From Oceanidesulfovibrio indonesiensis (GTDB lineage Bacteria > Desulfobacterota > Desulfovibrionia > Desulfovibrionales > Desulfovibrionaceae): 64,000 nucleotides of DNA. Made by a program: the position numbers and the translations under genes. This document shows positions 1 to 64,000 of the stretch, one piece after another (the stretch's first letter is position 1; each line of letters begins with the position of its first letter). Where the stretch lies: the NCBI RefSeq assembly GCF_007625075.1, contig NZ_QMIE01000010.1:1-64000 (forward strand), written 5' to 3'. The notes beneath the pieces were generated by a model, which did not search any database, had not been told where the DNA came from, and saw nothing but the letters and a program-made list of their open reading frames with translations.

Positions 1-1
1 T

Positions 2-232
2 GTCGGCAACTCGGAAAATGCGGTGCTCAGCCAAGTCTATGTGGCGATGATCGTCCACCTGCTGCTGGCGTACCTGAAGTTCCGCTCCAAGATCGGTTGG
101 AGCCTCCAGGAGATGATCCAGTTGCTCCAGCTCAATGTGTTCAAGCGTACGGACCTGGAGGCGTTCTTCAAACCGCCAGGGAAAATCTCAAAGATCGATG
201 CCAGTTATCCGCTGCTGGCAATGGCGAGTTAA
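2..232 (+). CDS. IS4-type transposase, C-terminal fragment (5' part outside window)
   Basis: The reading frame is open from the left edge and ends with TAA at 230-232. The visible tail (VGNSENAVLSQVYVAMIVHLL onward, then KIGWSLQEMIQLLQLNVF) resembles the conserved C-terminus of IS4-family DDE transposases. The upstream catalytic part lies outside the window, so intactness cannot be judged. The bases just after the stop (ccggacagcaatg, 233-245) look like the kind of terminal inverted repeat that closes such elements, but the partner end is not visible. The element would mark the left border of the AT-rich insert that follows. Confidence 0.75.
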   Translation, partial: VGNSENAVLSQVYVAMIVHLLLAYLKFRSKIGWSLQEMIQLLQLNVFKRTDLEAFFKPPGKISKIDASYPLLAMAS

Positions 233-245
233 CCGGACAGCAATG
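233..245. repeat. possible right terminal inverted repeat of the IS4-type element
   Basis: ccggacagcaatg follows the transposase stop codon directly, where a right end would be expected. The left end is outside the window, so pairing cannot be checked. Confidence 0.3.
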
Positions 246-338
246 TCCTTCTATTTATTAGGTCAAATTTGTTGATAACTCCACAATTGTGCCTTCTTAG
301 CATTTATCAGTTCATCATGCCGCAGCGACTGCAATAAC

Positions 339-1250
339 ATGACAATAAAAAGTAAAATCACTGTTCAGCTCCCTGAAAGATTCAATGCTAGCACTATGAC
401 TGGCTTTATCGAGAGCATTCTTGACAATGAGCTCAAGCCGAATAGTAATCATATAATCATAGATTTTACGAATCTATCCTTCATTACTTCTGAGGGTGTC
501 GTCATACTACACAACATTACTTTATGGCTTACGAGAAATAACGTTAAGACACAATTCCGAATTCCTCGTCTTTCGAATTCTCCAGGACAAGCTAATGCGC
601 TCAAGTACTTGGATGATACCGGATTTTTCCAACTACACCTACATGAAAGACTCTGGGATTCCTCTAAACTTAGAAGTACTACCATTGAAATCAAAGAAGT
701 CGCTATTGAACAATATATACAGTGGTTGAACTTTACGTTTTTCCCTTGGCTAAGTGGTAGACTTAACCAGCAGGAAACTGGATTTGCTGAACTCAACACT
801 TGCCTTCAAGAAATATTTAATAACATCCGAGATCATTCTCAGGAGGATATCGGTTGTGTTTTTGCGCAGCACTACCCCGCTAAGAACCGAGTGGATATAT
901 CAATTTCTGACTTCGGCGTTGGAATACCGAACACTGTGAGAAAAGTTAATGCCTTAATTTCTGATGAAAAGGCTTTGGCCCTTGCGACAGAAGAAGGATT
1001 TACTTCAGGCCAAACTATCAGGAATCGCGGAGCAGGACTACACTACCTACTTGAATGTGTCACTTTGACATTTAATGGTTGCCTCAAAATATATTCTGGC
1101 TTTGGTGAACTTAAATCATATTCGAGAAAAAACGCGGCACACTATAGAACTACCAAGAACAACTGCTTTTACCCTGGCACACTATTAAGTATTTCAGTTG
1201 ACGATAGAATAATATTCACTGGCGACGAGGAGGAAGACTTCTCATGGTAA
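339..1250 (+). CDS. STAS-like domain fused to GHKL-type ATPase
   Basis: This 303-residue protein has two parts. Residues about 1-110 resemble a STAS fold (IIIDFTNLSFITSEGVVIL, the usual strand before a phospho-acceptor-type loop). Residues about 145-290 form a GHKL ATP-binding domain with an N box (QEIFNNIRDHS), a G1 box (DFGVGIP) and a G2 box (NRGAGL). There is no histidine-phosphorylation helix, so it resembles anti-sigma-factor kinases of the SpoIIAB/RsbW type rather than a sensor kinase. Codon use is strikingly AT-rich compared with everything downstream of 1.7 kb. It overlaps the next gene by 7 bases and should be co-translated with it. No clear ribosome site precedes ATG 339. Its substrate is unknown. 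Confidence 0.7.
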   Translation: MTIKSKITVQLPERFNASTMTGFIESILDNELKPNSNHIIIDFTNLSFITSEGVVILHNITLWLTRNNVKTQFRIPRLSNSPGQANALKYLDDTGFFQLHLHERLWDSSKLRSTTIEIKEVAIEQYIQWLNFTFFPWLSGRLNQQETGFAELNTCLQEIFNNIRDHSQEDIGCVFAQHYPAKNRVDISISDFGVGIPNTVRKVNALISDEKALALATEEGFTSGQTIRNRGAGLHYLLECVTLTFNGCLKIYSGFGELKSYSRKNAAHYRTTKNNCFYPGTLLSISVDDRIIFTGDEEEDFSW

Positions 1251-1549
1251 TAAATATAACAAATTTAACAAAAAATGCTTCAACATACGAAGACGGCATT
1301 GTTGTATTTAAAGTAATAAAAAATCATCTCGACCAAGGCCACACCATACGCCTTTCATTTTCTGGCATTCATAATGTCCCGTCTTCATTTGTTAACTCTG
1401 CCGTAATTCAACTGCTGGAGCACTATTCTTTTGATTTTATACGCGAGCACCTTTTCTTCATAAACACAACAAAACAAATCAATGATATGATCAGACGTCG
1501 CTTTGCATTTGAAATATCGAGAGACATGTCATCTAAAACAAGGCATTAA
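1244..1549 (+). CDS. STAS-like (DUF4325-type) protein
   Basis: This 101-residue protein has a beta-alpha pattern (TIRLSFSGIHNVPSSFVNSAV) typical of the STAS-like DUF4325 family, which is often found beside GHKL ATPases. Its ATG lies inside the end of the preceding gene (ATGGTAA) and has a strong ribosome site (gaggaggaag, 1228-1237) within that gene. The pair therefore looks like a kinase/antagonist partner-switch module. It is AT-rich, consistent with acquisition together with the ATPase gene. No sigma factor or effector gene is visible next to it. Confidence 0.65.
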   Translation: MVINITNLTKNASTYEDGIVVFKVIKNHLDQGHTIRLSFSGIHNVPSSFVNSAVIQLLEHYSFDFIREHLFFINTTKQINDMIRRRFAFEISRDMSSKTRH

Positions 1550-1599
1550 CTTTTTTCAACGACTCTTGCGTTACGCCTTATTCTGTTGTGATAAATATT

Positions 1600-1628
1600 G
1601 GCCGCTCCCCCATCCGGAAGGAGCGGCC
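1600..1628 (+). terminator. hairpin, possible terminator of the STAS/ATPase pair
   Basis: A perfect 9-bp stem (ggccgctcc / ggagcggcc) with an 11-base loop sits 50 bases after the DUF4325-type stop. The plus-strand tail (tcattcatt) is only moderately T-rich. It could act from either side, since the minus-strand tail is aatatttat. Confidence 0.45.
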
Positions 1629-1667
1629 TCATTCATTCCATATTCAAGCCAGCTTGCAGCTCTATTC

Positions 1668-1783
1668 CTGGGAGCAAGAAATTTTAAACTTCTTGCTCCC
1701 GCGGCGTTCGCCGCGTGGCCCCGCCTGGAGCGTGGCCGTCCTTATAACTGGGCCGCGAAAATGTAAGAATTTTCTGCTCCCAG
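1668..1783. repeat. 116-bp intergenic element with inverted ends
   Basis: The element is bounded by ctgggagca (1668-1676) and its exact complement tgctcccag (1775-1783), with further partial complementarity inward. Inside are a perfect 11-bp hairpin (1670-1680 with 1690-1700) and a short gcggc/gccgc hairpin (1701-1714). It starts 6 bases beyond the nifB stop codon and fills the gap between the foreign AT-rich segment and the nif locus. It may be a mobile palindromic element; the hairpins have no T-tract typical of a terminator. Confidence 0.5.
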
Positions 1784-1788
1784 TAATA

Positions 1789-3060
1789 TCAGCAGCCCTC
1801 GCCCGAGCCGCCGCACGCCGTGCCGCAGGTGCTGGGCTTTTTGTGCATCAGCTTGCTCAGGTCGCCGCCCTGGTAGACGGCCTCCAGGCCCTGCTCGATG
1901 AAGCCGGACATCGCCACCACCGTGACGCCGGATTTCTCCAGCACTTCCCGCGGCGTGGGGCCTATGGCCGCGCAGAGCAGCGCGCGGCAGTCCTTGAGCG
2001 AGGCGGCGAGCGCTTCCCAGCGTTTGGGGCCGCCGCCGATGTCCGGGGCGTCGCGCTCCTCGATCATCTCGAAGGTCCCGTCCTTTTCCGTCCATATCTG
2101 GAGCACGGGCGCCTCGCCCAGGTGCTGGTTCACGAGCAGGCCTTCATGGCTGGTTACGGCCACATGCGGCCGGGCCTCGAAGCGGGGTATCTCCATGGTC
2201 GAACACTCCTTGAGGCAGCTTGAGAGTTCGCCGGAACGGTCTTCGTCCAACAGACCCACGGCGTCCGCCCGGCAACGCCGGCAGTGACGCATGAGCGGCA
2301 GGTGCTGCTCCGCGGCGGCGCGGGCCTTGCGCAGCATCTCGCCCCCGGGCTCCTCCAGATCGCCGAAGGGCGTGCCTTCCACGGGCTTCACGGGCAGCAC
2401 GTTGAGTATGTCCACACCGAGCTCCTTCATGGTCACGGCGATGTCCTCCACGTGCTCGTCGTTCACGCCGGGGATCAGGATGGTGTTGATCTTGACGATC
2501 ATGCCCAGGCCCTTTGCCTTCTTGATGGCGCTGAGCTGGCGGGAAAGCAGCAGTTCCGCACCCTCGCGGCCCTGGTAGACGACCTTGCCGTCGCGCACCC
2601 AGCCGTAGATCTTCGCGCCGATGGCCGGGTCCACCGCGTTGACCGTCACGGTGATATGGCTCACGCCGGCGGCCGCGAGCTCGTCCAGCTTTTCTTCCAG
2701 GGCCAGGCCGTTGGAGGAGAGACAGAACAAGAGGTCCGGGTGCTTCTCATGCAGCCGGCGGATGGTCTCCAGCGTTTCGTTCTGGTTGGCCATGGGGTCT
2801 CCCGGGCCGGCGATGCCCACCACGGAGATGCGCGGCTCCTTTTCGAGCACGCGGTCCATGTAGCGCGCGGCCTGGGCCGGGGCGAGAATTGCCGAGGTCA
2901 CACCGGGCCGGCTCTCGTTCACGCAGTCGTAGCGGCGGTTGCAGAAGTTGCACTTGATATTGCAGCGCGGCGCCACCGGCAGGTGCACCCGGCCGTAGCT
3001 GCCCTTGGCGTCTTTGTTGAAACAGGGATGGCGTTCGGAGTTCGGGAGTGTGGTTCTCAT
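1789..3060 (-). CDS. nifB: nitrogenase cofactor biosynthesis protein NifB
   Basis: This 423-residue protein is a radical SAM enzyme that builds the 8Fe-9S-C core (NifB-co) for FeMo-co. It has the N-terminal HPCF, the SAM-cluster motif CNIKCNFC (Cys33, 37, 40) followed by RRYDC and NESRPGV, and the second cysteine motif HCRRCRADAVG (Cys260, 263). A C-terminal NifX-like domain (about 295-395) ends in a Cys/Gly-rich tail. Start ATG 3060 is preferred because an aaagga site lies 10 bases upstream; an ATG 9 bases earlier is too close to that site. It is the last gene of the nif operon, 80 bases after nifN. Confidence 0.95.
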   Translation of the reverse strand: MRTTLPNSERHPCFNKDAKGSYGRVHLPVAPRCNIKCNFCNRRYDCVNESRPGVTSAILAPAQAARYMDRVLEKEPRISVVGIAGPGDPMANQNETLETIRRLHEKHPDLLFCLSSNGLALEEKLDELAAAGVSHITVTVNAVDPAIGAKIYGWVRDGKVVYQGREGAELLLSRQLSAIKKAKGLGMIVKINTILIPGVNDEHVEDIAVTMKELGVDILNVLPVKPVEGTPFGDLEEPGGEMLRKARAAAEQHLPLMRHCRRCRADAVGLLDEDRSGELSSCLKECSTMEIPRFEARPHVAVTSHEGLLVNQHLGEAPVLQIWTEKDGTFEMIEERDAPDIGGGPKRWEALAASLKDCRALLCAAIGPTPREVLEKSGVTVVAMSGFIEQGLEAVYQGGDLSKLMHKKPSTCGTACGGSGEGC

Positions 3061-3141
3061 GGCGGTCATATCCTTTGCGCCGCTTGGGCGCGGACTCGCA
3101 GACTGGTGAAAGCGAAGTATTCCAGCAGACTGTGCAGGATG

Positions 3142-4530
3142 CTAGATGTAACCCCAGCCAAGTGGCGAATCGGCCTGCTTCTTTTCAATGACTGCGTTCA
3201 CAAGCCGGTCGAAGAGGGCGAGGGTTCCCTTGTAGCCAAGGTGCATGGTCCGCTGAGCGCCGAAGCGGTCATGGACGGGAAAACCCACCCGCACCAAAGG
3301 CACGCTCCAGTCGCGCGCCATGCGGTAGCCCTTGGAGTTTCCTATGACGAGGTCCGGCGCGAGTCGCTCGGCCTCGTTTCTTATCTCGTAGAAGTCCACG
3401 CCGGGCATGACCTTGGGCGGCTCGCGCAGAATGCCGTCTGTTGCTTCCTCGATGGCCGCGGGCAGACGGCCGGAATTGCCGCCGGAGGCCACGAGCACTG
3501 GCTGGATGCCGATCTCCGTGAGCATGGCGACTAGGCCGGCCACGAGGTCTTCCTCGCCATAGACCACGGCGCGTTTGCCGGAGATGTACTTGTGGCCGTC
3601 CACCATGGCGTCCAGCAGCCGGCCGCGTTCCTTGACGTGGCGGGTCGGGGTCTCCCGGCCGCTTATCGCGTCCAGAGCGGCGAAGAAGGCGTCCGAGTTG
3701 CGCAGGCCGATGGGCATGGGCAGTCGATGGAGGTTTACGCCGTGGTTTTCCTGCAGGGCCGTGCCGCCGGTCTTTTCCGCACCGGCCAGCACCGCGCCCA
3801 GTTCCACCGTGGCGCGCGCGCCGGACATGGCGCGGACGGCCTCCACGGGCGTGCCGCCGGAAGGGATTTTCTCGTAGTCTTCCAGGGCCGGACCATCGAG
3901 GGTGTCGGAGTAGTCCGGCAGCATGGTCACGGCCAGACCGTAGTCATCAAAGATGTCGCGCAGGTGGCGCAGATCCTCGGGCGAGACGAAACCAGGGAGC
4001 AGATTCACGCCTTTGTGGCGCTCAACGGCCGGGTCCGGCAGTTGTTCGCAGACCGCGCGCACCGCGGCGTGGAAGCCTTCCATGTGCGAGCCCTGGTAGG
4101 AGGGCGTGGCGACCCACACGAGGGTGGGCAGGTCCAGGTCGCCGAACTCCTTCCGGAACTCGTGCAGGATCATGGGTACGTCGTCGCCGATGGTCTCGGT
4201 GAGGCAGGTAGTGGCCACGCCGATGACCTCGGCCCCGTACTTCTTCATCACGTTGATGAGGCCAAGCTTGAGATTGGGGCCGCCGCCGTAGATGGCGTGC
4301 TTTTCACCGAGGGCGGAGGAGGCGATGTCCACAGGCTCGCGGTAGTGGCTGATGAGGTAGCGCCGCATGTAGGTGGCGCAGCCCTGGGAGCCGTGCAGGA
4401 AAGGCACGGCGCCTTCGATGCCGCGAAAGACCACGGACGCGCCCAGCGGGGAGCAGGCCTTGCAGGCGTTGGTGGTGGAGACGTAGTCCACCTTCTCGGG
4501 CTTGATTCTTTCGATGGTTTCGACGGTCAT
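3142..4530 (-). CDS. nifN: nitrogenase MoFe cofactor scaffold subunit NifN
   Basis: NifN is the beta-like subunit of the NifEN scaffold on which NifB-co is matured to FeMo-co. The 462-residue protein keeps the family signatures TTNACKACSPLGAS, HGSQGCATYMRRYLISHYREP and TTCLTETIGDD. Start ATG 4530 overlaps the nifE stop in an ATGA junction and has aaggagg 8 bases upstream. A longer in-frame start 21 bases earlier lies within nifE and lacks such a site. It is translationally coupled to nifE. Confidence 0.95.
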   Translation of the reverse strand: MTVETIERIKPEKVDYVSTTNACKACSPLGASVVFRGIEGAVPFLHGSQGCATYMRRYLISHYREPVDIASSALGEKHAIYGGGPNLKLGLINVMKKYGAEVIGVATTCLTETIGDDVPMILHEFRKEFGDLDLPTLVWVATPSYQGSHMEGFHAAVRAVCEQLPDPAVERHKGVNLLPGFVSPEDLRHLRDIFDDYGLAVTMLPDYSDTLDGPALEDYEKIPSGGTPVEAVRAMSGARATVELGAVLAGAEKTGGTALQENHGVNLHRLPMPIGLRNSDAFFAALDAISGRETPTRHVKERGRLLDAMVDGHKYISGKRAVVYGEEDLVAGLVAMLTEIGIQPVLVASGGNSGRLPAAIEEATDGILREPPKVMPGVDFYEIRNEAERLAPDLVIGNSKGYRMARDWSVPLVRVGFPVHDRFGAQRTMHLGYKGTLALFDRLVNAVIEKKQADSPLGWGYI

Positions 4531-5966
4531 ATCGCGCCCTCCTTCATGCATTCTTCAGGCGCACCCAGGCTGCATGCGGAGTCTATATTGTTGGACTCAA
4601 GAGAGGCTTTCTTTCCTGCCGTGCGGCGGGGCACGAATCGCCATACCGGGCTCATCACTGTGCGGTGGACTTCCTCGGCGAAGTTGACCATGCCGACGAA
4701 ACCTTCCAGGCACTCCTTGCGCTCGTGGTTGTGGTCGCAGAAGCCCACGCCGAGTTTGTAGGCGATGGGCCGCTCCTTGACGCCGCCCACGAAGATGTCC
4801 ACGTCTTTCTCTTTGATAAATGCCTGGAGTTCCAGCGGGTTGGAGTCGTCCACGATGATGGTGCCAGGATCGGTGATGGCCTCAAGCTCGGCATAGTCCT
4901 CCCTGGTGCCGGTCTGGGAGCCGACAATGGCGGTCTGCATGCCGAGGTGTCTAAAAGTCTTGACAAGAGAGAACGCCTTGAACGCGCCGCCCACATAGAT
5001 CGCGGCCTTCTTGCCTTCCAGGTCTTTGCGCAACTCTTTGATGCGCGGCATGATCGCCCTGATCTCTTCGGACACTACCTTCTTGGTGCGCTCCATGATT
5101 CCGGGGTCCTTTTCCGCAAAGAACCGCGCGACGTCGTAGAGCGCCTCGGACATGTCCTCGATGCCGAAATAGGAAACGCGGATGTAGGGGATGCCGTACT
5201 CCTCCTCCATCATCCTGGCGAAGGGCAGCGTGGCGCCGGAACACTGGACCACATTGAGCGCAGCGCCGTGGGAGCGTCGGATGTCCCCCACCCGGCCGTC
5301 GCCCGTGACGTTGGCCACGGTCTGCACGCCCATGCGCTCGAAGTAGTCGCGGATCACCCAAATCTCTCCGGCCAGGTTGAAGTCGCCGAGCAGGTTGATG
5401 GACAGGGGCGAGATGTCGTCGATGGGCGCAGTGCCGGCCAGACGGATCATAGCCTTGCACGCGGCGTCGTAACCCTCGCGCTTGTTGCCCTTGAAGCCCT
5501 CGGACTGGACCGGGATGACGGGGACGCCCTTCTCCTTTTCCACGCGCCTGCAGACGGCCTCCATGTCGTCGCCGATGATGCCGACTATACAGGTTGAATA
5601 GACGAATGCGGCTTTAGGCTCGTGCCGGTCGATGAGCTCGCAGAGCGCGCGGTACAGCTTCTGCTCGCCGCCGAAGACCACGTCGTTCTCCCTGAGGTCC
5701 GTGGAAAAGGACAGGCGGTGCAGCTCCGGTCCGGAAGAGACTGCGCCGCGGATGTCCCACGTGTAGGCGGCGCAGCCGATGGGGCCGTGCACCAGGTGCA
5801 GGGCGTCGGCTATGGGATAGAGCACGACCCGGGAACCGCAGAACACGCAGGCGCGCTGGCTCACGGCGCCGGCCAGGCTGTCGCGGTTGCAGGCCATGTC
5901 GAACGGCTCGGCCCCGCCCTTCACATGTATCTGGTTCTTCCGGTCTTCAAAAATTGGCTGCGTCAT
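4527..5966 (-). CDS. nifE: nitrogenase MoFe cofactor scaffold subunit NifE
   Basis: This 479-residue alpha-like subunit of the NifEN scaffold has QRACVFCGSRVVLYPI, LHLVHGPIGCAAYTWDIRGA and YSTCIVGIIGDD, which supply the cluster-binding cysteines (Cys40, Cys65 and one near 123). It is preceded by aaggaag and followed by nifN with a 4-base overlap. A GC-rich repeat (6040-6130) separates it from the ferredoxin gene upstream. Confidence 0.95.
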   Translation of the reverse strand: MTQPIFEDRKNQIHVKGGAEPFDMACNRDSLAGAVSQRACVFCGSRVVLYPIADALHLVHGPIGCAAYTWDIRGAVSSGPELHRLSFSTDLRENDVVFGGEQKLYRALCELIDRHEPKAAFVYSTCIVGIIGDDMEAVCRRVEKEKGVPVIPVQSEGFKGNKREGYDAACKAMIRLAGTAPIDDISPLSINLLGDFNLAGEIWVIRDYFERMGVQTVANVTGDGRVGDIRRSHGAALNVVQCSGATLPFARMMEEEYGIPYIRVSYFGIEDMSEALYDVARFFAEKDPGIMERTKKVVSEEIRAIMPRIKELRKDLEGKKAAIYVGGAFKAFSLVKTFRHLGMQTAIVGSQTGTREDYAELEAITDPGTIIVDDSNPLELQAFIKEKDVDIFVGGVKERPIAYKLGVGFCDHNHERKECLEGFVGMVNFAEEVHRTVMSPVWRFVPRRTAGKKASLESNNIDSACSLGAPEECMKEGAI

Positions 5967-6039
5967 TACGTCTTCCTTGGGCTATTCCAGCAGATTTTTT
6001 AAACAATTGGCTCGTAACGTCCTCAATCCTTTTCTCGGT

Positions 6040-6132
6040 TGCCGAGGGGCTTTCCGCCAGGGAGCATTGCCCCCTGGACCCAGGTCAGGGGTCCAGGGGA
6101 TCACCGATCCCCTGGCCGCCGGGGGCTTTTTC
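6040..6132. repeat. GC-rich intergenic palindromic repeat inside the nif operon
   Basis: The segment contains nested inverted repeats: cccctggacc (6071-6080) with ggtccagggg (6090-6099), and ccaggggatc (6093-6102) with gatcccctgg (6106-6115). The two stems share bases, so two alternative hairpins are possible. It ends in ggggctttttcttt on the plus strand. It lies between the ferredoxin gene and nifE, both on the minus strand, so it would be transcribed inside the nif message. Confidence 0.6.
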
Positions 6133-6153
6133 TTTGTTGTCGTCGTAATGTCG

Positions 6154-6456
6154 TTAGTCCAATGCGTATTCTTCAGCCACGCCGCCCTCTTCCAGGGCGT
6201 CCAGAATAGCGTCCACGGCTTCCTCGCTGTCCACGTTGCCGTACCAGAGATTGTTCGGGTGGATGACGATCACGGGGCCGTCGTCGCATTGCTTGAGACA
6301 ACCGGTCGTGGTGAGCAGGGCGTCTAAACCGCGATCCAGAACCTCTTCCTCGATATACTGAGCGAGGCCGTCGGTCTTCTTGTGGCAGACGCCCTTGGGT
6401 TCACCCTTGGCGCGGAATGATTGACACATGAGAATGTGATACGTGGGCTTGGCCAT
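6154..6456 (-). CDS. thioredoxin-like 2Fe-2S ferredoxin of the nif cluster
   Basis: This 100-residue protein shows MCQSFRAKGEPKGVC, LTTTGCLKQCDDGP and VIHPNNLWYGNV, the signature of thioredoxin-fold 2Fe-2S ferredoxins, with four cysteines arranged as two pairs. Its position between the NifB-like gene and nifE suggests an electron carrier for nitrogenase or cofactor maturation; that role is inferred. Start ATG 6456 is chosen because gaaggaggaa lies just upstream. The open frame extends 27 bases further without a ribosome site. Confidence 0.85.
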   Translation of the reverse strand: MAKPTYHILMCQSFRAKGEPKGVCHKKTDGLAQYIEEEVLDRGLDALLTTTGCLKQCDDGPVIVIHPNNLWYGNVDSEEAVDAILDALEEGGVAEEYALD

Positions 6457-6495
6457 TGATCTGTTCCTCCTTCGCCATCTCAAGGCGAATGGTGG

Positions 6496-7698
6496 TTATT
6501 GTCTTCCTTTGCCCCGGCCTTTCGGCTTGATGCCGAAAGCGTGGAGCACTGCCCCTTGCAGTGGGGCGTCGTTGTAGACGCGTACGTCGATGCCGTATTC
6601 GGCAAGAATGGTGCGCGGATTATCCCCGGCGCCGGCGGCAATGAGTACCTTGACGTCCGGAAGCACCTCGGCGAGGGCTTTCCAGCGATCGCTGCCGCCC
6701 CCACGGGGGGGAGTCAGGCGCGCCTCGCGCAAGGTGACGAGGCCGTTGTCGTTGCCATAGACAAGGAGCTTTTCGGCATGGCCAAGGTGGACGTCCACAG
6801 CCTCGCCGTCGGACGTTGCCACGGCCACATATGGCCGGTTGCGATCCGGCATGGGGCGGTCCGTCACGACGTCCGCTTCTGTCGCGAGCTTGATTCGCCG
6901 CAGCAGGATTGCAGCTTCCTCCTCGCCGAGCAGTGATGCGCCATCGCCTCCCATGTCGCCGAGTTGAGCATCCGGCACGACGGTGCGGACAGCGCTGAGC
7001 GCTTCGTCCATATCGGCTTGCGTTGCGGGCCGGGCCTTGCCCAGGCCGGACTTCTCCCGCGGCTCGAAGGGCACGAGTTCGATACGATCCACGCCCCAGT
7101 TCTTCAGTCTCTCAGCGATTTCAGCCACGTTGGCCTTGTTGACTTCCGGAGCCACCGGCACGACGGCGGTCACGCGCAGGCCGTGGTGTTTGGCTTCGGC
7201 AACGCCCTTTTCCTGCTGGGATACGAAAACTTGCATGGCCTCTTCCCCACGCAGGGAGCGCTTGCCAGTGCGTATGAATGCCACGAAGCTGCCGAGCCGA
7301 AGCGGATCGGTATCGGCCACGGCCAGCCTGACTTCCTTGACTCCGGCTTCGGCCAGATCCCGGGCGTATCCGGGCAGGGCCAGACCATTGGTCGCCACGC
7401 TGATGCGCACATCCGGATGGCGCTCGGCCACGAGCTGCGCCGTCGCGAGTGCCTCATCGGGGCGGGCCAGCGGCTCCCCGGGACCGGACAGGCAGACTTC
7501 CACGGATACCTCGACCTTCTGCAGAATCGCATCGAGGTAACCAGCCGCCTCCCTGGGCGTAAGCGTCTCGGAAGCGACGCCGTCGGGAGCGGTGAAGACG
7601 CAGTCCAGATTCCTGTCGCAGAAGCGGCACTGCACGTTGCAGAGCGCCGAGACGGGAAGCCTGATCCGGCTGAGGGTATGCGCGGTTGTGGACGTCAC
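6496..7698 (-). CDS. NifB-like radical SAM protein with NifX-like domain (divergent paralogue)
   Basis: This 400-residue protein has the same two-part plan as NifB: a radical SAM domain with CNVQCRFC (Cys20, 24, 27) and a later cysteine in RNLDC, then a NifX-like domain (about 280-390). It lacks the N-terminal HPCF, the NESRPGV segment and the HCRRCRADAVG motif of true NifB; the equivalent region (QLGDMGGDGASLL) has no cysteine. It therefore probably does not make NifB-co as canonical NifB does. GTG 7698 is chosen as start because ggag lies 6 bases upstream; an in-frame ATG at 7776 would add residues unlike NifB. It sits between nifK and the ferredoxin gene. Confidence 0.8.
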   Translation of the reverse strand: MTSTTAHTLSRIRLPVSALCNVQCRFCDRNLDCVFTAPDGVASETLTPREAAGYLDAILQKVEVSVEVCLSGPGEPLARPDEALATAQLVAERHPDVRISVATNGLALPGYARDLAEAGVKEVRLAVADTDPLRLGSFVAFIRTGKRSLRGEEAMQVFVSQQEKGVAEAKHHGLRVTAVVPVAPEVNKANVAEIAERLKNWGVDRIELVPFEPREKSGLGKARPATQADMDEALSAVRTVVPDAQLGDMGGDGASLLGEEEAAILLRRIKLATEADVVTDRPMPDRNRPYVAVATSDGEAVDVHLGHAEKLLVYGNDNGLVTLREARLTPPRGGGSDRWKALAEVLPDVKVLIAAGAGDNPRTILAEYGIDVRVYNDAPLQGAVLHAFGIKPKGRGKGRQ

Positions 7699-7799
7699 GA
7701 TGTCTCCATGAAGTTGTTTCCCTGATTGGGCGCGCTGCCGGCGAGGCGACGAGTGCCGGCCGCGCGCCCTGCCCAAGGGAGTGTGTGAGAGTCCCGGTG

Positions 7800-9182
7800 C
7801 TAGTAGACCAGCTCGAAGCTCTCCACAGGGTTGTCGCGATCCAGACGAGAGAGGAGCGCGTCAACAATCTTCTCGAGAAGCCGCATGGCTCCGCGATACC
7901 CGACAGTCGGGAAGTACTGGTGTCCCACACGATCGATGATCGGAAATCCGTGGCGGATGTGCGGGATGTCCTCGTCTTTGGCGATGTACTTGCAATACGT
8001 GTTGCCCATGATGAGATCGACGGGCTCGTTCTTGATCCACTGGTGGAGCAGGAACATGTCGCCGTGCTCTTTCATGTTGGGCGTGAACGGCGCGTCCTTG
8101 GTGATCTCCTCTATGCGCTTGTAGAACATCTTGCCTGGCGTACCGGTGACTATGTGCACGGGCTGCATGTCGATGGAGACCAGGAAATCGGTGAGCGCGA
8201 TGAGCTGGTCCGGATCGCCGACCAGAGCCACCTTCTTGCCGTAGAAGTACTGGTGGTAGTCGGAGATGAGGTCCACGAGCTGACCGCGCTCGTGGAGGAT
8301 GGACTCGGGCACGTTCACGCCGCCCAGGCGCCGCAGGGTGTCCACGAACAGGTCTGTGTTGTTCAGCCCGATGGGCAGCGGCAGGACGTTGCAGGGCACC
8401 TTGAACTCCGTGTCCAGGAACCGCGCGCCGTCCGCCGAAGCCCACTCGCCCAGGGCGAGGGTGCCGCGGCTGTTGGCGCTGTCCTTGAGCTCCGCAGGCG
8501 TCACGCCGCCTTCAGGGAACATTTTGTACTCGCCGGTCAGCGGACCGTTGAGCACGCCGGAGGTGTCCGGCATGACTATGGTCTTCACCTTCATCAGCTC
8601 GGCCAGACGCTTGATCTCCTCCATGTCCGAGGGCTCCACGAACCCGGGGATGATGTTGACCTTGCCGTTCTTGGTGCCGGAGGCTTCGGCAAAGTCCTTG
8701 ATCATGCCGCGGACCATGTTCGCAAAACCCGTGACGTGGGAGCCGGCATAGGACGGCGTGGACGCGGAGACGACATACTTTTGGTCCGGGACCTTGCCTT
8801 CTTTCTTGGCCTTGTCCACGATCTGGGGCACGTCGTCGCCAATGGTCTCGGAGAGGCACGTGGTGTGCACGGCGATGACGTCCGGCTCGTAGACAGTGAA
8901 TATGTTGTTGATGGCCTGCACCAGGTTGGCCTGGCCGCCGAAGACCGAGGAGCCCTCGGTGAACGAGCTGGTGGCTGCTGAAACGGGCTCTTTGTAGTGC
9001 CGGGTCAGCATGGACCTGTGGTAGGCGCAGCATCCCTGCGAGCCATGTGAATGGGGCAGGCAGCCGTGGATGCCGAGGGCCGCGTACATGGCGCCGATGG
9101 GCTGGCACGTCTTGGCCGGGTTGATGGAGAGCGCCTTGCGGTCCATAACCTCGGTAGGTGTATGGCGTAGAAGCTTACTCAT
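7800..9182 (-). CDS. nifK: nitrogenase MoFe protein beta subunit NifK
   Basis: This 460-residue structural subunit of dinitrogenase carries P-cluster cysteines at Cys26 (KTCQPIG), Cys51 (GSQGCCAYH) and Cys109 (TTCLSETIGDD). The spacing equals that of Azotobacter NifK with a constant 44-residue shift, so the long N-terminal extension of proteobacterial NifK is absent. ATG 9182 has aggaacg upstream. nifD ends 20 bases before it. Confidence 0.97.
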   Translation of the reverse strand: MSKLLRHTPTEVMDRKALSINPAKTCQPIGAMYAALGIHGCLPHSHGSQGCCAYHRSMLTRHYKEPVSAATSSFTEGSSVFGGQANLVQAINNIFTVYEPDVIAVHTTCLSETIGDDVPQIVDKAKKEGKVPDQKYVVSASTPSYAGSHVTGFANMVRGMIKDFAEASGTKNGKVNIIPGFVEPSDMEEIKRLAELMKVKTIVMPDTSGVLNGPLTGEYKMFPEGGVTPAELKDSANSRGTLALGEWASADGARFLDTEFKVPCNVLPLPIGLNNTDLFVDTLRRLGGVNVPESILHERGQLVDLISDYHQYFYGKKVALVGDPDQLIALTDFLVSIDMQPVHIVTGTPGKMFYKRIEEITKDAPFTPNMKEHGDMFLLHQWIKNEPVDLIMGNTYCKYIAKDEDIPHIRHGFPIIDRVGHQYFPTVGYRGAMRLLEKIVDALLSRLDRDNPVESFELVY

Positions 9183-9201
9183 TGCTTCGTTCCTTTGTGG
9201 C

Positions 9202-10866
9202 TTAGTTGTTCTCCCACACGAACGTGCCGGAGAGCTCGGGGTTCTTTTCCCAGGGGGCCTTCATGAAGCCCCAGACGCGGCTGTTTACCAGGCGGTCGAT
9301 CTCTTTGTAGAAGTTCACCGCGCCTGAGAAGCCGGCGTAAGGGCCGCCGGAATCGTAGGAGTGCAGCTGCTTCATGGGGATGCCCATCTTCTGGATGCCG
9401 AACTTCTCCTTGATGCCGGCGCAGAAGATGTCGGGCTTGATCCGCTTGACCAGCTCGTCGGCCTCGTACTGATTGAGGTCGTCGATAACGAGGGTGTCCT
9501 CGGGCATGTCGGGCATGAGGCCTTCGTAGTCCTTGAACTCGAACCCTTCCGCTTCGAGCCTTTTCAGCTCGCCCTCGGACTTGCGCGGCTTGTAGCGCTC
9601 CGGACAGGCTTCCACTTCAAGCTCCTCGATGTTCCGGGAGTCGGCATCGACCTTGATGTCGCCGAGGACGCGACGGCCCTCGTAGTCATCGCGATGGGCG
9701 AACTCGTATCCGGCGGCGATGGTCTTCATGCCCATCTCCCTGAAAAGCTCCTGATAGTGGTGAGCGCGGGAGCCGCCCACGAAGAGCATGGCCGTCTTGC
9801 CTTCGGTGCGGGTTCTGATGTCCGCCAGAGCTTCCTCGATGGCGGGCATTTCCTCGGCGATGACCGCCTCGACCCGCTCGATGAGTTCCTTGTCCCCGAA
9901 ATACTGGGCGATCTTGCGCAGACTCTTGATCGTGGCGTCCACGCCGATGAAGTTCACCTTGATCCACGGAATGCCGAACTTGGTCTCCATCATCTCGGCC
10001 ACGTAGTTGATCGACCGGTGGCACATGATGCAGTTGAGGTCGGCGGCGTGCGCCCGGGCGAACTGATCGTACGTGGAGTTGCCCGAGAACGTGGCGTTGA
10101 TGGTGATGCCGCAACGCTCCAGTATATCCTCGATGACGAATGCGTCACCGCCGATGTTGTACTCGCCGAGCATGTTGATGCGGTATTTGGACTCGGGCAC
10201 ATCATCCTCCAGACCGACCACGTGAGTGAAGATCTGGTTGTTGGCGATGTGGTGGCCGGCTGACTGGGAGACGCCTTTGTACCCTTCGCAGCTGAAGCCG
10301 AAGATGTTGATGTCCACGCCTTTCTCGTTCAGCTCCTTCTTGGCGTCGCGGGCCACGGAATGGATGTCGTCGCCGATGAGGCCCACGGGACAGGTGGCGA
10401 AGATCGCGATGGCCTTGGGCTTGAAGAGCTCATAAGCCTCCATGATGGCCGCCTTGAGCTTCTTTTCGCCGCCGAACACGATGTCGTTCTCGCTCATGTC
10501 CGTGGAGAAGGCGTAGGGCATGAAGTTCCAGTCGTCGTCGCCCTGGGGCGAGGTCTGGTTGCGGCGGGTGAGCCAGGAATAAAACCCGCAGCCGATGGGT
10601 CCGTGAGTGATGTTCACGATGTCGCGGGTGGGCCCCAGGATAACGCCTTTGCAACCTGCGTATGTGCAGCCGCGCATGGTGATGATGCCCGGGATCGTCC
10701 GCACGTTGGCCTGAATCTCCGGCGGGTTGCCGTCCGTGGCCTCGTTGACCATGAACTGCTTGGCCCGCTTTCTGGCGACCTTGGGCGGATACTTTTTGAG
10801 CAGTTCCTCCTTCAGGTCGTTCAAGTCCTTGTTGGTGATGTTCACCATCTTGTTCTTCGTAGCCAT
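9202..10866 (-). CDS. nifD: nitrogenase MoFe protein alpha subunit NifD
   Basis: This 554-residue catalytic subunit has P-cluster cysteines at Cys67 (MRGCTYAG), Cys93 (GPIGCGFYSW) and Cys159 (FATCPVGLIGDD). The FeMo-co cysteine lies in MCHRSINY and the FeMo-co histidine in KQLHSYDSGGPY. It is about 60 residues longer than the proteobacterial type because of a charged insertion at about 395-455, as in clostridial and Desulfovibrio NifD. It lies directly downstream of nifI2. Confidence 0.97.
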   Translation of the reverse strand: MATKNKMVNITNKDLNDLKEELLKKYPPKVARKRAKQFMVNEATDGNPPEIQANVRTIPGIITMRGCTYAGCKGVILGPTRDIVNITHGPIGCGFYSWLTRRNQTSPQGDDDWNFMPYAFSTDMSENDIVFGGEKKLKAAIMEAYELFKPKAIAIFATCPVGLIGDDIHSVARDAKKELNEKGVDINIFGFSCEGYKGVSQSAGHHIANNQIFTHVVGLEDDVPESKYRINMLGEYNIGGDAFVIEDILERCGITINATFSGNSTYDQFARAHAADLNCIMCHRSINYVAEMMETKFGIPWIKVNFIGVDATIKSLRKIAQYFGDKELIERVEAVIAEEMPAIEEALADIRTRTEGKTAMLFVGGSRAHHYQELFREMGMKTIAAGYEFAHRDDYEGRRVLGDIKVDADSRNIEELEVEACPERYKPRKSEGELKRLEAEGFEFKDYEGLMPDMPEDTLVIDDLNQYEADELVKRIKPDIFCAGIKEKFGIQKMGIPMKQLHSYDSGGPYAGFSGAVNFYKEIDRLVNSRVWGFMKAPWEKNPELSGTFVWENN

Positions 10867-10902
10867 GGTGTGACCTTTTCTTTCCTTCGTCTTCAGTGCT
10901 CG

Positions 10903-11277
10903 CTATTCGATGGAGGCGTTGCCGGACTCACCAGTGCGGACGCGTACGGAATCCGCCACAGGCATGACGAAAATCTTGCCGTCGCCAGGTTTGCCCGTGA
11001 TGTTCACCTTCATGATGGTCTTGACCACGGTGTCCACCTTCTCGTCCGGAACGACGATGGTGAGCACCCGCTTGGGATAAAGCCGGCCCTTATCGCCCAG
11101 CAGGGCGACTGCTTCCTCGTAGCCCTTCTCGGCGCCTTCGAGGATGTCCCGACTGACCAGCCCCTTGCCCCGGCCCGTGGCTTCACGCGCGAAGAACGCA
11201 TCCACGCCGTTGTCCGAAAGGGCCTTCTTGGTCTGGTTCACCATGTTCATGCGAATGACTGCCATGATCTCCTTCAT
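10903..11277 (-). CDS. nifI2: PII-family nitrogenase regulator NifI2
   Basis: This 124-residue PII-like protein begins MKEIMAVIRMNMVNQTK and ends in a GDGKIFVMPVADSVRVRTGE segment typical of NifI2. In methanogens and some bacteria, NifI1 and NifI2 form a complex that inhibits dinitrogenase when 2-oxoglutarate is low. Its place between nifI1 and nifD is the standard order. It starts 2 bases after the nifI1 stop. Confidence 0.93.
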   Translation of the reverse strand: MKEIMAVIRMNMVNQTKKALSDNGVDAFFAREATGRGKGLVSRDILEGAEKGYEEAVALLGDKGRLYPKRVLTIVVPDEKVDTVVKTIMKVNITGKPGDGKIFVMPVADSVRVRTGESGNASIE

Positions 11278-11279
11278 TG

Positions 11280-11636
11280 TCAGGAAACCTCCTCGACCTC
11301 TCCGGGAGCGGTCTCCTTGATGCCGGACGAGATGGTGTAGACCTCCTCCACCGGAGTGATGAAGATCTTGCCGTCGCCGAAGGCGCCCTTCTCGCCGGTG
11401 CGCGCGGCCTCCATGATGGTCTTCACCACGAAGTCCTTGTCGCTGTCCGGGATGACGCAGAGCAGCAACGTCTTGGGAATCTCGTCGTAGGTGATCTCGC
11501 CGATCTTGATGCCGCGCTGCTTGCCTCGGCCTGCAACCGAAAACTTGGTCACGGCGGGGAACCCCGCATCCATGAGCGCTGCCAAAACGTCGTTGTCCTT
11601 ATCCGGCCGAACCACGGCCCTGACCATGCTGAACAT
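11280..11636 (-). CDS. nifI1: PII-family nitrogenase regulator NifI1
   Basis: This 118-residue PII-like protein starts MFSMVRAVVRPDKD and contains GRGKQRGIKIGEITYDEIPK (T-loop region) and GAFGDGKIFITPVEEVYTI. It is the partner of NifI2. ATG 11636 is preferred over upstream in-frame starts because aaggagaaa lies 8 bases upstream and the extension reads into the nifH end. The location nifH-nifI1-nifI2-nifD is diagnostic. Confidence 0.93.
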   Translation of the reverse strand: MFSMVRAVVRPDKDNDVLAALMDAGFPAVTKFSVAGRGKQRGIKIGEITYDEIPKTLLLCVIPDSDKDFVVKTIMEAARTGEKGAFGDGKIFITPVEEVYTISSGIKETAPGEVEEVS

Positions 11637-11682
11637 GTGCTTTCTCCTTGAAATCCTGTGGTCTGCGGTTGGTCCGCGGTTG

Positions 11683-12678
<996 letters not shown>

Positions 12679-12708
12679 CTACAAAAACGAAGGAAATGTG
12701 CTACAAAA
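12679..12708. promoter_or_regulatory. candidate activator-binding repeats upstream of the nifH promoter
   Basis: Two copies of ctacaaaa (12679-12686 and 12701-12708) are spaced 22 bp start to start, two helical turns, about 90-130 bp upstream of the sigma-54 promoter. No canonical NifA site (TGT-N10-ACA) is seen between 12590 and 12850. A third imperfect dyad, tgtgagttttaca (12710-12722), adjoins the second copy. Confidence 0.4.
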
Positions 12709-12985
12709 GTGTGAGTTTTACATATTTAGAAACACCAGCGACTACTTTCCGCAGCGCCCTTCTCGCTCCTTGGCTTTGCACTCGTTGTCAAGGTCGCCTC
12801 TTGGCCGACCTGTCATCGTAACTTCTTCGTAATCCGATGTCGGCCATTCGAACAGTTCGTGCACCAGTGCCAGGCTCCACCGCTTTTCTTGCGTCTGTAC
12901 GTGGGCATATCGCCTTCTTTTTCGAAGACCATACACCAGCAGAATCGCATATAAACACACCTATACAAGGACAGGTTGTGCCGTA

Positions 12986-14521
12986 TTACCGCCCCCGGCG
13001 CTCGGCAACCATTCCTTCCAGGCCGAACTTCTTGATGCGGTAGCCCATCTGCCGCAGCGTTATGTTCAGTTCACGCGCGGCGCGGGACTGCACCCAGCCG
13101 TTGCGGTCCAGAGCGGCGATGATCTCGTGCTTCTCGATGTCCTCCAATGAGGCAAGTTCCGTCGGTCGCTGCACCGGCTTGTCCGTCATGTGAAAGAAAA
13201 AGGACGGAATGTCCCCGAGCTCGATGGCGTCGCCGTCCGTCATAATGGACAAGCGCTCCATGAGGTTCTCCATCTCCCGCACGTTGCCCGGCCAGTCGTA
13301 GCGCACCATGGCGTCCAGAGCCTTGGAGGTGAGCCGCAGCCGCCGGTCATACTCTTTGGAGAGCTTGTCCAGGAAATGGTTGAGCAGCGCCGGTATGTCT
13401 TCCTTGCGTTCACGGAGAGGCGGCACCAGTATGGGGAAGACGTTAAGCCGGTAATAAAGATCCTCCCGGAACCGTCCGGCCGCGACCTCAGCCTCCAGAT
13501 TCTTGTTCGTGGCCGCCACGATGCGCACGTCCACCTTGCGCGTCCTGGTGGAGCCGAGCCGCTCGAATTCCCGATCCTGCAGAAAGCGCAGCAGCTTGAC
13601 CTGCACATTCATGGGAATCTCGCCAATCTCATCCAGGAACACCGTCCCCTTGTTCGCCTCCTCGAAGCGGCCGGCCTTGGGATCCGACGCTCCGGTGAAC
13701 GCACCCTTCTCGTGGCCGAAAAGCTCGCTTTCCAGCAGCGTTTCCGGCAGGGACGCGCAGTTGACCATGGTGAAGGTGTGGTTGGAGCGGTCGGAGAGCT
13801 CGTGGATGATCCGTGCGATGAGCGACTTGCCCGTGCCCGACTCGCCCAGAAGCAGGACCGTGGCCTTGGTGGGCGCGACCTTCTCAATGAGCTGGAGGAC
13901 CCGCGCCATGGGCCGGCTTTTTCCAACGATGAAAAACCGCTGGTAATTCTTGGAGAGCTTGGCCTTGAGGCTGACGTTCTCCAGCCGCAAATCCTCCTCC
14001 CGCGCGCGGACCTGGCGCTGGATGTTCACCACCTGGGAGATGAGCGTGGCCACGATGGTGAGGAAGCGGATGTCCTCTTCAAAAGAGACTTCCGGGCCGA
14101 AGAGGCGGTCCACGTTGAGAACGCCGATGGGGTGGCCATGCAGCATGATGGGCACGCCGATGAACGAGACCTTGTCCTTCTCGAATCGGCGAGACTTGGT
14201 TTTGTCCAGAAACAGCGGCTCCTTAGCGATGTCCGGCACCACGAACGGCTTGGCCGTGCGGAAGATGCGGCCCGTGACGCCTTCATCCAGATTGTAGACC
14301 CCGCGCATGACCTCTTCTTCTGTGAGACCGTGTGATGCGCGGATAAGCAGCTTCTCGGACTGGTCGTCCTGCAGCGTCACCGTGGCGCGCTTCATGGAGA
14401 GCTCCTCGCTCAGAATGCGCAGGATGACGCCGATGGTCTCTTCGAGGTCCAGAGTCTCGCCGATGACGCGACTGATCTCGTACAAGACCTGGAGTTCGAG
14501 GGCTATGAGGCTCTGACGCAT
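12986..14521 (-). CDS. nifA: sigma-54-dependent nif activator NifA
   Basis: This 511-residue enhancer-binding protein has an N-terminal GAF domain (about 15-165), a AAA+ domain (about 195-430) with Walker A GESGTGKS, the sigma-54 contact loop GAFTGA and an R-finger region, and a Fis-type HTH at the C-terminus ([20 protein letters not shown]). The linker after the AAA+ domain has no cysteine pair, so it differs from the oxygen-sensing NifA of rhizobia. ATG 14521 is preferred over a TTG 30 bases upstream. Being adjacent to nifH supports nifA over other activators. Confidence 0.9.
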
Positions 14522-14616
14522 GATGGTTCGCCCCGAGGCGTTTGGGTGCAATGGAAATGGATGCCTGTACTGGTGTTACCATAATGTCGTTTTCACGAAT
14601 TTGCAAAATACTTTTT

Positions 14617-15375
14617 TCAACTTTGATAGAATGCCTCGGCAATATTGCGCAGCCGTTCGCCGAGGCGTTCATAATGTGATCCGGCCCAGTAGATACGTCC
14701 GCACGAAGGACACATGGTGAATTTCTCGTAATACTTCCTCGTTTTAGGCTCCAGCCTGTGCAGCACATCCTTTTTATCCACGGGAACGAGCGGCTCATTG
14801 CAGCGAGCGCACCGCGTGAAGGACGCATACGGCGGCGCAAGGCCAAAAAACCGCAGCGTTTCCAAAAGTTGTTCTTCCGTCTCGCCGCTTCGTAGAAGCC
14901 GTCCCCACACCACCTTGCTGCGCTTGAGAAGGGCGCGGTCCCGGGTGAGCACGATACGCCTTTCTTCTTCGGCCATTTGCGCCGCCTCGGCGTCGGTAAG
15001 GGTGTTGTCGTAGAATGTATCGAACCCGAGCACGCGCAACTGAGTGGCAAGACCGCCCACATTCACGTCGGCGAGGAATGCGGGGCGAGCCGGCGCCCAC
15101 GGCTTGAGTCTCGTCGGCCTGGTGAAGTCCACAGGCGGCTCTGGCGGAATGACCTCGATTGTCTGACCGGCCTGGAGCAGGTGGCCGAACCCGACCTCCC
15201 GGCCCTCCACACGTAACGCGCCCACCTCGGTATGCGGCGGGCCGATGGCTTCCAGCGCATCCTTCAGCGATGTGCGGCGTTTCAAAGGATACTCCACGAT
15301 ACCGTTTGCAGGGGCGCTCCTGAAGGGCGGGTTGGCCAGGTGCGGCAAGTCACCACCCAGGACGAAGCGCACCAT
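14617..15375 (-). CDS. Mut7-C RNase domain protein with ubiquitin-like N-terminus
   Basis: This protein of about 252 residues has an N-terminal beta-grasp (ubiquitin-like) half (EYPLKRRTSLKDALEAIGPP, then VEGREVGFGHLLQAGQTIEV). The C-terminal Mut7-C PIN-like RNase domain has FLADVNVGGLATQLRVLGFDT and IVLTRDRALLKRS, followed by a zinc ribbon (CARCNEP and CPSCGRIYW). Such proteins are predicted ribonucleases. ATG 15375 has aggagg 11 bases upstream; an in-frame ATG at 15417 is the alternative. It is divergent from the M48 protease gene. Confidence 0.85.
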   Translation of the reverse strand: MVRFVLGGDLPHLANPPFRSAPANGIVEYPLKRRTSLKDALEAIGPPHTEVGALRVEGREVGFGHLLQAGQTIEVIPPEPPVDFTRPTRLKPWAPARPAFLADVNVGGLATQLRVLGFDTFYDNTLTDAEAAQMAEEERRIVLTRDRALLKRSKVVWGRLLRSGETEEQLLETLRFFGLAPPYASFTRCARCNEPLVPVDKKDVLHRLEPKTRKYYEKFTMCPSCGRIYWAGSHYERLGERLRNIAEAFYQS

Positions 15376-15452
15376 GGCTGTGCCGCCCTCCTGGTCCTGC
15401 ATCGAATCGGAAGTCATGGCGTGCGCCGACCCGTCGTGTTAGTGAAGATTGA

Positions 15453-16745
15453 ATGCAACACGTATACCTCGCTTTGGCCCTGGCGGCAGTCGCCGGCGGC
15501 TTTGTCCTGGAGTACTGGTGCCGCCGCGCCACCGTGCGCAGCCTGCCTTCCTCCCCGCCGCTCGAGCTCTCAGACAGCTACGGCCCCGGCGAGTTCGACA
15601 AGTTTATCCACTACACCCGCGAGAAGACACAGTTCGGCAATGTGCAGGGCATCGTGTCCACCGCTGCGATCTTTCTCTTCATCGCGCTGGGCGGCGTGGG
15701 GTGGGCCGATTCCCTGGCAGCGTCCTGGGCCTCTTCCCTGGGCTTTGCTGCCGCTGGGCCGGATGCGAGCCTGGTCGGCGACATCGTTCGCGGCTTGGTG
15801 TTCCTGGCGATTCTCGGCGTGCTGTCCGCCGCGCTCGGGTTGCCGTTTACGCTCTATGGCACCTTTGTGCTCGAAGAACGGTTTGGATTCAACCGTACCA
15901 CAATGCGGACATTTCTGCTCGACCGGATCAAGGGTGCGTTTCTCGCCGTGCTCCTGGGCGGCCCGCTCGTCGCGGCCGTCATCGCCGCGTTCCACCTGGC
16001 TGGCGGCTGGGCCTGGCTGGCGGGTTGGGCCGTGGCTTCGGCCTTCTCTCTGCTCATGCTCTGGCTCGGCCCGTCTCTGCTGCTGCCGTTGTTCAACAAG
16101 TTCACGCCGCTGGAGCAGGGCGAGCTGCGCAGCGACATCGAACGCTACTGCGAAACCCAGGGGGTGGACGTGACCGGCGTGTATGTGATGGACGGTTCCC
16201 GTCGTTCCTCGCGCTCCAACGCTTTCGTCACCGGGCTGGGCAAGAAGAAGCGCATCGCGTTGTTCGATACCCTGCTCGAATCCTTGCGCAAAGACGAAGT
16301 GGTCGCGGTGCTTGCCCACGAAGTGGGCCACTACTCTCTTGGCCACATCCCCCGTATTGTCACGGTGGCGCTGCTGCGGAACGCCGCCCTGTTCTTCCTG
16401 CTGGGACTGGCGTTGGCAGACCCCGACCTTTACGCCGCCTTCGGCGTGCAGGACATGCCGGTGGCGGCCGGCCTGGTCTGTTTCGGGCTGGCTGTCGCGC
16501 CGCTCACCTATGTTCTCAGCGTCGGCGACAATGCATTGTCCCGACTGCATGAACGCCAGGCGGACGCATATGCGGAGCAGACCTTGCGCGAAAACCTGCA
16601 TGTCGAGGGCGGCGCGAGCCTCGCTGGTGCGCTGAAGAAGCTGGCCACGGACAACCTCGCCAACCCCGATCCGCCACGCATCGCCGTGGTGCTCCACCAT
16701 TCGCACCCACCCTTGCTGGAGCGCATCAGGCGTCTCAACACGTAG
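15453..16745 (+). CDS. M48-family membrane zinc endopeptidase (Ste24/CAAX protease type)
   Basis: This 430-residue multi-pass membrane protease carries the zinc motif HEVGH (His289, Glu290, His293) and a downstream glutamate in HERQADAYAEQ. Long hydrophobic segments at about 66-85, 112-135, 163-215 and 325-370 match the Ste24 layout. In eukaryotes the family trims prenylated proteins; in bacteria it acts in membrane protein quality control. It appears monocistronic, with a terminator-like hairpin 38 bases after the stop. Confidence 0.88.
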   Translation: MQHVYLALALAAVAGGFVLEYWCRRATVRSLPSSPPLELSDSYGPGEFDKFIHYTREKTQFGNVQGIVSTAAIFLFIALGGVGWADSLAASWASSLGFAAAGPDASLVGDIVRGLVFLAILGVLSAALGLPFTLYGTFVLEERFGFNRTTMRTFLLDRIKGAFLAVLLGGPLVAAVIAAFHLAGGWAWLAGWAVASAFSLLMLWLGPSLLLPLFNKFTPLEQGELRSDIERYCETQGVDVTGVYVMDGSRRSSRSNAFVTGLGKKKRIALFDTLLESLRKDEVVAVLAHEVGHYSLGHIPRIVTVALLRNAALFFLLGLALADPDLYAAFGVQDMPVAAGLVCFGLAVAPLTYVLSVGDNALSRLHERQADAYAEQTLRENLHVEGGASLAGALKKLATDNLANPDPPRIAVVLHHSHPPLLERIRRLNT

Positions 16746-16782
16746 ACAACTCGGCGGACGCAATGCCGGCCGTAGCATATGG

Positions 16783-16818
16783 AAAGACCCGGCGCCTCGT
16801 GTGAGGACCGGGCCTTTC
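16783..16818 (+). terminator. terminator-like hairpin between the convergent M48 and zraP-like genes
   Basis: aaagacccgg pairs with ccgggccttt around a smaller cctc/gagg stem, ending in ctttctcc. It sits between convergent genes and may serve both. Confidence 0.65.
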
Positions 16819-16895
16819 TCCTGCGTTCCTGAGGGACACTCCCCCTATCCGGAAGGGCGCACAATGCGCCGGGTTACCGAATACGTTTCTGTCAA

Positions 16896-17381
16896 TTAAT
16901 AGCGCGCGCCGGGGCAGCCACCGGGACCGCCGCCGTATCCACCACCGCAGCCGCCGCGCGAACCCTTGCCGTAGCCGGAGCCGCCGCAACCGCCATGGCC
17001 GAAGCCGCCCCGGGGACCGCGAGGCGCGCCGATCTCCGCGAGTTTGTCGTCCAGCGCATCGCGTTCGGCGCGCATTTCGCCGCGCAGATCACGCATCTTC
17101 TGCACGATCTCGCTGATCTTCTGCTCGCTGGCGCCGGCACGGCTCAGGGCATCGAGTTCTGTGTGCAGTGCCCACATCTCCTCGCGCAGGGGATCGACTT
17201 TCTTGTCGAATGCTTCAAAGGCGTTCGTCACGGCTTCCTGCTTCTCTGCCGGCAGAGCCTGATACGCCTGGCCGCCAGGTCCGCCGCATCCGCCCCAACC
17301 GCCATGACGGGCGGCCTGGGCAACAGTGGCCATGGCGAGCACAACAAGAATCGCCAAGGGAATGAGGTATGAACGTCGCAT
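16896..17381 (-). CDS. ZraP-like periplasmic metal-binding chaperone
   Basis: This 161-residue protein has a signal peptide (cleavage expected after AQA at about 23). Its helical core (about 45-125; LPAEKQEAVTNAFEAFDKKV and REEMWALHTELDALSRAGAS) matches ZraP/Spy-type proteins. The flanking glycine-rich segments are loaded with Cys and His (GFGHGGCGGSGYGKGSRGGC), plausible Zn or heavy-metal ligands. ATG 17381 has aggagg 7 bases upstream. It is divergent from a ZraS/ZraR pair and has its own sigma-54 promoter, the arrangement known for E. coli zraP-zraSR. Confidence 0.82.
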   Translation of the reverse strand: MRRSYLIPLAILVVLAMATVAQAARHGGWGGCGGPGGQAYQALPAEKQEAVTNAFEAFDKKVDPLREEMWALHTELDALSRAGASEQKISEIVQKMRDLRGEMRAERDALDDKLAEIGAPRGPRGGFGHGGCGGSGYGKGSRGGCGGGYGGGPGGCPGARY

Positions 17382-17413
17382 GGTGTTCCTCCTGATGTTG
17401 GACTGAATTGTTT

Positions 17414-17428
17414 CGGTGCGTCTATTGC
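17414..17428 (+). promoter_or_regulatory. possible weak sigma-54 promoter for the sensor kinase operon
   Basis: CGGTGCGTCTATTGC keeps the invariant GG and GC at the correct spacing and TTGC at -12, but differs from the consensus at three -24 positions. It overlaps the leader of the divergent zraP-like transcript. Confidence 0.35.
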
Positions 17429-17439
17429 AACACACTTGA

Positions 17440-17454
17440 GCAAGGACGGTGCCA
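17440..17454 (-). promoter_or_regulatory. sigma-54 promoter of the zraP-like gene
   Basis: On the minus strand TGGCACCGTCCTTGC matches TGGCAC-N5-TTGC exactly. Transcription would start near 17429, about 48 bases before the zraP-like ATG. The divergently encoded sigma-54 response regulator is the obvious activator. Confidence 0.9.
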
Positions 17455-17598
17455 AAGAACGCTTCCCGATTTATTCCCTTTAATTTTAGGATATTAATCG
17501 CGGCGCATTGAACACATATGTCCGCACGCAGTTTTCAGGCGTGCATTTTCTATACACCAGAGCGATGCACATGTATCGTTCGTGAACAGGTCGACCGT

Positions 17599-19395
17599 AT
17601 GCAGAACCGTTCACCCAGATCTTCCTCCAGCTGGCTCATGGCCGGCGCCGTGGCGATTCTCGTCGTGGTGGTCACGGCGTGGGCGCTGCGCGACATCCAG
17701 CGCAACCGGCAAACCACGGAGATGCTGCTCACCCAGCAGGGCGCTGGGCTTATCAAGGCCCTGGAAGCCGGCGCACGCACAGGCATGCGCGGCAGACTGG
17801 GCCAGGGCGCCAGACTGCAAGGACTTCTCGAAGAGGCCGGCAGGCAGGACAACATCCTTTTCATCGCCGTGACCGACCGAAACGGCCGGATTCTCGCGCA
17901 CAGCGACCAGGCCCGAACACAGCAAATGCTTTTCGCATCGGATGCTATGAGTCGCTTCCATCCCGGACCTCAAGCCGCCTCACGGCTCGTGAGCGTCCGC
18001 CTGGATGCGCCGGCCGGCGATCCGCTCGAACCGATTGAAGACGCAGCAGGAGACGTTTTTCTCGTCTACCGCAATTTCCTCGCCCCGGACGAAGCACGCA
18101 GCCGCCATGGCATGCACGAGTTCCTGTGTCCCGGAAACTGCCCGCCGGACCACGCGGCCCGGCAGTTCGGCCCGGGCCTGATCGTTTTCGTCGGACTGGA
18201 CCCGGAGCCGTTTTTCGACGCCGTGTCTTCGGACGCCCGCGCCACCATCTTCTTCGCCCTGCTCATCCTGGCCGCTGGCGGCGGCGCTTTTGCCGCGCTA
18301 TCCTGGGCGGCTCGGGCGCGCGCATCCGGCCGCCAGCTTTCCGAGGCGCGCGCCTTCACGGACGAGCTCGTGGCCAGCCTGCCAGCCGGGCTCATCGCCT
18401 GCGACGCCTCGGGCGCGGTGGTCTCCATGAACGACTCCGCAACCCGTCTGTTGAACCTGGACCCTGCCGATTGCATAGGACGCGAACCCTCGGAATTCCT
18501 CACGGCGGAATTGTTCGACGTCTTTTCCCTGGCCCACGCCGGCGAGCGCGTGGTGGAGCAGGAAATCACCCTGCCTGCCGGAAATCGGAACACTCAGGAA
18601 AAAGAACGCACGCTGCTCGTTTCTGCGTCCGCCGTGACCACTGCTTCGGGCGGGAATGCGGGATGCGTGCTCATCCTGCGCGACGTGAGCGAGCTCAAGC
18701 GACTCGAAGAACAGGTGCGCCGACAGGAAAAGCTCGCCGCCGTAGGGCAGCTCGCTGCGGGCGTGGCCCATGAGATCCGCAACCCGCTGAGCTCCATCAA
18801 GGGATTCGCCGTGCACCTGGGCAGCCGGTTCCCCAAGGACAGCCCGGACGCCCTTGCCGCCCAGACCCTGGTGGCCGAGACCGACCGGCTGAACCGTGTG
18901 GTCACGGAACTCATCGAGTATGCCCGGCCCACCGAGGCATCCAGAACGCCTACTGATCCGGGCGCGGTCATTGACCACACCATGCGGCTTCTGCGGCAGG
19001 AAGCCGCCGACGCCGGCGTGACCATGCATTTCGAGCCGTGCGGGGAACTCCCCAAGGTCGATATCGATCCGGATCGTGTGAGCCAGGCCCTGCTCAATCT
19101 GTGCCTCAACGCCATCCAGGCCATGGACGAAGGAGGCAGGCTCACGGTCCGCGCCTGCGTCATGGATGGAGCCCTTGAAATCGAAGTCGAGGATACCGGG
19201 CCGGGTATAGATCCTGACGTGTACGAGCAGATATTCGACCCGTATTATACCACCAAACCGCGCGGGCAGGGGCTCGGCCTGGCCGTGGTGCGCAAGGTCG
19301 CCGAAGCGCACGGAGGCCGGGTGGACATACACTCCACGCCCGACGCGGGCAGCCGTTTCACCCTTGTTCTGCCTACAACGCGGAGCGAATCATGA
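17599..19395 (+). CDS. ZraS-like sensor histidine kinase
   Basis: This protein of about 598 residues has a transmembrane helix at about 12-30, a periplasmic sensor region with Cys and His (HGMHEFLCPGNCPPDHAA) that may bind metal, a second membrane helix (ATIFFALLILAAGGGAFAAL) and a PAS domain. A HisKA domain with AHEIRNPLSSIKGF and a HATPase domain with N box and DTGPGI follow. ATG 17599 matches the start of ZraS-type kinases; an ATG at 17518 would add 27 residues. It is coupled to the regulator gene by ATGA. Confidence 0.85.
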   Translation: MQNRSPRSSSSWLMAGAVAILVVVVTAWALRDIQRNRQTTEMLLTQQGAGLIKALEAGARTGMRGRLGQGARLQGLLEEAGRQDNILFIAVTDRNGRILAHSDQARTQQMLFASDAMSRFHPGPQAASRLVSVRLDAPAGDPLEPIEDAAGDVFLVYRNFLAPDEARSRHGMHEFLCPGNCPPDHAARQFGPGLIVFVGLDPEPFFDAVSSDARATIFFALLILAAGGGAFAALSWAARARASGRQLSEARAFTDELVASLPAGLIACDASGAVVSMNDSATRLLNLDPADCIGREPSEFLTAELFDVFSLAHAGERVVEQEITLPAGNRNTQEKERTLLVSASAVTTASGGNAGCVLILRDVSELKRLEEQVRRQEKLAAVGQLAAGVAHEIRNPLSSIKGFAVHLGSRFPKDSPDALAAQTLVAETDRLNRVVTELIEYARPTEASRTPTDPGAVIDHTMRLLRQEAADAGVTMHFEPCGELPKVDIDPDRVSQALLNLCLNAIQAMDEGGRLTVRACVMDGALEIEVEDTGPGIDPDVYEQIFDPYYTTKPRGQGLGLAVVRKVAEAHGGRVDIHSTPDAGSRFTLVLPTTRSES

Positions 19396-20747
19396 GCAAT
19401 ATTCTCATTGTGGACGACGACCCGGGCCACCGGTCCATGCTGGAAACCCTGCTCGGCGGGTGGGGTTTCGACATTGCATCGGCCGGCGACGGCGCAGAAG
19501 CGGTTGAAAAGGTGGCGCAAGGGCCGTACGACGCCATCCTCATGGACGTGCGCATGGCCGGCATGGACGGCCTGACCGCGCTCAAGAAGATCATGGAGCT
19601 GAACTCGGCCATTCCCGTGGTGATCATGACAGCATACGGCTCTGTAGACACCGCGGTCCAGGCGCTCAAGTCCGGCGCGTACGACTACCTGCTCAAACCG
19701 CTGGATTTCGAGTTGCTGCGCCACACCCTGGAGCAAGCCCTGGAGCATACGCGGTTGCGCGCCGAGAACATCGACCTCAGGAAAGCACTGGGCGGCGGAC
19801 ACGACGGCTTCGCCTCAATTGTGGGCAAAAGCGAGGCCATGCGCCAATGCATCGCCCTGGCCTCCCAGGTGGCGCCATCCGAGGCCACTGTTCTCGTCAC
19901 CGGAGAGTCCGGCACGGGCAAGGAGCTCATCGCCCACGCCATCCATCAGGAGAGCCCCCGCGCCGGCAACCCTTTCGTGGCCGTGAATTGCGCCGCACTT
20001 CCCGAGACTCTGCTCGAAAGCGAACTCTTCGGACACGAAAAGGGCGCGTTCACGGGAGCGGAGAAAGCCCGCAGCGGCCGCTTCATCGCCGCCGACGGCG
20101 GCACCCTCTTTCTGGACGAGATCGGGGAGATGGACATGTCCGTACAGGCCAAGCTGCTGCGCGTGATCCAGGACGGTGAGGTCGCCCGGTTGGGCAGCGA
20201 CACCACCACGGCCGTGGACGTGCGGCTGGTGACGGCCACCAACCGGGACCTCCTTGCGGACGTGAAGGAAGGAAGATTCCGCGAGGACCTCTACTACCGC
20301 CTCCATGTGGTGGCCGTGAACGTGCCGCCTTTGCGGGAACGCCATGGCGATGTTCCTCTGCTTGCAGCCCATTTTCTGGAGCGGTACGCCGCGCGAAACA
20401 GAAAGAGCGTCAAGGGCTTCACGCCCGAGGCGATGGACCGGATGGTCCGCTACTCCTGGCCCGGCAACGTGCGGGAGCTGGAAAACGCCGTGGAGCGCGC
20501 CGTGGTGCTGGCCACGGCCGAATACGTGGACACGGCCCAGCTGCCGCCCGAGGTGGCGCGTGCTGGAAGCATGGCTGGCGGACGGCCGGAATCCGATGAC
20601 GATACCCGGACACTGGACGATGTGGAGCGCGCGACTATTCTGCGCACGCTCGATGAGTGCGAGGGCAACAAGAGCGAGACCGCCCGACGGCTGGGCATCA
20701 CCCGCGCGACCCTGCACAAAAAGCTCAAACGATATGGCGCGGCTTGA
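19392..20747 (+). CDS. ZraR-like sigma-54-dependent response regulator
   Basis: This 451-residue protein consists of a receiver (about 1-120; IVDDDPG, phospho-Asp in ILMDVRMAGMDG, Lys in LLKPLD), a AAA+ domain (GESGTGKE, GAFTGAEKARSGRF) and a Fis-type HTH (NKSETARRLGITRATLHKKL). It overlaps the kinase gene by 4 bases. It most likely activates the sigma-54 promoter of the zraP-like gene. Confidence 0.9.
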   Translation: MSNILIVDDDPGHRSMLETLLGGWGFDIASAGDGAEAVEKVAQGPYDAILMDVRMAGMDGLTALKKIMELNSAIPVVIMTAYGSVDTAVQALKSGAYDYLLKPLDFELLRHTLEQALEHTRLRAENIDLRKALGGGHDGFASIVGKSEAMRQCIALASQVAPSEATVLVTGESGTGKELIAHAIHQESPRAGNPFVAVNCAALPETLLESELFGHEKGAFTGAEKARSGRFIAADGGTLFLDEIGEMDMSVQAKLLRVIQDGEVARLGSDTTTAVDVRLVTATNRDLLADVKEGRFREDLYYRLHVVAVNVPPLRERHGDVPLLAAHFLERYAARNRKSVKGFTPEAMDRMVRYSWPGNVRELENAVERAVVLATAEYVDTAQLPPEVARAGSMAGGRPESDDDTRTLDDVERATILRTLDECEGNKSETARRLGITRATLHKKLKRYGAA

Positions 20748-20779
20748 CGCGGCACCGCCGCTGGTGCACCTCCATAGAT

Positions 20780-21862
20780 ATGTTCGACCTGCTGCGCAGC
20801 CATTCCCGGAAAGCCGGCAGCCCACCCGGCCATGCAGCCTATGTGGGCCCGGAGAAATCTTTTGCACCGTTCATCGAGTGCGTGGTCTACTCCCCCGGCG
20901 CCGTAGAACGCCGGACCATCGGGATCGCGGAGGTCAACGCTGTGCTGGACAGCGCCACCGCGGCTGGAGCCGTTGTCTGGATCCGACTCGTGGGCCTGCA
21001 CGACCCGTCTGTAGCCCGTCTGGCCGGCGAAGCCTTCGGCCTGCACCCGTTGCAGATAGAGGACGCTCTGCACACGGCGCACCGGCCGTCTCTGGACGAA
21101 GGCGAGGATGTCCTCTTCGCTACGGTGAAGTCCCTGAGCTACGACCCGGCGAGCAAGCATCTCGTGCAGGAGCATGTGGCCCTGGCCCTGTCCCGGGGAC
21201 GCTGTCTGACGTTCGAGGAGAACCCGAGCAACCCCTGGGACGCTCTGTATCCTCGCCTGCAGAACCCCCGCAGCCGGATGCGCCGACTGGGTGCGGACTA
21301 CTTGTTTTCGTGTCTCCTGGATACGCTGGTGGACAACTGCTTCGTAGTGGTGGACGAAATCGCCGAGGCGAGCCAGGCTCTCGAAGAAACGCTCATCAGC
21401 GAGACCGAGAACAGCGGCGCGCCGGTGCTCAAAGATATCTACGGCATGCGCAAGGAACTGTTGCTCTTCCAGGCCGCAGTGCGCCCCATGCACGAGATCA
21501 CCACGCGACTCGTGCGGGATGAGCAGGAGTTTTTCTCCGAAGAGGTGCGACCGTTTCTGCGCGACGTGCGCGACCACGCGGCGCATGTGCGCGACGCCGT
21601 CATGCTGCTCAGCAGCCTGCTGGAAAACCTTACCGAAACGGCCATCTCCCTGGCCGGGCTCAAGCTCAACGCGGTGATGCGCGTACTGACGGTCATCGCC
21701 ACCATTTTCATCCCTCTGACCTTCGTGGCCGGCGTCTACGGCATGAACTTCGAGAACATGCCTGAACTCACCTTCCGGTACGGCTACTTCGCCATACTGG
21801 GCATCATGCTGCTCATCGCCCTGGCGATGATCGTCTTTTTTCGGAAACGTCGATGGATATGA
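20780..21862 (+). CDS. corA: CorA-family divalent metal (Mg/Co) transporter
   Basis: This 360-residue protein has the large cytosolic domain and two C-terminal membrane helices of CorA, with the signature YGMNFENMPEL between them and a basic C-terminus (FFRKRRWI). ATG 20780 lies 33 bases after the response regulator stop, so it may be co-transcribed with the Zra-like system. The upstream in-frame extension overlaps that gene and is unlikely to be used. It overlaps the mscS-like gene. Confidence 0.9.
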   Translation: MFDLLRSHSRKAGSPPGHAAYVGPEKSFAPFIECVVYSPGAVERRTIGIAEVNAVLDSATAAGAVVWIRLVGLHDPSVARLAGEAFGLHPLQIEDALHTAHRPSLDEGEDVLFATVKSLSYDPASKHLVQEHVALALSRGRCLTFEENPSNPWDALYPRLQNPRSRMRRLGADYLFSCLLDTLVDNCFVVVDEIAEASQALEETLISETENSGAPVLKDIYGMRKELLLFQAAVRPMHEITTRLVRDEQEFFSEEVRPFLRDVRDHAAHVRDAVMLLSSLLENLTETAISLAGLKLNAVMRVLTVIATIFIPLTFVAGVYGMNFENMPELTFRYGYFAILGIMLLIALAMIVFFRKRRWI

Positions 21863-22710
21863 CCGCCGCACAGGAATGGTTCACCGGATTGCCGGACTGG
21901 CTCTTCAACGTCATCATCAGCGTGGCCGCCATCCTGGCCATTCTGCTGCTCAAGCGCATTCTGCTGGCGTTCCTCCGGCCCTCGGACGAGGAGCTCAGGT
22001 TCCGCTTCGTCATGGAGAACGCGTTCTCCATCGCCTCCTCCGTCGCGATCATCATCGCCCTGGTTTTCATCTGGCTGCAAGGGTTCAAACCGCTGCTCAC
22101 GGTGCTTGGCCTCATCGCCGCCGGCCTGACGATCTCGTCCAAGGAGATCGTCATGAGCTTCATGGGCTTCTTCGCCCTGGTCACACGGGACCACTTCGCC
22201 ATCGGCGATCGGGTCTGTGTGGCGGGCAACATATGGGGCGACGTGACCGGCAAGGGCATGCTCTTCTTCACCGTCCTGGAGGTCTCCCAGGAGCACCGTG
22301 GCCAGTCCACCGGCCGCCTGGTCCGTGTGCCCAACATGGTCATCTTCACGCACCCCGTGATCAACGCGACCAAAGGCTTCGACGCTGTATGGCACGAGAT
22401 ATCCATCCGCGTCACTCCAGACAGCGACTGGCGAGCGCTCAAGGAGATAATGCGCGGGGCGGCCAACGACTGGCTGGAGAGCTCGCGCCTGGACCTCGAA
22501 AAGCTCGAACGCAAGATGGAGCGATCCCAGGTGACATTCAAAGTGCGGCGCCCCGGTGTCTACGTATCCGTGGGCAACGGCGCGCTGGTCGTCACCATCC
22601 GCTATCTGTGCCCTGCGCGCCAACGCCGGGACAGTGAGCACTACATAACCGAAGCGATGCTCGCAGGCATAGAGAAGAACGGCAATATCAATATAGCAAG
22701 CGAGTACTGA
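21853..22710 (+). CDS. MscS-family mechanosensitive channel
   Basis: This 285-residue protein has three membrane helices (about 18-35, 55-75, 80-105) followed by the MscS beta domain (FFALVTRDHFAIGDRVCVAG; LVRVPNMVIFTHPVINATKG) and an alpha/beta C-terminal part. It releases solutes on hypo-osmotic shock. The start overlaps corA by 10 bases; an ATG two codons later gives an ATGA overlap. Confidence 0.88.
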   Translation: MDMTAAQEWFTGLPDWLFNVIISVAAILAILLLKRILLAFLRPSDEELRFRFVMENAFSIASSVAIIIALVFIWLQGFKPLLTVLGLIAAGLTISSKEIVMSFMGFFALVTRDHFAIGDRVCVAGNIWGDVTGKGMLFFTVLEVSQEHRGQSTGRLVRVPNMVIFTHPVINATKGFDAVWHEISIRVTPDSDWRALKEIMRGAANDWLESSRLDLEKLERKMERSQVTFKVRRPGVYVSVGNGALVVTIRYLCPARQRRDSEHYITEAMLAGIEKNGNINIASEY

Positions 22711-22714
22711 GCGC

Positions 22715-23671
22715 ATGTCCCCCGCATTATCCTTGCTTGTCGGCCTTCCTCTCCTGCTTGCCGGCGGCCACTATCTGGCCTCCGGCGCCGGCGCTCTGGC
22801 GCTCCGGCTGCGCATTCCGCAATTCACCGTTGGGTTGACCATTGTGGCCATGGGGACCTCCGCGCCGGAGCTGGCCGTCTCACTGCTTGCGGCAATGGGC
22901 GGATCTTCTGATATCGCCATGGGCAACGTGGTGGGCTCCAACCTCGCGAACCTGCTTCTCATCCTTGGCGCCGTCGGCATAATGCGCCCACTCACGCTCA
23001 CGGCTTCCATCCGCTGGCGGGAGATCCCGTTCATGCTCCTGTCCGTTCTCGTGCTCGCGGCGTTGGTGAACGACAGCTATCTTTCCGGAACCGGCCCTGA
23101 CATTCTTGGCCGCGGCGAAGGGCTTGCGCTCCTCGGGTTCTTCGCCATCTATATGTACTACGTCGTCACCGTGGCCCGATCCTCCGGCATGCAGGCCGAC
23201 GAGGGCGTCCCGGTTCTTTCGTTGCCCGTTTCCCTTATCATGTCCGTGGGCGGACTGATCGCGCTCATTGCCGGGGGCAAGCTTACGGTATCTGGCGCCA
23301 GCGGCGTGGCGCTCGCCATGGGCGCGAGCGAAGCGCTCGTGGGACTCACCATCGTGGCTATCGGCACTTCCTTGCCCGAACTCGTCACCTCTCTGGCTGC
23401 AGCGCGTCAAGGCAATGCCGATCTGGCCGTGGGCAACGTGGTGGGATCAAACATTTTCAATATTTTCTGGATACTGGGCGTATCCTCATGCGTTTCCCCT
23501 GTATCCTTCAACACGCAACTGAACGCGGACCTCGGAGTCCTTTTCGTCGGTACCATGCTCTTCTTCCTGTTCACATACACCGGCAAGCGCCATACGGTGG
23601 ATCGATTCGAAGCGTTCCTCTTCATTGCCATCTACGCCGGCTATGTGGGGTACCTCGCTGTTCGGGGGTGA
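22715..23671 (+). CDS. calcium/sodium antiporter (CaCA family, YrbG type)
   Basis: This 318-residue, roughly ten-helix membrane protein has the two alpha repeats of the family, GTSAPELAVSLLAAM...GNVVGSNLANLLLILG and GTSLPELVTSLAAARQ...GNVVGSNIFNIFWILG. It exports Ca2+ in exchange for Na+ or H+. It lies 4 bases after the mscS-like gene in the same ion-homeostasis run. Confidence 0.92.
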   Translation: MSPALSLLVGLPLLLAGGHYLASGAGALALRLRIPQFTVGLTIVAMGTSAPELAVSLLAAMGGSSDIAMGNVVGSNLANLLLILGAVGIMRPLTLTASIRWREIPFMLLSVLVLAALVNDSYLSGTGPDILGRGEGLALLGFFAIYMYYVVTVARSSGMQADEGVPVLSLPVSLIMSVGGLIALIAGGKLTVSGASGVALAMGASEALVGLTIVAIGTSLPELVTSLAAARQGNADLAVGNVVGSNIFNIFWILGVSSCVSPVSFNTQLNADLGVLFVGTMLFFLFTYTGKRHTVDRFEAFLFIAIYAGYVGYLAVRG

Positions 23672-23755
23672 AATCTTTCATAAAATGGTGTATTCGTCCC
23701 ACATCGGAACCTGTTCGCAAGGTCGCTCCTTCAAGCCCTCGAACCCCAGGACTCC

Positions 23756-24817
23756 ATGAGCACGCTCCAAAGCAGCAAAAACGCCAACGCTTTCTCGCCT
23801 CTGCGGAAGATTCTCGCTGTGTTCATCGCCCTCGCGGGCGTGGCGTATACGGTGGCCGCCGCACAGGGGATGGCCGATTCCGTCTGTGTTACGGCCGGTT
23901 GCGAACTGTACAAAGACACCAAGCTCTTCGGGTACTCGCTCTGGTGGTTCGGTACAGCCGGTTTTACTCTCGTCGGACTCCTCGCCCTGCTCGGTCGCAT
24001 CGGCCTGGCTCGTTTCGCCGCCGGTGTGGGACTGCTCATCGACGTGGGACTGCTCGGCCTGCTTGCCCTGACCGCACCGTGCATGTCCTGCCTTGTTGCA
24101 GGGTTCCTTCTCCTGTTGCTGTTTTTCGTTCTGGCCACGCCCATGGGCATGGCTGGGCGCGTCATCGCTATCGCATGGCTGCTCGTCTTCTCGCCCAACA
24201 TTATCGGCGCCATGAAATCGGTCACCGATCCCTGGCCCATTTATGGCGAGGGCAACGCCTCGATCCGACTCTACTTCTCGCCTACTTGCCCGGCCTGCCT
24301 GCTGTCCGCCAATGAAGCCCTGGCCGTGTATCCCGAGAACTCCGCCCTGTTCCCGTTAGCGAAGTCGGATGGCGACGCGCGGATGATCACCGCTCTCGTC
24401 CGGCATCTTGCCGATGGCAACCCAATGCCCAAAGATCTGGGCGCCTTCTTTGCGAACACGTCCCCCGAAGCATCGCCCGAGCCCGGACCCGATCTGCGCT
24501 GGAAACTTTTCCGCAACGAGCTTGCGTTTTCTTCCCTGGGGGCTGAGCAGGTGCCTTTTCTCATGATGAGCGGTCGACCTGGCCCGCTTCCTTCGGCGGA
24601 GGCCAAACCCGATCCCGGCCGACCCGGTTTTCCTTCACAGCCGGATCGGCCCGGACTTTCGCGGGACCTTCCGCCAGGCATGACGCCGGCGCAACCCTCC
24701 ATCCCCAGCCCGATATTTCCTCAATCCCAAGGCTCACCAACGTTCAGCGGATGCAACCCCAGCGAGGAGCCCTGTCCGGACACGAATTCGTCCCTTCTTG
24801 ACAAGGAGTTGGAATGA
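23756..24817 (+). CDS. VKOR-like membrane protein with C-terminal thioredoxin-type motif
   Basis: This 353-residue protein has five membrane segments (about 18-37, 58-80, 86-107, 111-130, 136-152). A loop cysteine pair (Cys44, Cys49) and PCMSC (Cys109, Cys112) at a membrane edge match the vitamin K epoxide reductase (VKOR) pattern. A C-terminal domain begins IRLYFSPTCPAC (Cys178, Cys181), a thioredoxin-like redox motif, followed by a Pro-rich tail with two more cysteines. VKOR-thioredoxin fusions oxidise periplasmic protein thiols. The similarity is by pattern only, so the call is moderate. It overlaps the UspA gene by 4 bases. Confidence 0.6.
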   Translation: MSTLQSSKNANAFSPLRKILAVFIALAGVAYTVAAAQGMADSVCVTAGCELYKDTKLFGYSLWWFGTAGFTLVGLLALLGRIGLARFAAGVGLLIDVGLLGLLALTAPCMSCLVAGFLLLLLFFVLATPMGMAGRVIAIAWLLVFSPNIIGAMKSVTDPWPIYGEGNASIRLYFSPTCPACLLSANEALAVYPENSALFPLAKSDGDARMITALVRHLADGNPMPKDLGAFFANTSPEASPEPGPDLRWKLFRNELAFSSLGAEQVPFLMMSGRPGPLPSAEAKPDPGRPGFPSQPDRPGLSRDLPPGMTPAQPSIPSPIFPQSQGSPTFSGCNPSEEPCPDTNSSLLDKELE

Positions 24818-25266
24818 AACCCATCAAGACCATTCTCTGCGCCGTTGACTTCTCCGAGGCGACTACGCCTGTGAGCAATTACGCAACGACTCTTGCCAAA
24901 GCCCTGGGCGCCGAGGTCCACGTTCTATACGTCGCTCCTGACCTGGAACGGTACAACCTTTTCGAGGTCCCCTCGCGGGATATCGAAGCGTTCGTGAATA
25001 ACATCATAGAAGGCGCCGAGAAGAGCATGGCCAAGTGCCTGGACACCGAGTTCGCTGACGTCTCCGGAAAGGGCGTTGTGCGTATGGGGTATGCCCCGCA
25101 GAAAATTCTGGAATACGCTGAAGAGGCCGGCGTCGACGCCATTGTTATTGGCAGCCACGGCCGCCGTGGCGTGGATCGCATCGTCTTCGGCTCTGTGGCC
25201 GAGAAAGTGATCAAGCAATCCAACGTGCCCGTGCTTACAGTGCCGATCCGCTCGCGGTCATCATAG
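24814..25266 (+). CDS. universal stress protein, UspA family
   Basis: This 150-residue protein has the family fold, starting IKTILCAVDFSEAT and ending with the ATP-binding motif GSHGRRGVDRIVFGSVAEKVIKQS and PVLTVP. An aaggag site lies in the end of the VKOR-like gene, and the start overlaps its stop (ATGA). Confidence 0.93.
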   Translation: MKPIKTILCAVDFSEATTPVSNYATTLAKALGAEVHVLYVAPDLERYNLFEVPSRDIEAFVNNIIEGAEKSMAKCLDTEFADVSGKGVVRMGYAPQKILEYAEEAGVDAIVIGSHGRRGVDRIVFGSVAEKVIKQSNVPVLTVPIRSRSS

Positions 25267-25357
25267 CGGACAGACGCTGACAGTCCATGGCATTGGCGGC
25301 TGGCGTGCCGGCGCCATATCTTCGCAGCTCGCGTTTTGACGACATGAGGGGTGGTCA

Positions 25358-26206
25358 ATGCCGCAAGACATGCATCCCGGCAAACCGCTCCCGGGATCGG
25401 ATGAAGCAGGGCGCTTTGGCGGCTCGCGGCTGGGCATGCTCCGTTTCGCATTGCAGGAGCCCATGGGACGCCACTGGAAGCGCTTTTTCCAGAGCCTCCT
25501 GCTTGCCTTCGGCGCCCCGACCGGCTGGGTCCTCATTGTCCTGCTTACCGGCATCGGCGGGCAGGCGAGCCGCGCTTACACCGTGGGCGTGCTGCTGTAC
25601 ATGCTCCTTGGCTCCATGGCGGTATTCGGGGTGTTCTCCTACATTCTGGGACGCAGCGAACAGCGGTTCGCCGATTTATCAATACACGACCATCTGACCG
25701 GCCTCTACAATACGCGGCTCTTCCACGACAGCCTCAACAGCCAGTTCTCCCTGGCCGAACGTCACGGCCACGACCTCACGCTTCTTCTCCTGGATATCGA
25801 CCGATTCAAGCGGGTCAACGATACGTACGGCCACCCCGTGGGCGATCGCGTTCTGTCTGCAATCGCCACGCAGGTCACGCACGTCGTGCGCTCCGGCGAC
25901 ATGGTTGCCCGTGTTGGCGGCGAGGAATTTGCCGTTATTCTGCCTGAGACAGACACGAGGGGTGGCGTAGAGCTTGCCGAGCGCATTCGCGCTACGGTGG
26001 AAAACACTTCGATTGCCGTGTCAGGTCATACGGAATTGCGCGTCACGATATCAATCGGCGTAGCCGGCACCGATATGGTCCAGCCCGAGACCACTACGGA
26101 GCTTTTCGCCGCCGTAGACAACGCCCTCTATGACGCCAAGAATTCCGGGCGCAACTGCGTGCGCGTCGCATCGCGGGTTCCACTGAACGACATCGATCAC
26201 ACATAA
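25358..26206 (+). CDS. membrane-anchored diguanylate cyclase (GGDEF)
   Basis: This 282-residue protein has two membrane helices (about 47-70, 78-98) and a GGDEF domain (about 110-275) with HDHLTGLYNTRLF, LDIDRFKRVNDTYGH and the intact signature GGEEF. It should make c-di-GMP. An inhibitory-site RxxD is seen five residues before the signature (RSGD). A gagggg site precedes the ATG. Confidence 0.92.
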   Translation: MPQDMHPGKPLPGSDEAGRFGGSRLGMLRFALQEPMGRHWKRFFQSLLLAFGAPTGWVLIVLLTGIGGQASRAYTVGVLLYMLLGSMAVFGVFSYILGRSEQRFADLSIHDHLTGLYNTRLFHDSLNSQFSLAERHGHDLTLLLLDIDRFKRVNDTYGHPVGDRVLSAIATQVTHVVRSGDMVARVGGEEFAVILPETDTRGGVELAERIRATVENTSIAVSGHTELRVTISIGVAGTDMVQPETTTELFAAVDNALYDAKNSGRNCVRVASRVPLNDIDHT

Positions 26207-26266
26207 GCCCTTCCTTGTTTCATTTTCAGTTGTCGCCGTTTGCATCGTCATGATATCGTGTACGGT

Positions 26267-27256
26267 ATGGCTGTTTCGCCCTCTTCTCCCACAGTCCTTC
26301 TCGCCGTAGCGGATTCGCTCATCGGCCTGCATTTCGAGCAGACATTGCGCTGCTGCTTCGGCGTCCTCGCCGCAGCGGACTTCGACGAGGCCATGGAAAG
26401 ATTGCGAGAGCAGATTCCTGTACAGCCCGGTCCTGCGCTACTAGGCGAAACACCCGACCACCCGGTCCAACTCGTCATCGTCGAATGCGAATCCAGGTTC
26501 GACGCTGCGTTGCATCTGCTCCGAACCATCAAGAACACTCCGGAACTTCGCACCATCCCGGTGGTCTTCGTCGCCGACGGAGACAAGCCCGCCACGGAAA
26601 AGCTTGCGCTGGAGCAGGGGGCCGCGGACTTTTGGACCATGCCGATCCCCGAGACGGTGCTGCTCGCCCGCGCTGCCCTGCATGTCCAACGCTTCCGGCG
26701 CATCAGGAGGCTCATGCGCGGCAGCATTACAGACGAGACGACCGGCGTTTCGAGCCGCCGGCTGTTCGAAGATGTGCTCCGCATGGAATGGCGGCGATCC
26801 TTGCGGGAAAAGTCATGGGTGACGCTCGCTTTCGTGGCCATGGACGGTTACGAGACCTATGCCGAGCGTCTGGGCCAGGGAAGTGTGGAAGAGTGTATGC
26901 TGGTGCTGGCTCAAGCACTGAAGGTCTGCCTGCGCCGACCCGGCGACATGTTGTCCCGGTTGTCGCAGGACATATTCGCAGCGCTGCTGCCTGTCACCGA
27001 CTCTCGCGGTGCGCCAGTAGTGTCGCAACATATGCTCCATGCGGTCGCAGGGCTCCGACTTCCCTTTCCCGGCAGCGTCTCCCGGCTCAAGCTTTCGGAA
27101 CACGTCAGCATCTCCATTGGCACGGTTTCCGTCGCGCCAGATTCGCCTGACGGCTTCGAGCGCTTTACGGAATCCGCCTACGTAGCGCTGGGCCTGGCCA
27201 TGGCGGATGGTCCCTGGGGCGTGAGGCAGCACGTCCCCTCCGGTTCCTCCCTCTGA
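26267..27256 (+). CDS. receiver-like protein with degenerate GGDEF domain
   Basis: This protein of about 329 residues has a receiver-like N-terminus (VLLAVADSLIGLHFEQTL, then LIVVECESRFDAALHLLRTI and PVVFVADGDKPATEKLAL). A GGDEF-type domain follows (about 150-310). The signature position reads SQDIF instead of GGDEF, so cyclase activity is unlikely. The receiver has glutamate and cysteine where the phospho-Asp loop is expected. ATG 26267 is preferred to an upstream TTG. It follows an active diguanylate cyclase and may sense or bind c-di-GMP; that is inference. Confidence 0.6.
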   Translation: MAVSPSSPTVLLAVADSLIGLHFEQTLRCCFGVLAAADFDEAMERLREQIPVQPGPALLGETPDHPVQLVIVECESRFDAALHLLRTIKNTPELRTIPVVFVADGDKPATEKLALEQGAADFWTMPIPETVLLARAALHVQRFRRIRRLMRGSITDETTGVSSRRLFEDVLRMEWRRSLREKSWVTLAFVAMDGYETYAERLGQGSVEECMLVLAQALKVCLRRPGDMLSRLSQDIFAALLPVTDSRGAPVVSQHMLHAVAGLRLPFPGSVSRLKLSEHVSISIGTVSVAPDSPDGFERFTESAYVALGLAMADGPWGVRQHVPSGSSL

Positions 27257-27273
27257 TCCGTTTCGCTGTGCTA

Positions 27274-28995
27274 CTATGACTTCAGCGCGTCCTGCGACAG
27301 GGCGCCGCTCTCCAGCAGCCTGCGCCACTTTCCATTCAGATCCTCCAGCAGAATGGATTCCTGCTGAGCAAGCAGGGTGGTCATGTGGGCGGTATGCTTG
27401 GCCCGAAGCTTGTAATGATTCGCTTCCGCCGCCTTGGCCTGCTCCCAGGACACGTTGGCCAGATGGGGAAAGGGCCGCCGATGGCCCACGGTGCAATGTC
27501 CCTGAAACACAGCAGGCATTTCCTGCGACAACAGACGCAGATCGTGGTCCACGTCGTCGAACTGGCTGGGAGAAAATCGCAGATCGAAACCACCAAGTTT
27601 TTCCAGCGTGGCCGTTCGGAACAAATGACAGCACCCCATGACCGAAGCGCAGGGCCGCATGTAGCGGAACTGACCGTAGTCAGGATCGAAATGATGCAGG
27701 GCGCTCAAAGCGATTGGTTTCGGCGGATTTTCACCTGGCGCCCCGAGAGACGGCTGCTCTCCAGCGTCCGGCTGCAGGGTGAAGTCCGCTCCCTGAATGC
27801 CCTGGCGCACGGTCGCATTGACCACCTTGGCACCCCACACGCCAGCCTCGGGATACGCCTTGGCCGCCGCTGCGAGCCGCCCGAGCCAGTCCTTAGGGAC
27901 GTCCACGTCGTCGTCCAGGAAAGCTGCCCATTCATGGCCGCGCTCCAGCACCTCCCGGATGAGCCAGTTGCGGGCGCCCGGCGCTCCTACATTGACTGGC
28001 GCGCGAAGCGTGACCAGCCGAGGTTCATCAATGCGGGACGCCCAGCCAGAAAGCATATCACGAGTTGAGCTGCCGCTGCCATTGTCCAGAACCAGGACCG
28101 ATGCACCACCGAGCTCGCTTTCAAAGACCGACTTCAGAGTGGCGTCCAGGTCGTCGCCCTTGTCGAAACAATAGAGGAGCACCGCGACATTGTCCGGAAC
28201 TCTCGATACGCTCCGATCGGTGCGGCTGACGGCGTCGTGGTACACAAGCACCGCGTTGATCATCCACGGATATCGCTCCACGCTAGCACGCCATGCATCC
28301 TTGGCATCTTCAAGCCGTCCCATGGAGGCCAGCGCATTGCCCATGCGGAACAAAAGGCCGGGCCAGCTTTCCCCGCCCTCGATGGCGTCGTACGCTTTCG
28401 CTGCCTCATCCGGTTCACCTGCCAGAAGCAGCGAATCGCCCAGGATTTTTGATTCCAGAGGCTGGTTCATGTGGGACGCTGCCCGAATGCGCTCCACGAG
28501 CCACTTTCCGCGTCCGAAGATGCCCGCTGCCTGCCGCGCCTGGTTGAGCCGATACAGGGCGTGGTCCGATGCGGCGAGAGCGGAGTCCAGATACGTGAAT
28601 ATCGTGTCTGCGTCACGTGTCTCGAACAGGCCGAGGAACTCCCTGTCATCCTCCGGCATGCTCCACATGGAAGAAACCGTGGCGAGGGAGTTGGCCAACG
28701 CAGGGGGGAGGGGCTTGAAAAGGCGGCCGTGACGTTCATGAATGGAGCGGATGGATTGCGCCAGCCCGCCGTCCAGTGGGTCGTCCACCCACGCCTGCAG
28801 CATCAGTTCCAGGCCCACACGGGCGCAGCGCTCGGCTAGATTCGGAGGCACATGGGCCGTCGCATCGAACAGTACGCGGGAGACGTGGAGCAGATGGTGC
28901 TTGCCGACGGCCCCCATAGCGAGGAGACGAACCGCCTCGCGAGGCAAGCCTGATAAAGGGGAATCGGAAAGGCTCGCCAGCCGATTTCGTTTCAT
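27274..28995 (-). CDS. family 2 glycosyltransferase with helical N-terminal domain
   Basis: This 573-residue protein has a helical, TPR-like N-terminal half (about 1-270) followed by a GT-A domain (about 275-500; VAVLLYCFDKGDDLDATLKS, ASVLVLDNGSG, NVGAPGARN, and AAFLDDDVDVP carrying the DxD). A C-terminal helical tail follows. Acceptor and sugar are unknown. ATG 28995 is preferred to GTG 29004. It is convergent with the degenerate GGDEF gene. Confidence 0.82.
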   Translation of the reverse strand: MKRNRLASLSDSPLSGLPREAVRLLAMGAVGKHHLLHVSRVLFDATAHVPPNLAERCARVGLELMLQAWVDDPLDGGLAQSIRSIHERHGRLFKPLPPALANSLATVSSMWSMPEDDREFLGLFETRDADTIFTYLDSALAASDHALYRLNQARQAAGIFGRGKWLVERIRAASHMNQPLESKILGDSLLLAGEPDEAAKAYDAIEGGESWPGLLFRMGNALASMGRLEDAKDAWRASVERYPWMINAVLVYHDAVSRTDRSVSRVPDNVAVLLYCFDKGDDLDATLKSVFESELGGASVLVLDNGSGSSTRDMLSGWASRIDEPRLVTLRAPVNVGAPGARNWLIREVLERGHEWAAFLDDDVDVPKDWLGRLAAAAKAYPEAGVWGAKVVNATVRQGIQGADFTLQPDAGEQPSLGAPGENPPKPIALSALHHFDPDYGQFRYMRPCASVMGCCHLFRTATLEKLGGFDLRFSPSQFDDVDHDLRLLSQEMPAVFQGHCTVGHRRPFPHLANVSWEQAKAAEANHYKLRAKHTAHMTTLLAQQESILLEDLNGKWRRLLESGALSQDALKS

Positions 28996-29445
28996 ATGCG
29001 TCACCGTGTCTGGAATTGCGGCGCGTTTCGATTATTGCTGCCGCTATGCTTTGATTCCCTATTTTGCCTGTTTCCTCCAGACCTCACAAGGGGACTGCAG
29101 CAGCTCTGGCCATAGAGTTCCTGAACACAGTTTCCCGCTTTTGCAAGGCAAAGCCGTCATGAATGCGTCTACATTTTCATCAATCAATGCAGGAATCGCG
29201 AAAGCAAGCACGCTCTGCAGCAATTGAGATCATCCAGGCGCTGATATTCTTGTTCAGCCAGAATCAGGCCGGAAAAGTCGCCGCGGTGATTTTTCCTGAC
29301 AGCGAGCAGAAAAAAGCAGATACGCAGGCAGCCCAAGAATGAACAGGTTTGCGTCGCGAAATAGAGACCAAGCTCGAAGCGCACTTTTAGCAAGCACGTT
29401 GATCTTTAGGAACCAGCCCGCCATGCGGACATTTTCGACAACCTG
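28996..29445. other. 450-base gap between the glycosyltransferase gene and rex
   Basis: No convincing gene, RNA, hairpin terminator or repeat was seen. Short open frames here lack ribosome sites and family resemblance. The segment is AT-richer than its surroundings. Confidence 0.4.
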
Positions 29446-30105
29446 CTAGCGCTCTTTCGACAACGTGATGTGGAATGCGAGGGAGTAGAGATGGTGGAAG
29501 AAATCCACGTACTCGACGAAAACGTAATCCGGCACAGTGATTCGCGCAGGGGCGAAGTTAAGAATGCCGTGGATATTAGCTTCCACGAGGTGGTTGGCTG
29601 CGCGTTGAGCTCGTTCCGGCGGTGTGGTGATGATGCCCAGGTTCACATCCAGCTCATGAACCTTCTCTTTGAGCCGCTTGGTGCACAGCACCTCCAGTCC
29701 GGACACCTGTTCGCCGATTTTGAAGGGATCGCAGTCGAATGCCGCGATGATATCGAAGCCACGAAGCCGGAACTCCGCGTGGTTCAGCAACGCACGGCCC
29801 AAGTTGCCTACGCCGACCAGAACCGTCTTCCAGACATGGTCGATACCCAGGCTTTGCTTGATGGCGCTGATGAGGTCTTTGATATAGTAGCCGACGCCAC
29901 GGACGCCAAACTCCCCGAAGTATGCGAGATCTTTTCGAATTTGCGAAGGATTCACGGAGCAGGCCTTGGCCAGGAGCTCCGACGATATGACCTCGTTGCC
30001 CTGGCGGTCCAGGTCTTCGAGCACCTGAACGTACAAAGCGAGCCGCTGAATAGTGGCTCGGGGAATATTTTCGCTTTTGAGCGAGAAGAGTTGTTTGGGA
30101 GGCAC
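29446..30105 (-). CDS. rex: redox-sensing transcriptional repressor Rex
   Basis: This 219-residue protein has an N-terminal winged helix (IPRATIQRLALYVQVLEDL, LAKACSVNPSQIRKDLAYFGEFGVRGVGY) and a Rossmann NADH-binding domain (VLVGVGNLGRALLNH). It ends with the domain-swapped C-terminal helix. Rex senses the NADH/NAD+ ratio and in Desulfovibrio represses energy-metabolism genes including ATP synthase. The start is GTG 30105, without a clear ribosome site. It is separated from atpE by a strong terminator. Confidence 0.95.
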   Translation of the reverse strand: MPPKQLFSLKSENIPRATIQRLALYVQVLEDLDRQGNEVISSELLAKACSVNPSQIRKDLAYFGEFGVRGVGYYIKDLISAIKQSLGIDHVWKTVLVGVGNLGRALLNHAEFRLRGFDIIAAFDCDPFKIGEQVSGLEVLCTKRLKEKVHELDVNLGIITTPPERAQRAANHLVEANIHGILNFAPARITVPDYVFVEYVDFFHHLYSLAFHITLSKER

Positions 30106-30114
30106 GTTATTTTA

Positions 30115-30121
30115 TTGTGAA
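30115..30121. promoter_or_regulatory. Rex half-site upstream of rex
   Basis: TTGTGAA, one arm of the Rex operator, lies 10 bases upstream of the rex GTG. The second arm is not recognisable, so autoregulation is only a possibility. Confidence 0.3.
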
Positions 30122-30141
30122 TTTAGTAACATTCATTTGTT

Positions 30142-30176
30142 AAAAAGGAGGCCGTCTGAAATATCGACGGCCTCCT
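30142..30176 (-). terminator. terminator of the atpZIBE operon
   Basis: A perfect 11-bp stem (aggaggccgtc / gacggcctcct) is followed on the minus strand by tttttaac. It lies just after atpE and before rex. Confidence 0.92.
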
Positions 30177-30191
30177 CGCAAGATCGTTCGC

Positions 30192-30575
<384 letters not shown>

Positions 30576-30604
30576 TTAGCCATTTCCCTATACTTGTGGC
30601 GCTC

Positions 30605-31309
30605 TTAGTGCGCGTGCTCCATGGAGCCCTTCAGGTAGATCATCGTAAGCATGAAGAAGATGAACGCCTGCAGAGACTTGGCGAGCATGAACAGGAAGTA
30701 GATCGGAATGGTTCCGATGATCGGCGCGAGGATGAAGAACAGAATGATGACGATTTCTTCACCGCGGATGTTACCGAAGAGACGAAGCGTGAGCGAAAGC
30801 GGACGCGCCAGATGCGAGATGAACTCGAGAATCAGCATGAGCGGCGCAAGCGGCAGCATGGGACCCATGAAGTGCTTGATGTAGCCCGGACCCCAGCGCA
30901 TGATGCCGATGCCGTTGTAATATGCGAATACAAAGAGGGCCATGGCCGCGTTCGTGTTCACGTTGGCCGTGGGCGCATCGCAGCCGGGAACCAGGCCCAA
31001 CATGTTCTGCACGAAAATGAACAGGAAGAGCACGATGAGTACGGGAAAGACCTTGCGGCCGTTCTCGCCCATGTTCTCTACAACGAAGTTTTCCAATCCG
31101 CCGACTATTGTTTCGAAAATGTTCTGGAGTGTCCCCGGCACCGTCTTCAAGCCTTTGCGCACGACAAACGCGCAAATGAAGAGGATGGCCATGGCGATCC
31201 ACGTATAGAAAACATGCTTCGCCTCGCCGACGCCGAGAAGATTCGAGAGCGCGTGGTCGGCGCCCGTGAGGTCGGAGAAGAGCACCGGATGAGGAAGTCC
31301 ACCTGCCAT
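30605..31309 (-). CDS. atpB: ATP synthase Fo subunit a
   Basis: This 234-residue multi-pass protein has the a-subunit signatures [33 protein letters not shown] (with the essential Arg) and the C-terminal [14 protein letters not shown]. It forms the half-channels beside the c ring. aaggagg precedes ATG 31309. Confidence 0.95.
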
Positions 31310-31313
31310 ATGC

Positions 31314-31790
31314 CTAAGCCTCCTTCGCGTTTTGCTCGAAAAGCCGAGCGCCGCCCCATACCACTATCGTCGCGACCACTGTGGACAAGCCTGCCACGAG
31401 AGCGACGACGGGCACCCGACACCAAACGATCAACAGGAACAAGGCAACCGCCGTGATTCCAAGCCGCCCGTAAAAACGAAACAGCATGGAAACCAGGAGT
31501 TGCCGGTCGTACTTGACATACAAAATCTGCTGTATGGATCTGGCGAGGAAATAGAAATTGAAGGTCGCGAGCAAGGAACCGGCCACGAAGGCCAAAGGCC
31601 ATAGCCCAATCCAGAAGAACAAGGCGCCTGCGGGCAGCACGGCCAGAGTCAGCAGTATCTGCCATGCGATGAGTCGGCGTACGGCGGGCTGGGTGAACCC
31701 CTGCCGGTAGAGGCGCGACTCCACCGAATGGTTCAGCGCTCCGGCCCTGGACAGCATGCCGTTCATCATTTTCGATACTAAATTCTGCAT
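31314..31790 (-). CDS. atpI: ATP synthase subunit I (AtpI-like)
   Basis: This protein of about 158 residues has four hydrophobic segments ([40 protein letters not shown]; and two near the C-terminus) and a typical position before atpB. AtpI assists c-ring assembly. ATG 31790 is chosen because it follows the atpZ stop; no strong ribosome site separates it from an ATG at 31766. The stop lies 4 bases before the atpB start. Confidence 0.78.
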
Positions 31791-31815
31791 GAGCACCGCC
31801 AACACGTCCCTCTGG

Positions 31816-32262
31816 TTACTCGTCCTTGTTTGCGTCTTCCGCATCGCCTTTCGCAGGCGTGTACCCATAGGGTTTTTCTTTGCCCTCGGGTTTTTGCGGA
31901 CCGGGCGGAGGCACGGCGTTTTTTTCGTTCATCCGCTGCAGCCGCCTGGCTTCGAAGTAGACGTTGCGGAAGCCGGCCACGATCCCCATAAAAAGAAAAA
32001 AGAACGTGAGATACGGCTTGGTTCCGTACTTCGGGTCGAGCCATTTGTCGAGGTAGTATCCCATGGCCAGCCCGATAAAGGTGCTTCCCACGAGATGCAT
32101 CCCGATAGTCCCGACGCCGAAGAGCGCGTCCCGGACGTCTTTATCGAAAATCCTAAATCTGTTTTTCTTCCTCTTGAACATGCCCGAAAAGCGCTCCACC
32201 CGTGGCCGCACGGTCTTGAAGTCAACGTTGGCCGAAGGCTCCGGCGCGATCACTTCGTGCAT
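31816..32262 (-). CDS. atpZ: AtpZ/AtpI-type Fo accessory protein
   Basis: This 148-residue protein has two membrane helices in the family pattern (GTIGMHLVGSTFIGLAMGYYLDKWL; LTFFFLFMGIVAGFRNVYFEA) and a charged Pro/Lys-rich tail. It heads the Fo gene run atpZ-I-B-E. ATG 32181 is an alternative start; codons upstream of it have coding-like GC3, so the longer form is kept. TTCACAA, a Rex half-site, lies 4 bases before the start (32266-32272). Confidence 0.75.
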   Translation of the reverse strand: MHEVIAPEPSANVDFKTVRPRVERFSGMFKRKKNRFRIFDKDVRDALFGVGTIGMHLVGSTFIGLAMGYYLDKWLDPKYGTKPYLTFFFLFMGIVAGFRNVYFEARRLQRMNEKNAVPPPGPQKPEGKEKPYGYTPAKGDAEDANKDE

Positions 32263-32500
32263 TTGTTCACAAGTGGCTTGCCTCTACCACAGCCATCATG
32301 CCTCGTCAACGCGATTTGCGCGCGTTTTCCCCTTGCGGGAACTCGGGTCTGCTTTCCTCCCGATCGCTTCGGCGCGGATGAATATGCCACCAAGTTCTCA
32401 GAACTGCAAAAAGAATCATTCGTACAGCCCAGACCATCGACAACGGCGGCTGTCGCCACTACATTCAGGCCACGACGGGTTTTGCAGACGGCATACTGCC

Positions 32501-32582
32501 CGATACAAAAACGTATCGCTTTTTACGCCCGGCTCCATGGACACTCCCGCCTCGGGCGGGACCCGGCGATGCATGTCGCCGG
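32501..32582. other. three short dyads in the atpZ-lonB intergenic region
   Basis: In the 372-base gap between divergent atpZ and the LonB-type gene are cgatac/gtatcg (32501-32518), cccgcc/ggcggg (32546-32560) and ccggcga/tcgccgg (32563-32582). They lie 50-135 bases before the protease start and could be operators. No CIRCE-type repeat was found. Confidence 0.35.
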
Positions 32583-32634
32583 AAACACGAGACAGAGAAC
32601 TCTTTGCCCAAGTATTATTCACGTGAGGAGATAC

Positions 32635-35082
32635 ATGCCCAAGGTTAAACCGTTGCCGGCGAGCCGACTGCGCGCCCGCCTCGATCCCAAATCCATTCCC
32701 TATGAAACGAGCGACGACATCCGCCGTAGCGCTGTCGCGGACCATCCCCCGCAGCCGCGCTTCCTCGAAGCCTTGCAGCTGGGTCTGTCCATAGACGATC
32801 CAGGCTACCACATCTTTTTGTGCGGCGATGAGAACATGGGCAGGACTTACCTCATGCGGAGCTACCTCGCCCCCGTTTCCCGCAAGGCCGAAACGCCGCA
32901 GGACGCTGTATACCTCTATAACTTCGACGATCCGGATAAGCCCAGGATCGTCATGTTGCCCACCGGCATGGGCAGAGTCCTCAAGGACGAGATCGCCGAC
33001 GCAGTGGATCGCGTGCGCCAGGAGGTGCCGGCGTCCTTCGAACGCGATTCCTACCTGCACCGCCGGCGAGAGCTTCTGGAAAGTTACCAGAAAACGCGCG
33101 ACACGCTCATGTCCGAGATGGAGACCCAGGCCAGCAAGAAGGGCTTTAACGTCGACATGGATGACGAAGGCGGGGTGACCATCTATCCTTTGGTTGAAGG
33201 CAAGGTGCTGTCCGAAGAAGACTATGAGCGCCTCGAACCGTCCCTGCGCAACAAGCTCAAGACCCAGGGCGACTCCCTGCTCCATGCGGTCAACGACGTC
33301 CTGCGTCGTGTGAGCAAGGAGGACCAGGGTTTCCGCGACAAAGAAAGCGCGCTCGACCGGGAGTTCGTAGAGTCCGTGCTGGCAGACCACTTCGATCCGC
33401 TCACCAGAACGTGGGTGAAACGCTGTCCGGACAGAGGCCTCGACGAGCACTTCGACGCCATGCGCAAGGACCTCGTGAAAAACCTGGAGCAGCTCGCTCC
33501 GCGCGAGCCGTCGGCCGACGCGTCGCCCCTCGCCGGCCTTTCCCTTCTGGGGGCGGAGCAGTCCTCCGAGGACCATTTCAGCCGCTATGATGTCCATGTC
33601 TTCGTGGATAACGCCGCAACCCAGGGCGCGCCTGTGGTTGTTGAGGACCACCCCACTGCTCGCAACCTGCTCGGCTCCATCGAACGCGAGTCCGAAATGG
33701 GCACCCTGGTCACGGACTTTTCGCTCATCAAGGCTGGCGCCCTGCATCGAGCCAACGGCGGATACCTCATTCTTCATGTGGAGGACGTGCTGCAGTACCA
33801 GAGCGCCTGGGAAGGATTGCTGCGGTCCCTGCGTTCCGGCCTGGCGCGCATCGAAGAGACCGACGAAGGCCAGGACCAGGTGAAGACAAAGACGCTTGAA
33901 CCCGCGCCCATGCCTGTGAACTGCAAGGTGGTGCTCATAGGCGACCACAACGCTTACGAAATGCTCCTGGCCTACGACGATCGTTTCCCAAAGCTCTTCA
34001 AGATCAAGGCGCACCTGCAGGAACACGTCTGGCGCAAAAGTCCGGCAGTTAAGAACTTCGTCAAATCCCTGTCCAGAGTTATAGACGAAGCCGGACTCAT
34101 GCCGTTCGACCGCGCCGCTCTGGCCGGCCTGGTGGATTACGCCTCCACCCTTGCCGAGGATCAACGCAAGATCTCCCTGAAAACACCTCTCGTTCGCGAA
34201 CTCATGCTCGAGGCAAACGCCATGGCCCGCTCCAGCGGCAAAGACCTCGTCGACGTGGAGAGCCTGGCCCGCGCCAGACGCGCCAAAGATTACCGCGCCA
34301 ACCTCTATGAGGAAGAATTTCTCGAGGAGTACGACCGCGAACTCATCAAGGTCTCCACCCGTGGCAGCGCTGTCGGCCGGGTCAACGGGTTGTCCGTCAC
34401 CTGGTTCGGGGACTACGAATTCGGCCTGCCGCACCAGATAGCCTGCACCGTGGGCGTGGGCGACGAAGGCGTGGTGGATCTGGAGCGCGAGGCCGACCTG
34501 GGCGGTCCCATACATACCAAGGCCATGATGATCCTCAAGAGCTATCTCATGGGCCGCTTTGCCCAGAACAAACCGCTCGTGTTCTCGGGCAGCTTGTGCT
34601 TCGAGCAGTCTTACGCCCGAGTGGAGGGAGACTCGGCTTCCGCCGCCGAACTTGCCGCGCTGCTATCCGCTCTTGCTGAGGTGCCCATCAGGCTTTCGTG
34701 CGCGTTCACGGGGGCGGTGAGTCAATCCGGCGCCATCCTCGCCGTGGGCGGCGTCACGCGCAAGATCGAAGGGTTCTTCCAGGTCTGCAAACGCCGCGGC
34801 CTGGACGGAACCCAGGGCGTGCTCATCCCGGAGGACAACCGCGACCACCTCATGCTCGACGACGATGTGGTCGAGGCAGTGGAGGCCGGACAGTTCCACA
34901 TCTGGCCCATCTCCACCATCGAGCAGGCGCTGGAGTTGCTCACAGACATGCCGGCCGGCAAGCCCCTGAAAAACGGGGGGTTCTCCGCGGGGTCGCTTTA
35001 TGCCCGGGTGGACAAGCGCCTCGCCGAGCTCGCCAGGCTCGCCAAGCAGACTCTGCCCGGCGGCAGGCGCCGCAACAGCTAA
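32635..35082 (+). CDS. LonB-type ATP-dependent protease
   Basis: This 815-residue protein has an N-terminal AAA_32-type ATPase with an inserted coiled-coil region (about 130-290) and an ATPase core (ANGGYLILHVEDVLQYQSAW; VVLIGDHNAYEML). The C-terminal Lon (S16) protease domain has catalytic Ser667 (GDSASAAELAAL) and Lys710 (GGVTRKIEGFF). The Walker A region reads GDENMGRTYL, unlike the usual GxxGxGK[ST], as in other proteins of this family. ATG 32635 has gaggagatac upstream; the open frame continues far upstream but overlaps the atp genes. It is divergent from the atp operon. Confidence 0.9.
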   Translation: MPKVKPLPASRLRARLDPKSIPYETSDDIRRSAVADHPPQPRFLEALQLGLSIDDPGYHIFLCGDENMGRTYLMRSYLAPVSRKAETPQDAVYLYNFDDPDKPRIVMLPTGMGRVLKDEIADAVDRVRQEVPASFERDSYLHRRRELLESYQKTRDTLMSEMETQASKKGFNVDMDDEGGVTIYPLVEGKVLSEEDYERLEPSLRNKLKTQGDSLLHAVNDVLRRVSKEDQGFRDKESALDREFVESVLADHFDPLTRTWVKRCPDRGLDEHFDAMRKDLVKNLEQLAPREPSADASPLAGLSLLGAEQSSEDHFSRYDVHVFVDNAATQGAPVVVEDHPTARNLLGSIERESEMGTLVTDFSLIKAGALHRANGGYLILHVEDVLQYQSAWEGLLRSLRSGLARIEETDEGQDQVKTKTLEPAPMPVNCKVVLIGDHNAYEMLLAYDDRFPKLFKIKAHLQEHVWRKSPAVKNFVKSLSRVIDEAGLMPFDRAALAGLVDYASTLAEDQRKISLKTPLVRELMLEANAMARSSGKDLVDVESLARARRAKDYRANLYEEEFLEEYDRELIKVSTRGSAVGRVNGLSVTWFGDYEFGLPHQIACTVGVGDEGVVDLEREADLGGPIHTKAMMILKSYLMGRFAQNKPLVFSGSLCFEQSYARVEGDSASAAELAALLSALAEVPIRLSCAFTGAVSQSGAILAVGGVTRKIEGFFQVCKRRGLDGTQGVLIPEDNRDHLMLDDDVVEAVEAGQFHIWPISTIEQALELLTDMPAGKPLKNGGFSAGSLYARVDKRLAELARLAKQTLPGGRRRNS

Positions 35083-35352
35083 GGACCACGAACTTGTCTC
35101 CGTTCGTTCGCTTTCCTGGCTTTCGGCTTCGTCTACTCGAATCGCCGCAGGCCTTTCCGGCTGGTTTCTTTTTTCTCACCAGGAGCCGATCCGCTCGCGC
35201 TCTTTGGTGTGAGGGAGATTGCAGAGACCCTGAACCAAGGCCGGCTGGAAAGGCGCAGACGCCTGCACGGACCATGCCTCGCCCCGCGTGTTGTCGTCCC
35301 TGCGCGGCCATGCTACATCCGGCCTATCGTTAGCGAGTATTGAGGATTTGGT

Positions 35353-36138
35353 ATGTCCAAGGCGTGGATCAAGGCGAAACGACTCGAATTCGCCCGCGAC
35401 GTGTTGCGGGACTTCTGCATTTCCAGCAAAGAACTGGAGGCTTGCTTCACCTCGTATGAGGAAGCGGGCCGAATCGGCTTTCCCCAGCTGCGGGAGTTGA
35501 CCGGCCAGGAAATGAACAAGGGCCTGCTCTGGCGGCTCAAGGATACGGCGCATCTGCTGTTCCGCCATGGCGAGGAAGGTCTTATGGGCCGCTTTCTGGA
35601 CTGGGGCCTCGGCTATATTTTCCACGAGGCCGTCAAGCTCAAGGAGGACGCCCATCAACTGGAAAACTACGCGCCGTGGTTCCGCGAAATTGCCGACTCC
35701 GGCCTGGACGAAACGGAACGCGGCCACATGGAGCGCCTCACTGTGGTCCTGGGGCAGACGCGCGAGTCCATCGACCGTGAAATCCGCCGAATCCGCTACA
35801 TCATGGACGCCTGCCTCGATCTTTTTCCTGTGTGCTACGCCCAGTACGCCGAAAGCCAGCTCCTGGCCCGCTATCTCTTCGATCAGCAGGACATCGTCCA
35901 TGAGGTGTTCCGCGACAAGTACGACGCACTCATTCGCGGCATCTACGGCGAGTCCCCGGAGAACATGCCCCTGCTCGCCGCCAGGAGCCTGCGCGAAGGC
36001 GGTTGGATCGAGCACGCCTCCCGCGCCCTCGATGAGCTTGAAGCCATGCGGCCGGACCACCCCGGCCTCGGCGAAGAGCGGGCGCTCATTGAGCAGGGTC
36101 TCAGGACTTTCAGGCAACGGAGGTTCATTGCCGGATGA
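35353..36138 (+). CDS. uncharacterised helical protein coupled to the citrate-synthase-like gene
   Basis: I do not recognise a named family. The 261-residue protein is predicted almost wholly helical, soluble, rich in charged residues and aromatics, with no signal peptide or metal motif. It contains DSGLDETERGHMERLTVVLG and ALDELEAMRPDHPGLGEER, the latter TPR-like. gaggatttg precedes ATG 35353. It overlaps the next gene by 4 bases (ATGA), so the two are co-translated and may work together. Confidence 0.75.
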   Translation: MSKAWIKAKRLEFARDVLRDFCISSKELEACFTSYEEAGRIGFPQLRELTGQEMNKGLLWRLKDTAHLLFRHGEEGLMGRFLDWGLGYIFHEAVKLKEDAHQLENYAPWFREIADSGLDETERGHMERLTVVLGQTRESIDREIRRIRYIMDACLDLFPVCYAQYAESQLLARYLFDQQDIVHEVFRDKYDALIRGIYGESPENMPLLAARSLREGGWIEHASRALDELEAMRPDHPGLGEERALIEQGLRTFRQRRFIAG

Positions 36139-37484
36139 GCAACTCCGGTCCACCGGATGAGCCGGCGCTCTTCCGGGACGTATTTCCATACGGCGCAGTA
36201 GCGCGCACCATTTTCGATGGCCGGCTGGAGACCCCGGCCCCGGCCGCGCATCCATATATCGCCGACTCCACCTTCCGCGACGGGCAGCAGGCCGCGCCCC
36301 CGTATCGCGTCGAGGCGGTCGTTGCGCTGTTCGACCTGCTCCACAGGCTTGGCGGCGCGTCCGGACTGATTCGCACCAGTGAGTTCTTTCTGTACACGGA
36401 ACGGGACCGGCATGCTGCGGAGAAGTGTCTCGAGCGCGGATACGAACATCCGCGCGTCGTGCCCTGGATACGCGCCAATGAACGCGACCTCGCCCTGGTG
36501 ACGGGTATGGGCTTTACCGAAGCGTGCATCCTGCTCTCGGTCTCGGACTATCACATCCACTTGAAACTTGGCACGGACCGCGCCCGCTACCGCGACGATG
36601 TGCTGGCCCTGACCGAACAGACCCTGGCCGCCGGCATTGCCCCCCGCTTGCACCTGGAAGACATCACCCGCGCGGACATCCCGTACTGTGTCGGACTGGT
36701 GCAGGACCTGGCTGGGCTCGCCGCCCAGGGAGGCCGGCCCCTGGTGGTGCGGCTCTGCGACACTCTGGGCCTTGGCGTACCCTACCCTGGCGCGACTCTG
36801 CCCCGCTCCGTTCCCCGGCTCGTACGCGCGTTCATCGAGGACGCCGGCATTCCCGGCGAAAACCTGGAGTTCCACGGTCATAACGACCTGCACAAGGCGT
36901 TCGTCAACACAGTCACGGCCTGGCTGTACGGAGCCGCCGGCGCGAGCGGCACCCTGCTCGGCTTCGGCGAGCGCACGGGCAATGCCCCGGTGGAAGCGCT
37001 TTGTCTGGAGCACGTCTCCCTCACCTCGCGGGACGATGATTGCGACCTTTCCGCCATTCCGGAGATTGCCCGAATCTTCGAGCAGCAGCTCGGCCTCACC
37101 GTGCCGGGCAATTACCCCCTGGCCGGCAGCGACGTCTCCACCACGGCAGCCGGCATACACGCCCACGGTCTGGCGCGACATCCGGAAACCTACGCAGCCT
37201 GGGACGCCGGCGCCCTGCTCAACCGTCCGACCCGCGTGACTCTGACGGACCGCTCCGGCCTGGCCGGCGTGGCCATGTGGATCAATGACCGCTTCAATCT
37301 GGAAGGCGCCGCCATGGTGGACAAGACCCATCCCGGCGTGGCCGCCATGCAGCAGGCCGTTGTCGAAGCGTACGGCGAAGGAGGCCGCGGCCGTCTGACC
37401 GACGAGGAACTTGTGCACATCACGCGCGTCGCCTTGCCCGAACTCTTCCGGCCTCCGGAAACTCCCGCCCCCCAAGGAGACTGA
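36135..37484 (+). CDS. Re-citrate synthase-like enzyme (DRE-TIM family)
   Basis: This 449-residue enzyme of the HMGL-like/isopropylmalate synthase superfamily has the DRE-type motif IADSTFRDGQQA, SEFFLYTERD, LEDITRAD, LCDTLGLGVPYPGA, the metal-binding HGHND and GFGERTGNAPVE. These match the group that includes the Re-citrate synthase of Clostridium kluyveri and Desulfovibrio more closely than leuA. It would condense acetyl-CoA and oxaloacetate to citrate in organisms lacking the usual Si enzyme. Homocitrate synthase (nifV) is a close relative and cannot be excluded by eye. Confidence 0.75.
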   Translation: MSNSGPPDEPALFRDVFPYGAVARTIFDGRLETPAPAAHPYIADSTFRDGQQAAPPYRVEAVVALFDLLHRLGGASGLIRTSEFFLYTERDRHAAEKCLERGYEHPRVVPWIRANERDLALVTGMGFTEACILLSVSDYHIHLKLGTDRARYRDDVLALTEQTLAAGIAPRLHLEDITRADIPYCVGLVQDLAGLAAQGGRPLVVRLCDTLGLGVPYPGATLPRSVPRLVRAFIEDAGIPGENLEFHGHNDLHKAFVNTVTAWLYGAAGASGTLLGFGERTGNAPVEALCLEHVSLTSRDDDCDLSAIPEIARIFEQQLGLTVPGNYPLAGSDVSTTAAGIHAHGLARHPETYAAWDAGALLNRPTRVTLTDRSGLAGVAMWINDRFNLEGAAMVDKTHPGVAAMQQAVVEAYGEGGRGRLTDEELVHITRVALPELFRPPETPAPQGD

Positions 37485-37490
37485 AGACCC

Positions 37491-38240
37491 ATGCATCGAT
37501 CCCCCAGACTGCCCCGAACACCGACCCTCATCGTACTGCTTGCGCTCTGCCTCCTCGCTGCGTCGTGCGGCTCCAAGCAGGTCTCGTCCTCGGCGCCCAA
37601 GCAACAGAAATCCGGCACGTACAACAAAGCAACCCAGCGCCCATACACCATCAAGGGGCAAACGTATCATCCCATTCCGTCCGCCGACGGTTTTGTGGAG
37701 GAAGGGCTCGCGTCCTGGTACGGCCACCCCTTCCACGGCCGCAAGACTTCCAACGGCGAAGTCTACGACATGAACAAGATGACCGCTGCGCACAAAATCC
37801 TGCCCATGAACACCAACGTGCGGGTGCAGGATCTGACCACGGGCAGATCGGTGGACGTGCGCATCAACGACCGCGGCCCTTTCGTGCGCGCGCGGGTCAT
37901 TGACCTCTCGCGTGAGGCAGCCAAGCGGTTGGGAATTCTGGAAAAAGGCACTGCCCGCGTCCGGGTGACCGCGCTGAGCGACGTGCCACAGTACAGAGAT
38001 GGCGACATGACCGGCCGCTTCTATGTGCAGATAGGCTCGTTCACCGTGCGGCAAAACGCCGACAGGCTGCTGGCCCAGATACGTTCGCGTTACCCGGGCA
38101 GCCGCATCCAGTACGCCGTGGTGGGCGGGATGTCATTCTGGCGCGTACAGGCCGGCACATTCTCGAGTCTGCGCGCGGCCGAACGCCAGCGCGACGTGCT
38201 GGAATCCGGTTACCCGCAGTGCTTCGTTATCGCGGAATAG
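37491..38240 (+). CDS. rlpA: RlpA-like lipoprotein with SPOR domain
   Basis: This 249-residue protein has a lipoprotein signal ([13 protein letters not shown], lipobox Cys near 22). A double-psi beta-barrel follows ([41 protein letters not shown], with the Asp of the RlpA lytic site). The C-terminal SPOR domain (about 180-249) binds denuded peptidoglycan. RlpA acts on septal glycan. aaggag precedes the ATG. Confidence 0.92.
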
Positions 38241-38309
38241 CGGGGGGGAGTGGGGCCATCCCTCCACGACTCGGCACTGTGCGGCGGGCTGCGATGCTCC
38301 GCGCCGTGG

Positions 38310-39197
38310 TCACGACCGACTGTCGACGGTGGCGGACACGAAGCGCGCCATCAGTTCCGAACACTCGGCGGCGTGCGTTTCGAGCAGGAAGTGGCTGCTG
38401 TTGAAGACGTGCATTTCCAGCGCAGGCAGCGCCCTGCCGTAGGCGAGCACCTCCTCGAACTCGAAAAACGGGTCGTGCCGGCCCCATAGCAGAAGGACCG
38501 GCGGCTGGTGTCGCCGATGGAATTCAACGATCAGCGGGAACCGGGCGACATGGTTCGCGTAGTCGCGGAACAGCGCGAGTTGCGCATCGAGGTTGCCGGG
38601 TCGGCACATCTGCATCCAGTCCACATGCCAGCACTCCGGGGGCACCAACTCGCGCGCCGATTCTGGCATTCCAGCAAGATACTCTTCGCGGACTCCCTCG
38701 AACGTCCGCCATTCGGGTATTTTCGCCAGGTTCTCCTCGGTGGGGTCGGCCCAGTAGGCCTTGGCGGACGCCCACGCCGGCCCGAGGCCGACTTCATGGG
38801 CGTTGCCGTTTTGCACGATGAGTCCCCTCACCCGTCCGGGATGGCGCAACGCCAAGGAATAACCCACCGCCGCGCCGAAATCGAACAGGTAGACGAAGAA
38901 CGAGTCCACCCCCACCGCGTCCAGAAACCCCTCGATTGTGGCTGCGAGGTTCTCAAAGGTATACGAGTACCGATCCACGGTCGGGGAGCTGCTGAAGCCG
39001 AACCCCGGGAGGTCGGGCGCTAGAACGCGAGCCGACGCGCTCAGCGGCCCGATGACGTGACGGAACATATGCGAGGACGTGGGATAGCCATGCAGCAACA
39101 ATACCGCCGGGGCATCGTTTCGCCCCGCCTCGCGATAGAACAGGTCCAAGCCGTCGATTGCGGTTGTGCGATGCCGGATCCGTGCGTCCTGCGCCAT
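38310..39197 (-). CDS. alpha/beta hydrolase with Asp nucleophile (haloalkane dehalogenase/epoxide hydrolase type)
   Basis: This 295-residue hydrolase has the oxyanion segment HGYPTSSHMFR, a nucleophile elbow YLFDFGAAVGYSLA with Asp in place of Ser, an acid in LLWGRHDPFFEFEE and a His in FNSSHFLLETHAAE. The Asp nucleophile points to dehalogenases and epoxide hydrolases rather than esterases. The true substrate is unknown. ATG 39197 has aggagg 6 bases upstream; longer in-frame starts lack a site. Confidence 0.85.
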   Translation of the reverse strand: MAQDARIRHRTTAIDGLDLFYREAGRNDAPAVLLLHGYPTSSHMFRHVIGPLSASARVLAPDLPGFGFSSSPTVDRYSYTFENLAATIEGFLDAVGVDSFFVYLFDFGAAVGYSLALRHPGRVRGLIVQNGNAHEVGLGPAWASAKAYWADPTEENLAKIPEWRTFEGVREEYLAGMPESARELVPPECWHVDWMQMCRPGNLDAQLALFRDYANHVARFPLIVEFHRRHQPPVLLLWGRHDPFFEFEEVLAYGRALPALEMHVFNSSHFLLETHAAECSELMARFVSATVDSRS

Positions 39198-39270
39198 GCG
39201 TCGCCTCCTGCTGCGGATTCGTGCACAGGCAATGACGCCAGTCCCTGTGCGTTGGCGGACCATGGAAATA

Positions 39271-39313
39271 CGGCTGCCCGGGACGACCATAATGCATCGT
39301 TCCGGGCAGCCGC
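39271..39313 (-). terminator. hairpin after the IHF/HU gene
   Basis: cggctgcccgg (39271-39281) pairs with ccgggcagccg (39303-39313). It follows the IHF/HU gene on the minus strand and precedes the hydrolase gene. The following T-tract (gtatttcc) is weak, so it could instead be a processing or regulatory hairpin. Confidence 0.5.
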
Positions 39314-39411
39314 CTGCTGTACCCAAAAGAAAGGGACTCCCGATCCCTCAACAAGGAACACGGCCGCATCTGCGATGTCGCCCGTGCACCCATTGCGGAC
39401 GCGGGAACGTA

Positions 39412-39705
39412 TCAGCTGTTGTTGAGTTCTGAACGGAACTTGCGGGAAAGCCGGAACACCACAACCTTGCGCGGCGGCAAAGTGATGGTCTCATCCGTTT
39501 GCGGGTTCCGACCTTTGCGCGCTTTTTTATCGTACGCCTCGAATTTGCCGAAGCCCGAAATGAGCAGCGCATGGTCTTTTTTGATAGCCTGCTTCATAAT
39601 GCCCAGCAGGGATTCCACGATGGCCTTCACCTCGGCGCGATTGCGCTGAGTTTTCTCGTAGATGGCATCGACGATGTCGGCTTTGGTCAGGGTCTTGCTG
39701 CTCAT
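39412..39705 (-). CDS. integration host factor / HU family DNA-bending protein
   Basis: This 97-residue protein has LTKADIVDAIYEKT, LLISGFGKFEAYDKKARKGRNPQT and PPRKVVVFRLSRKFRSELN, the full HU/IHF fold with the DNA-intercalating Pro in RNPQT. The 97-residue length and C-terminal tail favour an IHF-alpha-like subunit over HU. IHF would support looping at the sigma-54 promoters in this window, but no specific link is shown. Confidence 0.9.
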   Translation of the reverse strand: MSSKTLTKADIVDAIYEKTQRNRAEVKAIVESLLGIMKQAIKKDHALLISGFGKFEAYDKKARKGRNPQTDETITLPPRKVVVFRLSRKFRSELNNS

Positions 39706-39745
39706 GGATTACCTCCGGTACACGAAATCCACAGAAGGCCGTTCG

Positions 39746-40171
39746 TTAGGTATTGATGGTTGCGCGAATCTTGTCGGCCACGCTCTGCATGGCCTCCTCG
39801 TTGTCGTACGGACTCTGGCTCCACAGGGTGAGACCGTCGTCCTCGTGCCTGGGAATGATATGGTAATGGACATGCGGCACAAGTTGCCCGGCCGCCTTGT
39901 GCGTGTTTACCTGCAGATTGAAGCCCTGCGCTCCGGTCGCCTCCATGGCTGCGGCGGCGAGCTTCCGCACGGCCTTGTGCAGGGGCGCGGCCAAGTCGGC
40001 ATCCATTTCGAGCAGCGTTGCGAAATGCTCTTTCGGAATGACCAGCACATGGCCGGGCTTGACCGGCGCGATATCCAGAAATGCGAAGACTTCGTCAGTC
40101 TCCAGCACCTTCTGGCTCGGCACCTCGCCAGCAACGATCTTGCAGAAAATGCAGTCGGGATCGCGTTTCAT
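39746..40171 (-). CDS. HIT family nucleotide-binding protein (HINT type)
   Basis: This 141-residue protein has CIFCKIVAGEVPS, DIAPVKPGHVLVIPKEHF and the histidine triad HVHYHIIPR. It is a purine-nucleoside phosphoramidase-type hydrolase. It starts 4 bases after the stop of the small Cys-rich gene, whose 3' end supplies the ribosome site (ttgaggg). Confidence 0.93.
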   Translation of the reverse strand: MKRDPDCIFCKIVAGEVPSQKVLETDEVFAFLDIAPVKPGHVLVIPKEHFATLLEMDADLAAPLHKAVRKLAAAAMEATGAQGFNLQVNTHKAAGQLVPHVHYHIIPRHEDDGLTLWSQSPYDNEEAMQSVADKIRATINT

Positions 40172-40175
40172 GCCC

Positions 40176-40361
40176 TCAACTCTGGTTCAGACAGTTAATC
40201 GGACAGTAAACGTGGCGAACAGGACAAAAAAATCCGAAGAGCACCCCCTCTCGCAAATTCATGCCAGGTGGTGTGGCAAAGTGCTCGTTTTCGACCAGTT
40301 CGCAAGCGCCCGTGAAGGCGCATGAGGCATACGCCGTGTCTCCAATGTTACCCTTTGACAT
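40176..40361 (-). CDS. 61-residue Cys-rich small protein upstream of the HIT gene
   Basis: ATG 40361 is preceded by aaaaggttcagtt, a usable ribosome site, and the frame ends 4 bases before the HIT start, an operon-like spacing. The protein has five cysteines (14, 20, 46, 53, 57), with HVYCPINC near the C-terminus, no signal peptide and an aromatic stretch (LFGFFCPVRH). I do not recognise a family. A metal- or cluster-binding role is possible but unproven. Confidence 0.55.
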   Translation of the reverse strand: MSKGNIGDTAYASCAFTGACELVENEHFATPPGMNLREGVLFGFFCPVRHVYCPINCLNQS

Positions 40362-40494
40362 AACTGAACCTTTTAACAAGATCAAGCTTTCTGTGAAATT
40401 TTTCAGGACCCTGTACGCTTTGTAATGTCCAATACCCCGTCCCTCTTGCCTTTTTGGCTTTGATGGGGTCATCTTGAACGCGGATATACCTTCC

Positions 40495-41568
40495 ATGTCA
40501 CCTTTCCACTCCAACATTGCCACCCTGCGACATCCGGAACCGCAGTCTACAGCCCGCGCTCCTGTCCGGCCGGTCTTTCTGCCTTTTGCCGGTTGCCCAT
40601 ACCGCTGCATGTACTGCGCGCAGGACGACCAGACCGGCATCCATGCTGGTGCGATCGCGCCCGGCGACCTGAAACGCGAGCTTGCCCTCGAATTCCGAAC
40701 TCGTGACAAGCCTGTGGAACTTGCATTTTACGGCGGCACCTTCACGGCCATTCCCGGTGAATTGATGCAGGCCTACCTCGACATTGCCGCTTCGCTGAAA
40801 AAAGCGGGCCTGGTCGCACGGGTACGCTGCTCCACCCGGCCGGACTGCCTGGACTCTCAAACCCTCGACCGACTCGCCCGTTCCGGTGTGGACATGGTGG
40901 AAGTCGGGGTGCAGTCATTCGACGACGCCGTGCTCGCCGCATCCGGACGAGGATATGATGGCGTGGCCGCCCTCCGCGGCTGCGAGGCTGTGCATGCCGC
41001 AGGGCTGGAGCTCGGCATCCAGCTGTTGCCCGGTCTGCCGGCCATGACGCCGGGAATCTTTACCCATGATGTTTTCGCGACGGCCTCACTGGCGCCGTCC
41101 GTGGCGCGCCTCTACCCTCTCCTTGTCCTGGAAAAGACGCCTCTTGCCGACAAGTGGCGGGCCGGCGCCTTCGCTCCGTGGGCAGTGGAGGATACCGTGA
41201 ACGCCCTCGCCGGTGCGCTGCCGGTGCTCTGGAAAGCCGGAGTCCGCGTCATTCGCACCGGCCTCGCCCCTGAGACCGACCTCGACGCCGCGTATCTCGC
41301 CGGTCCCCGGCACCCGGCCATGGGGCAGCGGGTCCGCAGCCTTGCCTTGCAGCGTTTACTGGAGCCCACGCTTTTGTCCATTCCAGGGCCTGTACGACTT
41401 GAGTACCCCAGACGCTTCCAGGGTGAACTCTGGGGGCATTGCGGTGAGCTCGCGCCGGCGTATGCAAGGCTCGGCCTGCATCGAGAAAACACCGTGCCGC
41501 ACGGACCGCCGTGGGACGGAAACCTATTCGTCATGAGCCAGCTTCCGGACTCCGCTCCGACTCGTTGA
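40495..41568 (+). CDS. radical SAM protein, Elp3-like C-terminal half absent
   Basis: This protein of about 357 residues has the SAM-cluster motif CPYRCMYC (Cys34, 38, 41), GGTFTAIP, STRPDCLD and VEVGVQSFDD, the pattern of the Elp3/HemN-like radical SAM branch. The acetyltransferase domain of true Elp3 is missing. The substrate is unknown. ATG 40495 is used instead of TTG 40474. It is divergent from the small Cys-rich gene. Confidence 0.8.
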   Translation: MSPFHSNIATLRHPEPQSTARAPVRPVFLPFAGCPYRCMYCAQDDQTGIHAGAIAPGDLKRELALEFRTRDKPVELAFYGGTFTAIPGELMQAYLDIAASLKKAGLVARVRCSTRPDCLDSQTLDRLARSGVDMVEVGVQSFDDAVLAASGRGYDGVAALRGCEAVHAAGLELGIQLLPGLPAMTPGIFTHDVFATASLAPSVARLYPLLVLEKTPLADKWRAGAFAPWAVEDTVNALAGALPVLWKAGVRVIRTGLAPETDLDAAYLAGPRHPAMGQRVRSLALQRLLEPTLLSIPGPVRLEYPRRFQGELWGHCGELAPAYARLGLHRENTVPHGPPWDGNLFVMSQLPDSAPTR

Positions 41569-41599
41569 GTTGCCCGACAAGAAGGATTACTGTGCCGCC

Positions 41600-42640
41600 A
41601 TGAACGTCCTGACCATCGAAGGGCAGCGGCTTGTCCGCGATCTCCGCGCCCTGGGCTGCACCGTGCTCGATATAAGTGGTTCGGACAAACGGGCCGACAT
41701 CCACATCGAGCGTCCGTTGTTCTTCAAGAGCCTTACCGCACTGCTCGATTCACGCGGCTTCCGGCCGGACGTCGTCATCTGGATGGACCAGGGCAACCTG
41801 CCCATGGTCTTCGGCCTGGAGGCCCTGGACTGCGTAGTGCTGGGCTACACCATAGACGACTACTGCAACCCGTGGCACGTTCCGTTCAGCGCGTGCTTCG
41901 ACGCCGTTTTCGTGGCCCAGCGTGACTACGTGAGCCTGTTCGAGGCCGAGAACCTGCCCCGCCCCACCCGGTGGACCCCGCTTTTCTGCGACTACGAGCG
42001 CGACATCGACACCGGCGCGGACCGCGACATCCCCGTCTCCTTCGTGGGCACCCTCAACCCGCGAAATATCCCGGACCGCTTCCCCTTCCTCGAATCATTC
42101 AGGAAACACCATCCGCTCTACACAAAGCAGGGCGATTACCGGCCCGTGTTCCAGCGCAGCAGAATCGTGCTCAACCAATCCGCCATCGGCGAGTTGAACT
42201 TCCGCGTGTTCGAGGCTTTGGGCTGCGGCGCCGCCTGCCTCACCGAGAACACCGACAACGGCCTGGCCGACATATTCACCATCGGCGAAACCATGCTCCC
42301 GCCGTACTCCAAGGGCAATGTGGCGTCTGCCGAAAGCATAGCCAGAAAAATGCTCGCCAGACCCGAAGAGCTCGCAACCATCGCCAAGGCAGGCCGGGAC
42401 CTTGTACGCTCCGAGCATACCTCTCGCTCCCGTGTGGCCATGTTTCTTGAGTGGGCGCAGGTGCTCGCACGGGAAGGCGCACCGGCCCGCCGGCTCGCCA
42501 TCAGGCAGCGAGCAGCCGTGGGCGTTGCCACCGCCATGGCCTTCATTGCCGCCGAACTCCTGGACCCAACCTTCGCCAGGATGCGCCAGAGTTACGAGAA
42601 CCTTGCCCAGGGCTATACTTCGCTCTGGAATAAACTGTAG
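41600..42640 (+). CDS. CgeB-like glycosyltransferase
   Basis: This protein of about 346 residues has a GT-B-like layout: VVIWMDQGNLPMVFGLEALD, DIPVSFVGTLNPRNIPDRF, and the C-terminal nucleotide-sugar site LNQSAIGELNFRVFEALGCGAACLTE. It resembles CgeB/DUF3880-type proteins of flagellin or surface glycosylation, but acceptor and sugar are not visible. ATG 41600 is preferred to TTG 41570. It follows the radical SAM gene by about 30 bases. Confidence 0.72.
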   Translation: MNVLTIEGQRLVRDLRALGCTVLDISGSDKRADIHIERPLFFKSLTALLDSRGFRPDVVIWMDQGNLPMVFGLEALDCVVLGYTIDDYCNPWHVPFSACFDAVFVAQRDYVSLFEAENLPRPTRWTPLFCDYERDIDTGADRDIPVSFVGTLNPRNIPDRFPFLESFRKHHPLYTKQGDYRPVFQRSRIVLNQSAIGELNFRVFEALGCGAACLTENTDNGLADIFTIGETMLPPYSKGNVASAESIARKMLARPEELATIAKAGRDLVRSEHTSRSRVAMFLEWAQVLAREGAPARRLAIRQRAAVGVATAMAFIAAELLDPTFARMRQSYENLAQGYTSLWNKL

Positions 42641-42787
42641 TTGCATTGCGGCGGCTTTTCTTTTGGATCTCAGATCGATATTGTTGATAACATCTTATAT
42701 TTATGTTTTTTATCACATCGATACAGAGCGTTGCCACTATAAAGCACTTTGCCTGAGCTCCAGAGTTGACGTGAAGGACATGTGTCG

Positions 42788-42810
42788 CATATCGTTGTTG
42801 TAACGATATG
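42788..42810. promoter_or_regulatory. palindrome overlapping the start of the MerR-like gene
   Basis: catatcgtt (42788-42796) and aacgatatg (42802-42810) form a perfect 9-bp dyad with a 5-base spacer. Its right arm ends in the ATG at 42808. It looks like an operator or translational hairpin for autoregulation. Confidence 0.5.
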
Positions 42811-44088
42811 GACAACGCCATGCCCACACCCGCCCTCACCCACAAGGATATCGCCACCGAACTCGGCATTGCCGAAGCCACGGTGAAAAGCTATCGCCGC
42901 GCTTTTCCTGAGTTCTTCGATGTACGTCATACGGGCAAGCCTCTGCGGTTCGCGGCCTCGGCCCTGGACGTCTGCCGCATCATCCGGGATGGGCGCAAGG
43001 ATGCGCTGACTGCGTCCGAAATCCGTGACCTGATCGAGCGAACCGTTCCCGACGCCAAAGGGCTGTGGAATACACGAGCAGCGGGTAACCATCTTCCGAT
43101 AGACAGGGCAGGGCAGAACCGCGAGCACCCGGCTGGAGCTTCAGGGGACCTTGACCGTATCGAGCAGGCCCTGGCCCACTCTGAAGAAATGCAGCGCCAG
43201 CTGGTGCAGATACATGGCGAGAGCGCGGCAAGACTCGGCGCCATGCAGCACCGTATGTTCGAGGCACTGACCGCGCTGCAGGACAGGGCCGAGCGACAGA
43301 ACGAGACAATACTGGTCATGACCGAGCGGCAGGTGGCAATCCTGGACAAGCTCGAATCGTTGGCCGAACAGTTGGAGCAGGTAGCCGAATACTCTGCGAT
43401 CGTCGCTGAAAGCCCCGACAGCACAAGCCCGTCACTGGCGCAGAACGCATCCGCCGATGCCGATAGAATTAGACTTCGCTCTTCCGTCGCAAACGAGTCC
43501 CGAGGATCGACACCCCGGGTAACTCACGTCGCGGTGCGCAACGCTTATGGCGACATACAGCGATACACTCTGGCCACGGGCGAAAGCGCCGAACCTCCCG
43601 AACCCGCGTCGGCTGTGGAACCCTCGCCGGGCTCTCTTCGCCCTTCCGAGGCCGGAGCACTAGCGCACGAAGATCCCGCCCCGCAGCCCAGGCTTTATGG
43701 CGGTCCCTTCCCGCCGCGTGAAACAATGCTTCTGCCGCTGGTGGTGCGCTCGGAGTTGGGGGAGTATCTTGGCGTGGGAGGCAAAGCCCTGGGTTCGTTT
43801 TCCCTGAATGACCTCATCGAGCTTGTGGAGGAGTCCTTCCCGCCGCCCAGGTCATTCCACATCCGTTTCGAGCCGGAGGAAAGCGCCGCCGATAGTTCCT
43901 CGATCTGGACACTACGTCTCCACCAGGATTCCGGCCCCCGCTATCGGCTGCTTCTGGAACGCACTACGACACCACGAGGCAACGACGTAGTTGTGCTCGT
44001 GTCTCTGGAAGTGGACGGGCAGGACGTGCCGCCAGCGAACATCTACCTGTTCATCAAACAGATGTTGCAGCTCCAATCGCAATCCTGA
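42808..44088 (+). CDS. MerR-like HTH protein with coiled coil, function unknown
   Basis: This 426-residue protein has an N-terminal MerR-type HTH (HKDIATELGIAEATVKSYRRAF; TGKPLRFAASALDVCRII), a long predicted coiled coil (about 110-195) and a low-complexity Ser/Pro linker (about 200-290). A folded C-terminal domain (about 300-426; MLLPLVVRSELGEYLGVGGK, YRLLLERTTTP) is not recognised. ATG 42808 lies inside a palindrome; ATG 42820 is the alternative. It may be a local regulator acting on its own promoter. Confidence 0.65.
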   Translation: MDNAMPTPALTHKDIATELGIAEATVKSYRRAFPEFFDVRHTGKPLRFAASALDVCRIIRDGRKDALTASEIRDLIERTVPDAKGLWNTRAAGNHLPIDRAGQNREHPAGASGDLDRIEQALAHSEEMQRQLVQIHGESAARLGAMQHRMFEALTALQDRAERQNETILVMTERQVAILDKLESLAEQLEQVAEYSAIVAESPDSTSPSLAQNASADADRIRLRSSVANESRGSTPRVTHVAVRNAYGDIQRYTLATGESAEPPEPASAVEPSPGSLRPSEAGALAHEDPAPQPRLYGGPFPPRETMLLPLVVRSELGEYLGVGGKALGSFSLNDLIELVEESFPPPRSFHIRFEPEESAADSSSIWTLRLHQDSGPRYRLLLERTTTPRGNDVVVLVSLEVDGQDVPPANIYLFIKQMLQLQSQS

Positions 44089-44139
44089 CCGCGACAAGCC
44101 CCATCACGCACGCGAGGCGCTTGCGGACGGAAGGACAGC

Positions 44140-44655
44140 CTACTCGGCCGCAGCTTCGGCCGGGCGTGGTCCGCAGGCCATGTTGTGCAGCGCGGACAAC
44201 TCCTCGGATGAGAAGACCTTGTCGATATCGAGGATCATGATGAAGCCGTCTTCATGCTTGCCCATGCCGCGGATAAAGTCCGTGCGAATGGATGTGCCCA
44301 TTTTCGGCGTCGGATCGATTTGATCGTCCCTGAGTTCGAAGACTTCCTGCACCGCGTCGGCCAGTGCGCCGATAATGGTGGATTCACCTTCCAGATCCAC
44401 TTCCACTATAATGATTGATGTATTGATGGTCTGCGCAGTCTTGGAGCGTCCGAACTTCATGTTCAGGTCGATGACCGGCACAGCGTTGCCGCGCACGTTG
44501 ATGATGCCGCGCATGTACTCCGGCGTTCGGGGGACGCGTGTGATGCTGGTGTACTCGAGGACCTCCCGGACAGAGAAGATATCGAGGGCGAAGAGCTCGT
44601 CCTCGAGCGTGAATGTCAGATATTGGTTGCGTTCGATCTTGACGTCATCGCTCAT
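44140..44655 (-). CDS. cheW: chemotaxis coupling protein CheW
   Basis: This 171-residue CheW-type protein has YLTFTLEDELFALDIFSVREV, VPRTPEYMRGIINVRGNAVPVIDL and IIVEVDLEGESTIIGALADAVQEV. It links receptors to CheA. No other chemotaxis gene is adjacent. gggagaaa precedes the ATG. Confidence 0.93.
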   Translation of the reverse strand: MSDDVKIERNQYLTFTLEDELFALDIFSVREVLEYTSITRVPRTPEYMRGIINVRGNAVPVIDLNMKFGRSKTAQTINTSIIIVEVDLEGESTIIGALADAVQEVFELRDDQIDPTPKMGTSIRTDFIRGMGKHEDGFIMILDIDKVFSSEELSALHNMACGPRPAEAAAE

Positions 44656-44735
44656 GGCATTTTCTCCCGGACATGGTATTTTTGATAACAGTACGTGCTT
44701 TGGCCGGGCCGATCAAGAGAGGGGCGGATCGATAA

Positions 44736-44790
44736 CAAAAACCGCCCACAGTCCTGGTGTTGATCGCACGGGACTGCGGGCGGCTTGTTT
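44736..44790 (-). terminator. terminator of the hisI-hisG operon
   Basis: A long stem (ccgcccacagtcc with ggactgcgggcgg) on the minus strand runs into ggtttttgtt. It lies 21 bases after the hisG stop. Confidence 0.88.
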
Positions 44791-44810
44791 CAGGGACGGG
44801 ATATCGAGTG

Positions 44811-45692
44811 CTAGATGACCTTGTTCAGTGAGTACTCGATAATCCCCTCGGCGCCGAGGCGTTTAAGCTCCGGAATGAGGTCGCGCACCGCACTTTCGTC
44901 CACAACAATCTCGATGGACAGCCAGGTGGTGTTGTAAAGATGCGCCACCGTTGGCGAGGTGAGCGCCGGCAGCTTCTCCATGATGGCGTCCATCTTGTCC
45001 TCGGGCACGTTCATCTTCAGACCCACGAGCTTTTCAGCACAGAGCGCGCCCTGAAGCATGAGGTTCAGGGTCTCGATCTTCTCGCGCTTCCACGGATCGT
45101 TCCAGGCGTCCTTGTTGGCGATGAGTTTCGTGTTGGTCTGCAACAATTCGGCGATGATGCGCAGACCGTGCGCTTTGATGGTGGTGCCGGTCTCAGTGAC
45201 TTCCACGATGGCGTCGGCCAGACCTTCAACAACTTTGGCCTCAGTGGCGCCCCAGGAGAATTCCACATCCACCGGAATGCCGGCTTTGTCGAAATACTGC
45301 TGAGTGAAGTTCTTCAGTTCGGTAGCTATCTTCTTTCCCTTGAGGTCCTCGGGGCGCTTGTAGGGGGAGTCGCCGGCAACGGCCAGCACCCAGCGGGCCG
45401 GGCGGTTGGAAACCTTGGAGTAAACCAGGTCGGCCACCTCCACCACGTCCGAGGAATTTTCAAGAATCCAGTCCTTGCCGGTCAAGCCGGCGTCCAGGGT
45501 GCCATCCTCCACGTAGCGGGACATCTCCTGCGCGCGGCACATGGAGAGGGTGAGGTCGTCGTCATTGACCTCGGGGAAATAGTTCCGGTGGTGCTGGCGA
45601 ATCTTCCAGCCGGACCGTTCGAACAACTTGATGGTGGCGTCCTGGAGAGAGCCCTTGGGGATGCCGAGTTTGAGCTTTGGTTGCGCGGCCAT
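44811..45692 (-). CDS. hisG: ATP phosphoribosyltransferase, long form HisG
   Basis: This 293-residue enzyme is the first step of histidine synthesis. It has [32 protein letters not shown] and [15 protein letters not shown]. The C-terminal ferredoxin-like regulatory domain of the long form (about 215-290; [23 protein letters not shown]) binds histidine. ATG 45692 overlaps the hisI stop by one base (TAATG). Confidence 0.95.
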
Positions 45693-46084
45693 TATTTGTA
45701 AACCTCCTTGGGATCGAAAACCATGGGGGAGCAGGTATCGCAAACGCCGTCCTTGAGCTCCCGGAAGAAACAGGAGCGGTAGCCCTTGTGGCAGGCCGCC
45801 CCGCCCACCTGCTCCACGAGCAAGAGGAGCGTGTCCGAGTCGCAGTCGAGCCGCATGGAGCAGATTTTCTGCACATGTCCGGAGGTGCCTCCTTTGTGCC
45901 AAAGCGTCTCGCGGCTGCGAGACCAGTAATGCGCCTCGCCGGTCTCGATACTCTTGTGGAAGGATTCCTCGTTCATGTAAGCGAGCATGAGCACCTCGCC
46001 GGAGGCGGCGTCCTGCACGATGGTGGGCATGAGGCCGCCCATCTTCTCGAAGTCTGGCGTGAAATCTGTCAGCTGTTGGTTCAT
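45692..46084 (-). CDS. hisI: phosphoribosyl-AMP cyclohydrolase HisI
   Basis: This 130-residue enzyme has [38 protein letters not shown], the zinc site [31 protein letters not shown]. The HisE pyrophosphatase domain found in fused HisIE is absent. It is coupled to hisG. Confidence 0.95.
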
Positions 46085-46124
46085 GGTCCTGATCGATTAG
46101 TTTCCGTGGTTGCTTGCCAATTGA

Positions 46125-46250
46125 CAGGCTGTCGAGAAACGTCCGATTGCTGCGCTTTTCATATAAAATCAACCCGTCGCATACTCATAGCACTCTTCGG
46201 GCTTGATCTTTGCTCACCGCTTTACACTCGAACGCTTTTTGAACAGCCTG
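46125..46250. repeat. 126-bp intergenic element with inverted ends
   Basis: caggctgt (46125-46132) and acagcctg (46243-46250) are exact complements, with partial pairing further in (ends gtcgagaaacg and cgctttttgaa). It lies in the 336-base gap upstream of hisI. Internal gctgcg and gtcgcata blocks recur in the element at 56436-56574. Confidence 0.5.
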
Positions 46251-46420
46251 CGAAAATATTTTTTCAACGGCCAATTAGGTTTCCCGGCAATGCACGAGAC
46301 CCCGGCCGGTGTTCATTGACAAAAAGTAAGTATCTGCGCCTGTAGCGGAGCACGGCGGTTTACGCAAGCTCAGCCAGGGAACCTGAGACAATAGCTCGCT
46401 CACGTGACATTTTCAAGGCG

Positions 46421-47488
46421 TCACGCTCCAGAACCGAACTCGTGCGCCGCGCGGAGTTGGCCGCAGGCCGCGCCGATGTCCTGCCCCTTGGATTTGCGCA
46501 GCATCACGGTCACGTCCTTGCCGCGAAGTATCTCCAGGAACTGCTCCACATCCTCGGGAGCCGGGGCGCGATACGCAAGCTCTGGCCCTTCGGCCGGCGG
46601 GTTGAAAGCGATGAGGTTCACTTTGGGCCTGGAACCGCGGAACGTGGAAAAAAGCCGCACGAGGTCGCGGGCATGCGCTGGCGAGTCGTTCACCCCGCCG
46701 AGCAGTATGTATTCGAAGGTGATGCGCTGGCGCGGCTTGAGCGGATACGCCATGAGCCGTTCCATAAGCTCCGGCAGCGGACACAGCGATTCCGCACGGG
46801 GCATGAGTTCATTGCGCAATTCGTGCGTGGGCGCGTGGAGGGACACGGCCAGAGACGCCAGGCCGGATGCGCCGAGGCGTTCGAGCTTCTCCGGCACGCC
46901 CACGGTCGAGACGGTGACACGCCGCGTGGAAAAGCCGAGGCCAAGTTCGTGCGTGATGGTTTCCAGACTGGCAAGGACATTGTGCAGGTTGTTCAGGGGC
47001 TCGCCCATGCCCATGAACACAAGGTTGCGCAGGGCGAGTTCGCTCTTGCGCTCCTCCAGAATGCGGCGGGCGAGCAGGACTTGCGAAAGAATCTCGCCGG
47101 GCGTCATCTGCCGGGTGAAGCCCATGGTGCCGGTGGCGCAGAAGGTGCAGCCCATGGCGCAGCCCACCTGCGTGGACAGGCACAGGGTGTAATGGTCCTT
47201 CTCCGGTATGAGCACCGTTTCCACGGATTCGCCGTCCGACAGGGAAAGGAGCAGCTTAACGGTGCCGTCGCTGCTCTCCTGCACGCGGACCACTGCTGGC
47301 AGGGCGAGGGGCTCCTCCTCGGCCAGCCGTGTGCGCAGGGATTTGGCCAGGTTGGTCATGTCCTGAGGGTCGGTGACACCCTTCTGCCACAACCACTGGT
47401 ACACCTGTCGCGCACGATACGCCGGCTCGCCCATGGCGGCGAACCGTTCCTCCAGCTCAGGCAGGGAGTAATCCAGCAACATGGCCAT
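46421..47488 (-). CDS. rlmN: 23S rRNA (adenine-2503-C2)-methyltransferase RlmN
   Basis: This 355-residue radical SAM methyltransferase has LCLSTQVGCAMGCTFCATG (CxxxCxxC), FMGMGEPLNN, STVGVP and LAVSLHAP. The C-terminal catalytic Cys lies in GAACGQLRA. It methylates A2503 of 23S rRNA and A37 of some tRNAs. It directly follows the nucleotidyltransferase-like gene. Confidence 0.96.
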   Translation of the reverse strand: MAMLLDYSLPELEERFAAMGEPAYRARQVYQWLWQKGVTDPQDMTNLAKSLRTRLAEEEPLALPAVVRVQESSDGTVKLLLSLSDGESVETVLIPEKDHYTLCLSTQVGCAMGCTFCATGTMGFTRQMTPGEILSQVLLARRILEERKSELALRNLVFMGMGEPLNNLHNVLASLETITHELGLGFSTRRVTVSTVGVPEKLERLGASGLASLAVSLHAPTHELRNELMPRAESLCPLPELMERLMAYPLKPRQRITFEYILLGGVNDSPAHARDLVRLFSTFRGSRPKVNLIAFNPPAEGPELAYRAPAPEDVEQFLEILRGKDVTVMLRKSKGQDIGAACGQLRAAHEFGSGA

Positions 47489-47496
47489 GTGACAGC

Positions 47497-48831
47497 CTAT
47501 TCCAGCCCCCCGGAACGTTGTTCGCGCAGCTTGTGGGTGCGCACGAACTCCACGGCCTCGGGCACGCTCGTCACGTCGCCGGCTATCTGCGCCTGGAGCA
47601 GGGCCTCGCGCAGACGTCCGACCATGGGGCCGGGCCTGAGCTCTGCGAATTCCATGATCTCGTTGCCGTTGAGCAGGGGCTCGAGCATTTCTTCGGGGAT
47701 GTCAGCTCGGTCGAGCAGTTTCATGTTGTGGTTGAACGCTGCGTAGTTGCCGCCGGACGCCTTGATGATGGCGCGTGCGATCTCGATGAGCCGCGGGTAC
47801 TCGTCCAGGGCGCGAAAACGACGGATACCCTTGTCGTTGAGCATGTATGTGAAGCGGTCGTGGTAGCGCACGAGGTGGCAGATAAGGTCCGTGTCCTGGG
47901 GATCCAGGCCAAGGCGGCGAAGAATCTTGCGGGTGATCTTGGAGCCCACGCGCGGATACTGGTGGAACATCCACTCGCCCTCGAACAGCTCGGCCGTGTA
48001 GAGCTTGCCCACAGCGTGGAACATGCACGCCATGGTGCCGTACCAGTCGTACGGCAGCTCTTCCGGGTAGCGGCGCATGGTCTCCAGGGTGAGCTCGAAC
48101 ACGTTGCGCAGTCCGCCGTCCGTATCGTTCAGGGCAAGCTTCTTGAGAGCGGCCACCTCCGGCACGAGGGAATGCAGGATCATGCTCGCATCGAGAAGTT
48201 GGACGAACTGGTGCAGGTTTTCCGCTTCCACCTGGCGCCACTCGTCCATTATTTCGTGGATGGGCGTGTAGTCCAGTATGCGTCGGCGGTTGCGGATGAT
48301 GGAAATCCAGGAATTGGCATCGATGCGCAGCTGGTAGTTGGCGGCGAAACGCATGGCGCGGATTCCCAGCAGATAGTTGCGCCGCAAGGTCTCGTCCGGG
48401 ATGCCCTTGATGGATATCTCGCCGCTTTGCAGATCCTCGAAGCCTTCATATTTGTCGGCCGCCCGGGGCAGGTAAGGGCATGCCAGACTCACGGCGTCTT
48501 CGCCGGCGCGTTCCAGCATGCCGCGGGTCACACGGGCAACGGTGATCTCGGGGTGCGAACCTTCCACGAAATCGGCAGGGTAGAAGCGGAAGCGGATGCC
48601 TTCCTGATCCACGACGCCGACGGCGTGGTCATCCTCCTTGGACGGCAATGTCTGCGGGAAAACCTTGGCGAGCTCTTCGAACGTCATGTCCGAGGCGAGC
48701 GCAATCTCCACGTCACCGCTGCCGGACTCGATATGACGTTGTTGCATACGCGCATTGATGATGTACGCTTCATACCCGTTACGTGCTATGGTGTTGCACA
48801 GGCCCATGGCCGATTTGAAAGGATCGGGCAT
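47497..48831 (-). CDS. poly(A) polymerase/CCA-transferase family protein with degraded active sites
   Basis: This 444-residue protein has the PcnB/CCA-adding layout: nucleotidyltransferase head (about 10-130), a neck (RNYLLGIRAMRFAANYQLRIDANS, about 175) and an HD-like region (about 280-345). The GSxxRD loop is absent (YIINARMQQRHIE), the DxD reads DVE (40-42), and the HD position reads MACMFHAVGK with the Asp replaced. Catalysis of the usual type is doubtful. ATG 48831 has aaggag 8 bases upstream; the upstream extension has no such site. Confidence 0.7.
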   Translation of the reverse strand: MPDPFKSAMGLCNTIARNGYEAYIINARMQQRHIESGSGDVEIALASDMTFEELAKVFPQTLPSKEDDHAVGVVDQEGIRFRFYPADFVEGSHPEITVARVTRGMLERAGEDAVSLACPYLPRAADKYEGFEDLQSGEISIKGIPDETLRRNYLLGIRAMRFAANYQLRIDANSWISIIRNRRRILDYTPIHEIMDEWRQVEAENLHQFVQLLDASMILHSLVPEVAALKKLALNDTDGGLRNVFELTLETMRRYPEELPYDWYGTMACMFHAVGKLYTAELFEGEWMFHQYPRVGSKITRKILRRLGLDPQDTDLICHLVRYHDRFTYMLNDKGIRRFRALDEYPRLIEIARAIIKASGGNYAAFNHNMKLLDRADIPEEMLEPLLNGNEIMEFAELRPGPMVGRLREALLQAQIAGDVTSVPEAVEFVRTHKLREQRSGGLE

Positions 48832-49060
48832 CCCCGTCACTCCTTGATTCGTAATATGAATTGAAAAAGCTATTGTAATTGATGGCTTCTTCCTGATCCG
48901 CCCAGTCTCGGGATTCACCCTGCCGGCGATCGGTGAATCCTCTCGCCAGGTTCTTCTTTGCTGAAAAATCGTCACGCTCCCAACAAGGGTCGGTGATCCA
49001 TTGGCCGCCGATTGCCGTAAGAAGCATTCTGTAGAACTCAGGCAGCTCTGGTCAAGCGCG

Positions 49061-50347
49061 CTATACGATCTTCCTGCCCCCGATGTAGTGCGAAACGACA
49101 CGGCCCTCAAGCGCCGTGCCGTGCAGCGGCGTGTTCGCGCTCTTGGAGTGCATGGTTTCTCCGTTCACGACCCACTCCATGCCGGGATCAAACAGCACGA
49201 AATCGGCCGGCGCGCCTGGCGTGAAGTCGTTGGCCGCAAGCCCGAAGATGGAGGCCGGCTTGTAGCACCACGCGCGCAGAAACTCGTCCTGGGTCAGCTT
49301 CTTTTGCACCACGAGGCCCCACGTCACGCTGAGGGCGGTGTCCAGACCGGATATGCCGAAGGGCGCGTCCTCAAAGGCCACTTCCTTCTCGTGCGCGGCG
49401 TGCGGCGCATGGTCCGTGGCCAGTATGTCGATGACGCCGTCGCGCAGGGCCTGGAGCAACGCAGAGGAATCCTCCGGCGTGCGCAGCGGCGGGTTCACCT
49501 TGGCGCGCGTGTTATACCCGTCCACCCTGCTCTCGTCGAACACGAGATAGTGCGGGCAGGTCTCGGCGGTGACGGGCGCTCCCATCTGCTTGGCCCAGGC
49601 GATGAGCTCCACAGACTGGCGGGTGGAAACGTGCGCGATATGCACGGGAATGTTCAGATACCGGGCCAGCTCGATGTCTCGGGCGATCTGGATGGTTTCC
49701 GCGGCCCAGGGCTGGCCCTTGAGGCCGAGTATGCCGGAAAGGGCCGATTCGTTCATGGAGCCGCCCTTGGCGAGGGTCGGGTCCTCGCAGTGGTCGATGA
49801 CCATCATGCCCAGATCGCTGGCGTATTCCAGAGCACGGCGGAACAGCTCCGTGGAGGTCACGGGCAGGCCGTCGTTGGAAAAGGCCACGCACCCGGCGCG
49901 GGCCAGCTCCTCCATGGGAGCCAGCTCCTTGCCGGCAAGCCCCTTGGTGAGCGCGCCCACCGGAGCCAGCCGCGGGCCCTTGGGCCAGCTGCGTTTGGCC
50001 TGCTCCAGCATAAGCTCGGTTACCGAGGCGTTATCGTTCACCGGGTCTGTGTTGGCCATGCAGAGCACCACGCCGAACCCACCGTGGGCCGCAGCGGAAA
50101 GGCCGCTGGCGATGTCTTCCTTCCATTCCTGGCCAGGCTCGCGCATGTGGGTGTGCGCGTCGATGAGGCTGGGCAGCAGGATCAGGCCTTTGGCGTCGAT
50201 GACGCGGGCGTTTTCGGAAGGCACGCCGCCCTTGTCGTACGGTTTGAGCTCAAGCACCTTGCCGCGCCGGATAAGGAGGTCCACCTCCCGCTCGAGCCAG
50301 CGTGCGCCGCGTATTATGAGATCGGGCATCGGTCGCTCCGTGGTCAT
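49061..50347 (-). CDS. pyrC: dihydroorotase PyrC (type I)
   Basis: This 428-residue enzyme has the zinc motif [16 protein letters not shown], metal histidines in VIDHCED and [11 protein letters not shown], and the Asp in [10 protein letters not shown]. All catalytic residues look intact. It makes dihydroorotate in pyrimidine synthesis. It overlaps pyrB by 4 bases. Confidence 0.95.
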
Positions 50348-51303
50348 TGCTTGTCGCCGGAACGTTCCGGACGCATGAGGTGGAGGTAGAGGATAGCCAT
50401 GCGCACAGCCACGCCGGAAGCCACCTGGTTGAGTATCAGGCTGCCGTCGGCGTCAGCCAGCACGGAGGATATCTCCACGCCGCGGTTCATGGGGCCTGGG
50501 TGCAGCACCTTCGCGTTCTTCTTGGCCCTGGTCATGGCGTCAGGCGTCAGGCAGAAGCGACGGGAATACTCGCGCAGATCGGGCAGCAGACCGGCGGCCT
50601 GACGTTCCAGCTGCAGGCGCAGGCACATCACCGCATCCGCGCCGGCAACGGACTCGTGCAGGTCCGAGAACACCTCCACCGGCCACGTCTGCACCCCAAC
50701 GGGCAACAATGTGCGCGGGGCGCAGAGCCGCACGTTGACGCCGAGCTTGGTGAGCAGGTTCACGTTGGAACGGGCCACACGGCTGTGCGCGATGTCGCCG
50801 AGGATGGTCAGGGTCTTGCCCCGGAACTCGCCCCATTGCTCGCGCAGGGTGAAGGCGTCGAGCAGCGCCTGTGTCGGGTGGGCATGCCAGCCGTCTCCGG
50901 CGTTCACGATGGAGCAGTCCAGGCGTTCTGCCAGGAACTGCGCCGCGCCGCTCGATGAATGACGGATTACGATGGCGTCCGGATTCATGGCCTGGAGGGT
51001 GAGCGCCGTGTCCTTGAGGCTTTCGCCTTTGACCAATGACGAGGAACTGCCGCCCAGGGAAAAGGTGTCGGCGGAGAGGCGCTTGCCGGCCATGTCAAAG
51101 GAGGTCTTGGTCCGTGTGGAGGGTTCGGCGAAGAAGAGAACCACGCTCTTGCCCTTGAGGGTCGGAACCTTCTTGACCGGCCGGGTGTTGATCTCCTGAA
51201 AGTATGACGCGGTATCGAACAGGTGCAACGTCTCGGCAACGGAGAGCTGGGAGACGTCGAGGAGGTCCTTGTGCGGCCAGGACGCAGTGCTGGTTTCGTT
51301 CAT
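50344..51303 (-). CDS. pyrB: aspartate carbamoyltransferase catalytic subunit PyrB
   Basis: This 319-residue enzyme has [29 protein letters not shown] and [14 protein letters not shown]. The carbamoyl-phosphate loop STRTR reads STRTK, a conservative change. No pyrI is visible. ATG 51303 is preferred over upstream frames. It is coupled to pyrC (ATGA). Confidence 0.95.
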
Positions 51304-51510
51304 GGTCGAATGCTCTGGCGGCGAGTTTCCGTTCGGTTGGGAGACGTGCGCCGTTGCTGTGGAATATCCGGAGCGCGGGCCCCGGCGCAAATTCGCGGAA
51401 CACTACACCGAGATGCGACAATTTCCAAGGGGAACGTCTGGGGCCGGTCCGGAAAAAACGCAGAGGTCAGGCGGTGTGAGCACGTAGACAAAACAGCCGG
51501 GGGCGGCGGA

Positions 51511-52320
51511 TCAATACAGCACGCAGACCGCAAAGAACACTGCGGTTTCCGAACACACGATGGACGCGCCAAGGAGATCGCCGTTGACGCCTCCATTGCG
51601 CCGGCCCAAACGGACGAGGCCGCCGACCACGACTGTGCTCAATACGAGGACGAACACGCACGCTTCCCAGCGCATGAGCAGGAAGCCCGCGACAGTCGCC
51701 TGGAGTAGGCAGGACAGCGCCACGAACGGCGTGGCCCCGGCAAGAAAGCTCTGCCCCAGGCCAGGACGGCTCAGGGAGCGCCCTGCCCAGGCCAGACAGA
51801 CCAGCGCCACACGGCCGGCAATGGGCGCGAACACGAGCGCGCCCCAGGCGCCGAGTTGCAACGACTCCCGCACGACCAGCAGTTGCCCGCCGGCAAAGAA
51901 CACGAGGCCGAGCACGCCGAACGCGCCGCAGCGGCTGTCCTTCATGATCTGCCAGAACTTCTCGCCCTGTGCGCCGCTGCCCCAGGCGTCGGCCACGTCG
52001 GAAAGGCCGTCCCAGTGCAATCCGCGCGTGAGCCACGCCGACAGCCCCACATACAGCAGGGCGCCGGCCGTAGCGCGGGAGGAGTCGACCGCACCGTCGA
52101 CGAAACCGCCCAGCGCGAACACGGCAAACGTTGCGAGCAGGCCGAGCACCAGTCCCACGATCGGAAACCACACGAGCGTCCCGGCAAACGCCTCGGGCGA
52201 CACGATGCGCGCCGGCCCGATGCGCGTCATAAAGCCAAGGGCTACCGAAAACCCTTGCAAATATAGACGAAAACCTCGCACGGCTTCGGTACTGGAGGAA
52301 TGATCCCCGCGAGAGCTCAT
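51511..52320 (-). CDS. cobS: adenosylcobinamide-GDP ribazoletransferase CobS
   Basis: This 269-residue membrane enzyme of cobalamin synthesis has FMTRIGPARIVSPEAFAGTLVWFPIVG, LTRGLHWDGLSDVADAWGSGAQGEKFWQIMKDSRCG and many hydrophobic helices. ATG 52320 overlaps the upstream stop by 4 bases. The long upstream extension is a shadow of the next gene. Confidence 0.93.
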   Translation of the reverse strand: MSSRGDHSSSTEAVRGFRLYLQGFSVALGFMTRIGPARIVSPEAFAGTLVWFPIVGLVLGLLATFAVFALGGFVDGAVDSSRATAGALLYVGLSAWLTRGLHWDGLSDVADAWGSGAQGEKFWQIMKDSRCGAFGVLGLVFFAGGQLLVVRESLQLGAWGALVFAPIAGRVALVCLAWAGRSLSRPGLGQSFLAGATPFVALSCLLQATVAGFLLMRWEACVFVLVLSTVVVGGLVRLGRRNGGVNGDLLGASIVCSETAVFFAVCVLY

Positions 52321-53171
52321 GATGCGGGGAAGGCGCTTGTGGGCGATAGCAGGACCTGGTCCCCGGGATGCAGGCCCAGCGCCTGCGCCGCGCTCGCGCC
52401 ATTGAACGCGATTTCCATATAGCCCTGGCTGCCGGCGAGAATGCCCGCCTGGCCTGCGGACAGCTCGGCGTATGTCGTGACCAGGTCGAGCGTCTGCCGG
52501 CCGATTTGCGTGTACGAGGACGCGCGAACCGCCGGCCCTGGTTCCGGGTCGTGCAACCGTATGCCATTCCAGCCGCGCAATGTCTCGGACCATGGCGTAT
52601 CCGGCAAGGACAGCACCGCATTGCCGAAGCGGTCCACGTGCAGCACGCGGCATGTAATCGTGTCGCCCTTCTCGCTGACGCACGCCGGCTCCAGAATGAC
52701 AAGCTCGCTTGTATCGATACGCGTGCCGATGGATTCCGGCGACGACCCCCGGGCGAGCCTGGCCGCCAGCGGCGCGAAAATATCCCGGCCGTGGAACGTG
52801 GCGCTCGAGTCCGGACGACGCTTCGCGAAGCTCGTCAGATCGTGGGTGCGGGCGTTGGCGTCCCGCTCCAGTACGAGGGACAGCAGGCCGTTGTCAGGCG
52901 CAAGGCAGATGCGGCCCTGACTCGCGGCGCAGACAAGCCGTCTGTCCGTGCCCACGCCCGGGTCCACCACGCAGCAGAACACTGTCCCTACAGGAAAATG
53001 GGGCAACGTGGATGCGAGCAGGAACCCGGCCTGAGCCACATTCTGCGGCTCCACGTTGTGCGAGAGGTCCACCACCGGATTGTCCGGGGCTTCGCCGAGG
53101 AGCACCCCTTTCATCTGCGCCACATACGCGTCGGACGTCCCGAAATCCGTGAGAAGCACGATAGCATTCAT
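52317..53171 (-). CDS. S-adenosylmethionine hydrolase (adenosine-forming, DUF62)
   Basis: This 284-residue protein has ITLLTDFG-type start (IVLLTDFGTSDAYVAQMKGV), VVDLSHNVEPQNV, CVVDPGVGTDRR, LAPDNGLLS and TFHGRDIFAPLAARL, the SAM hydroxide adenosyltransferase family. It splits SAM into adenosine and methionine. It is coupled to cobS, which is typical neither of nor against a cobalamin role. Confidence 0.9.
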   Translation of the reverse strand: MNAIVLLTDFGTSDAYVAQMKGVLLGEAPDNPVVDLSHNVEPQNVAQAGFLLASTLPHFPVGTVFCCVVDPGVGTDRRLVCAASQGRICLAPDNGLLSLVLERDANARTHDLTSFAKRRPDSSATFHGRDIFAPLAARLARGSSPESIGTRIDTSELVILEPACVSEKGDTITCRVLHVDRFGNAVLSLPDTPWSETLRGWNGIRLHDPEPGPAVRASSYTQIGRQTLDLVTTYAELSAGQAGILAGSQGYMEIAFNGASAAQALGLHPGDQVLLSPTSAFPAS

Positions 53172-53423
53172 CCCTGAATCATACGCCCAGCAAGACGTAT
53201 TCGGCAAGTCCGCGTCACGATTTCCCGGGTTACTGATTTCCACACAGGCGGCATTGCACCGCCGTGCGTCTCAATGTACCTCGGTCTTTCAGCTGGCGCC
53301 GGCCCTCTCATCCCACGCCTTCCAGGCCGGTCTTGTGCAACCACCACTGAATCGTGTTAGTGATATACGAGGCAGACGTCTCCATCTGCCGTCATCCATC
53401 AACAGACACAAGGATGTATCGTC

Positions 53424-54371
53424 ATGGCACACGAACACGAAATCGCGACATACACCCCGGACTCCCTCAAGGCGTTCCTGCGCACGCACAAGGAAGGCAG
53501 CTACGAGCTCGTGGACGTGCGCCAGCCCGCGGAGTACGCCCAGGGCCACATTCCCGGGGCGCGGTTCATCCCGCTGCCTGAGCTGGAGGCTACCCTCGGC
53601 GGTCCCCGTTCACCCTTGAAGGACGAGGTGCCGACAATTTTCTATTGCGCGCGGGGGCACCGTTCCCTGGTTGCTGCAAAAATAGCCCGAGACGCCGGCC
53701 TGCTAGAGGCCGGCCATCTGGACGGCGGCATTGCCGCATGGTCCGGCATCTCCGTGCCGCAGGCTCCGCGCCTTTCCGTCTTCATGGAAGACAAAAACCT
53801 CACCGCCATGCTTGTCCGGGCCTTGGATCTGGAGAAGGCCGCCTATACGCTCTACAACGACGTCCGCGAAAAGGCATCCAGACTGGGCCGCGATTCCATG
53901 TGTAAACTCATGGACCGCATCGTGGACATGGAACTGGCCCACGCCAGGCAGGTGTTCCGGCAGCTCGCAAAACGCATCCCTGAGCCGCCGCCTTTTGAGA
54001 CGCTGTTTGAAGCTGCCGGGGGCGATGTTCTGGAAGGCGGCTTCACTCCGGAGGACCTCGGTCCCTGGGTGGATTCCGTGCTGGACGAGGACGCCACCTG
54101 CATGGAGACCGCCGAGCTGGGGCTGGAGATCGAGTACGCGGCATACGATCTGTACAAGTCCGCGGCCATCGCCATTCGCGAGCACGCCGCCGGCGGACCG
54201 CATCTGCCTGAGGGCGAGCGCGAGGAAGCCGCATCCATCTTCCTGACCATTGCCGAACAGGAGAAGCAGCACGGCCGTATGCTCATGGACGCCTTCGACG
54301 ATCTCCTGGCCCAGGGAAGCATCGCTCCTGTCCCGCCGCAGGGACCGGCAAATGGACCGGCCGCGTCGTGA
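53424..54371 (+). CDS. rhodanese domain fused to ferritin-like domain
   Basis: This 315-residue protein has an N-terminal rhodanese (about 8-110; LVDVRQPAEYAQGHIPGARFIPL, active Cys75 in FYCARGHRS). A C-terminal rubrerythrin-like four-helix region follows (about 125-300; LDLEKAAYTLYNDVRE, MDRIVDMELAHARQVF, ELGLEIEYAAYDLYKSA, AEQEKQHGRMLMDAF) with ExxH pairs for a di-iron site. It may handle sulfane sulphur under oxidative stress. aaggatg precedes the ATG. Confidence 0.85.
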   Translation: MAHEHEIATYTPDSLKAFLRTHKEGSYELVDVRQPAEYAQGHIPGARFIPLPELEATLGGPRSPLKDEVPTIFYCARGHRSLVAAKIARDAGLLEAGHLDGGIAAWSGISVPQAPRLSVFMEDKNLTAMLVRALDLEKAAYTLYNDVREKASRLGRDSMCKLMDRIVDMELAHARQVFRQLAKRIPEPPPFETLFEAAGGDVLEGGFTPEDLGPWVDSVLDEDATCMETAELGLEIEYAAYDLYKSAAIAIREHAAGGPHLPEGEREEAASIFLTIAEQEKQHGRMLMDAFDDLLAQGSIAPVPPQGPANGPAAS

Positions 54372-55309
54372 GCCTGGGAGCGTTCTCAACGCCTGTACCC
54401 GTAGCCATGGCGCGGGCGGCCGGGTATGCGGAAGAGGACCTGCGGGAACATGCCGCCGGCCTTTTGCAGGCTGTGGGCGGGATACCCCGGCCGGGTTCGC
54501 GGGTACTGGTCAAGCCGAACCTTCTCTCGGCGGACAATGAAGGCCTGGTCTGCACCCATCCGCTGGTGGTTCGCGCCGTATGTCTCGTCCTTCTCGACGC
54601 TGGCTGCGGCGTCACCGTGGCGGACTCTCCGGGATTCGGCACGGCCTCACGGGTTGCGCGCAAGATTGGCCTGGAAACGGCGCTGGCCGATCTGGACCTG
54701 ACCGTTACGACCCTCGCCCGGCCCACGCCCGTGACCACCTCTTTCGGCGCGCGGGTGGGGGTCTCGCGCGACGCATTGGAGCAGGACTGCATCCTCAACC
54801 TGCCGCGGCTCAAGGCGCACAAACAGATGCGCATATCCGGCTCGGTGAAGAACCTTTTCGGCACTGTGGTGGGCATGCGCAAGCCGCTCCTGCATCACCT
54901 GCACGGCGATAAGGGCGTGCGCTTCGAAAGCGTGCTCCTGGAGGTTGCCGACCATTTGCCGCCCACGACCAGCCTTCTGGACGGCATCGTGTCCATGCAC
55001 GTCACCGGCCCCATCTGCGGCGAGCCGTGCGCCACCGAATTTCTGGCCGCAAGCGTTTCACCCGTCGCGCTGGATACGGCTGTGTATTCCATGCTTGGCT
55101 TAGCGGCCGGCGATGTCCCGCTGTGGAACGAGGCCCTCCGCCGACATCTTCCGGGGTCAGACGCTGCTGATTTGACGTATCCTCTTGCCTCCCCGAATGA
55201 ATTTGACCTCTCCATGTTTCAAGCGCCGGCCGATCTCAAACCCCAGACGTTCAACCCGCTACGCCTTGCACATGGTGCTTGCCGACGCGTTCTTGCGCGG
55301 ATAGGGTGA
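54368..55309 (+). CDS. DUF362 domain protein
   Basis: This 313-residue protein has VLVKPNLLSADNEGLVCTHPLVVRAV, VTVADSPGFGT, LNLPRLKAHKQMRISGSVKNLFG and LLDGIVSMHVTGP, the DUF362 signature. It has no ferredoxin cysteines of the kind fused to some relatives. Its GTG start overlaps the preceding stop (GTGA). The function of the family is poorly defined. Confidence 0.88.
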   Translation: MSLGAFSTPVPVAMARAAGYAEEDLREHAAGLLQAVGGIPRPGSRVLVKPNLLSADNEGLVCTHPLVVRAVCLVLLDAGCGVTVADSPGFGTASRVARKIGLETALADLDLTVTTLARPTPVTTSFGARVGVSRDALEQDCILNLPRLKAHKQMRISGSVKNLFGTVVGMRKPLLHHLHGDKGVRFESVLLEVADHLPPTTSLLDGIVSMHVTGPICGEPCATEFLAASVSPVALDTAVYSMLGLAAGDVPLWNEALRRHLPGSDAADLTYPLASPNEFDLSMFQAPADLKPQTFNPLRLAHGACRRVLARIG

Positions 55310-55315
55310 GTTCCC

Positions 55316-56416
55316 ATGTCCGATCTCTCACCCCTGCAGAAGACTTTGTTGGACTGGTTCGAAAAGAACCGCCGCGACCTCCCCTGGCGCAAGCGCTACG
55401 ATCCATACGAGGTCTGGATTTCCGAGGTCATCCTCCAGCAGACCCAGATGGACCGCGGCGTTGCCTACATCGAGCGGTTCCTGGAGCGGTTCCCCACCAT
55501 GGAGGCTTTGGCCGAAGCCGATGAAGAGGAAGTTCTCAAGCTTTGGGAAGGGCTTGGCTACTACGCCCGCGCCCGCAACCTGCGCAAGGCCGCGCAACAT
55601 ATGGTTGCGGAACACGGGGGCACGTTTCCGGAGAACGCCGAAGCCGCTCGCGCCCTGCCCGGAGTGGGCCGCTACACGGCCGGCGCCGTGCTCTCCCAGG
55701 CGTACAATCAGGAAGAACCCATCGTGGACGCCAATGTTGAGCGCGTGCTCTCACGCCTGTTCGACGTGGACTCGCCCATCAAATCCAGCCAGGCGCAGTC
55801 GTTTCTCTGGGAGACGGCTCGCTCGCTTATCCCAAAAGGTTTGGCACGAGACTTCAACCAGGCGATCATGGAATTCGGCAACCTGGTCTGCGGCAAGAAG
55901 CCCTCGTGCATGTTCTGCCCGCTCACTGAGGAGTGCGAGGCGTACTACCTGGGCATTGTGGACCATCGCCCCGTGCCCGCGGAGCGCAAGCCGACCGTTC
56001 CCGTGGAGGTGGCCAGCGGCGTGCTCGTACACGACGGCTACATCTTTATCCAGAAGCGGCCTGAAGACGGCGTGTGGCCCGGATTGTGGGAATTTCCTGG
56101 CGGCAACGTGGAGAAAGGCGAGACTCCGGCCGAGGCCGTGGTGCGGGAGTTTCAGGAAGAGCTCGAATGGGATGTGGCGCCTGCGGAGAAGATCGCGGTG
56201 ATCCGCCACGGCTACACGACCTTCAAGGTAACGCTCACGGCGTTTCTGCTGCGCTTTACCGGTGAGTACGTAGGCTGGCCCGAGCCTGTGCTGCACGACG
56301 CCACCGAAGGCGTGTGGGTGAGTTTTGCCGAGCTGGACAAGTACACCTTCCCGGCCGGCCACAGGAAACTCATCGACATGATGTCCCGGGACATGCGTTA
56401 CGCATGGCTGGTCTGA
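55316..56416 (+). CDS. mutY: A/G-specific adenine glycosylase MutY
   Basis: This 366-residue repair enzyme has the HhH and catalytic region (WISEVILQQTQMDRGVAYIERF, LPGVGRYTAGAV, and the catalytic Asp in EEPIVDANVERV). The 4Fe-4S loop is CGKKPSCMFCPLTEEC, and a C-terminal NUDIX-like 8-oxoG recognition domain (about 220-355) has FPGGNVEKGETPAEAVVREF. It removes A opposite 8-oxoG. Confidence 0.96.
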   Translation: MSDLSPLQKTLLDWFEKNRRDLPWRKRYDPYEVWISEVILQQTQMDRGVAYIERFLERFPTMEALAEADEEEVLKLWEGLGYYARARNLRKAAQHMVAEHGGTFPENAEAARALPGVGRYTAGAVLSQAYNQEEPIVDANVERVLSRLFDVDSPIKSSQAQSFLWETARSLIPKGLARDFNQAIMEFGNLVCGKKPSCMFCPLTEECEAYYLGIVDHRPVPAERKPTVPVEVASGVLVHDGYIFIQKRPEDGVWPGLWEFPGGNVEKGETPAEAVVREFQEELEWDVAPAEKIAVIRHGYTTFKVTLTAFLLRFTGEYVGWPEPVLHDATEGVWVSFAELDKYTFPAGHRKLIDMMSRDMRYAWLV

Positions 56417-56435
56417 GCACCGTCAAATCTCACCG

Positions 56436-56574
56436 GAAGCTGTCTCAAGAAGTCCTTTCGCCTGTGGCTGCGAGTTTTGCCCGGACGAAGGTCGCATATT
56501 GTTTGGAATATACTCCCTCCGTCCAAAGTTAGCCTCTTGCCTCAAAGCAAAATTGCTTTCGTTGAGACAGCTTC
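56436..56574. repeat. 139-bp intergenic element with 13-bp inverted ends
   Basis: gaagctgtctcaa (56436-56448) and ttgagacagcttc (56562-56574) are perfect inverted repeats bounding an otherwise non-coding 139 bp just after mutY. An internal caaagcaaaattgctttcg hairpin is present near the right end. It resembles a MITE-like or structured dispersed element. Confidence 0.6.
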
Positions 56575-56587
56575 TTTTCTTTCTGCG

Positions 56588-56911
56588 TCATTCCTTAATG
56601 TCGGAACTGTGAATCTCCACCTGATGGCCTGGCCCGGCATCGAAGATCACGGTGTACTCACTCTCGGGTTTTTCAAAAGTGAATTCGCCGTTTTTGTCCA
56701 TCTTGCCTCGGGCAATCGTCGTGTCCGTAACGTCTCGAACGAACATACGCACCCCGGCAGCCGTTGAACCGTCAGAGAATCCGCCTTCACAGGAGATTGT
56801 GCCGTCGCCATTGTCGAAACACGAGCACAACGCGGAATGGGCCAATCCTGTCGAAGGTGCGAGTAGCGTGAGCAAGAGCGCGGCATAGCATACTGCCAGA
56901 CAGTGTTTCAT
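56588..56911 (-). CDS. small periplasmic protein
   Basis: This 107-residue protein has a signal peptide (cleavage after GLA or LAH, about 24) and three early cysteines (ALCSCF; ISCEGGF). A beta-sandwich-like remainder with FVRDVTDTTIARGKMDKNGEFTFEKPE resembles carboxypeptidase-regulatory-like domains. It follows the DUF4198-type gene, and both may form a periplasmic metal-uptake accessory pair; that is inference. gggagtg precedes the ATG. Confidence 0.7.
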   Translation of the reverse strand: MKHCLAVCYAALLLTLLAPSTGLAHSALCSCFDNGDGTISCEGGFSDGSTAAGVRMFVRDVTDTTIARGKMDKNGEFTFEKPESEYTVIFDAGPGHQVEIHSSDIKE

Positions 56912-56935
56912 CAGACACTCCCTTTCATCTTAAAG

Positions 56936-56971
56936 CGTGCCGGCACGCCCGACAGCGTGCATGCCGGCACG
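56936..56971 (-). terminator. hairpin between the DUF4198-type gene and the small periplasmic gene
   Basis: cgtgccggca (56936-56945) and tgccggcacg (56962-56971) form a perfect 10-bp stem with a 16-base loop, followed on the minus strand by ctttaag. It may be an intercistronic attenuator or processing hairpin. Confidence 0.5.
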
Positions 56972-56984
56972 TATCGATGCGTTA

Positions 56985-57710
56985 TTATTGCGTGGTGAAA
57001 GTCAAAGAGAACGCGAACCAGACCCTCCGCGTTTCATCCAGCTTCTTCTCATACTTGCCGATAATGATCTGGCGTCCGGGAGGGCCTACTGTAACCTCGA
57101 TGGCCTCGGATTTCTTGAGTTCCGCAAGTTCCGGATGCTCAATGTTCATATCCGAAGTCGTGGACACGCGGGCTCCGTCAGCCGGCATGGGTTTGCCTTC
57201 GTAGAAAAGCATCACAGGCAGTTTATCGCCCTGCTTCAACTTTGTGGGATCCTTGAGCGGAACGATCTCGGCCCGCTGTCCTACAGGTTCTGCCAGGAAC
57301 GGCCGCCAGGCCAGTATCTCCTTCGAGAGCTTGTATGATCGTCCTTCTTCTATGATCGTGCTGCGGATTTCGGTTGGAGCGTTGAAGTTTCTCCAGCCAT
57401 CCTCATCCGTGTTGTACCAGTACTTGTTGTCGAACTCGACAGCGAGCATCACGAAATCATCACCGAGATCTGCGAACGCTTCTCCCTTGTGCTCCAGAGG
57501 CTCCAGCGAAATATTCCACTGGTTTTCTGTTATTCCGGTCATGGATGTGATGCGTGATAATGGGTACGGATCCGTGTCTCCTGGATGTCCATATAAAAGG
57601 AAAACCTTGTCTCCCCTTTTCTCAAGCCACATGTCATGCGCTTGCGCACACGTCGCGGCCAGCAATGTGAATGCGATCATGCCAACCATTATATTTCGCA
57701 ACATCTGCAT
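56985..57710 (-). CDS. DUF4198-type periplasmic protein
   Basis: This 241-residue protein has a signal peptide (MVGMIAFTLLAATCAQA, cleavage about 24) and then HDMWLEKRGDKVFLLYGHPG, WYNTDEDGWRNF and VGPPGRQIIIGKYEK. These match the DUF4198 family, which is often associated with cobalt/nickel transport loci. No transporter gene is adjacent here. aaggtg precedes the ATG. Confidence 0.75.
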   Translation of the reverse strand: MQMLRNIMVGMIAFTLLAATCAQAHDMWLEKRGDKVFLLYGHPGDTDPYPLSRITSMTGITENQWNISLEPLEHKGEAFADLGDDFVMLAVEFDNKYWYNTDEDGWRNFNAPTEIRSTIIEEGRSYKLSKEILAWRPFLAEPVGQRAEIVPLKDPTKLKQGDKLPVMLFYEGKPMPADGARVSTTSDMNIEHPELAELKKSEAIEVTVGPPGRQIIIGKYEKKLDETRRVWFAFSLTFTTQ

Positions 57711-58236
57711 GGTTCACCTTCCCTTACTTCGATTATACGATGACATCGACGACATGCGCCTTTCCTTTGGCCAATTTCATGAACTGAATCGCGTTGTTTT
57801 GCTGGCCAGCTTTCCAAGCGATGATTTCGAGAATCGAATTCATTCTCTGTGACAGCGTGTAAACGCTGACCTTGAAACGTGTCAAGCGCAATACGAAATT
57901 TTCCGGAATCCTACTAGGTTACTCCGAAAATAAACACGTGGCGCAATGCTGAGGCCGCTGGAAGCAGATCACCACAGATTCAGCTCAGTTACCGCATGCA
58001 TTCGGCAGCCCGAACTCACATCATGGCATTGGATGTAGTCGCAGGAGGGAAGAGTGGTGCTGGCGTTGGCGCAGATTTGAAGAAATTATAACTTCGAGCA
58101 CCACATGTTAAACATTCTGTTGCTCGAAGTTATAATTGCGGCCCGCAAAAGGCAGGCCATGCGGAGAACGCCGCGAGTGCATGAGAAAATGAATTATAAA
58201 CTCAAGATTCGAAAAACATTCGGTATGGCATAAAAA
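57711..58236. other. 526-base gap upstream of the DUF4198-type gene
   Basis: Apart from a 17-bp inverted repeat (58084-58137), no gene, cobalamin riboswitch box or NikR-type dyad was recognised. Two short hydrophilic open frames lack ribosome sites. Confidence 0.4.
58084..58137. repeat. 17-bp perfect inverted repeat with loxP-like arm ends
   Basis: aattataacttcgagca (58084-58100) and tgctcgaagttataatt (58121-58137) are perfect inverted repeats separated by 20 bp. The arms contain ataacttcg and cgaagttat, the outer nine bases of loxP arms, but the spacer is much longer than the 8 bp of loxP. No T-tract of a terminator follows. Confidence 0.6.
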
Positions 58237-58671
58237 TCAGTACCGCGGCTTGTTAAGATTCTCTTCTCTGTATTGCTCCGGCCCCACATCGGCCATGCGC
58301 GCGTTGGCAGTGCGCCAGACCTGTTCCACCCGTTCCGGCAGGTTGTGGTCCCTGCAGGGAAAGTCCTCACACTCATAGCAGAAGCCGATAGCTTTTTCCG
58401 AAACGCAACGCTGCACACGACAATCCCCCAGCAGGCATTGCCCACTCCGACAACCGCCGCAAATTCCTTTGGCAAGGAACGAAGCTATTTCGCTGAACGC
58501 AGGATAGCCGGCAAACGCAGGGTTCATGCCCGAAAATCGTTTCCAGTGTTTTTCGAACCCGCGCAGACCGTGCATGAGGTCGGCAGCGGCTTTCTGAATG
58601 GTTCCGCCATGCTTGGCCAGGCACTTTTCGCAGGAAAGCCCGCACGGGGCGATGGCTTCGCGGATGTCCAC
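58237..58671 (-). CDS. DUF3795-type Cys-rich protein
   Basis: This 144-residue protein has APCGLSCEKCLAK, ICGGCRSGQCLLGDCRVQRCV and CYECEDFPC, the Cys pattern of the DUF3795 family. It probably binds zinc or an iron-sulphur cluster. Start is GTG 58671 with aaggagg 9 bases upstream. It follows the glnA terminator. Confidence 0.88.
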   Translation of the reverse strand: MDIREAIAPCGLSCEKCLAKHGGTIQKAAADLMHGLRGFEKHWKRFSGMNPAFAGYPAFSEIASFLAKGICGGCRSGQCLLGDCRVQRCVSEKAIGFCYECEDFPCRDHNLPERVEQVWRTANARMADVGPEQYREENLNKPRY

Positions 58672-58733
58672 AGTTTTGTCCTCCTTGTTCGTAATCCTGG
58701 GTGCTATCTTACCCTAACCACTCGCGGTTGCAA

Positions 58734-58767
58734 CAAAAAAGCCCCCTGGCACAGGCCAAGGGGCTTC
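58734..58767 (-). terminator. terminator of glnA
   Basis: gaagccccttggc pairs with gccagggggcttt on the minus strand and runs into tttttt. It lies 26 bases after the glnA stop. Confidence 0.9.
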
Positions 58768-58792
58768 GATACAGGCTGAGTCTCCGCCGGGC

Positions 58793-60139
58793 TTACAGCA
58801 TGGGGAGGTACTTTTCGATCTCGTACTCGGAGACATGGGTGCGGTAGGCGTCCCACTCGATGAGCTTGTTCTCCACGAGGTTCTTATGGAGATGGTCGCC
58901 GAGAACGCGCTTCATGAGCTCGGAGTTCTGCAACTCGATGGCGGCTTCGTGCAGGGAGCCGGGGAGCGCCTCGATGCCGTGCTTCTCGAAGTCGGCCGGA
59001 CCCATGTCGAAGATGTTCTCTTCCACAGGGCTCTGGAGCTCGTAGCCCTTTTCGATACCTTCCAAGCCGGCGGCCAGCATGACGGCGAAGGCGAGGTAAG
59101 GGTTGGCTGCCGGATCCGGGTTGCGCAGTTCGACGCGGGTTGCGGCTTCCTTACCGGGCTTGTACAGCGGCACGCGTACCAGAGCGGAACGGTTGCGCTG
59201 CGCCCAGGCGACGTACACCGGAGCTTCATACCCAGGCACCAGACGTTTGTAGGAGTTGACCCACTGGTTGGTCACGCAGACCATCTCCTTGGCGTGCTTG
59301 AGCAGGCCGGAGATGTAGGCGCGGGCATCGGCGGAGAGGTTGTTCTTTTCGTTACCGTCGAAGAAGGCGTTTTTGCCGTTCTTGAACAGAGACTGGTGCA
59401 CGTGCATGCCGGAGCCGTTTTCGCCAAAGAGGGGCTTGGGCATGAAGGTGGCGTAGCACCCGTGTTTGCGGGCGATTTCCTTGACGATGACCTTGTAGGT
59501 CATGGCGGTGTCGGCCATGGTCAGGCCGTCGGCGTAGCGCAGATCGATCTCGTGCTGCGAGGGCGCGACCTCGTGGTGGGAATATTCCACCGCGATGCCC
59601 ATGGCCTGGAGGTTGAAAATGATGTCGCGGCGGACGTCGTTGGCGAGATCCAACGGCGGTGCATCGAAGTAGCCGCCGACGTCGAGGAGTTCCGGGCACT
59701 TGGGAGAGGCGAAAAGAAAGAACTCAAGCTCGGGGCCGAAGTAGGCGGTGTAGCCTTTCTGGGCGGCCTTATCGAGGATGGACTTGAAGATGTAGCGGGA
59801 GTCCGCCTCGTAGGGAGTGCCGTCGGGGTTCTTCACGTCGCAGAAGACGCGGGCAACAGGACGATCCAGCGGACGCCAGGAGCAGATCTGGAACGTTTTT
59901 GGATCCGGCCAGGCCACCATGTCCGACTCGTGGATGCGGGTGAAGCCGAGGATGGACGAGCCATCAAAGCCCATACCTTCCTCAAAGGCGTTCTCCAGCT
60001 CACTGGAGGTGATCTGGAAGGATTTCAGCGTGCCCAGGATATCAACGAACCAGAATTGGATGAAGCTGACGTTGTAGTCCTTGACGGCTTTGAGTACGTC
60101 GTCGGCGTTTTTGCAGTTGAAAACGGGAATGTTCTCCAT
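58793..60139 (-). CDS. glnA: type I glutamine synthetase, GSI-alpha-like
   Basis: This 448-residue enzyme assimilates ammonium. It has MGFDGSSILGFTRIHESDM, AYFGPELEFFLF, SGMHVHQSLFKNGKNAFFD and NRSALVRVP. The adenylylation loop NLYDLP of GSI-beta is replaced by NIFDMGPADFEKHGIEALPGSL, and the 25-residue insertion is absent. Control by GlnE is therefore unlikely. ggaggaaat precedes the ATG. A small ggtggc/gccacc hairpin (60178-60192) lies in the leader. Confidence 0.95.
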   Translation of the reverse strand: MENIPVFNCKNADDVLKAVKDYNVSFIQFWFVDILGTLKSFQITSSELENAFEEGMGFDGSSILGFTRIHESDMVAWPDPKTFQICSWRPLDRPVARVFCDVKNPDGTPYEADSRYIFKSILDKAAQKGYTAYFGPELEFFLFASPKCPELLDVGGYFDAPPLDLANDVRRDIIFNLQAMGIAVEYSHHEVAPSQHEIDLRYADGLTMADTAMTYKVIVKEIARKHGCYATFMPKPLFGENGSGMHVHQSLFKNGKNAFFDGNEKNNLSADARAYISGLLKHAKEMVCVTNQWVNSYKRLVPGYEAPVYVAWAQRNRSALVRVPLYKPGKEAATRVELRNPDPAANPYLAFAVMLAAGLEGIEKGYELQSPVEENIFDMGPADFEKHGIEALPGSLHEAAIELQNSELMKRVLGDHLHKNLVENKLIEWDAYRTHVSEYEIEKYLPML

Positions 60140-60177
60140 CGGGATTTCCTCCGTTCACCGATTTCGAGGTTTGTAAA

Positions 60178-60192
60178 GGTGGCGACGCCACC
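60178..60192 (-). other. short leader hairpin upstream of glnA
   Basis: ggtggc and gccacc pair around gac, about 40 bases before the glnA ATG. A regulatory role is possible but unproven. Confidence 0.3.
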
Positions 60193-60392
60193 CAATTCGC
60201 AGGAACCAAGAACAATACAAAAAAGGGACCAGTCGCCATATATGTCGTCATTTCAGAATAATACAGAAATCACGCACTCGTCACGAAGTTATTATATTTT
60301 TCAATTTTGTTAAACGTCAGTCCTCTCTGTACCGTCGTTTTATCGATTTTGTGTAAACTCACGACTCTTCAGGGTGTCTTCTGAACACGTTT

Positions 60393-61358
60393 TTATCCGT
60401 TTTTGAACAATCGCTCGATGAGCTTGAGAACTTTGGCCGGCGAGCGTTCATCCAACCGGCTAATGCCTGCCTCGTAGGCCGCTTCTATGGCCGCTTCGTA
60501 TTCCTCCGGGCTGATGTGCCGGGATAGCTCGCTGAACTCGCTGGCCTTGTGGCATGGCCGGTACTGATCCATGATGTTTACGTACGTATCTTTCGAAAGG
60601 CCGGCCAGGAATTCCATCCATTCATGTGTGGAAGCGAGATTGCCCGGCATGACGAGATGACGCACCAGAAGGCCGCGTCGGGCAACGCCTTTATTGTTCA
60701 GCGCGAGATCTCCGACCTGCGCGTGCATGGCGCTGATCGCCTCCATGGCCCGGACGGAATAATCCGGCGCGGCGCAGAATTTCGCCGCCACGTCGGATCG
60801 CATGAACTTGGCGTCTGGCATGTAGATGTCCACGACGCCATCCAGCATTTCCAATGCATGCAAATCATCATATCCGCTGGAATTGTACACGAGCGGAATT
60901 TGGAGACCCTTGTCAGTAGCGATGACCAAAGCCTCCAGTATCTGCGCCGTCACATGGGAGGGCGTGACGAAATTGATATTGTGACAGCCCATATCCTGGA
61001 GGGAAAGCATGGCCTGCGCAAAGTCATGGGCCGGCGTCTCGGGGGCCTTGGCCGGGCACTGGCTGATGGTGTAGTTCTGACAAAAAACGCAGTGCAGGTT
61101 GCACCCGGCCAAGAAAATAGTACCGGAGCCGTGTTCGCCCACCAGGGGGGCTTCCTCGCCGAAATGAGGCGCGGCGGCGTCTATGCGGGCCAGACGCCCA
61201 ACCCCGCAAAAGCCCAGCTCACCCGCGGTCCTATCCACACTGCATTGACGCGGGCAGAGGCGGCAATCCTCCAACGCCTTGATCGCCTGCTCCGCGCGTG
61301 CAGTCAATTCGCCGCGTGCGTGCAGTTCCAGATATGCCGGCTGAAAATCTTCATCCAT
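60393..61358 (-). CDS. PflX-like radical SAM protein
   Basis: This 321-residue protein has an N-terminal cysteine cluster (DCRLCPRQC, then GFCGVG) and the SAM motif CNLHCVFCQNY (Cys86, 90, 93), with FVTPSHVTAQILEAL and VYNSSGYDD. It belongs to the PflX branch of pyruvate formate-lyase activase-like proteins. The partner is unknown. ATG 61358 has ggag 9 bases upstream; earlier in-frame starts overlap the kinase gene. Confidence 0.82.
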   Translation of the reverse strand: MDEDFQPAYLELHARGELTARAEQAIKALEDCRLCPRQCSVDRTAGELGFCGVGRLARIDAAAPHFGEEAPLVGEHGSGTIFLAGCNLHCVFCQNYTISQCPAKAPETPAHDFAQAMLSLQDMGCHNINFVTPSHVTAQILEALVIATDKGLQIPLVYNSSGYDDLHALEMLDGVVDIYMPDAKFMRSDVAAKFCAAPDYSVRAMEAISAMHAQVGDLALNNKGVARRGLLVRHLVMPGNLASTHEWMEFLAGLSKDTYVNIMDQYRPCHKASEFSELSRHISPEEYEAAIEAAYEAGISRLDERSPAKVLKLIERLFKNG

Positions 61359-61384
61359 GTCGGTGCTCTCCAAATAGCAACCCA

Positions 61385-63382
61385 TCACTCCTTCATGCAT
61401 ACACGTTGGATGACCTTATCAAGATTGTCAATGTCCACCGGTTTGGGCAGATACTCGTTCATTCCCTGCTCGATCATGCGTTCCCGATCACCTTTCATGG
61501 CATGGGCCGTCACGGCGATTATGGGAATATTCGGATCCCATTGCCCTTTGCCGCCGCGAATGCGGCGGGTCGTCTCGATACCGTTCATCTCCGGCATCTG
61601 GATGTCCATAAGGACAAGATCGAAGACTTTTTCGCGCATCCGGTCGAGCACTTCATACCCGTCTGCGGCAACGACTGCCTTATGGCCCAACTTTTCCAGC
61701 GTCCTGCAGAGAACCAGTTGATTCACCGGATTATCTTCCGCCACGAGTATGGAAAGCGATCTCATGTCCCCTTGAACCCGGCTCGTCGTTTCCGGCTCAG
61801 CAATTTCAGACGCAGGATCGGGTATCACTATGGGCAGGCTGAAATGCATGGTTGTGCCGGCTCCCGGTTCTGTTTCCACTGAAAGGGTGCCGTCCAACAT
61901 ATGCACAAGGCGTTTGACGATGGACAAGCCGAGACCTGATCCCTTGATTATCTTGCGATACTCGTGATCTGGATCGTCCGTCCTGCGACCCCGGAAATAC
62001 GGTTCGAATATGTAGCCCATGGCTTCGTCGCTGATGCCGGGCCCGGTGTCGGCAATACTGAACAGCAACTGGGGCTTTCCGGGTATCTGAAACAACGGAT
62101 TGACTTCCAGGGTGATGGTTCCGCGGCGGGTGTATTTGAATGCATTACCCACAAGATTGAAGAGAATCTGCCGCAAGGCGCCTTCGTCCGTATGGATGAT
62201 TTCAGGAACATTTTCGTCCACTTCGCAGCGCATCTCGACGAATTGTAGCTTTTCGTGTCCGGCAAAGCTGTCCATGACGGTCCGCAGCAGATGAGACAGA
62301 TCGAAATCCGTCTTCTGGAGCTCGATCTTGCCGGATTCGATGCGGCTCACGTCAATCACGTCATCCACCACATCGAGCAGGCTTCCGGCTGCGTTCGTGG
62401 CCACGTCCAGATACTCGCGCTGCTCTGACGTCATGGACGTTGAGCCCAGCAGCTTGAGCATGCCAACAACACCATTGAGCGGGGTTCGTATCTCGTGGCT
62501 CGTATTGGCGATGAACTGTGTTTTGGACTGACTCGCGAATTCAGCTTCGACCTTGGCCTTCAGGAGTTCGTCACGCACTCGTTTCATGTCCGTGATGTCG
62601 GTGAAGACGCCGATGATGCCTTTCGTCTTGCCCTGCGTATCCCGGTAGAGCGACTTGTGGAACTCGACTTCCCGCAGCGCACCGCTCGCGGCCAGAACGG
62701 GCATTTCGTAGCGTTGTGGCTGCTGCGTTCTGAGGATTTCCTTGTCGCGTCGCTCATAATCCTGCGCATACCGTTCCGGCGCAATGTCATGGGCCGTCTT
62801 TCCGATGATCTGATCCTTGCGCAAGCCGAAGAAACTCGCGAAGGCGTCGTTGCAGTCGGCGAATCGCAAGTCCGTGGTTTTATAGAAAACCGGCAACGGA
62901 ATGGTGTTCAGCACCGAACGCAGGAATTCATCGCTTTCCCGACGCATGTGCTCGTATCGTTTTCTGTCGATGGCCCGCTGCACCGTCCGTGCGAGCATGT
63001 GGTCTTTTTCGTAGCGATGCTTCTCTATGTAGTCGGTGGCGCCAAGCTCCATGGCCTTGGCAACTATGGTGCGGTCGCCTTCGGCTGTGATGAAGAGAAT
63101 GGGTCGGTCCACGAAGCCGTCGTCATGACGAACCCGTTTCAGAAACTCTATTCCATCTATATCAGGCAAAAGATAATCAAGAATCACGCAATCGATCTGT
63201 CCATCTTGATATATTTCAAGCCCTTCTTCCCCTTTGGCTGTCTCCACTATCTCGTATGAAGTTGATGGGTCCTTCTGCAGCACATAGCGGATGGCTATGC
63301 GTTGCACCTCACTGTCTTCGACGAGAAGAATCCTGAGCGTATCTTTGCTCGGATCAAAATCAGTCAACACGTCGTTATGCAT
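61385..63382 (-). CDS. hybrid histidine kinase (REC-PAS-HisKA-HATPase-REC)
   Basis: This 665-residue protein has a receiver (about 17-135; phospho-Asp in [13 protein letters not shown]), a PAS domain (about 150-270), a HisKA domain with [15 protein letters not shown], a HATPase ([21 protein letters not shown]) and a second receiver (about 540-655; [19 protein letters not shown]). No membrane segment is seen, so it is cytosolic. ATG 63382 has aggagg 5 bases upstream. The signal is unknown. Confidence 0.92.
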
Positions 63383-63461
63383 AGGTCCTCCTGAATTCAT
63401 ACACACTACTCGAATAATCGAGTGAGGAGCAAGAAACGACTTGTAGCAGACCGCCAGACCG

Positions 63462-64000
63462 TTACGGGCTGACCCGTTTGAGGTGCTTGAGGCGCGTATC
63501 GACGACTCGAGGGTTCGGGTAGGACAATCTGATCGATTCCAATATGGAAACGGCTTCGCTGTAACGTTCCTGGTCTTCAAAAACATCCGCGAGAAGAAAC
63601 GCGGCCAGGGCGCGACGTTCCTGGTCCACCTCGGGGTTTCCCATGATGGCGGAAAGGGTCTCCTCGGCCTCGTCGTAGCGTTCCATGAATATCTGATTCT
63701 GCGCCAGGGTGTATCGACACCGTTGTTCGAGGTCAGACGATTGAGCATCTCGAATGCAGATGTTCAGCTCCTCGGCAGCCAGAGCATATGCTTTCATGGA
63801 CTGATGATTGCGTGCGATTCGGTAGTGGATACGCGCCGCTGCCGATGGATCGACCACCGGAAGGCTCAGACATTTCTTCCATGTTTCCAGCGCCTTGGTA
63901 TTCTGATTCATGTTCTCGTAGATTTCGGCGAGCTTGGTAAGCAACTCGTAGGCCTTGCTGCTTTGATCGCCGAATTCCAGATACATGGCGTCAAGGATCG
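63462..64000 (-). CDS. TPR-repeat protein, C-terminal part (start outside window)
   Basis: The frame is open from the right edge (ILDAMYLEFGDQ) to the stop at 63462. It contains several TPR-like units (KAYELLTKLAEIYENMNQNTKALETW; ARIHYRIARNHQSMKAYALAAEEL; RCRYTLAQNQIFMERYDEAEETL; AAFLLADVFEDQERYSEAVSIL). It lies 79 bases upstream of the hybrid kinase and may be in its operon. The role is unknown. Confidence 0.8.
   Translation of the reverse strand, partial: ILDAMYLEFGDQSSKAYELLTKLAEIYENMNQNTKALETWKKCLSLPVVDPSAAARIHYRIARNHQSMKAYALAAEELNICIRDAQSSDLEQRCRYTLAQNQIFMERYDEAEETLSAIMGNPEVDQERRALAAFLLADVFEDQERYSEAVSILESIRLSYPNPRVVDTRLKHLKRVSP

Follow-up and report, generated by a model that had tools for sequence, protein, structure and literature searches.

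The gene between nifK and a 2Fe-2S ferredoxin gene in the 64,000-nt stretch of Oceanidesulfovibrio indonesiensis DNA analysed here (contig NZ_QMIE01000010.1, positions 1–64,000; the window) encodes what appears to be a NifB duplicate that has ceased to build NifB-co and that probably works as a carrier of the NifX/NafY type, for either the precursor or the finished cofactor. As judged from alignments, the ligand sets of the K1 and K2 clusters are lost in this protein and the radical-SAM motif is lost in nearly all of its relatives; the NifX-like domain with its HLG histidine is fully retained and the place between nifK and the ferredoxin gene is fixed. By domain searches these genomes appear to hold two NifBs and no NifX.

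On the minus strand of the window the gene order is nifH, two P-II genes, nifD, nifK (7800..9182), the paralogue (6496..7698), the ferredoxin gene (6154..6456), nifE (4527..5966), nifN (3142..4551) and nifB (1789..3069); the paralogue lies between nifK and nifE, where the earlier note had placed it. The names nifK, nifE, nifN and those of the other nif genes in the window are ones we take to apply, backed by synteny and, for these three, by homology; nifB is identified by its fingerprint motifs, every one of which is present, and by its score with the TIGR01290 model. The same note gave this nifB copy as 1789-3060; its ORF has ATGs in frame at both 3069 and 3060. The paralogue (400 aa; GTG start with GGAGA upstream) adjoins a gene for a thioredoxin-like 2Fe-2S ferredoxin that is a clear match (68.5 bits, E 6e-19), though below the PF01257 and NF041612 cut-offs. 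Between this gene and nifE, the sequence at 5985-6160 folds as RNA into strong hairpins (MFE -63 kcal/mol, z -2.3, equalled by 3 of 200 shuffles), perhaps a processing or attenuation site setting the dose of nifE.

The paralogue passes the Pfam cut-offs for both Radical_SAM (PF04055; 59.3 bits, cut-off 29.5) and Nitro_FeMo-Co (PF02579; 36.4 bits, cut-off 26.3), the latter marking the NifX-like domain (6565..6810, minus strand); both domains are kept, as first read. It is 32% identical to NifB from 1789-3069 over 366 columns (E 1e-60); this match, together with purifying selection on the gene, rules out chance likeness or a frame artefact. With the NCBIfam model TIGR01290 (nifB, cut-off 343.65 bits) the paralogue scores 161.6 bits, 182 bits short, against 386.8 bits for the nifB copy. 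A pair of Radical_SAM and Nitro_FeMo-Co domains beside nifK does not prove a working NifB.

NifB of M. acetivorans is described, in the available text of PMC6053413 and PMC7145814, as holding three [4Fe-4S] clusters, with Cys50, Cys54 and Cys57 as ligands of the SAM cluster, Cys30, Cys63, Cys129 and His43 of K1, and Cys264, Cys274 and Cys277 of K2. In the window protein the radical-SAM motif CNVQCRFC (Cys20, Cys24 and Cys27; 7618..7641, minus strand) and the following DC cysteine are both intact, a point not stressed in the earlier note, and Cys33 (7600..7602, minus strand) is the equivalent of Cys63. Aligned with NifB rows, the protein has no HPC(F) motif, the site of Cys30, and carries Arg at the place of His43 (Lys in the congener G001) and Ser at that of Cys129. 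NESRPGV reads FTAPDGV, with T, P and D at the three positions of ExRP; TxTxN reads RLAVA; and the CxxCRxDAxG motif with the K2 ligands, HCRRCRADAVG in the nifB copy, is replaced by LGDMGGDGAS, one residue shorter. AGPG reads SGPG, the A gone and GPG retained. Altogether, with the TIGR01290 score and the place in the tree included, eight NifB features are missing and one (CX3CX2C) is present, and the loss of HPCF, NESRPGV and HCRRCRADAVG reported from the first reading is borne out. NifB cluster ligands placed elsewhere in the paralogue were looked for and none found: there are five cysteines in total (20, 24, 27, 33 and 69), three of them in the radical-SAM motif. Since K1 and K2 take six, five are too few, and the protein would be unable to make NifB-co by the known mechanism, which argues for a carrier. 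The HLG motif (6781..6789, minus strand) provides His304, the equivalent of His35 of NifX and His121 of NafY by motif alignment.

One NifB-derived family fills the slot between nifK and the ferredoxin gene in Desulfovibrionales, Desulfobulbales and relatives. The 157 slot rows collected included repeat copies of loci already present, and 147 full-length rows were merged to 118 distinct proteins. CX3CX2C is absent from anywhere in 113 of these and HLG is retained in all 118, a combination that argues for a carrier; GPG is found in 108 of the 113 motif-less proteins. The five that bear the motif are one authentic NifB and a four-member clade that includes the window protein. Among NifB rows CX3CX2C is retained in 52/52 and the HLG histidine in 48/52. 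In nifB of four genomes with the ferredoxin gene after nifB (L076, L096, L110 and L122) the NifX domain has KLG for HLG, losing the cluster-binding histidine.

Named genomes were scanned with a ferredoxin alignment and the best 80 of 307 loci were read. Immediately upstream of the ferredoxin gene, a full-length NifB-like protein is encoded in 53 of these 80 without CX3CX2C and in two with the motif, close to the window type in L053 and an authentic NifB in Desulfoluna limicola (L093). An ordinary nifB precedes the ferredoxin gene in nine, with another gene order, a NifX-only protein in one (Desulfomicrobium, L131) and nifK itself in eight (19-159 bp away). The slot gene is cut by a contig end in three and the remaining four were left undecided, three of them at contig ends and the fourth (L081) with a motif-less NifB-like protein ~2 kb upstream of the ferredoxin gene. 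The L093 protein (5076-6521), considered as a member of the slot family, has every NifB motif and falls among NifBs in the tree; it was classed as an authentic NifB and counted apart. The strongest D. vulgaris plasmid match examined (DP4) is a real nifB; in DP4, nifK and the ferredoxin gene lie 203 bp apart with no gene between them.

The search of the window's own family covered 288 genomes; from it 113 ferredoxin places (112 genomes, the window included) were counted, taking ferredoxin matches with E up to 1e-43 and leaving out G251, G063 and G138 (weaker or broken). These counts overlap with those for the named loci (L053 and G246, for example, are the same organism) and are not additive. 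The place is filled by a motif-less NifB-like protein in 73 cases and by a motif-bearing one in four (window genome, G001, G015 and G246), and is cut by a contig end in three; 31 places have no slot protein with nifK in view, and two have none with nifK outside the stretch read (the second ferredoxin locus of G180, and G032, which counts as empty because its contig is that of L060, with nifK 48 bp from the ferredoxin gene). By genome, the slot is filled in 77/112. The ferredoxin is thus more widespread than the paralogue and occurs without it, and since the slot is empty in 32/112 ferredoxin-bearing genomes the slot protein is helpful rather than essential. The pairing of paralogue and ferredoxin proposed earlier recurs across the family: all 65 hits above 400 bits with a slot-protein model have the ferredoxin gene within 160 bp, a line that, the model being built from eroded members, omits the window's clade as well as the most divergent proteins of the family, whose scores do not exceed that of NifB. 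Four genomes of order-family f4, and Desulfomicrobium L131, have a NifX-only protein in this slot.

Trees were built from 34 of 70 slot rows, 28 of 52 NifB rows and two enterobacterial outgroups, the latter being the only NifBs of other phyla. When the tree is rooted on enterobacterial NifB and the motif columns are left out, 33 slot proteins fall into a single clade (ultrafast bootstrap 100, SH-aLRT 99) that is nested among the NifBs of these bacteria, beside five NifB rows (98/99). By its sequences the slot family is shown to descend from NifB, and its single clade argues for a carrier. The window protein, G001, G015 and L053 group together (100/100), the remaining 29 being their sister group at moderate support (90/66); the deepest branch order is likewise only moderately resolved, and the tree that included L093 gave the window clade no settled position. 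FastTree trees of 112 of the 122 rows (full length, barrel and NifX domain) keep 62 slot rows apart from 49 NifB rows and L093. The tree, suggested earlier as a check, sets these 33 slot proteins outside the NifB clade. An independent local duplication in the window's genus is ruled out by the single clade (100/99). That the local NifB recently donated its radical-SAM half is ruled out by the barrel-only and NifX-only FastTree trees, in both of which the window clade branches apart from the NifB rows.

In the tree of NifX-like domains, 35 NifB-like slot rows and five NifX-only slot proteins make up one clade (SH-aLRT 100), to which neither the NifX domain of NifB nor enterobacterial NifX or NifY belongs, in a tree of few columns with half of its forks open. 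That NifX-only proteins fill the slot and group with its family argues for a carrier. They would have arisen by loss of the barrel, a direction given by parsimony and left undecided by the domain tree; if loss is the direction, they appear as the end of a graded series.

This series was followed at 70 positions that do not vary across 97% or more of the 52 NifB rows (L093 and three truncated rows left out). G015 and L053 retain 70% of them, the window protein 40% and G001 39%, and 62 eroded slot proteins 36% on average (range 24-57%). Within these 62, GPG, P111, G121, Q178 and N203 (window NifB numbering) are retained at 97-100%. GPG, which we take by the usual assignment to be part of the SAM-binding region, therefore survives in eroded slot proteins despite the lost cluster motif, and this fits a carrier poorly. 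The C-terminal tail of slot proteins is mostly basic, with GG[GK]K in 114/146 rows; that of the window protein is basic without GG[GK]K.

The two halves of the proteins were compared in 27 genomes with both proteins (excluding L093, three truncated rows and four genome copies), giving 351 pairs that are not independent of each other. In NifB mean identity is 66% for the barrel vs 56% for the NifX domain, with the barrel higher in 350 pairs, whereas in the slot protein it is 39% vs 56%, with the NifX domain higher in 346. On these identities constraint is inverted, the conserved half being the radical-SAM barrel in NifB and the NifX-like domain in the paralogue; the NifX domains of the two appear to change at equal pace and the barrel of the paralogue to have been set free, a pattern that again argues for a carrier. 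Between the window and G001, dN/dS (Nei-Gojobori) is 0.21 for the whole paralogue, 0.25 for its barrel and 0.13 for its NifX domain, and 0.15 and 0.20 for barrel and NifX domain of NifB; this is a single genome pair, and with dS of 0.77 vs 0.35 between the two genes, comparison of domains is safer than comparison of genes.

Erosion of the barrel is not uniform. Cys30, His43, Cys129 and the second cysteine of the K2 CxxC are kept jointly in 44/113 eroded slot proteins (e.g. G005/L104, G008 and G021); 27 others keep the Cys30 equivalent only, 15 none of the four and 27 other subsets, in rows that are not independent. Their joint retention points to a 3-Cys/1-His metal site within the barrel in this eroded branch, possibly a holding rather than a building site; keeping these K1-type ligands together is in line with a carrier, although it is also among the features that sit less easily with that reading.

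An AlphaFold2 model of the window protein (mean pLDDT 89.2, pTM 0.78; only 58 over residues 31-40, after the radical-SAM motif) has NifB as its best structural match (6y1x_A, Z 30.7, rmsd 2.1, 238 residues aligned). For a fully eroded slot protein from Pseudodesulfovibrio pelocollis (pLDDT 84.6) the values with 6y1x are Z 30.2, rmsd 2.3 and 237 aligned, and non-NifB radical-SAM folds come next for both models (Z ~19-20). Because both models retain the NifB barrel, eroded slot proteins are expected to fold as pseudo-enzymes and not to be mere wreckage, which is consistent with a carrier. Foldseek also lists a match of the window model to NifX as bound in NifENX (9ian_F, E 3.6e-7 over 102 columns).

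The window paralogue is unmatched by the NifX model TIGR02663 (cut-off 112 bits) at E 0.01 or 0.001, and in 12 genomes searched with this model the best frame, at 28.3 bits, is in the slot protein of G015; the other matches lie in NifB or slot proteins, bar frames of 132 aa in G054 (23.2 bits) and 135 aa in G046 (21.9 bits). The cut-off was reached in 0/14 control genomes and is weak as a yes/no line; the scores of enterobacterial NifX and NifY (71.6, 81.0, 87.3 and 90.9 bits, all below 112) were used for comparison instead. That no frame in the 12 genomes exceeds 28.3 bits, vs 72-91 bits for these, argues for a carrier in the slot. Between nifT and nifE, Pantoea and Rahnella encode a 220-224-aa member of the NifX family, by its place presumably NifY, a further point for the same reading. 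Four NifX-like domains were found in the window genome, those of NifB, the slot protein, an Mrp-type ATPase fusion and a 150-aa frame. The fusion (416 aa, with HFG in its NifX-like domain) is probably of the MrpORP type, and the 150-aa frame, ~3 kb away, has RFG for HFG; the two are on contig C9 (L240 and L239).

Known proteins of three kinds invite comparison with the slot protein. It shares with NifB a two-domain layout, the barrel fold and common descent, but lacks HPC, ExRP, TxTxN and CxxCRxDAxG, scores under the model cut-off and falls outside the NifB clade. With NifX it shares the NifX-like domain with its cluster-binding histidine and the fold match to 9ian_F, and differs in an added N-terminal degenerate barrel of ~280 residues, a basic tail and a separate domain clade. 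NafY and NifY, which are NifX-family proteins with an extra N-terminal domain, offer a parallel in place, between nifK and nifE as for the Pantoea and Rahnella gene, but the N-terminal domain of the slot protein is a NifB-type barrel, not a small N-domain, and its domain clade is separate from theirs.

According to the available text of PMC13128457, His35 of NifX ligates an apical iron of NifB-co in handover to NifEN, and residues 144-158 at the C-terminus of A. vinelandii NifX dock to a positive patch on NifE. NafY is described as delivering FeMo-co to NifDK, with His121 as cofactor ligand (available text of PMC8496260). By analogy with His35, His304 would bind an apical iron of NifB-co or of FeMo-co. 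The barrel, retained as a fold, may dock to NifEN, NifDK or NifB, or help to hold the cargo, and the ferredoxin may supply or take electrons during cluster assembly or handover. The cargo could be NifB-co on its way to NifEN or FeMo-co on its way to NifDK: the place next to nifK fits NafY and descent from NifB fits NifX. The [4Fe-4S] loop that persists in the window's clade might be a remnant, a redox site or a residual activity.

Several observations tell against a carrier. The radical-SAM loop is retained in all four members of the window's clade, where a pure carrier would not need it; the HLG histidine is also present in most NifB rows, and its retention alone cannot separate carrier from remnant; genomes with the ferredoxin and no slot protein indicate that the step is dispensable there; the mostly basic tail contrasts with the NifX tail that docks to a positive patch on NifE in A. 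vinelandii; and K. oxytoca NifB functions without its NifX-like domain (available text of PMC5715403). Even so, of the roles offered in the earlier note (a different radical reaction, in cofactor handling or protein modification, or a cluster carrier) the carrier has the best support, from near-universal loss of CX3CX2C, universal HLG and NifX-only proteins in the slot in one lineage.

A different radical reaction cannot be what the family does in general, given the 113/118 proteins without CX3CX2C in the same place and with the same partner, and may apply to the window's four-member clade. There, CX3CX2C and the DC cysteine are intact in 4/4 members (44-75% identical to the window protein) and GPG in three (GSG in G001), the model keeps the NifB barrel, and a dN/dS of 0.21 means that the gene is not freely decaying; such a protein could still be a radical-SAM or cluster enzyme with another reaction, its SAM-bound [4Fe-4S] cluster acting on a partner protein or on cargo bound to the NifX domain. 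The window protein and G001 nevertheless retain about as few NifB-invariant positions as the eroded mean, and the barrel is the fast-evolving half. On this balance of motifs and rates we consider an active enzyme rather unlikely.

A lower standing goes to a pseudo-NifB that regulates flux, either by pairing with NifB or as a placeholder or antagonist that occupies NifB's site on NifEN or NifDK, in the manner proposed for NifY and NafX. A predicted fold kept without catalysis would suit this, and the near-invariance of GPG, P111, G121, Q178 and N203 points to selection on parts of the barrel; placeholder or antagonist roles have been suggested for histidine-less NifX-family proteins (available text of PMC13128457). 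Those suggested antagonists, however, lack the cluster-binding histidine that all 118 slot proteins carry, and we hold a regulator to be improbable. It would be similarly venturesome to see the window clade as an intermediate that survives today, a former NifB whose SAM-binding [4Fe-4S] cluster still acts on a cluster held by the protein's own NifX domain (finishing, repair or loading, not carbide insertion), with a large eroded branch and its K1-like 3-Cys/1-His set as the other outcome, one scaffold turned two ways from building to holding.

An ordinary second NifB still making NifB-co is suggested by the fold and the radical-SAM motif of the window copy, but is very improbable with too few cysteines for K1 and K2, a score 182 bits under the nifB cut-off, a place outside the NifB clade (100/99) and Arg at the position of His43, whose change to Ala stops M. 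acetivorans NifB from converting the K- to the L-cluster (available text of PMC7145814). A functionless, decaying pseudogene would account for the fast-evolving barrel and is hardly credible beside an open frame, the dN/dS of 0.21 (0.13 in the NifX domain) and a place conserved in 77/112 genomes.

Proteins of this kind may have been met before. Arragain et al. (2017) cut 390 putative NifB sequences to 289 (28% in their words), and most of the excluded entries lacked CX3CX2C, each with a NifX domain, and were taken for NifX (available text of PMC5715403). A retained barrel, a fixed slot between nifK and the ferredoxin gene and an intermediate clade are not described in the available text of that paper. 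That remark was the only one found on a NifB-like or pseudo-NifB protein in this slot, in open-licence papers, which is no proof of absence elsewhere; the available portions of PMC3464626, PMC3733012, PMC4287615 and PMC7341956 do not mention it. To PMC5715403 the present analysis adds common descent, the retained barrel, the fixed ferredoxin slot, inverted constraint and the intermediate clade with the window protein. If the slot protein is indeed a carrier, sulfate reducers have turned a spent NifB into a cofactor carrier of their own, and stages from motif-intact to NifX-only survive; the family would then be a natural test of which parts of NifB build the cluster and which hand it over, and a source of candidate carriers for nitrogenase engineering.

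Elsewhere in the window, upstream of nifH, 12986-14551 encodes a protein with GAF, sigma-54 activator and Fis domains, presumably NifA-like. The stretch 339-1549 contains a gene that has no Pfam match at 1e-4 and that overlaps a STAS-like gene of the DUF4325 type; the first of the two, judged by eye, looks like an anti-sigma-type ATPase.
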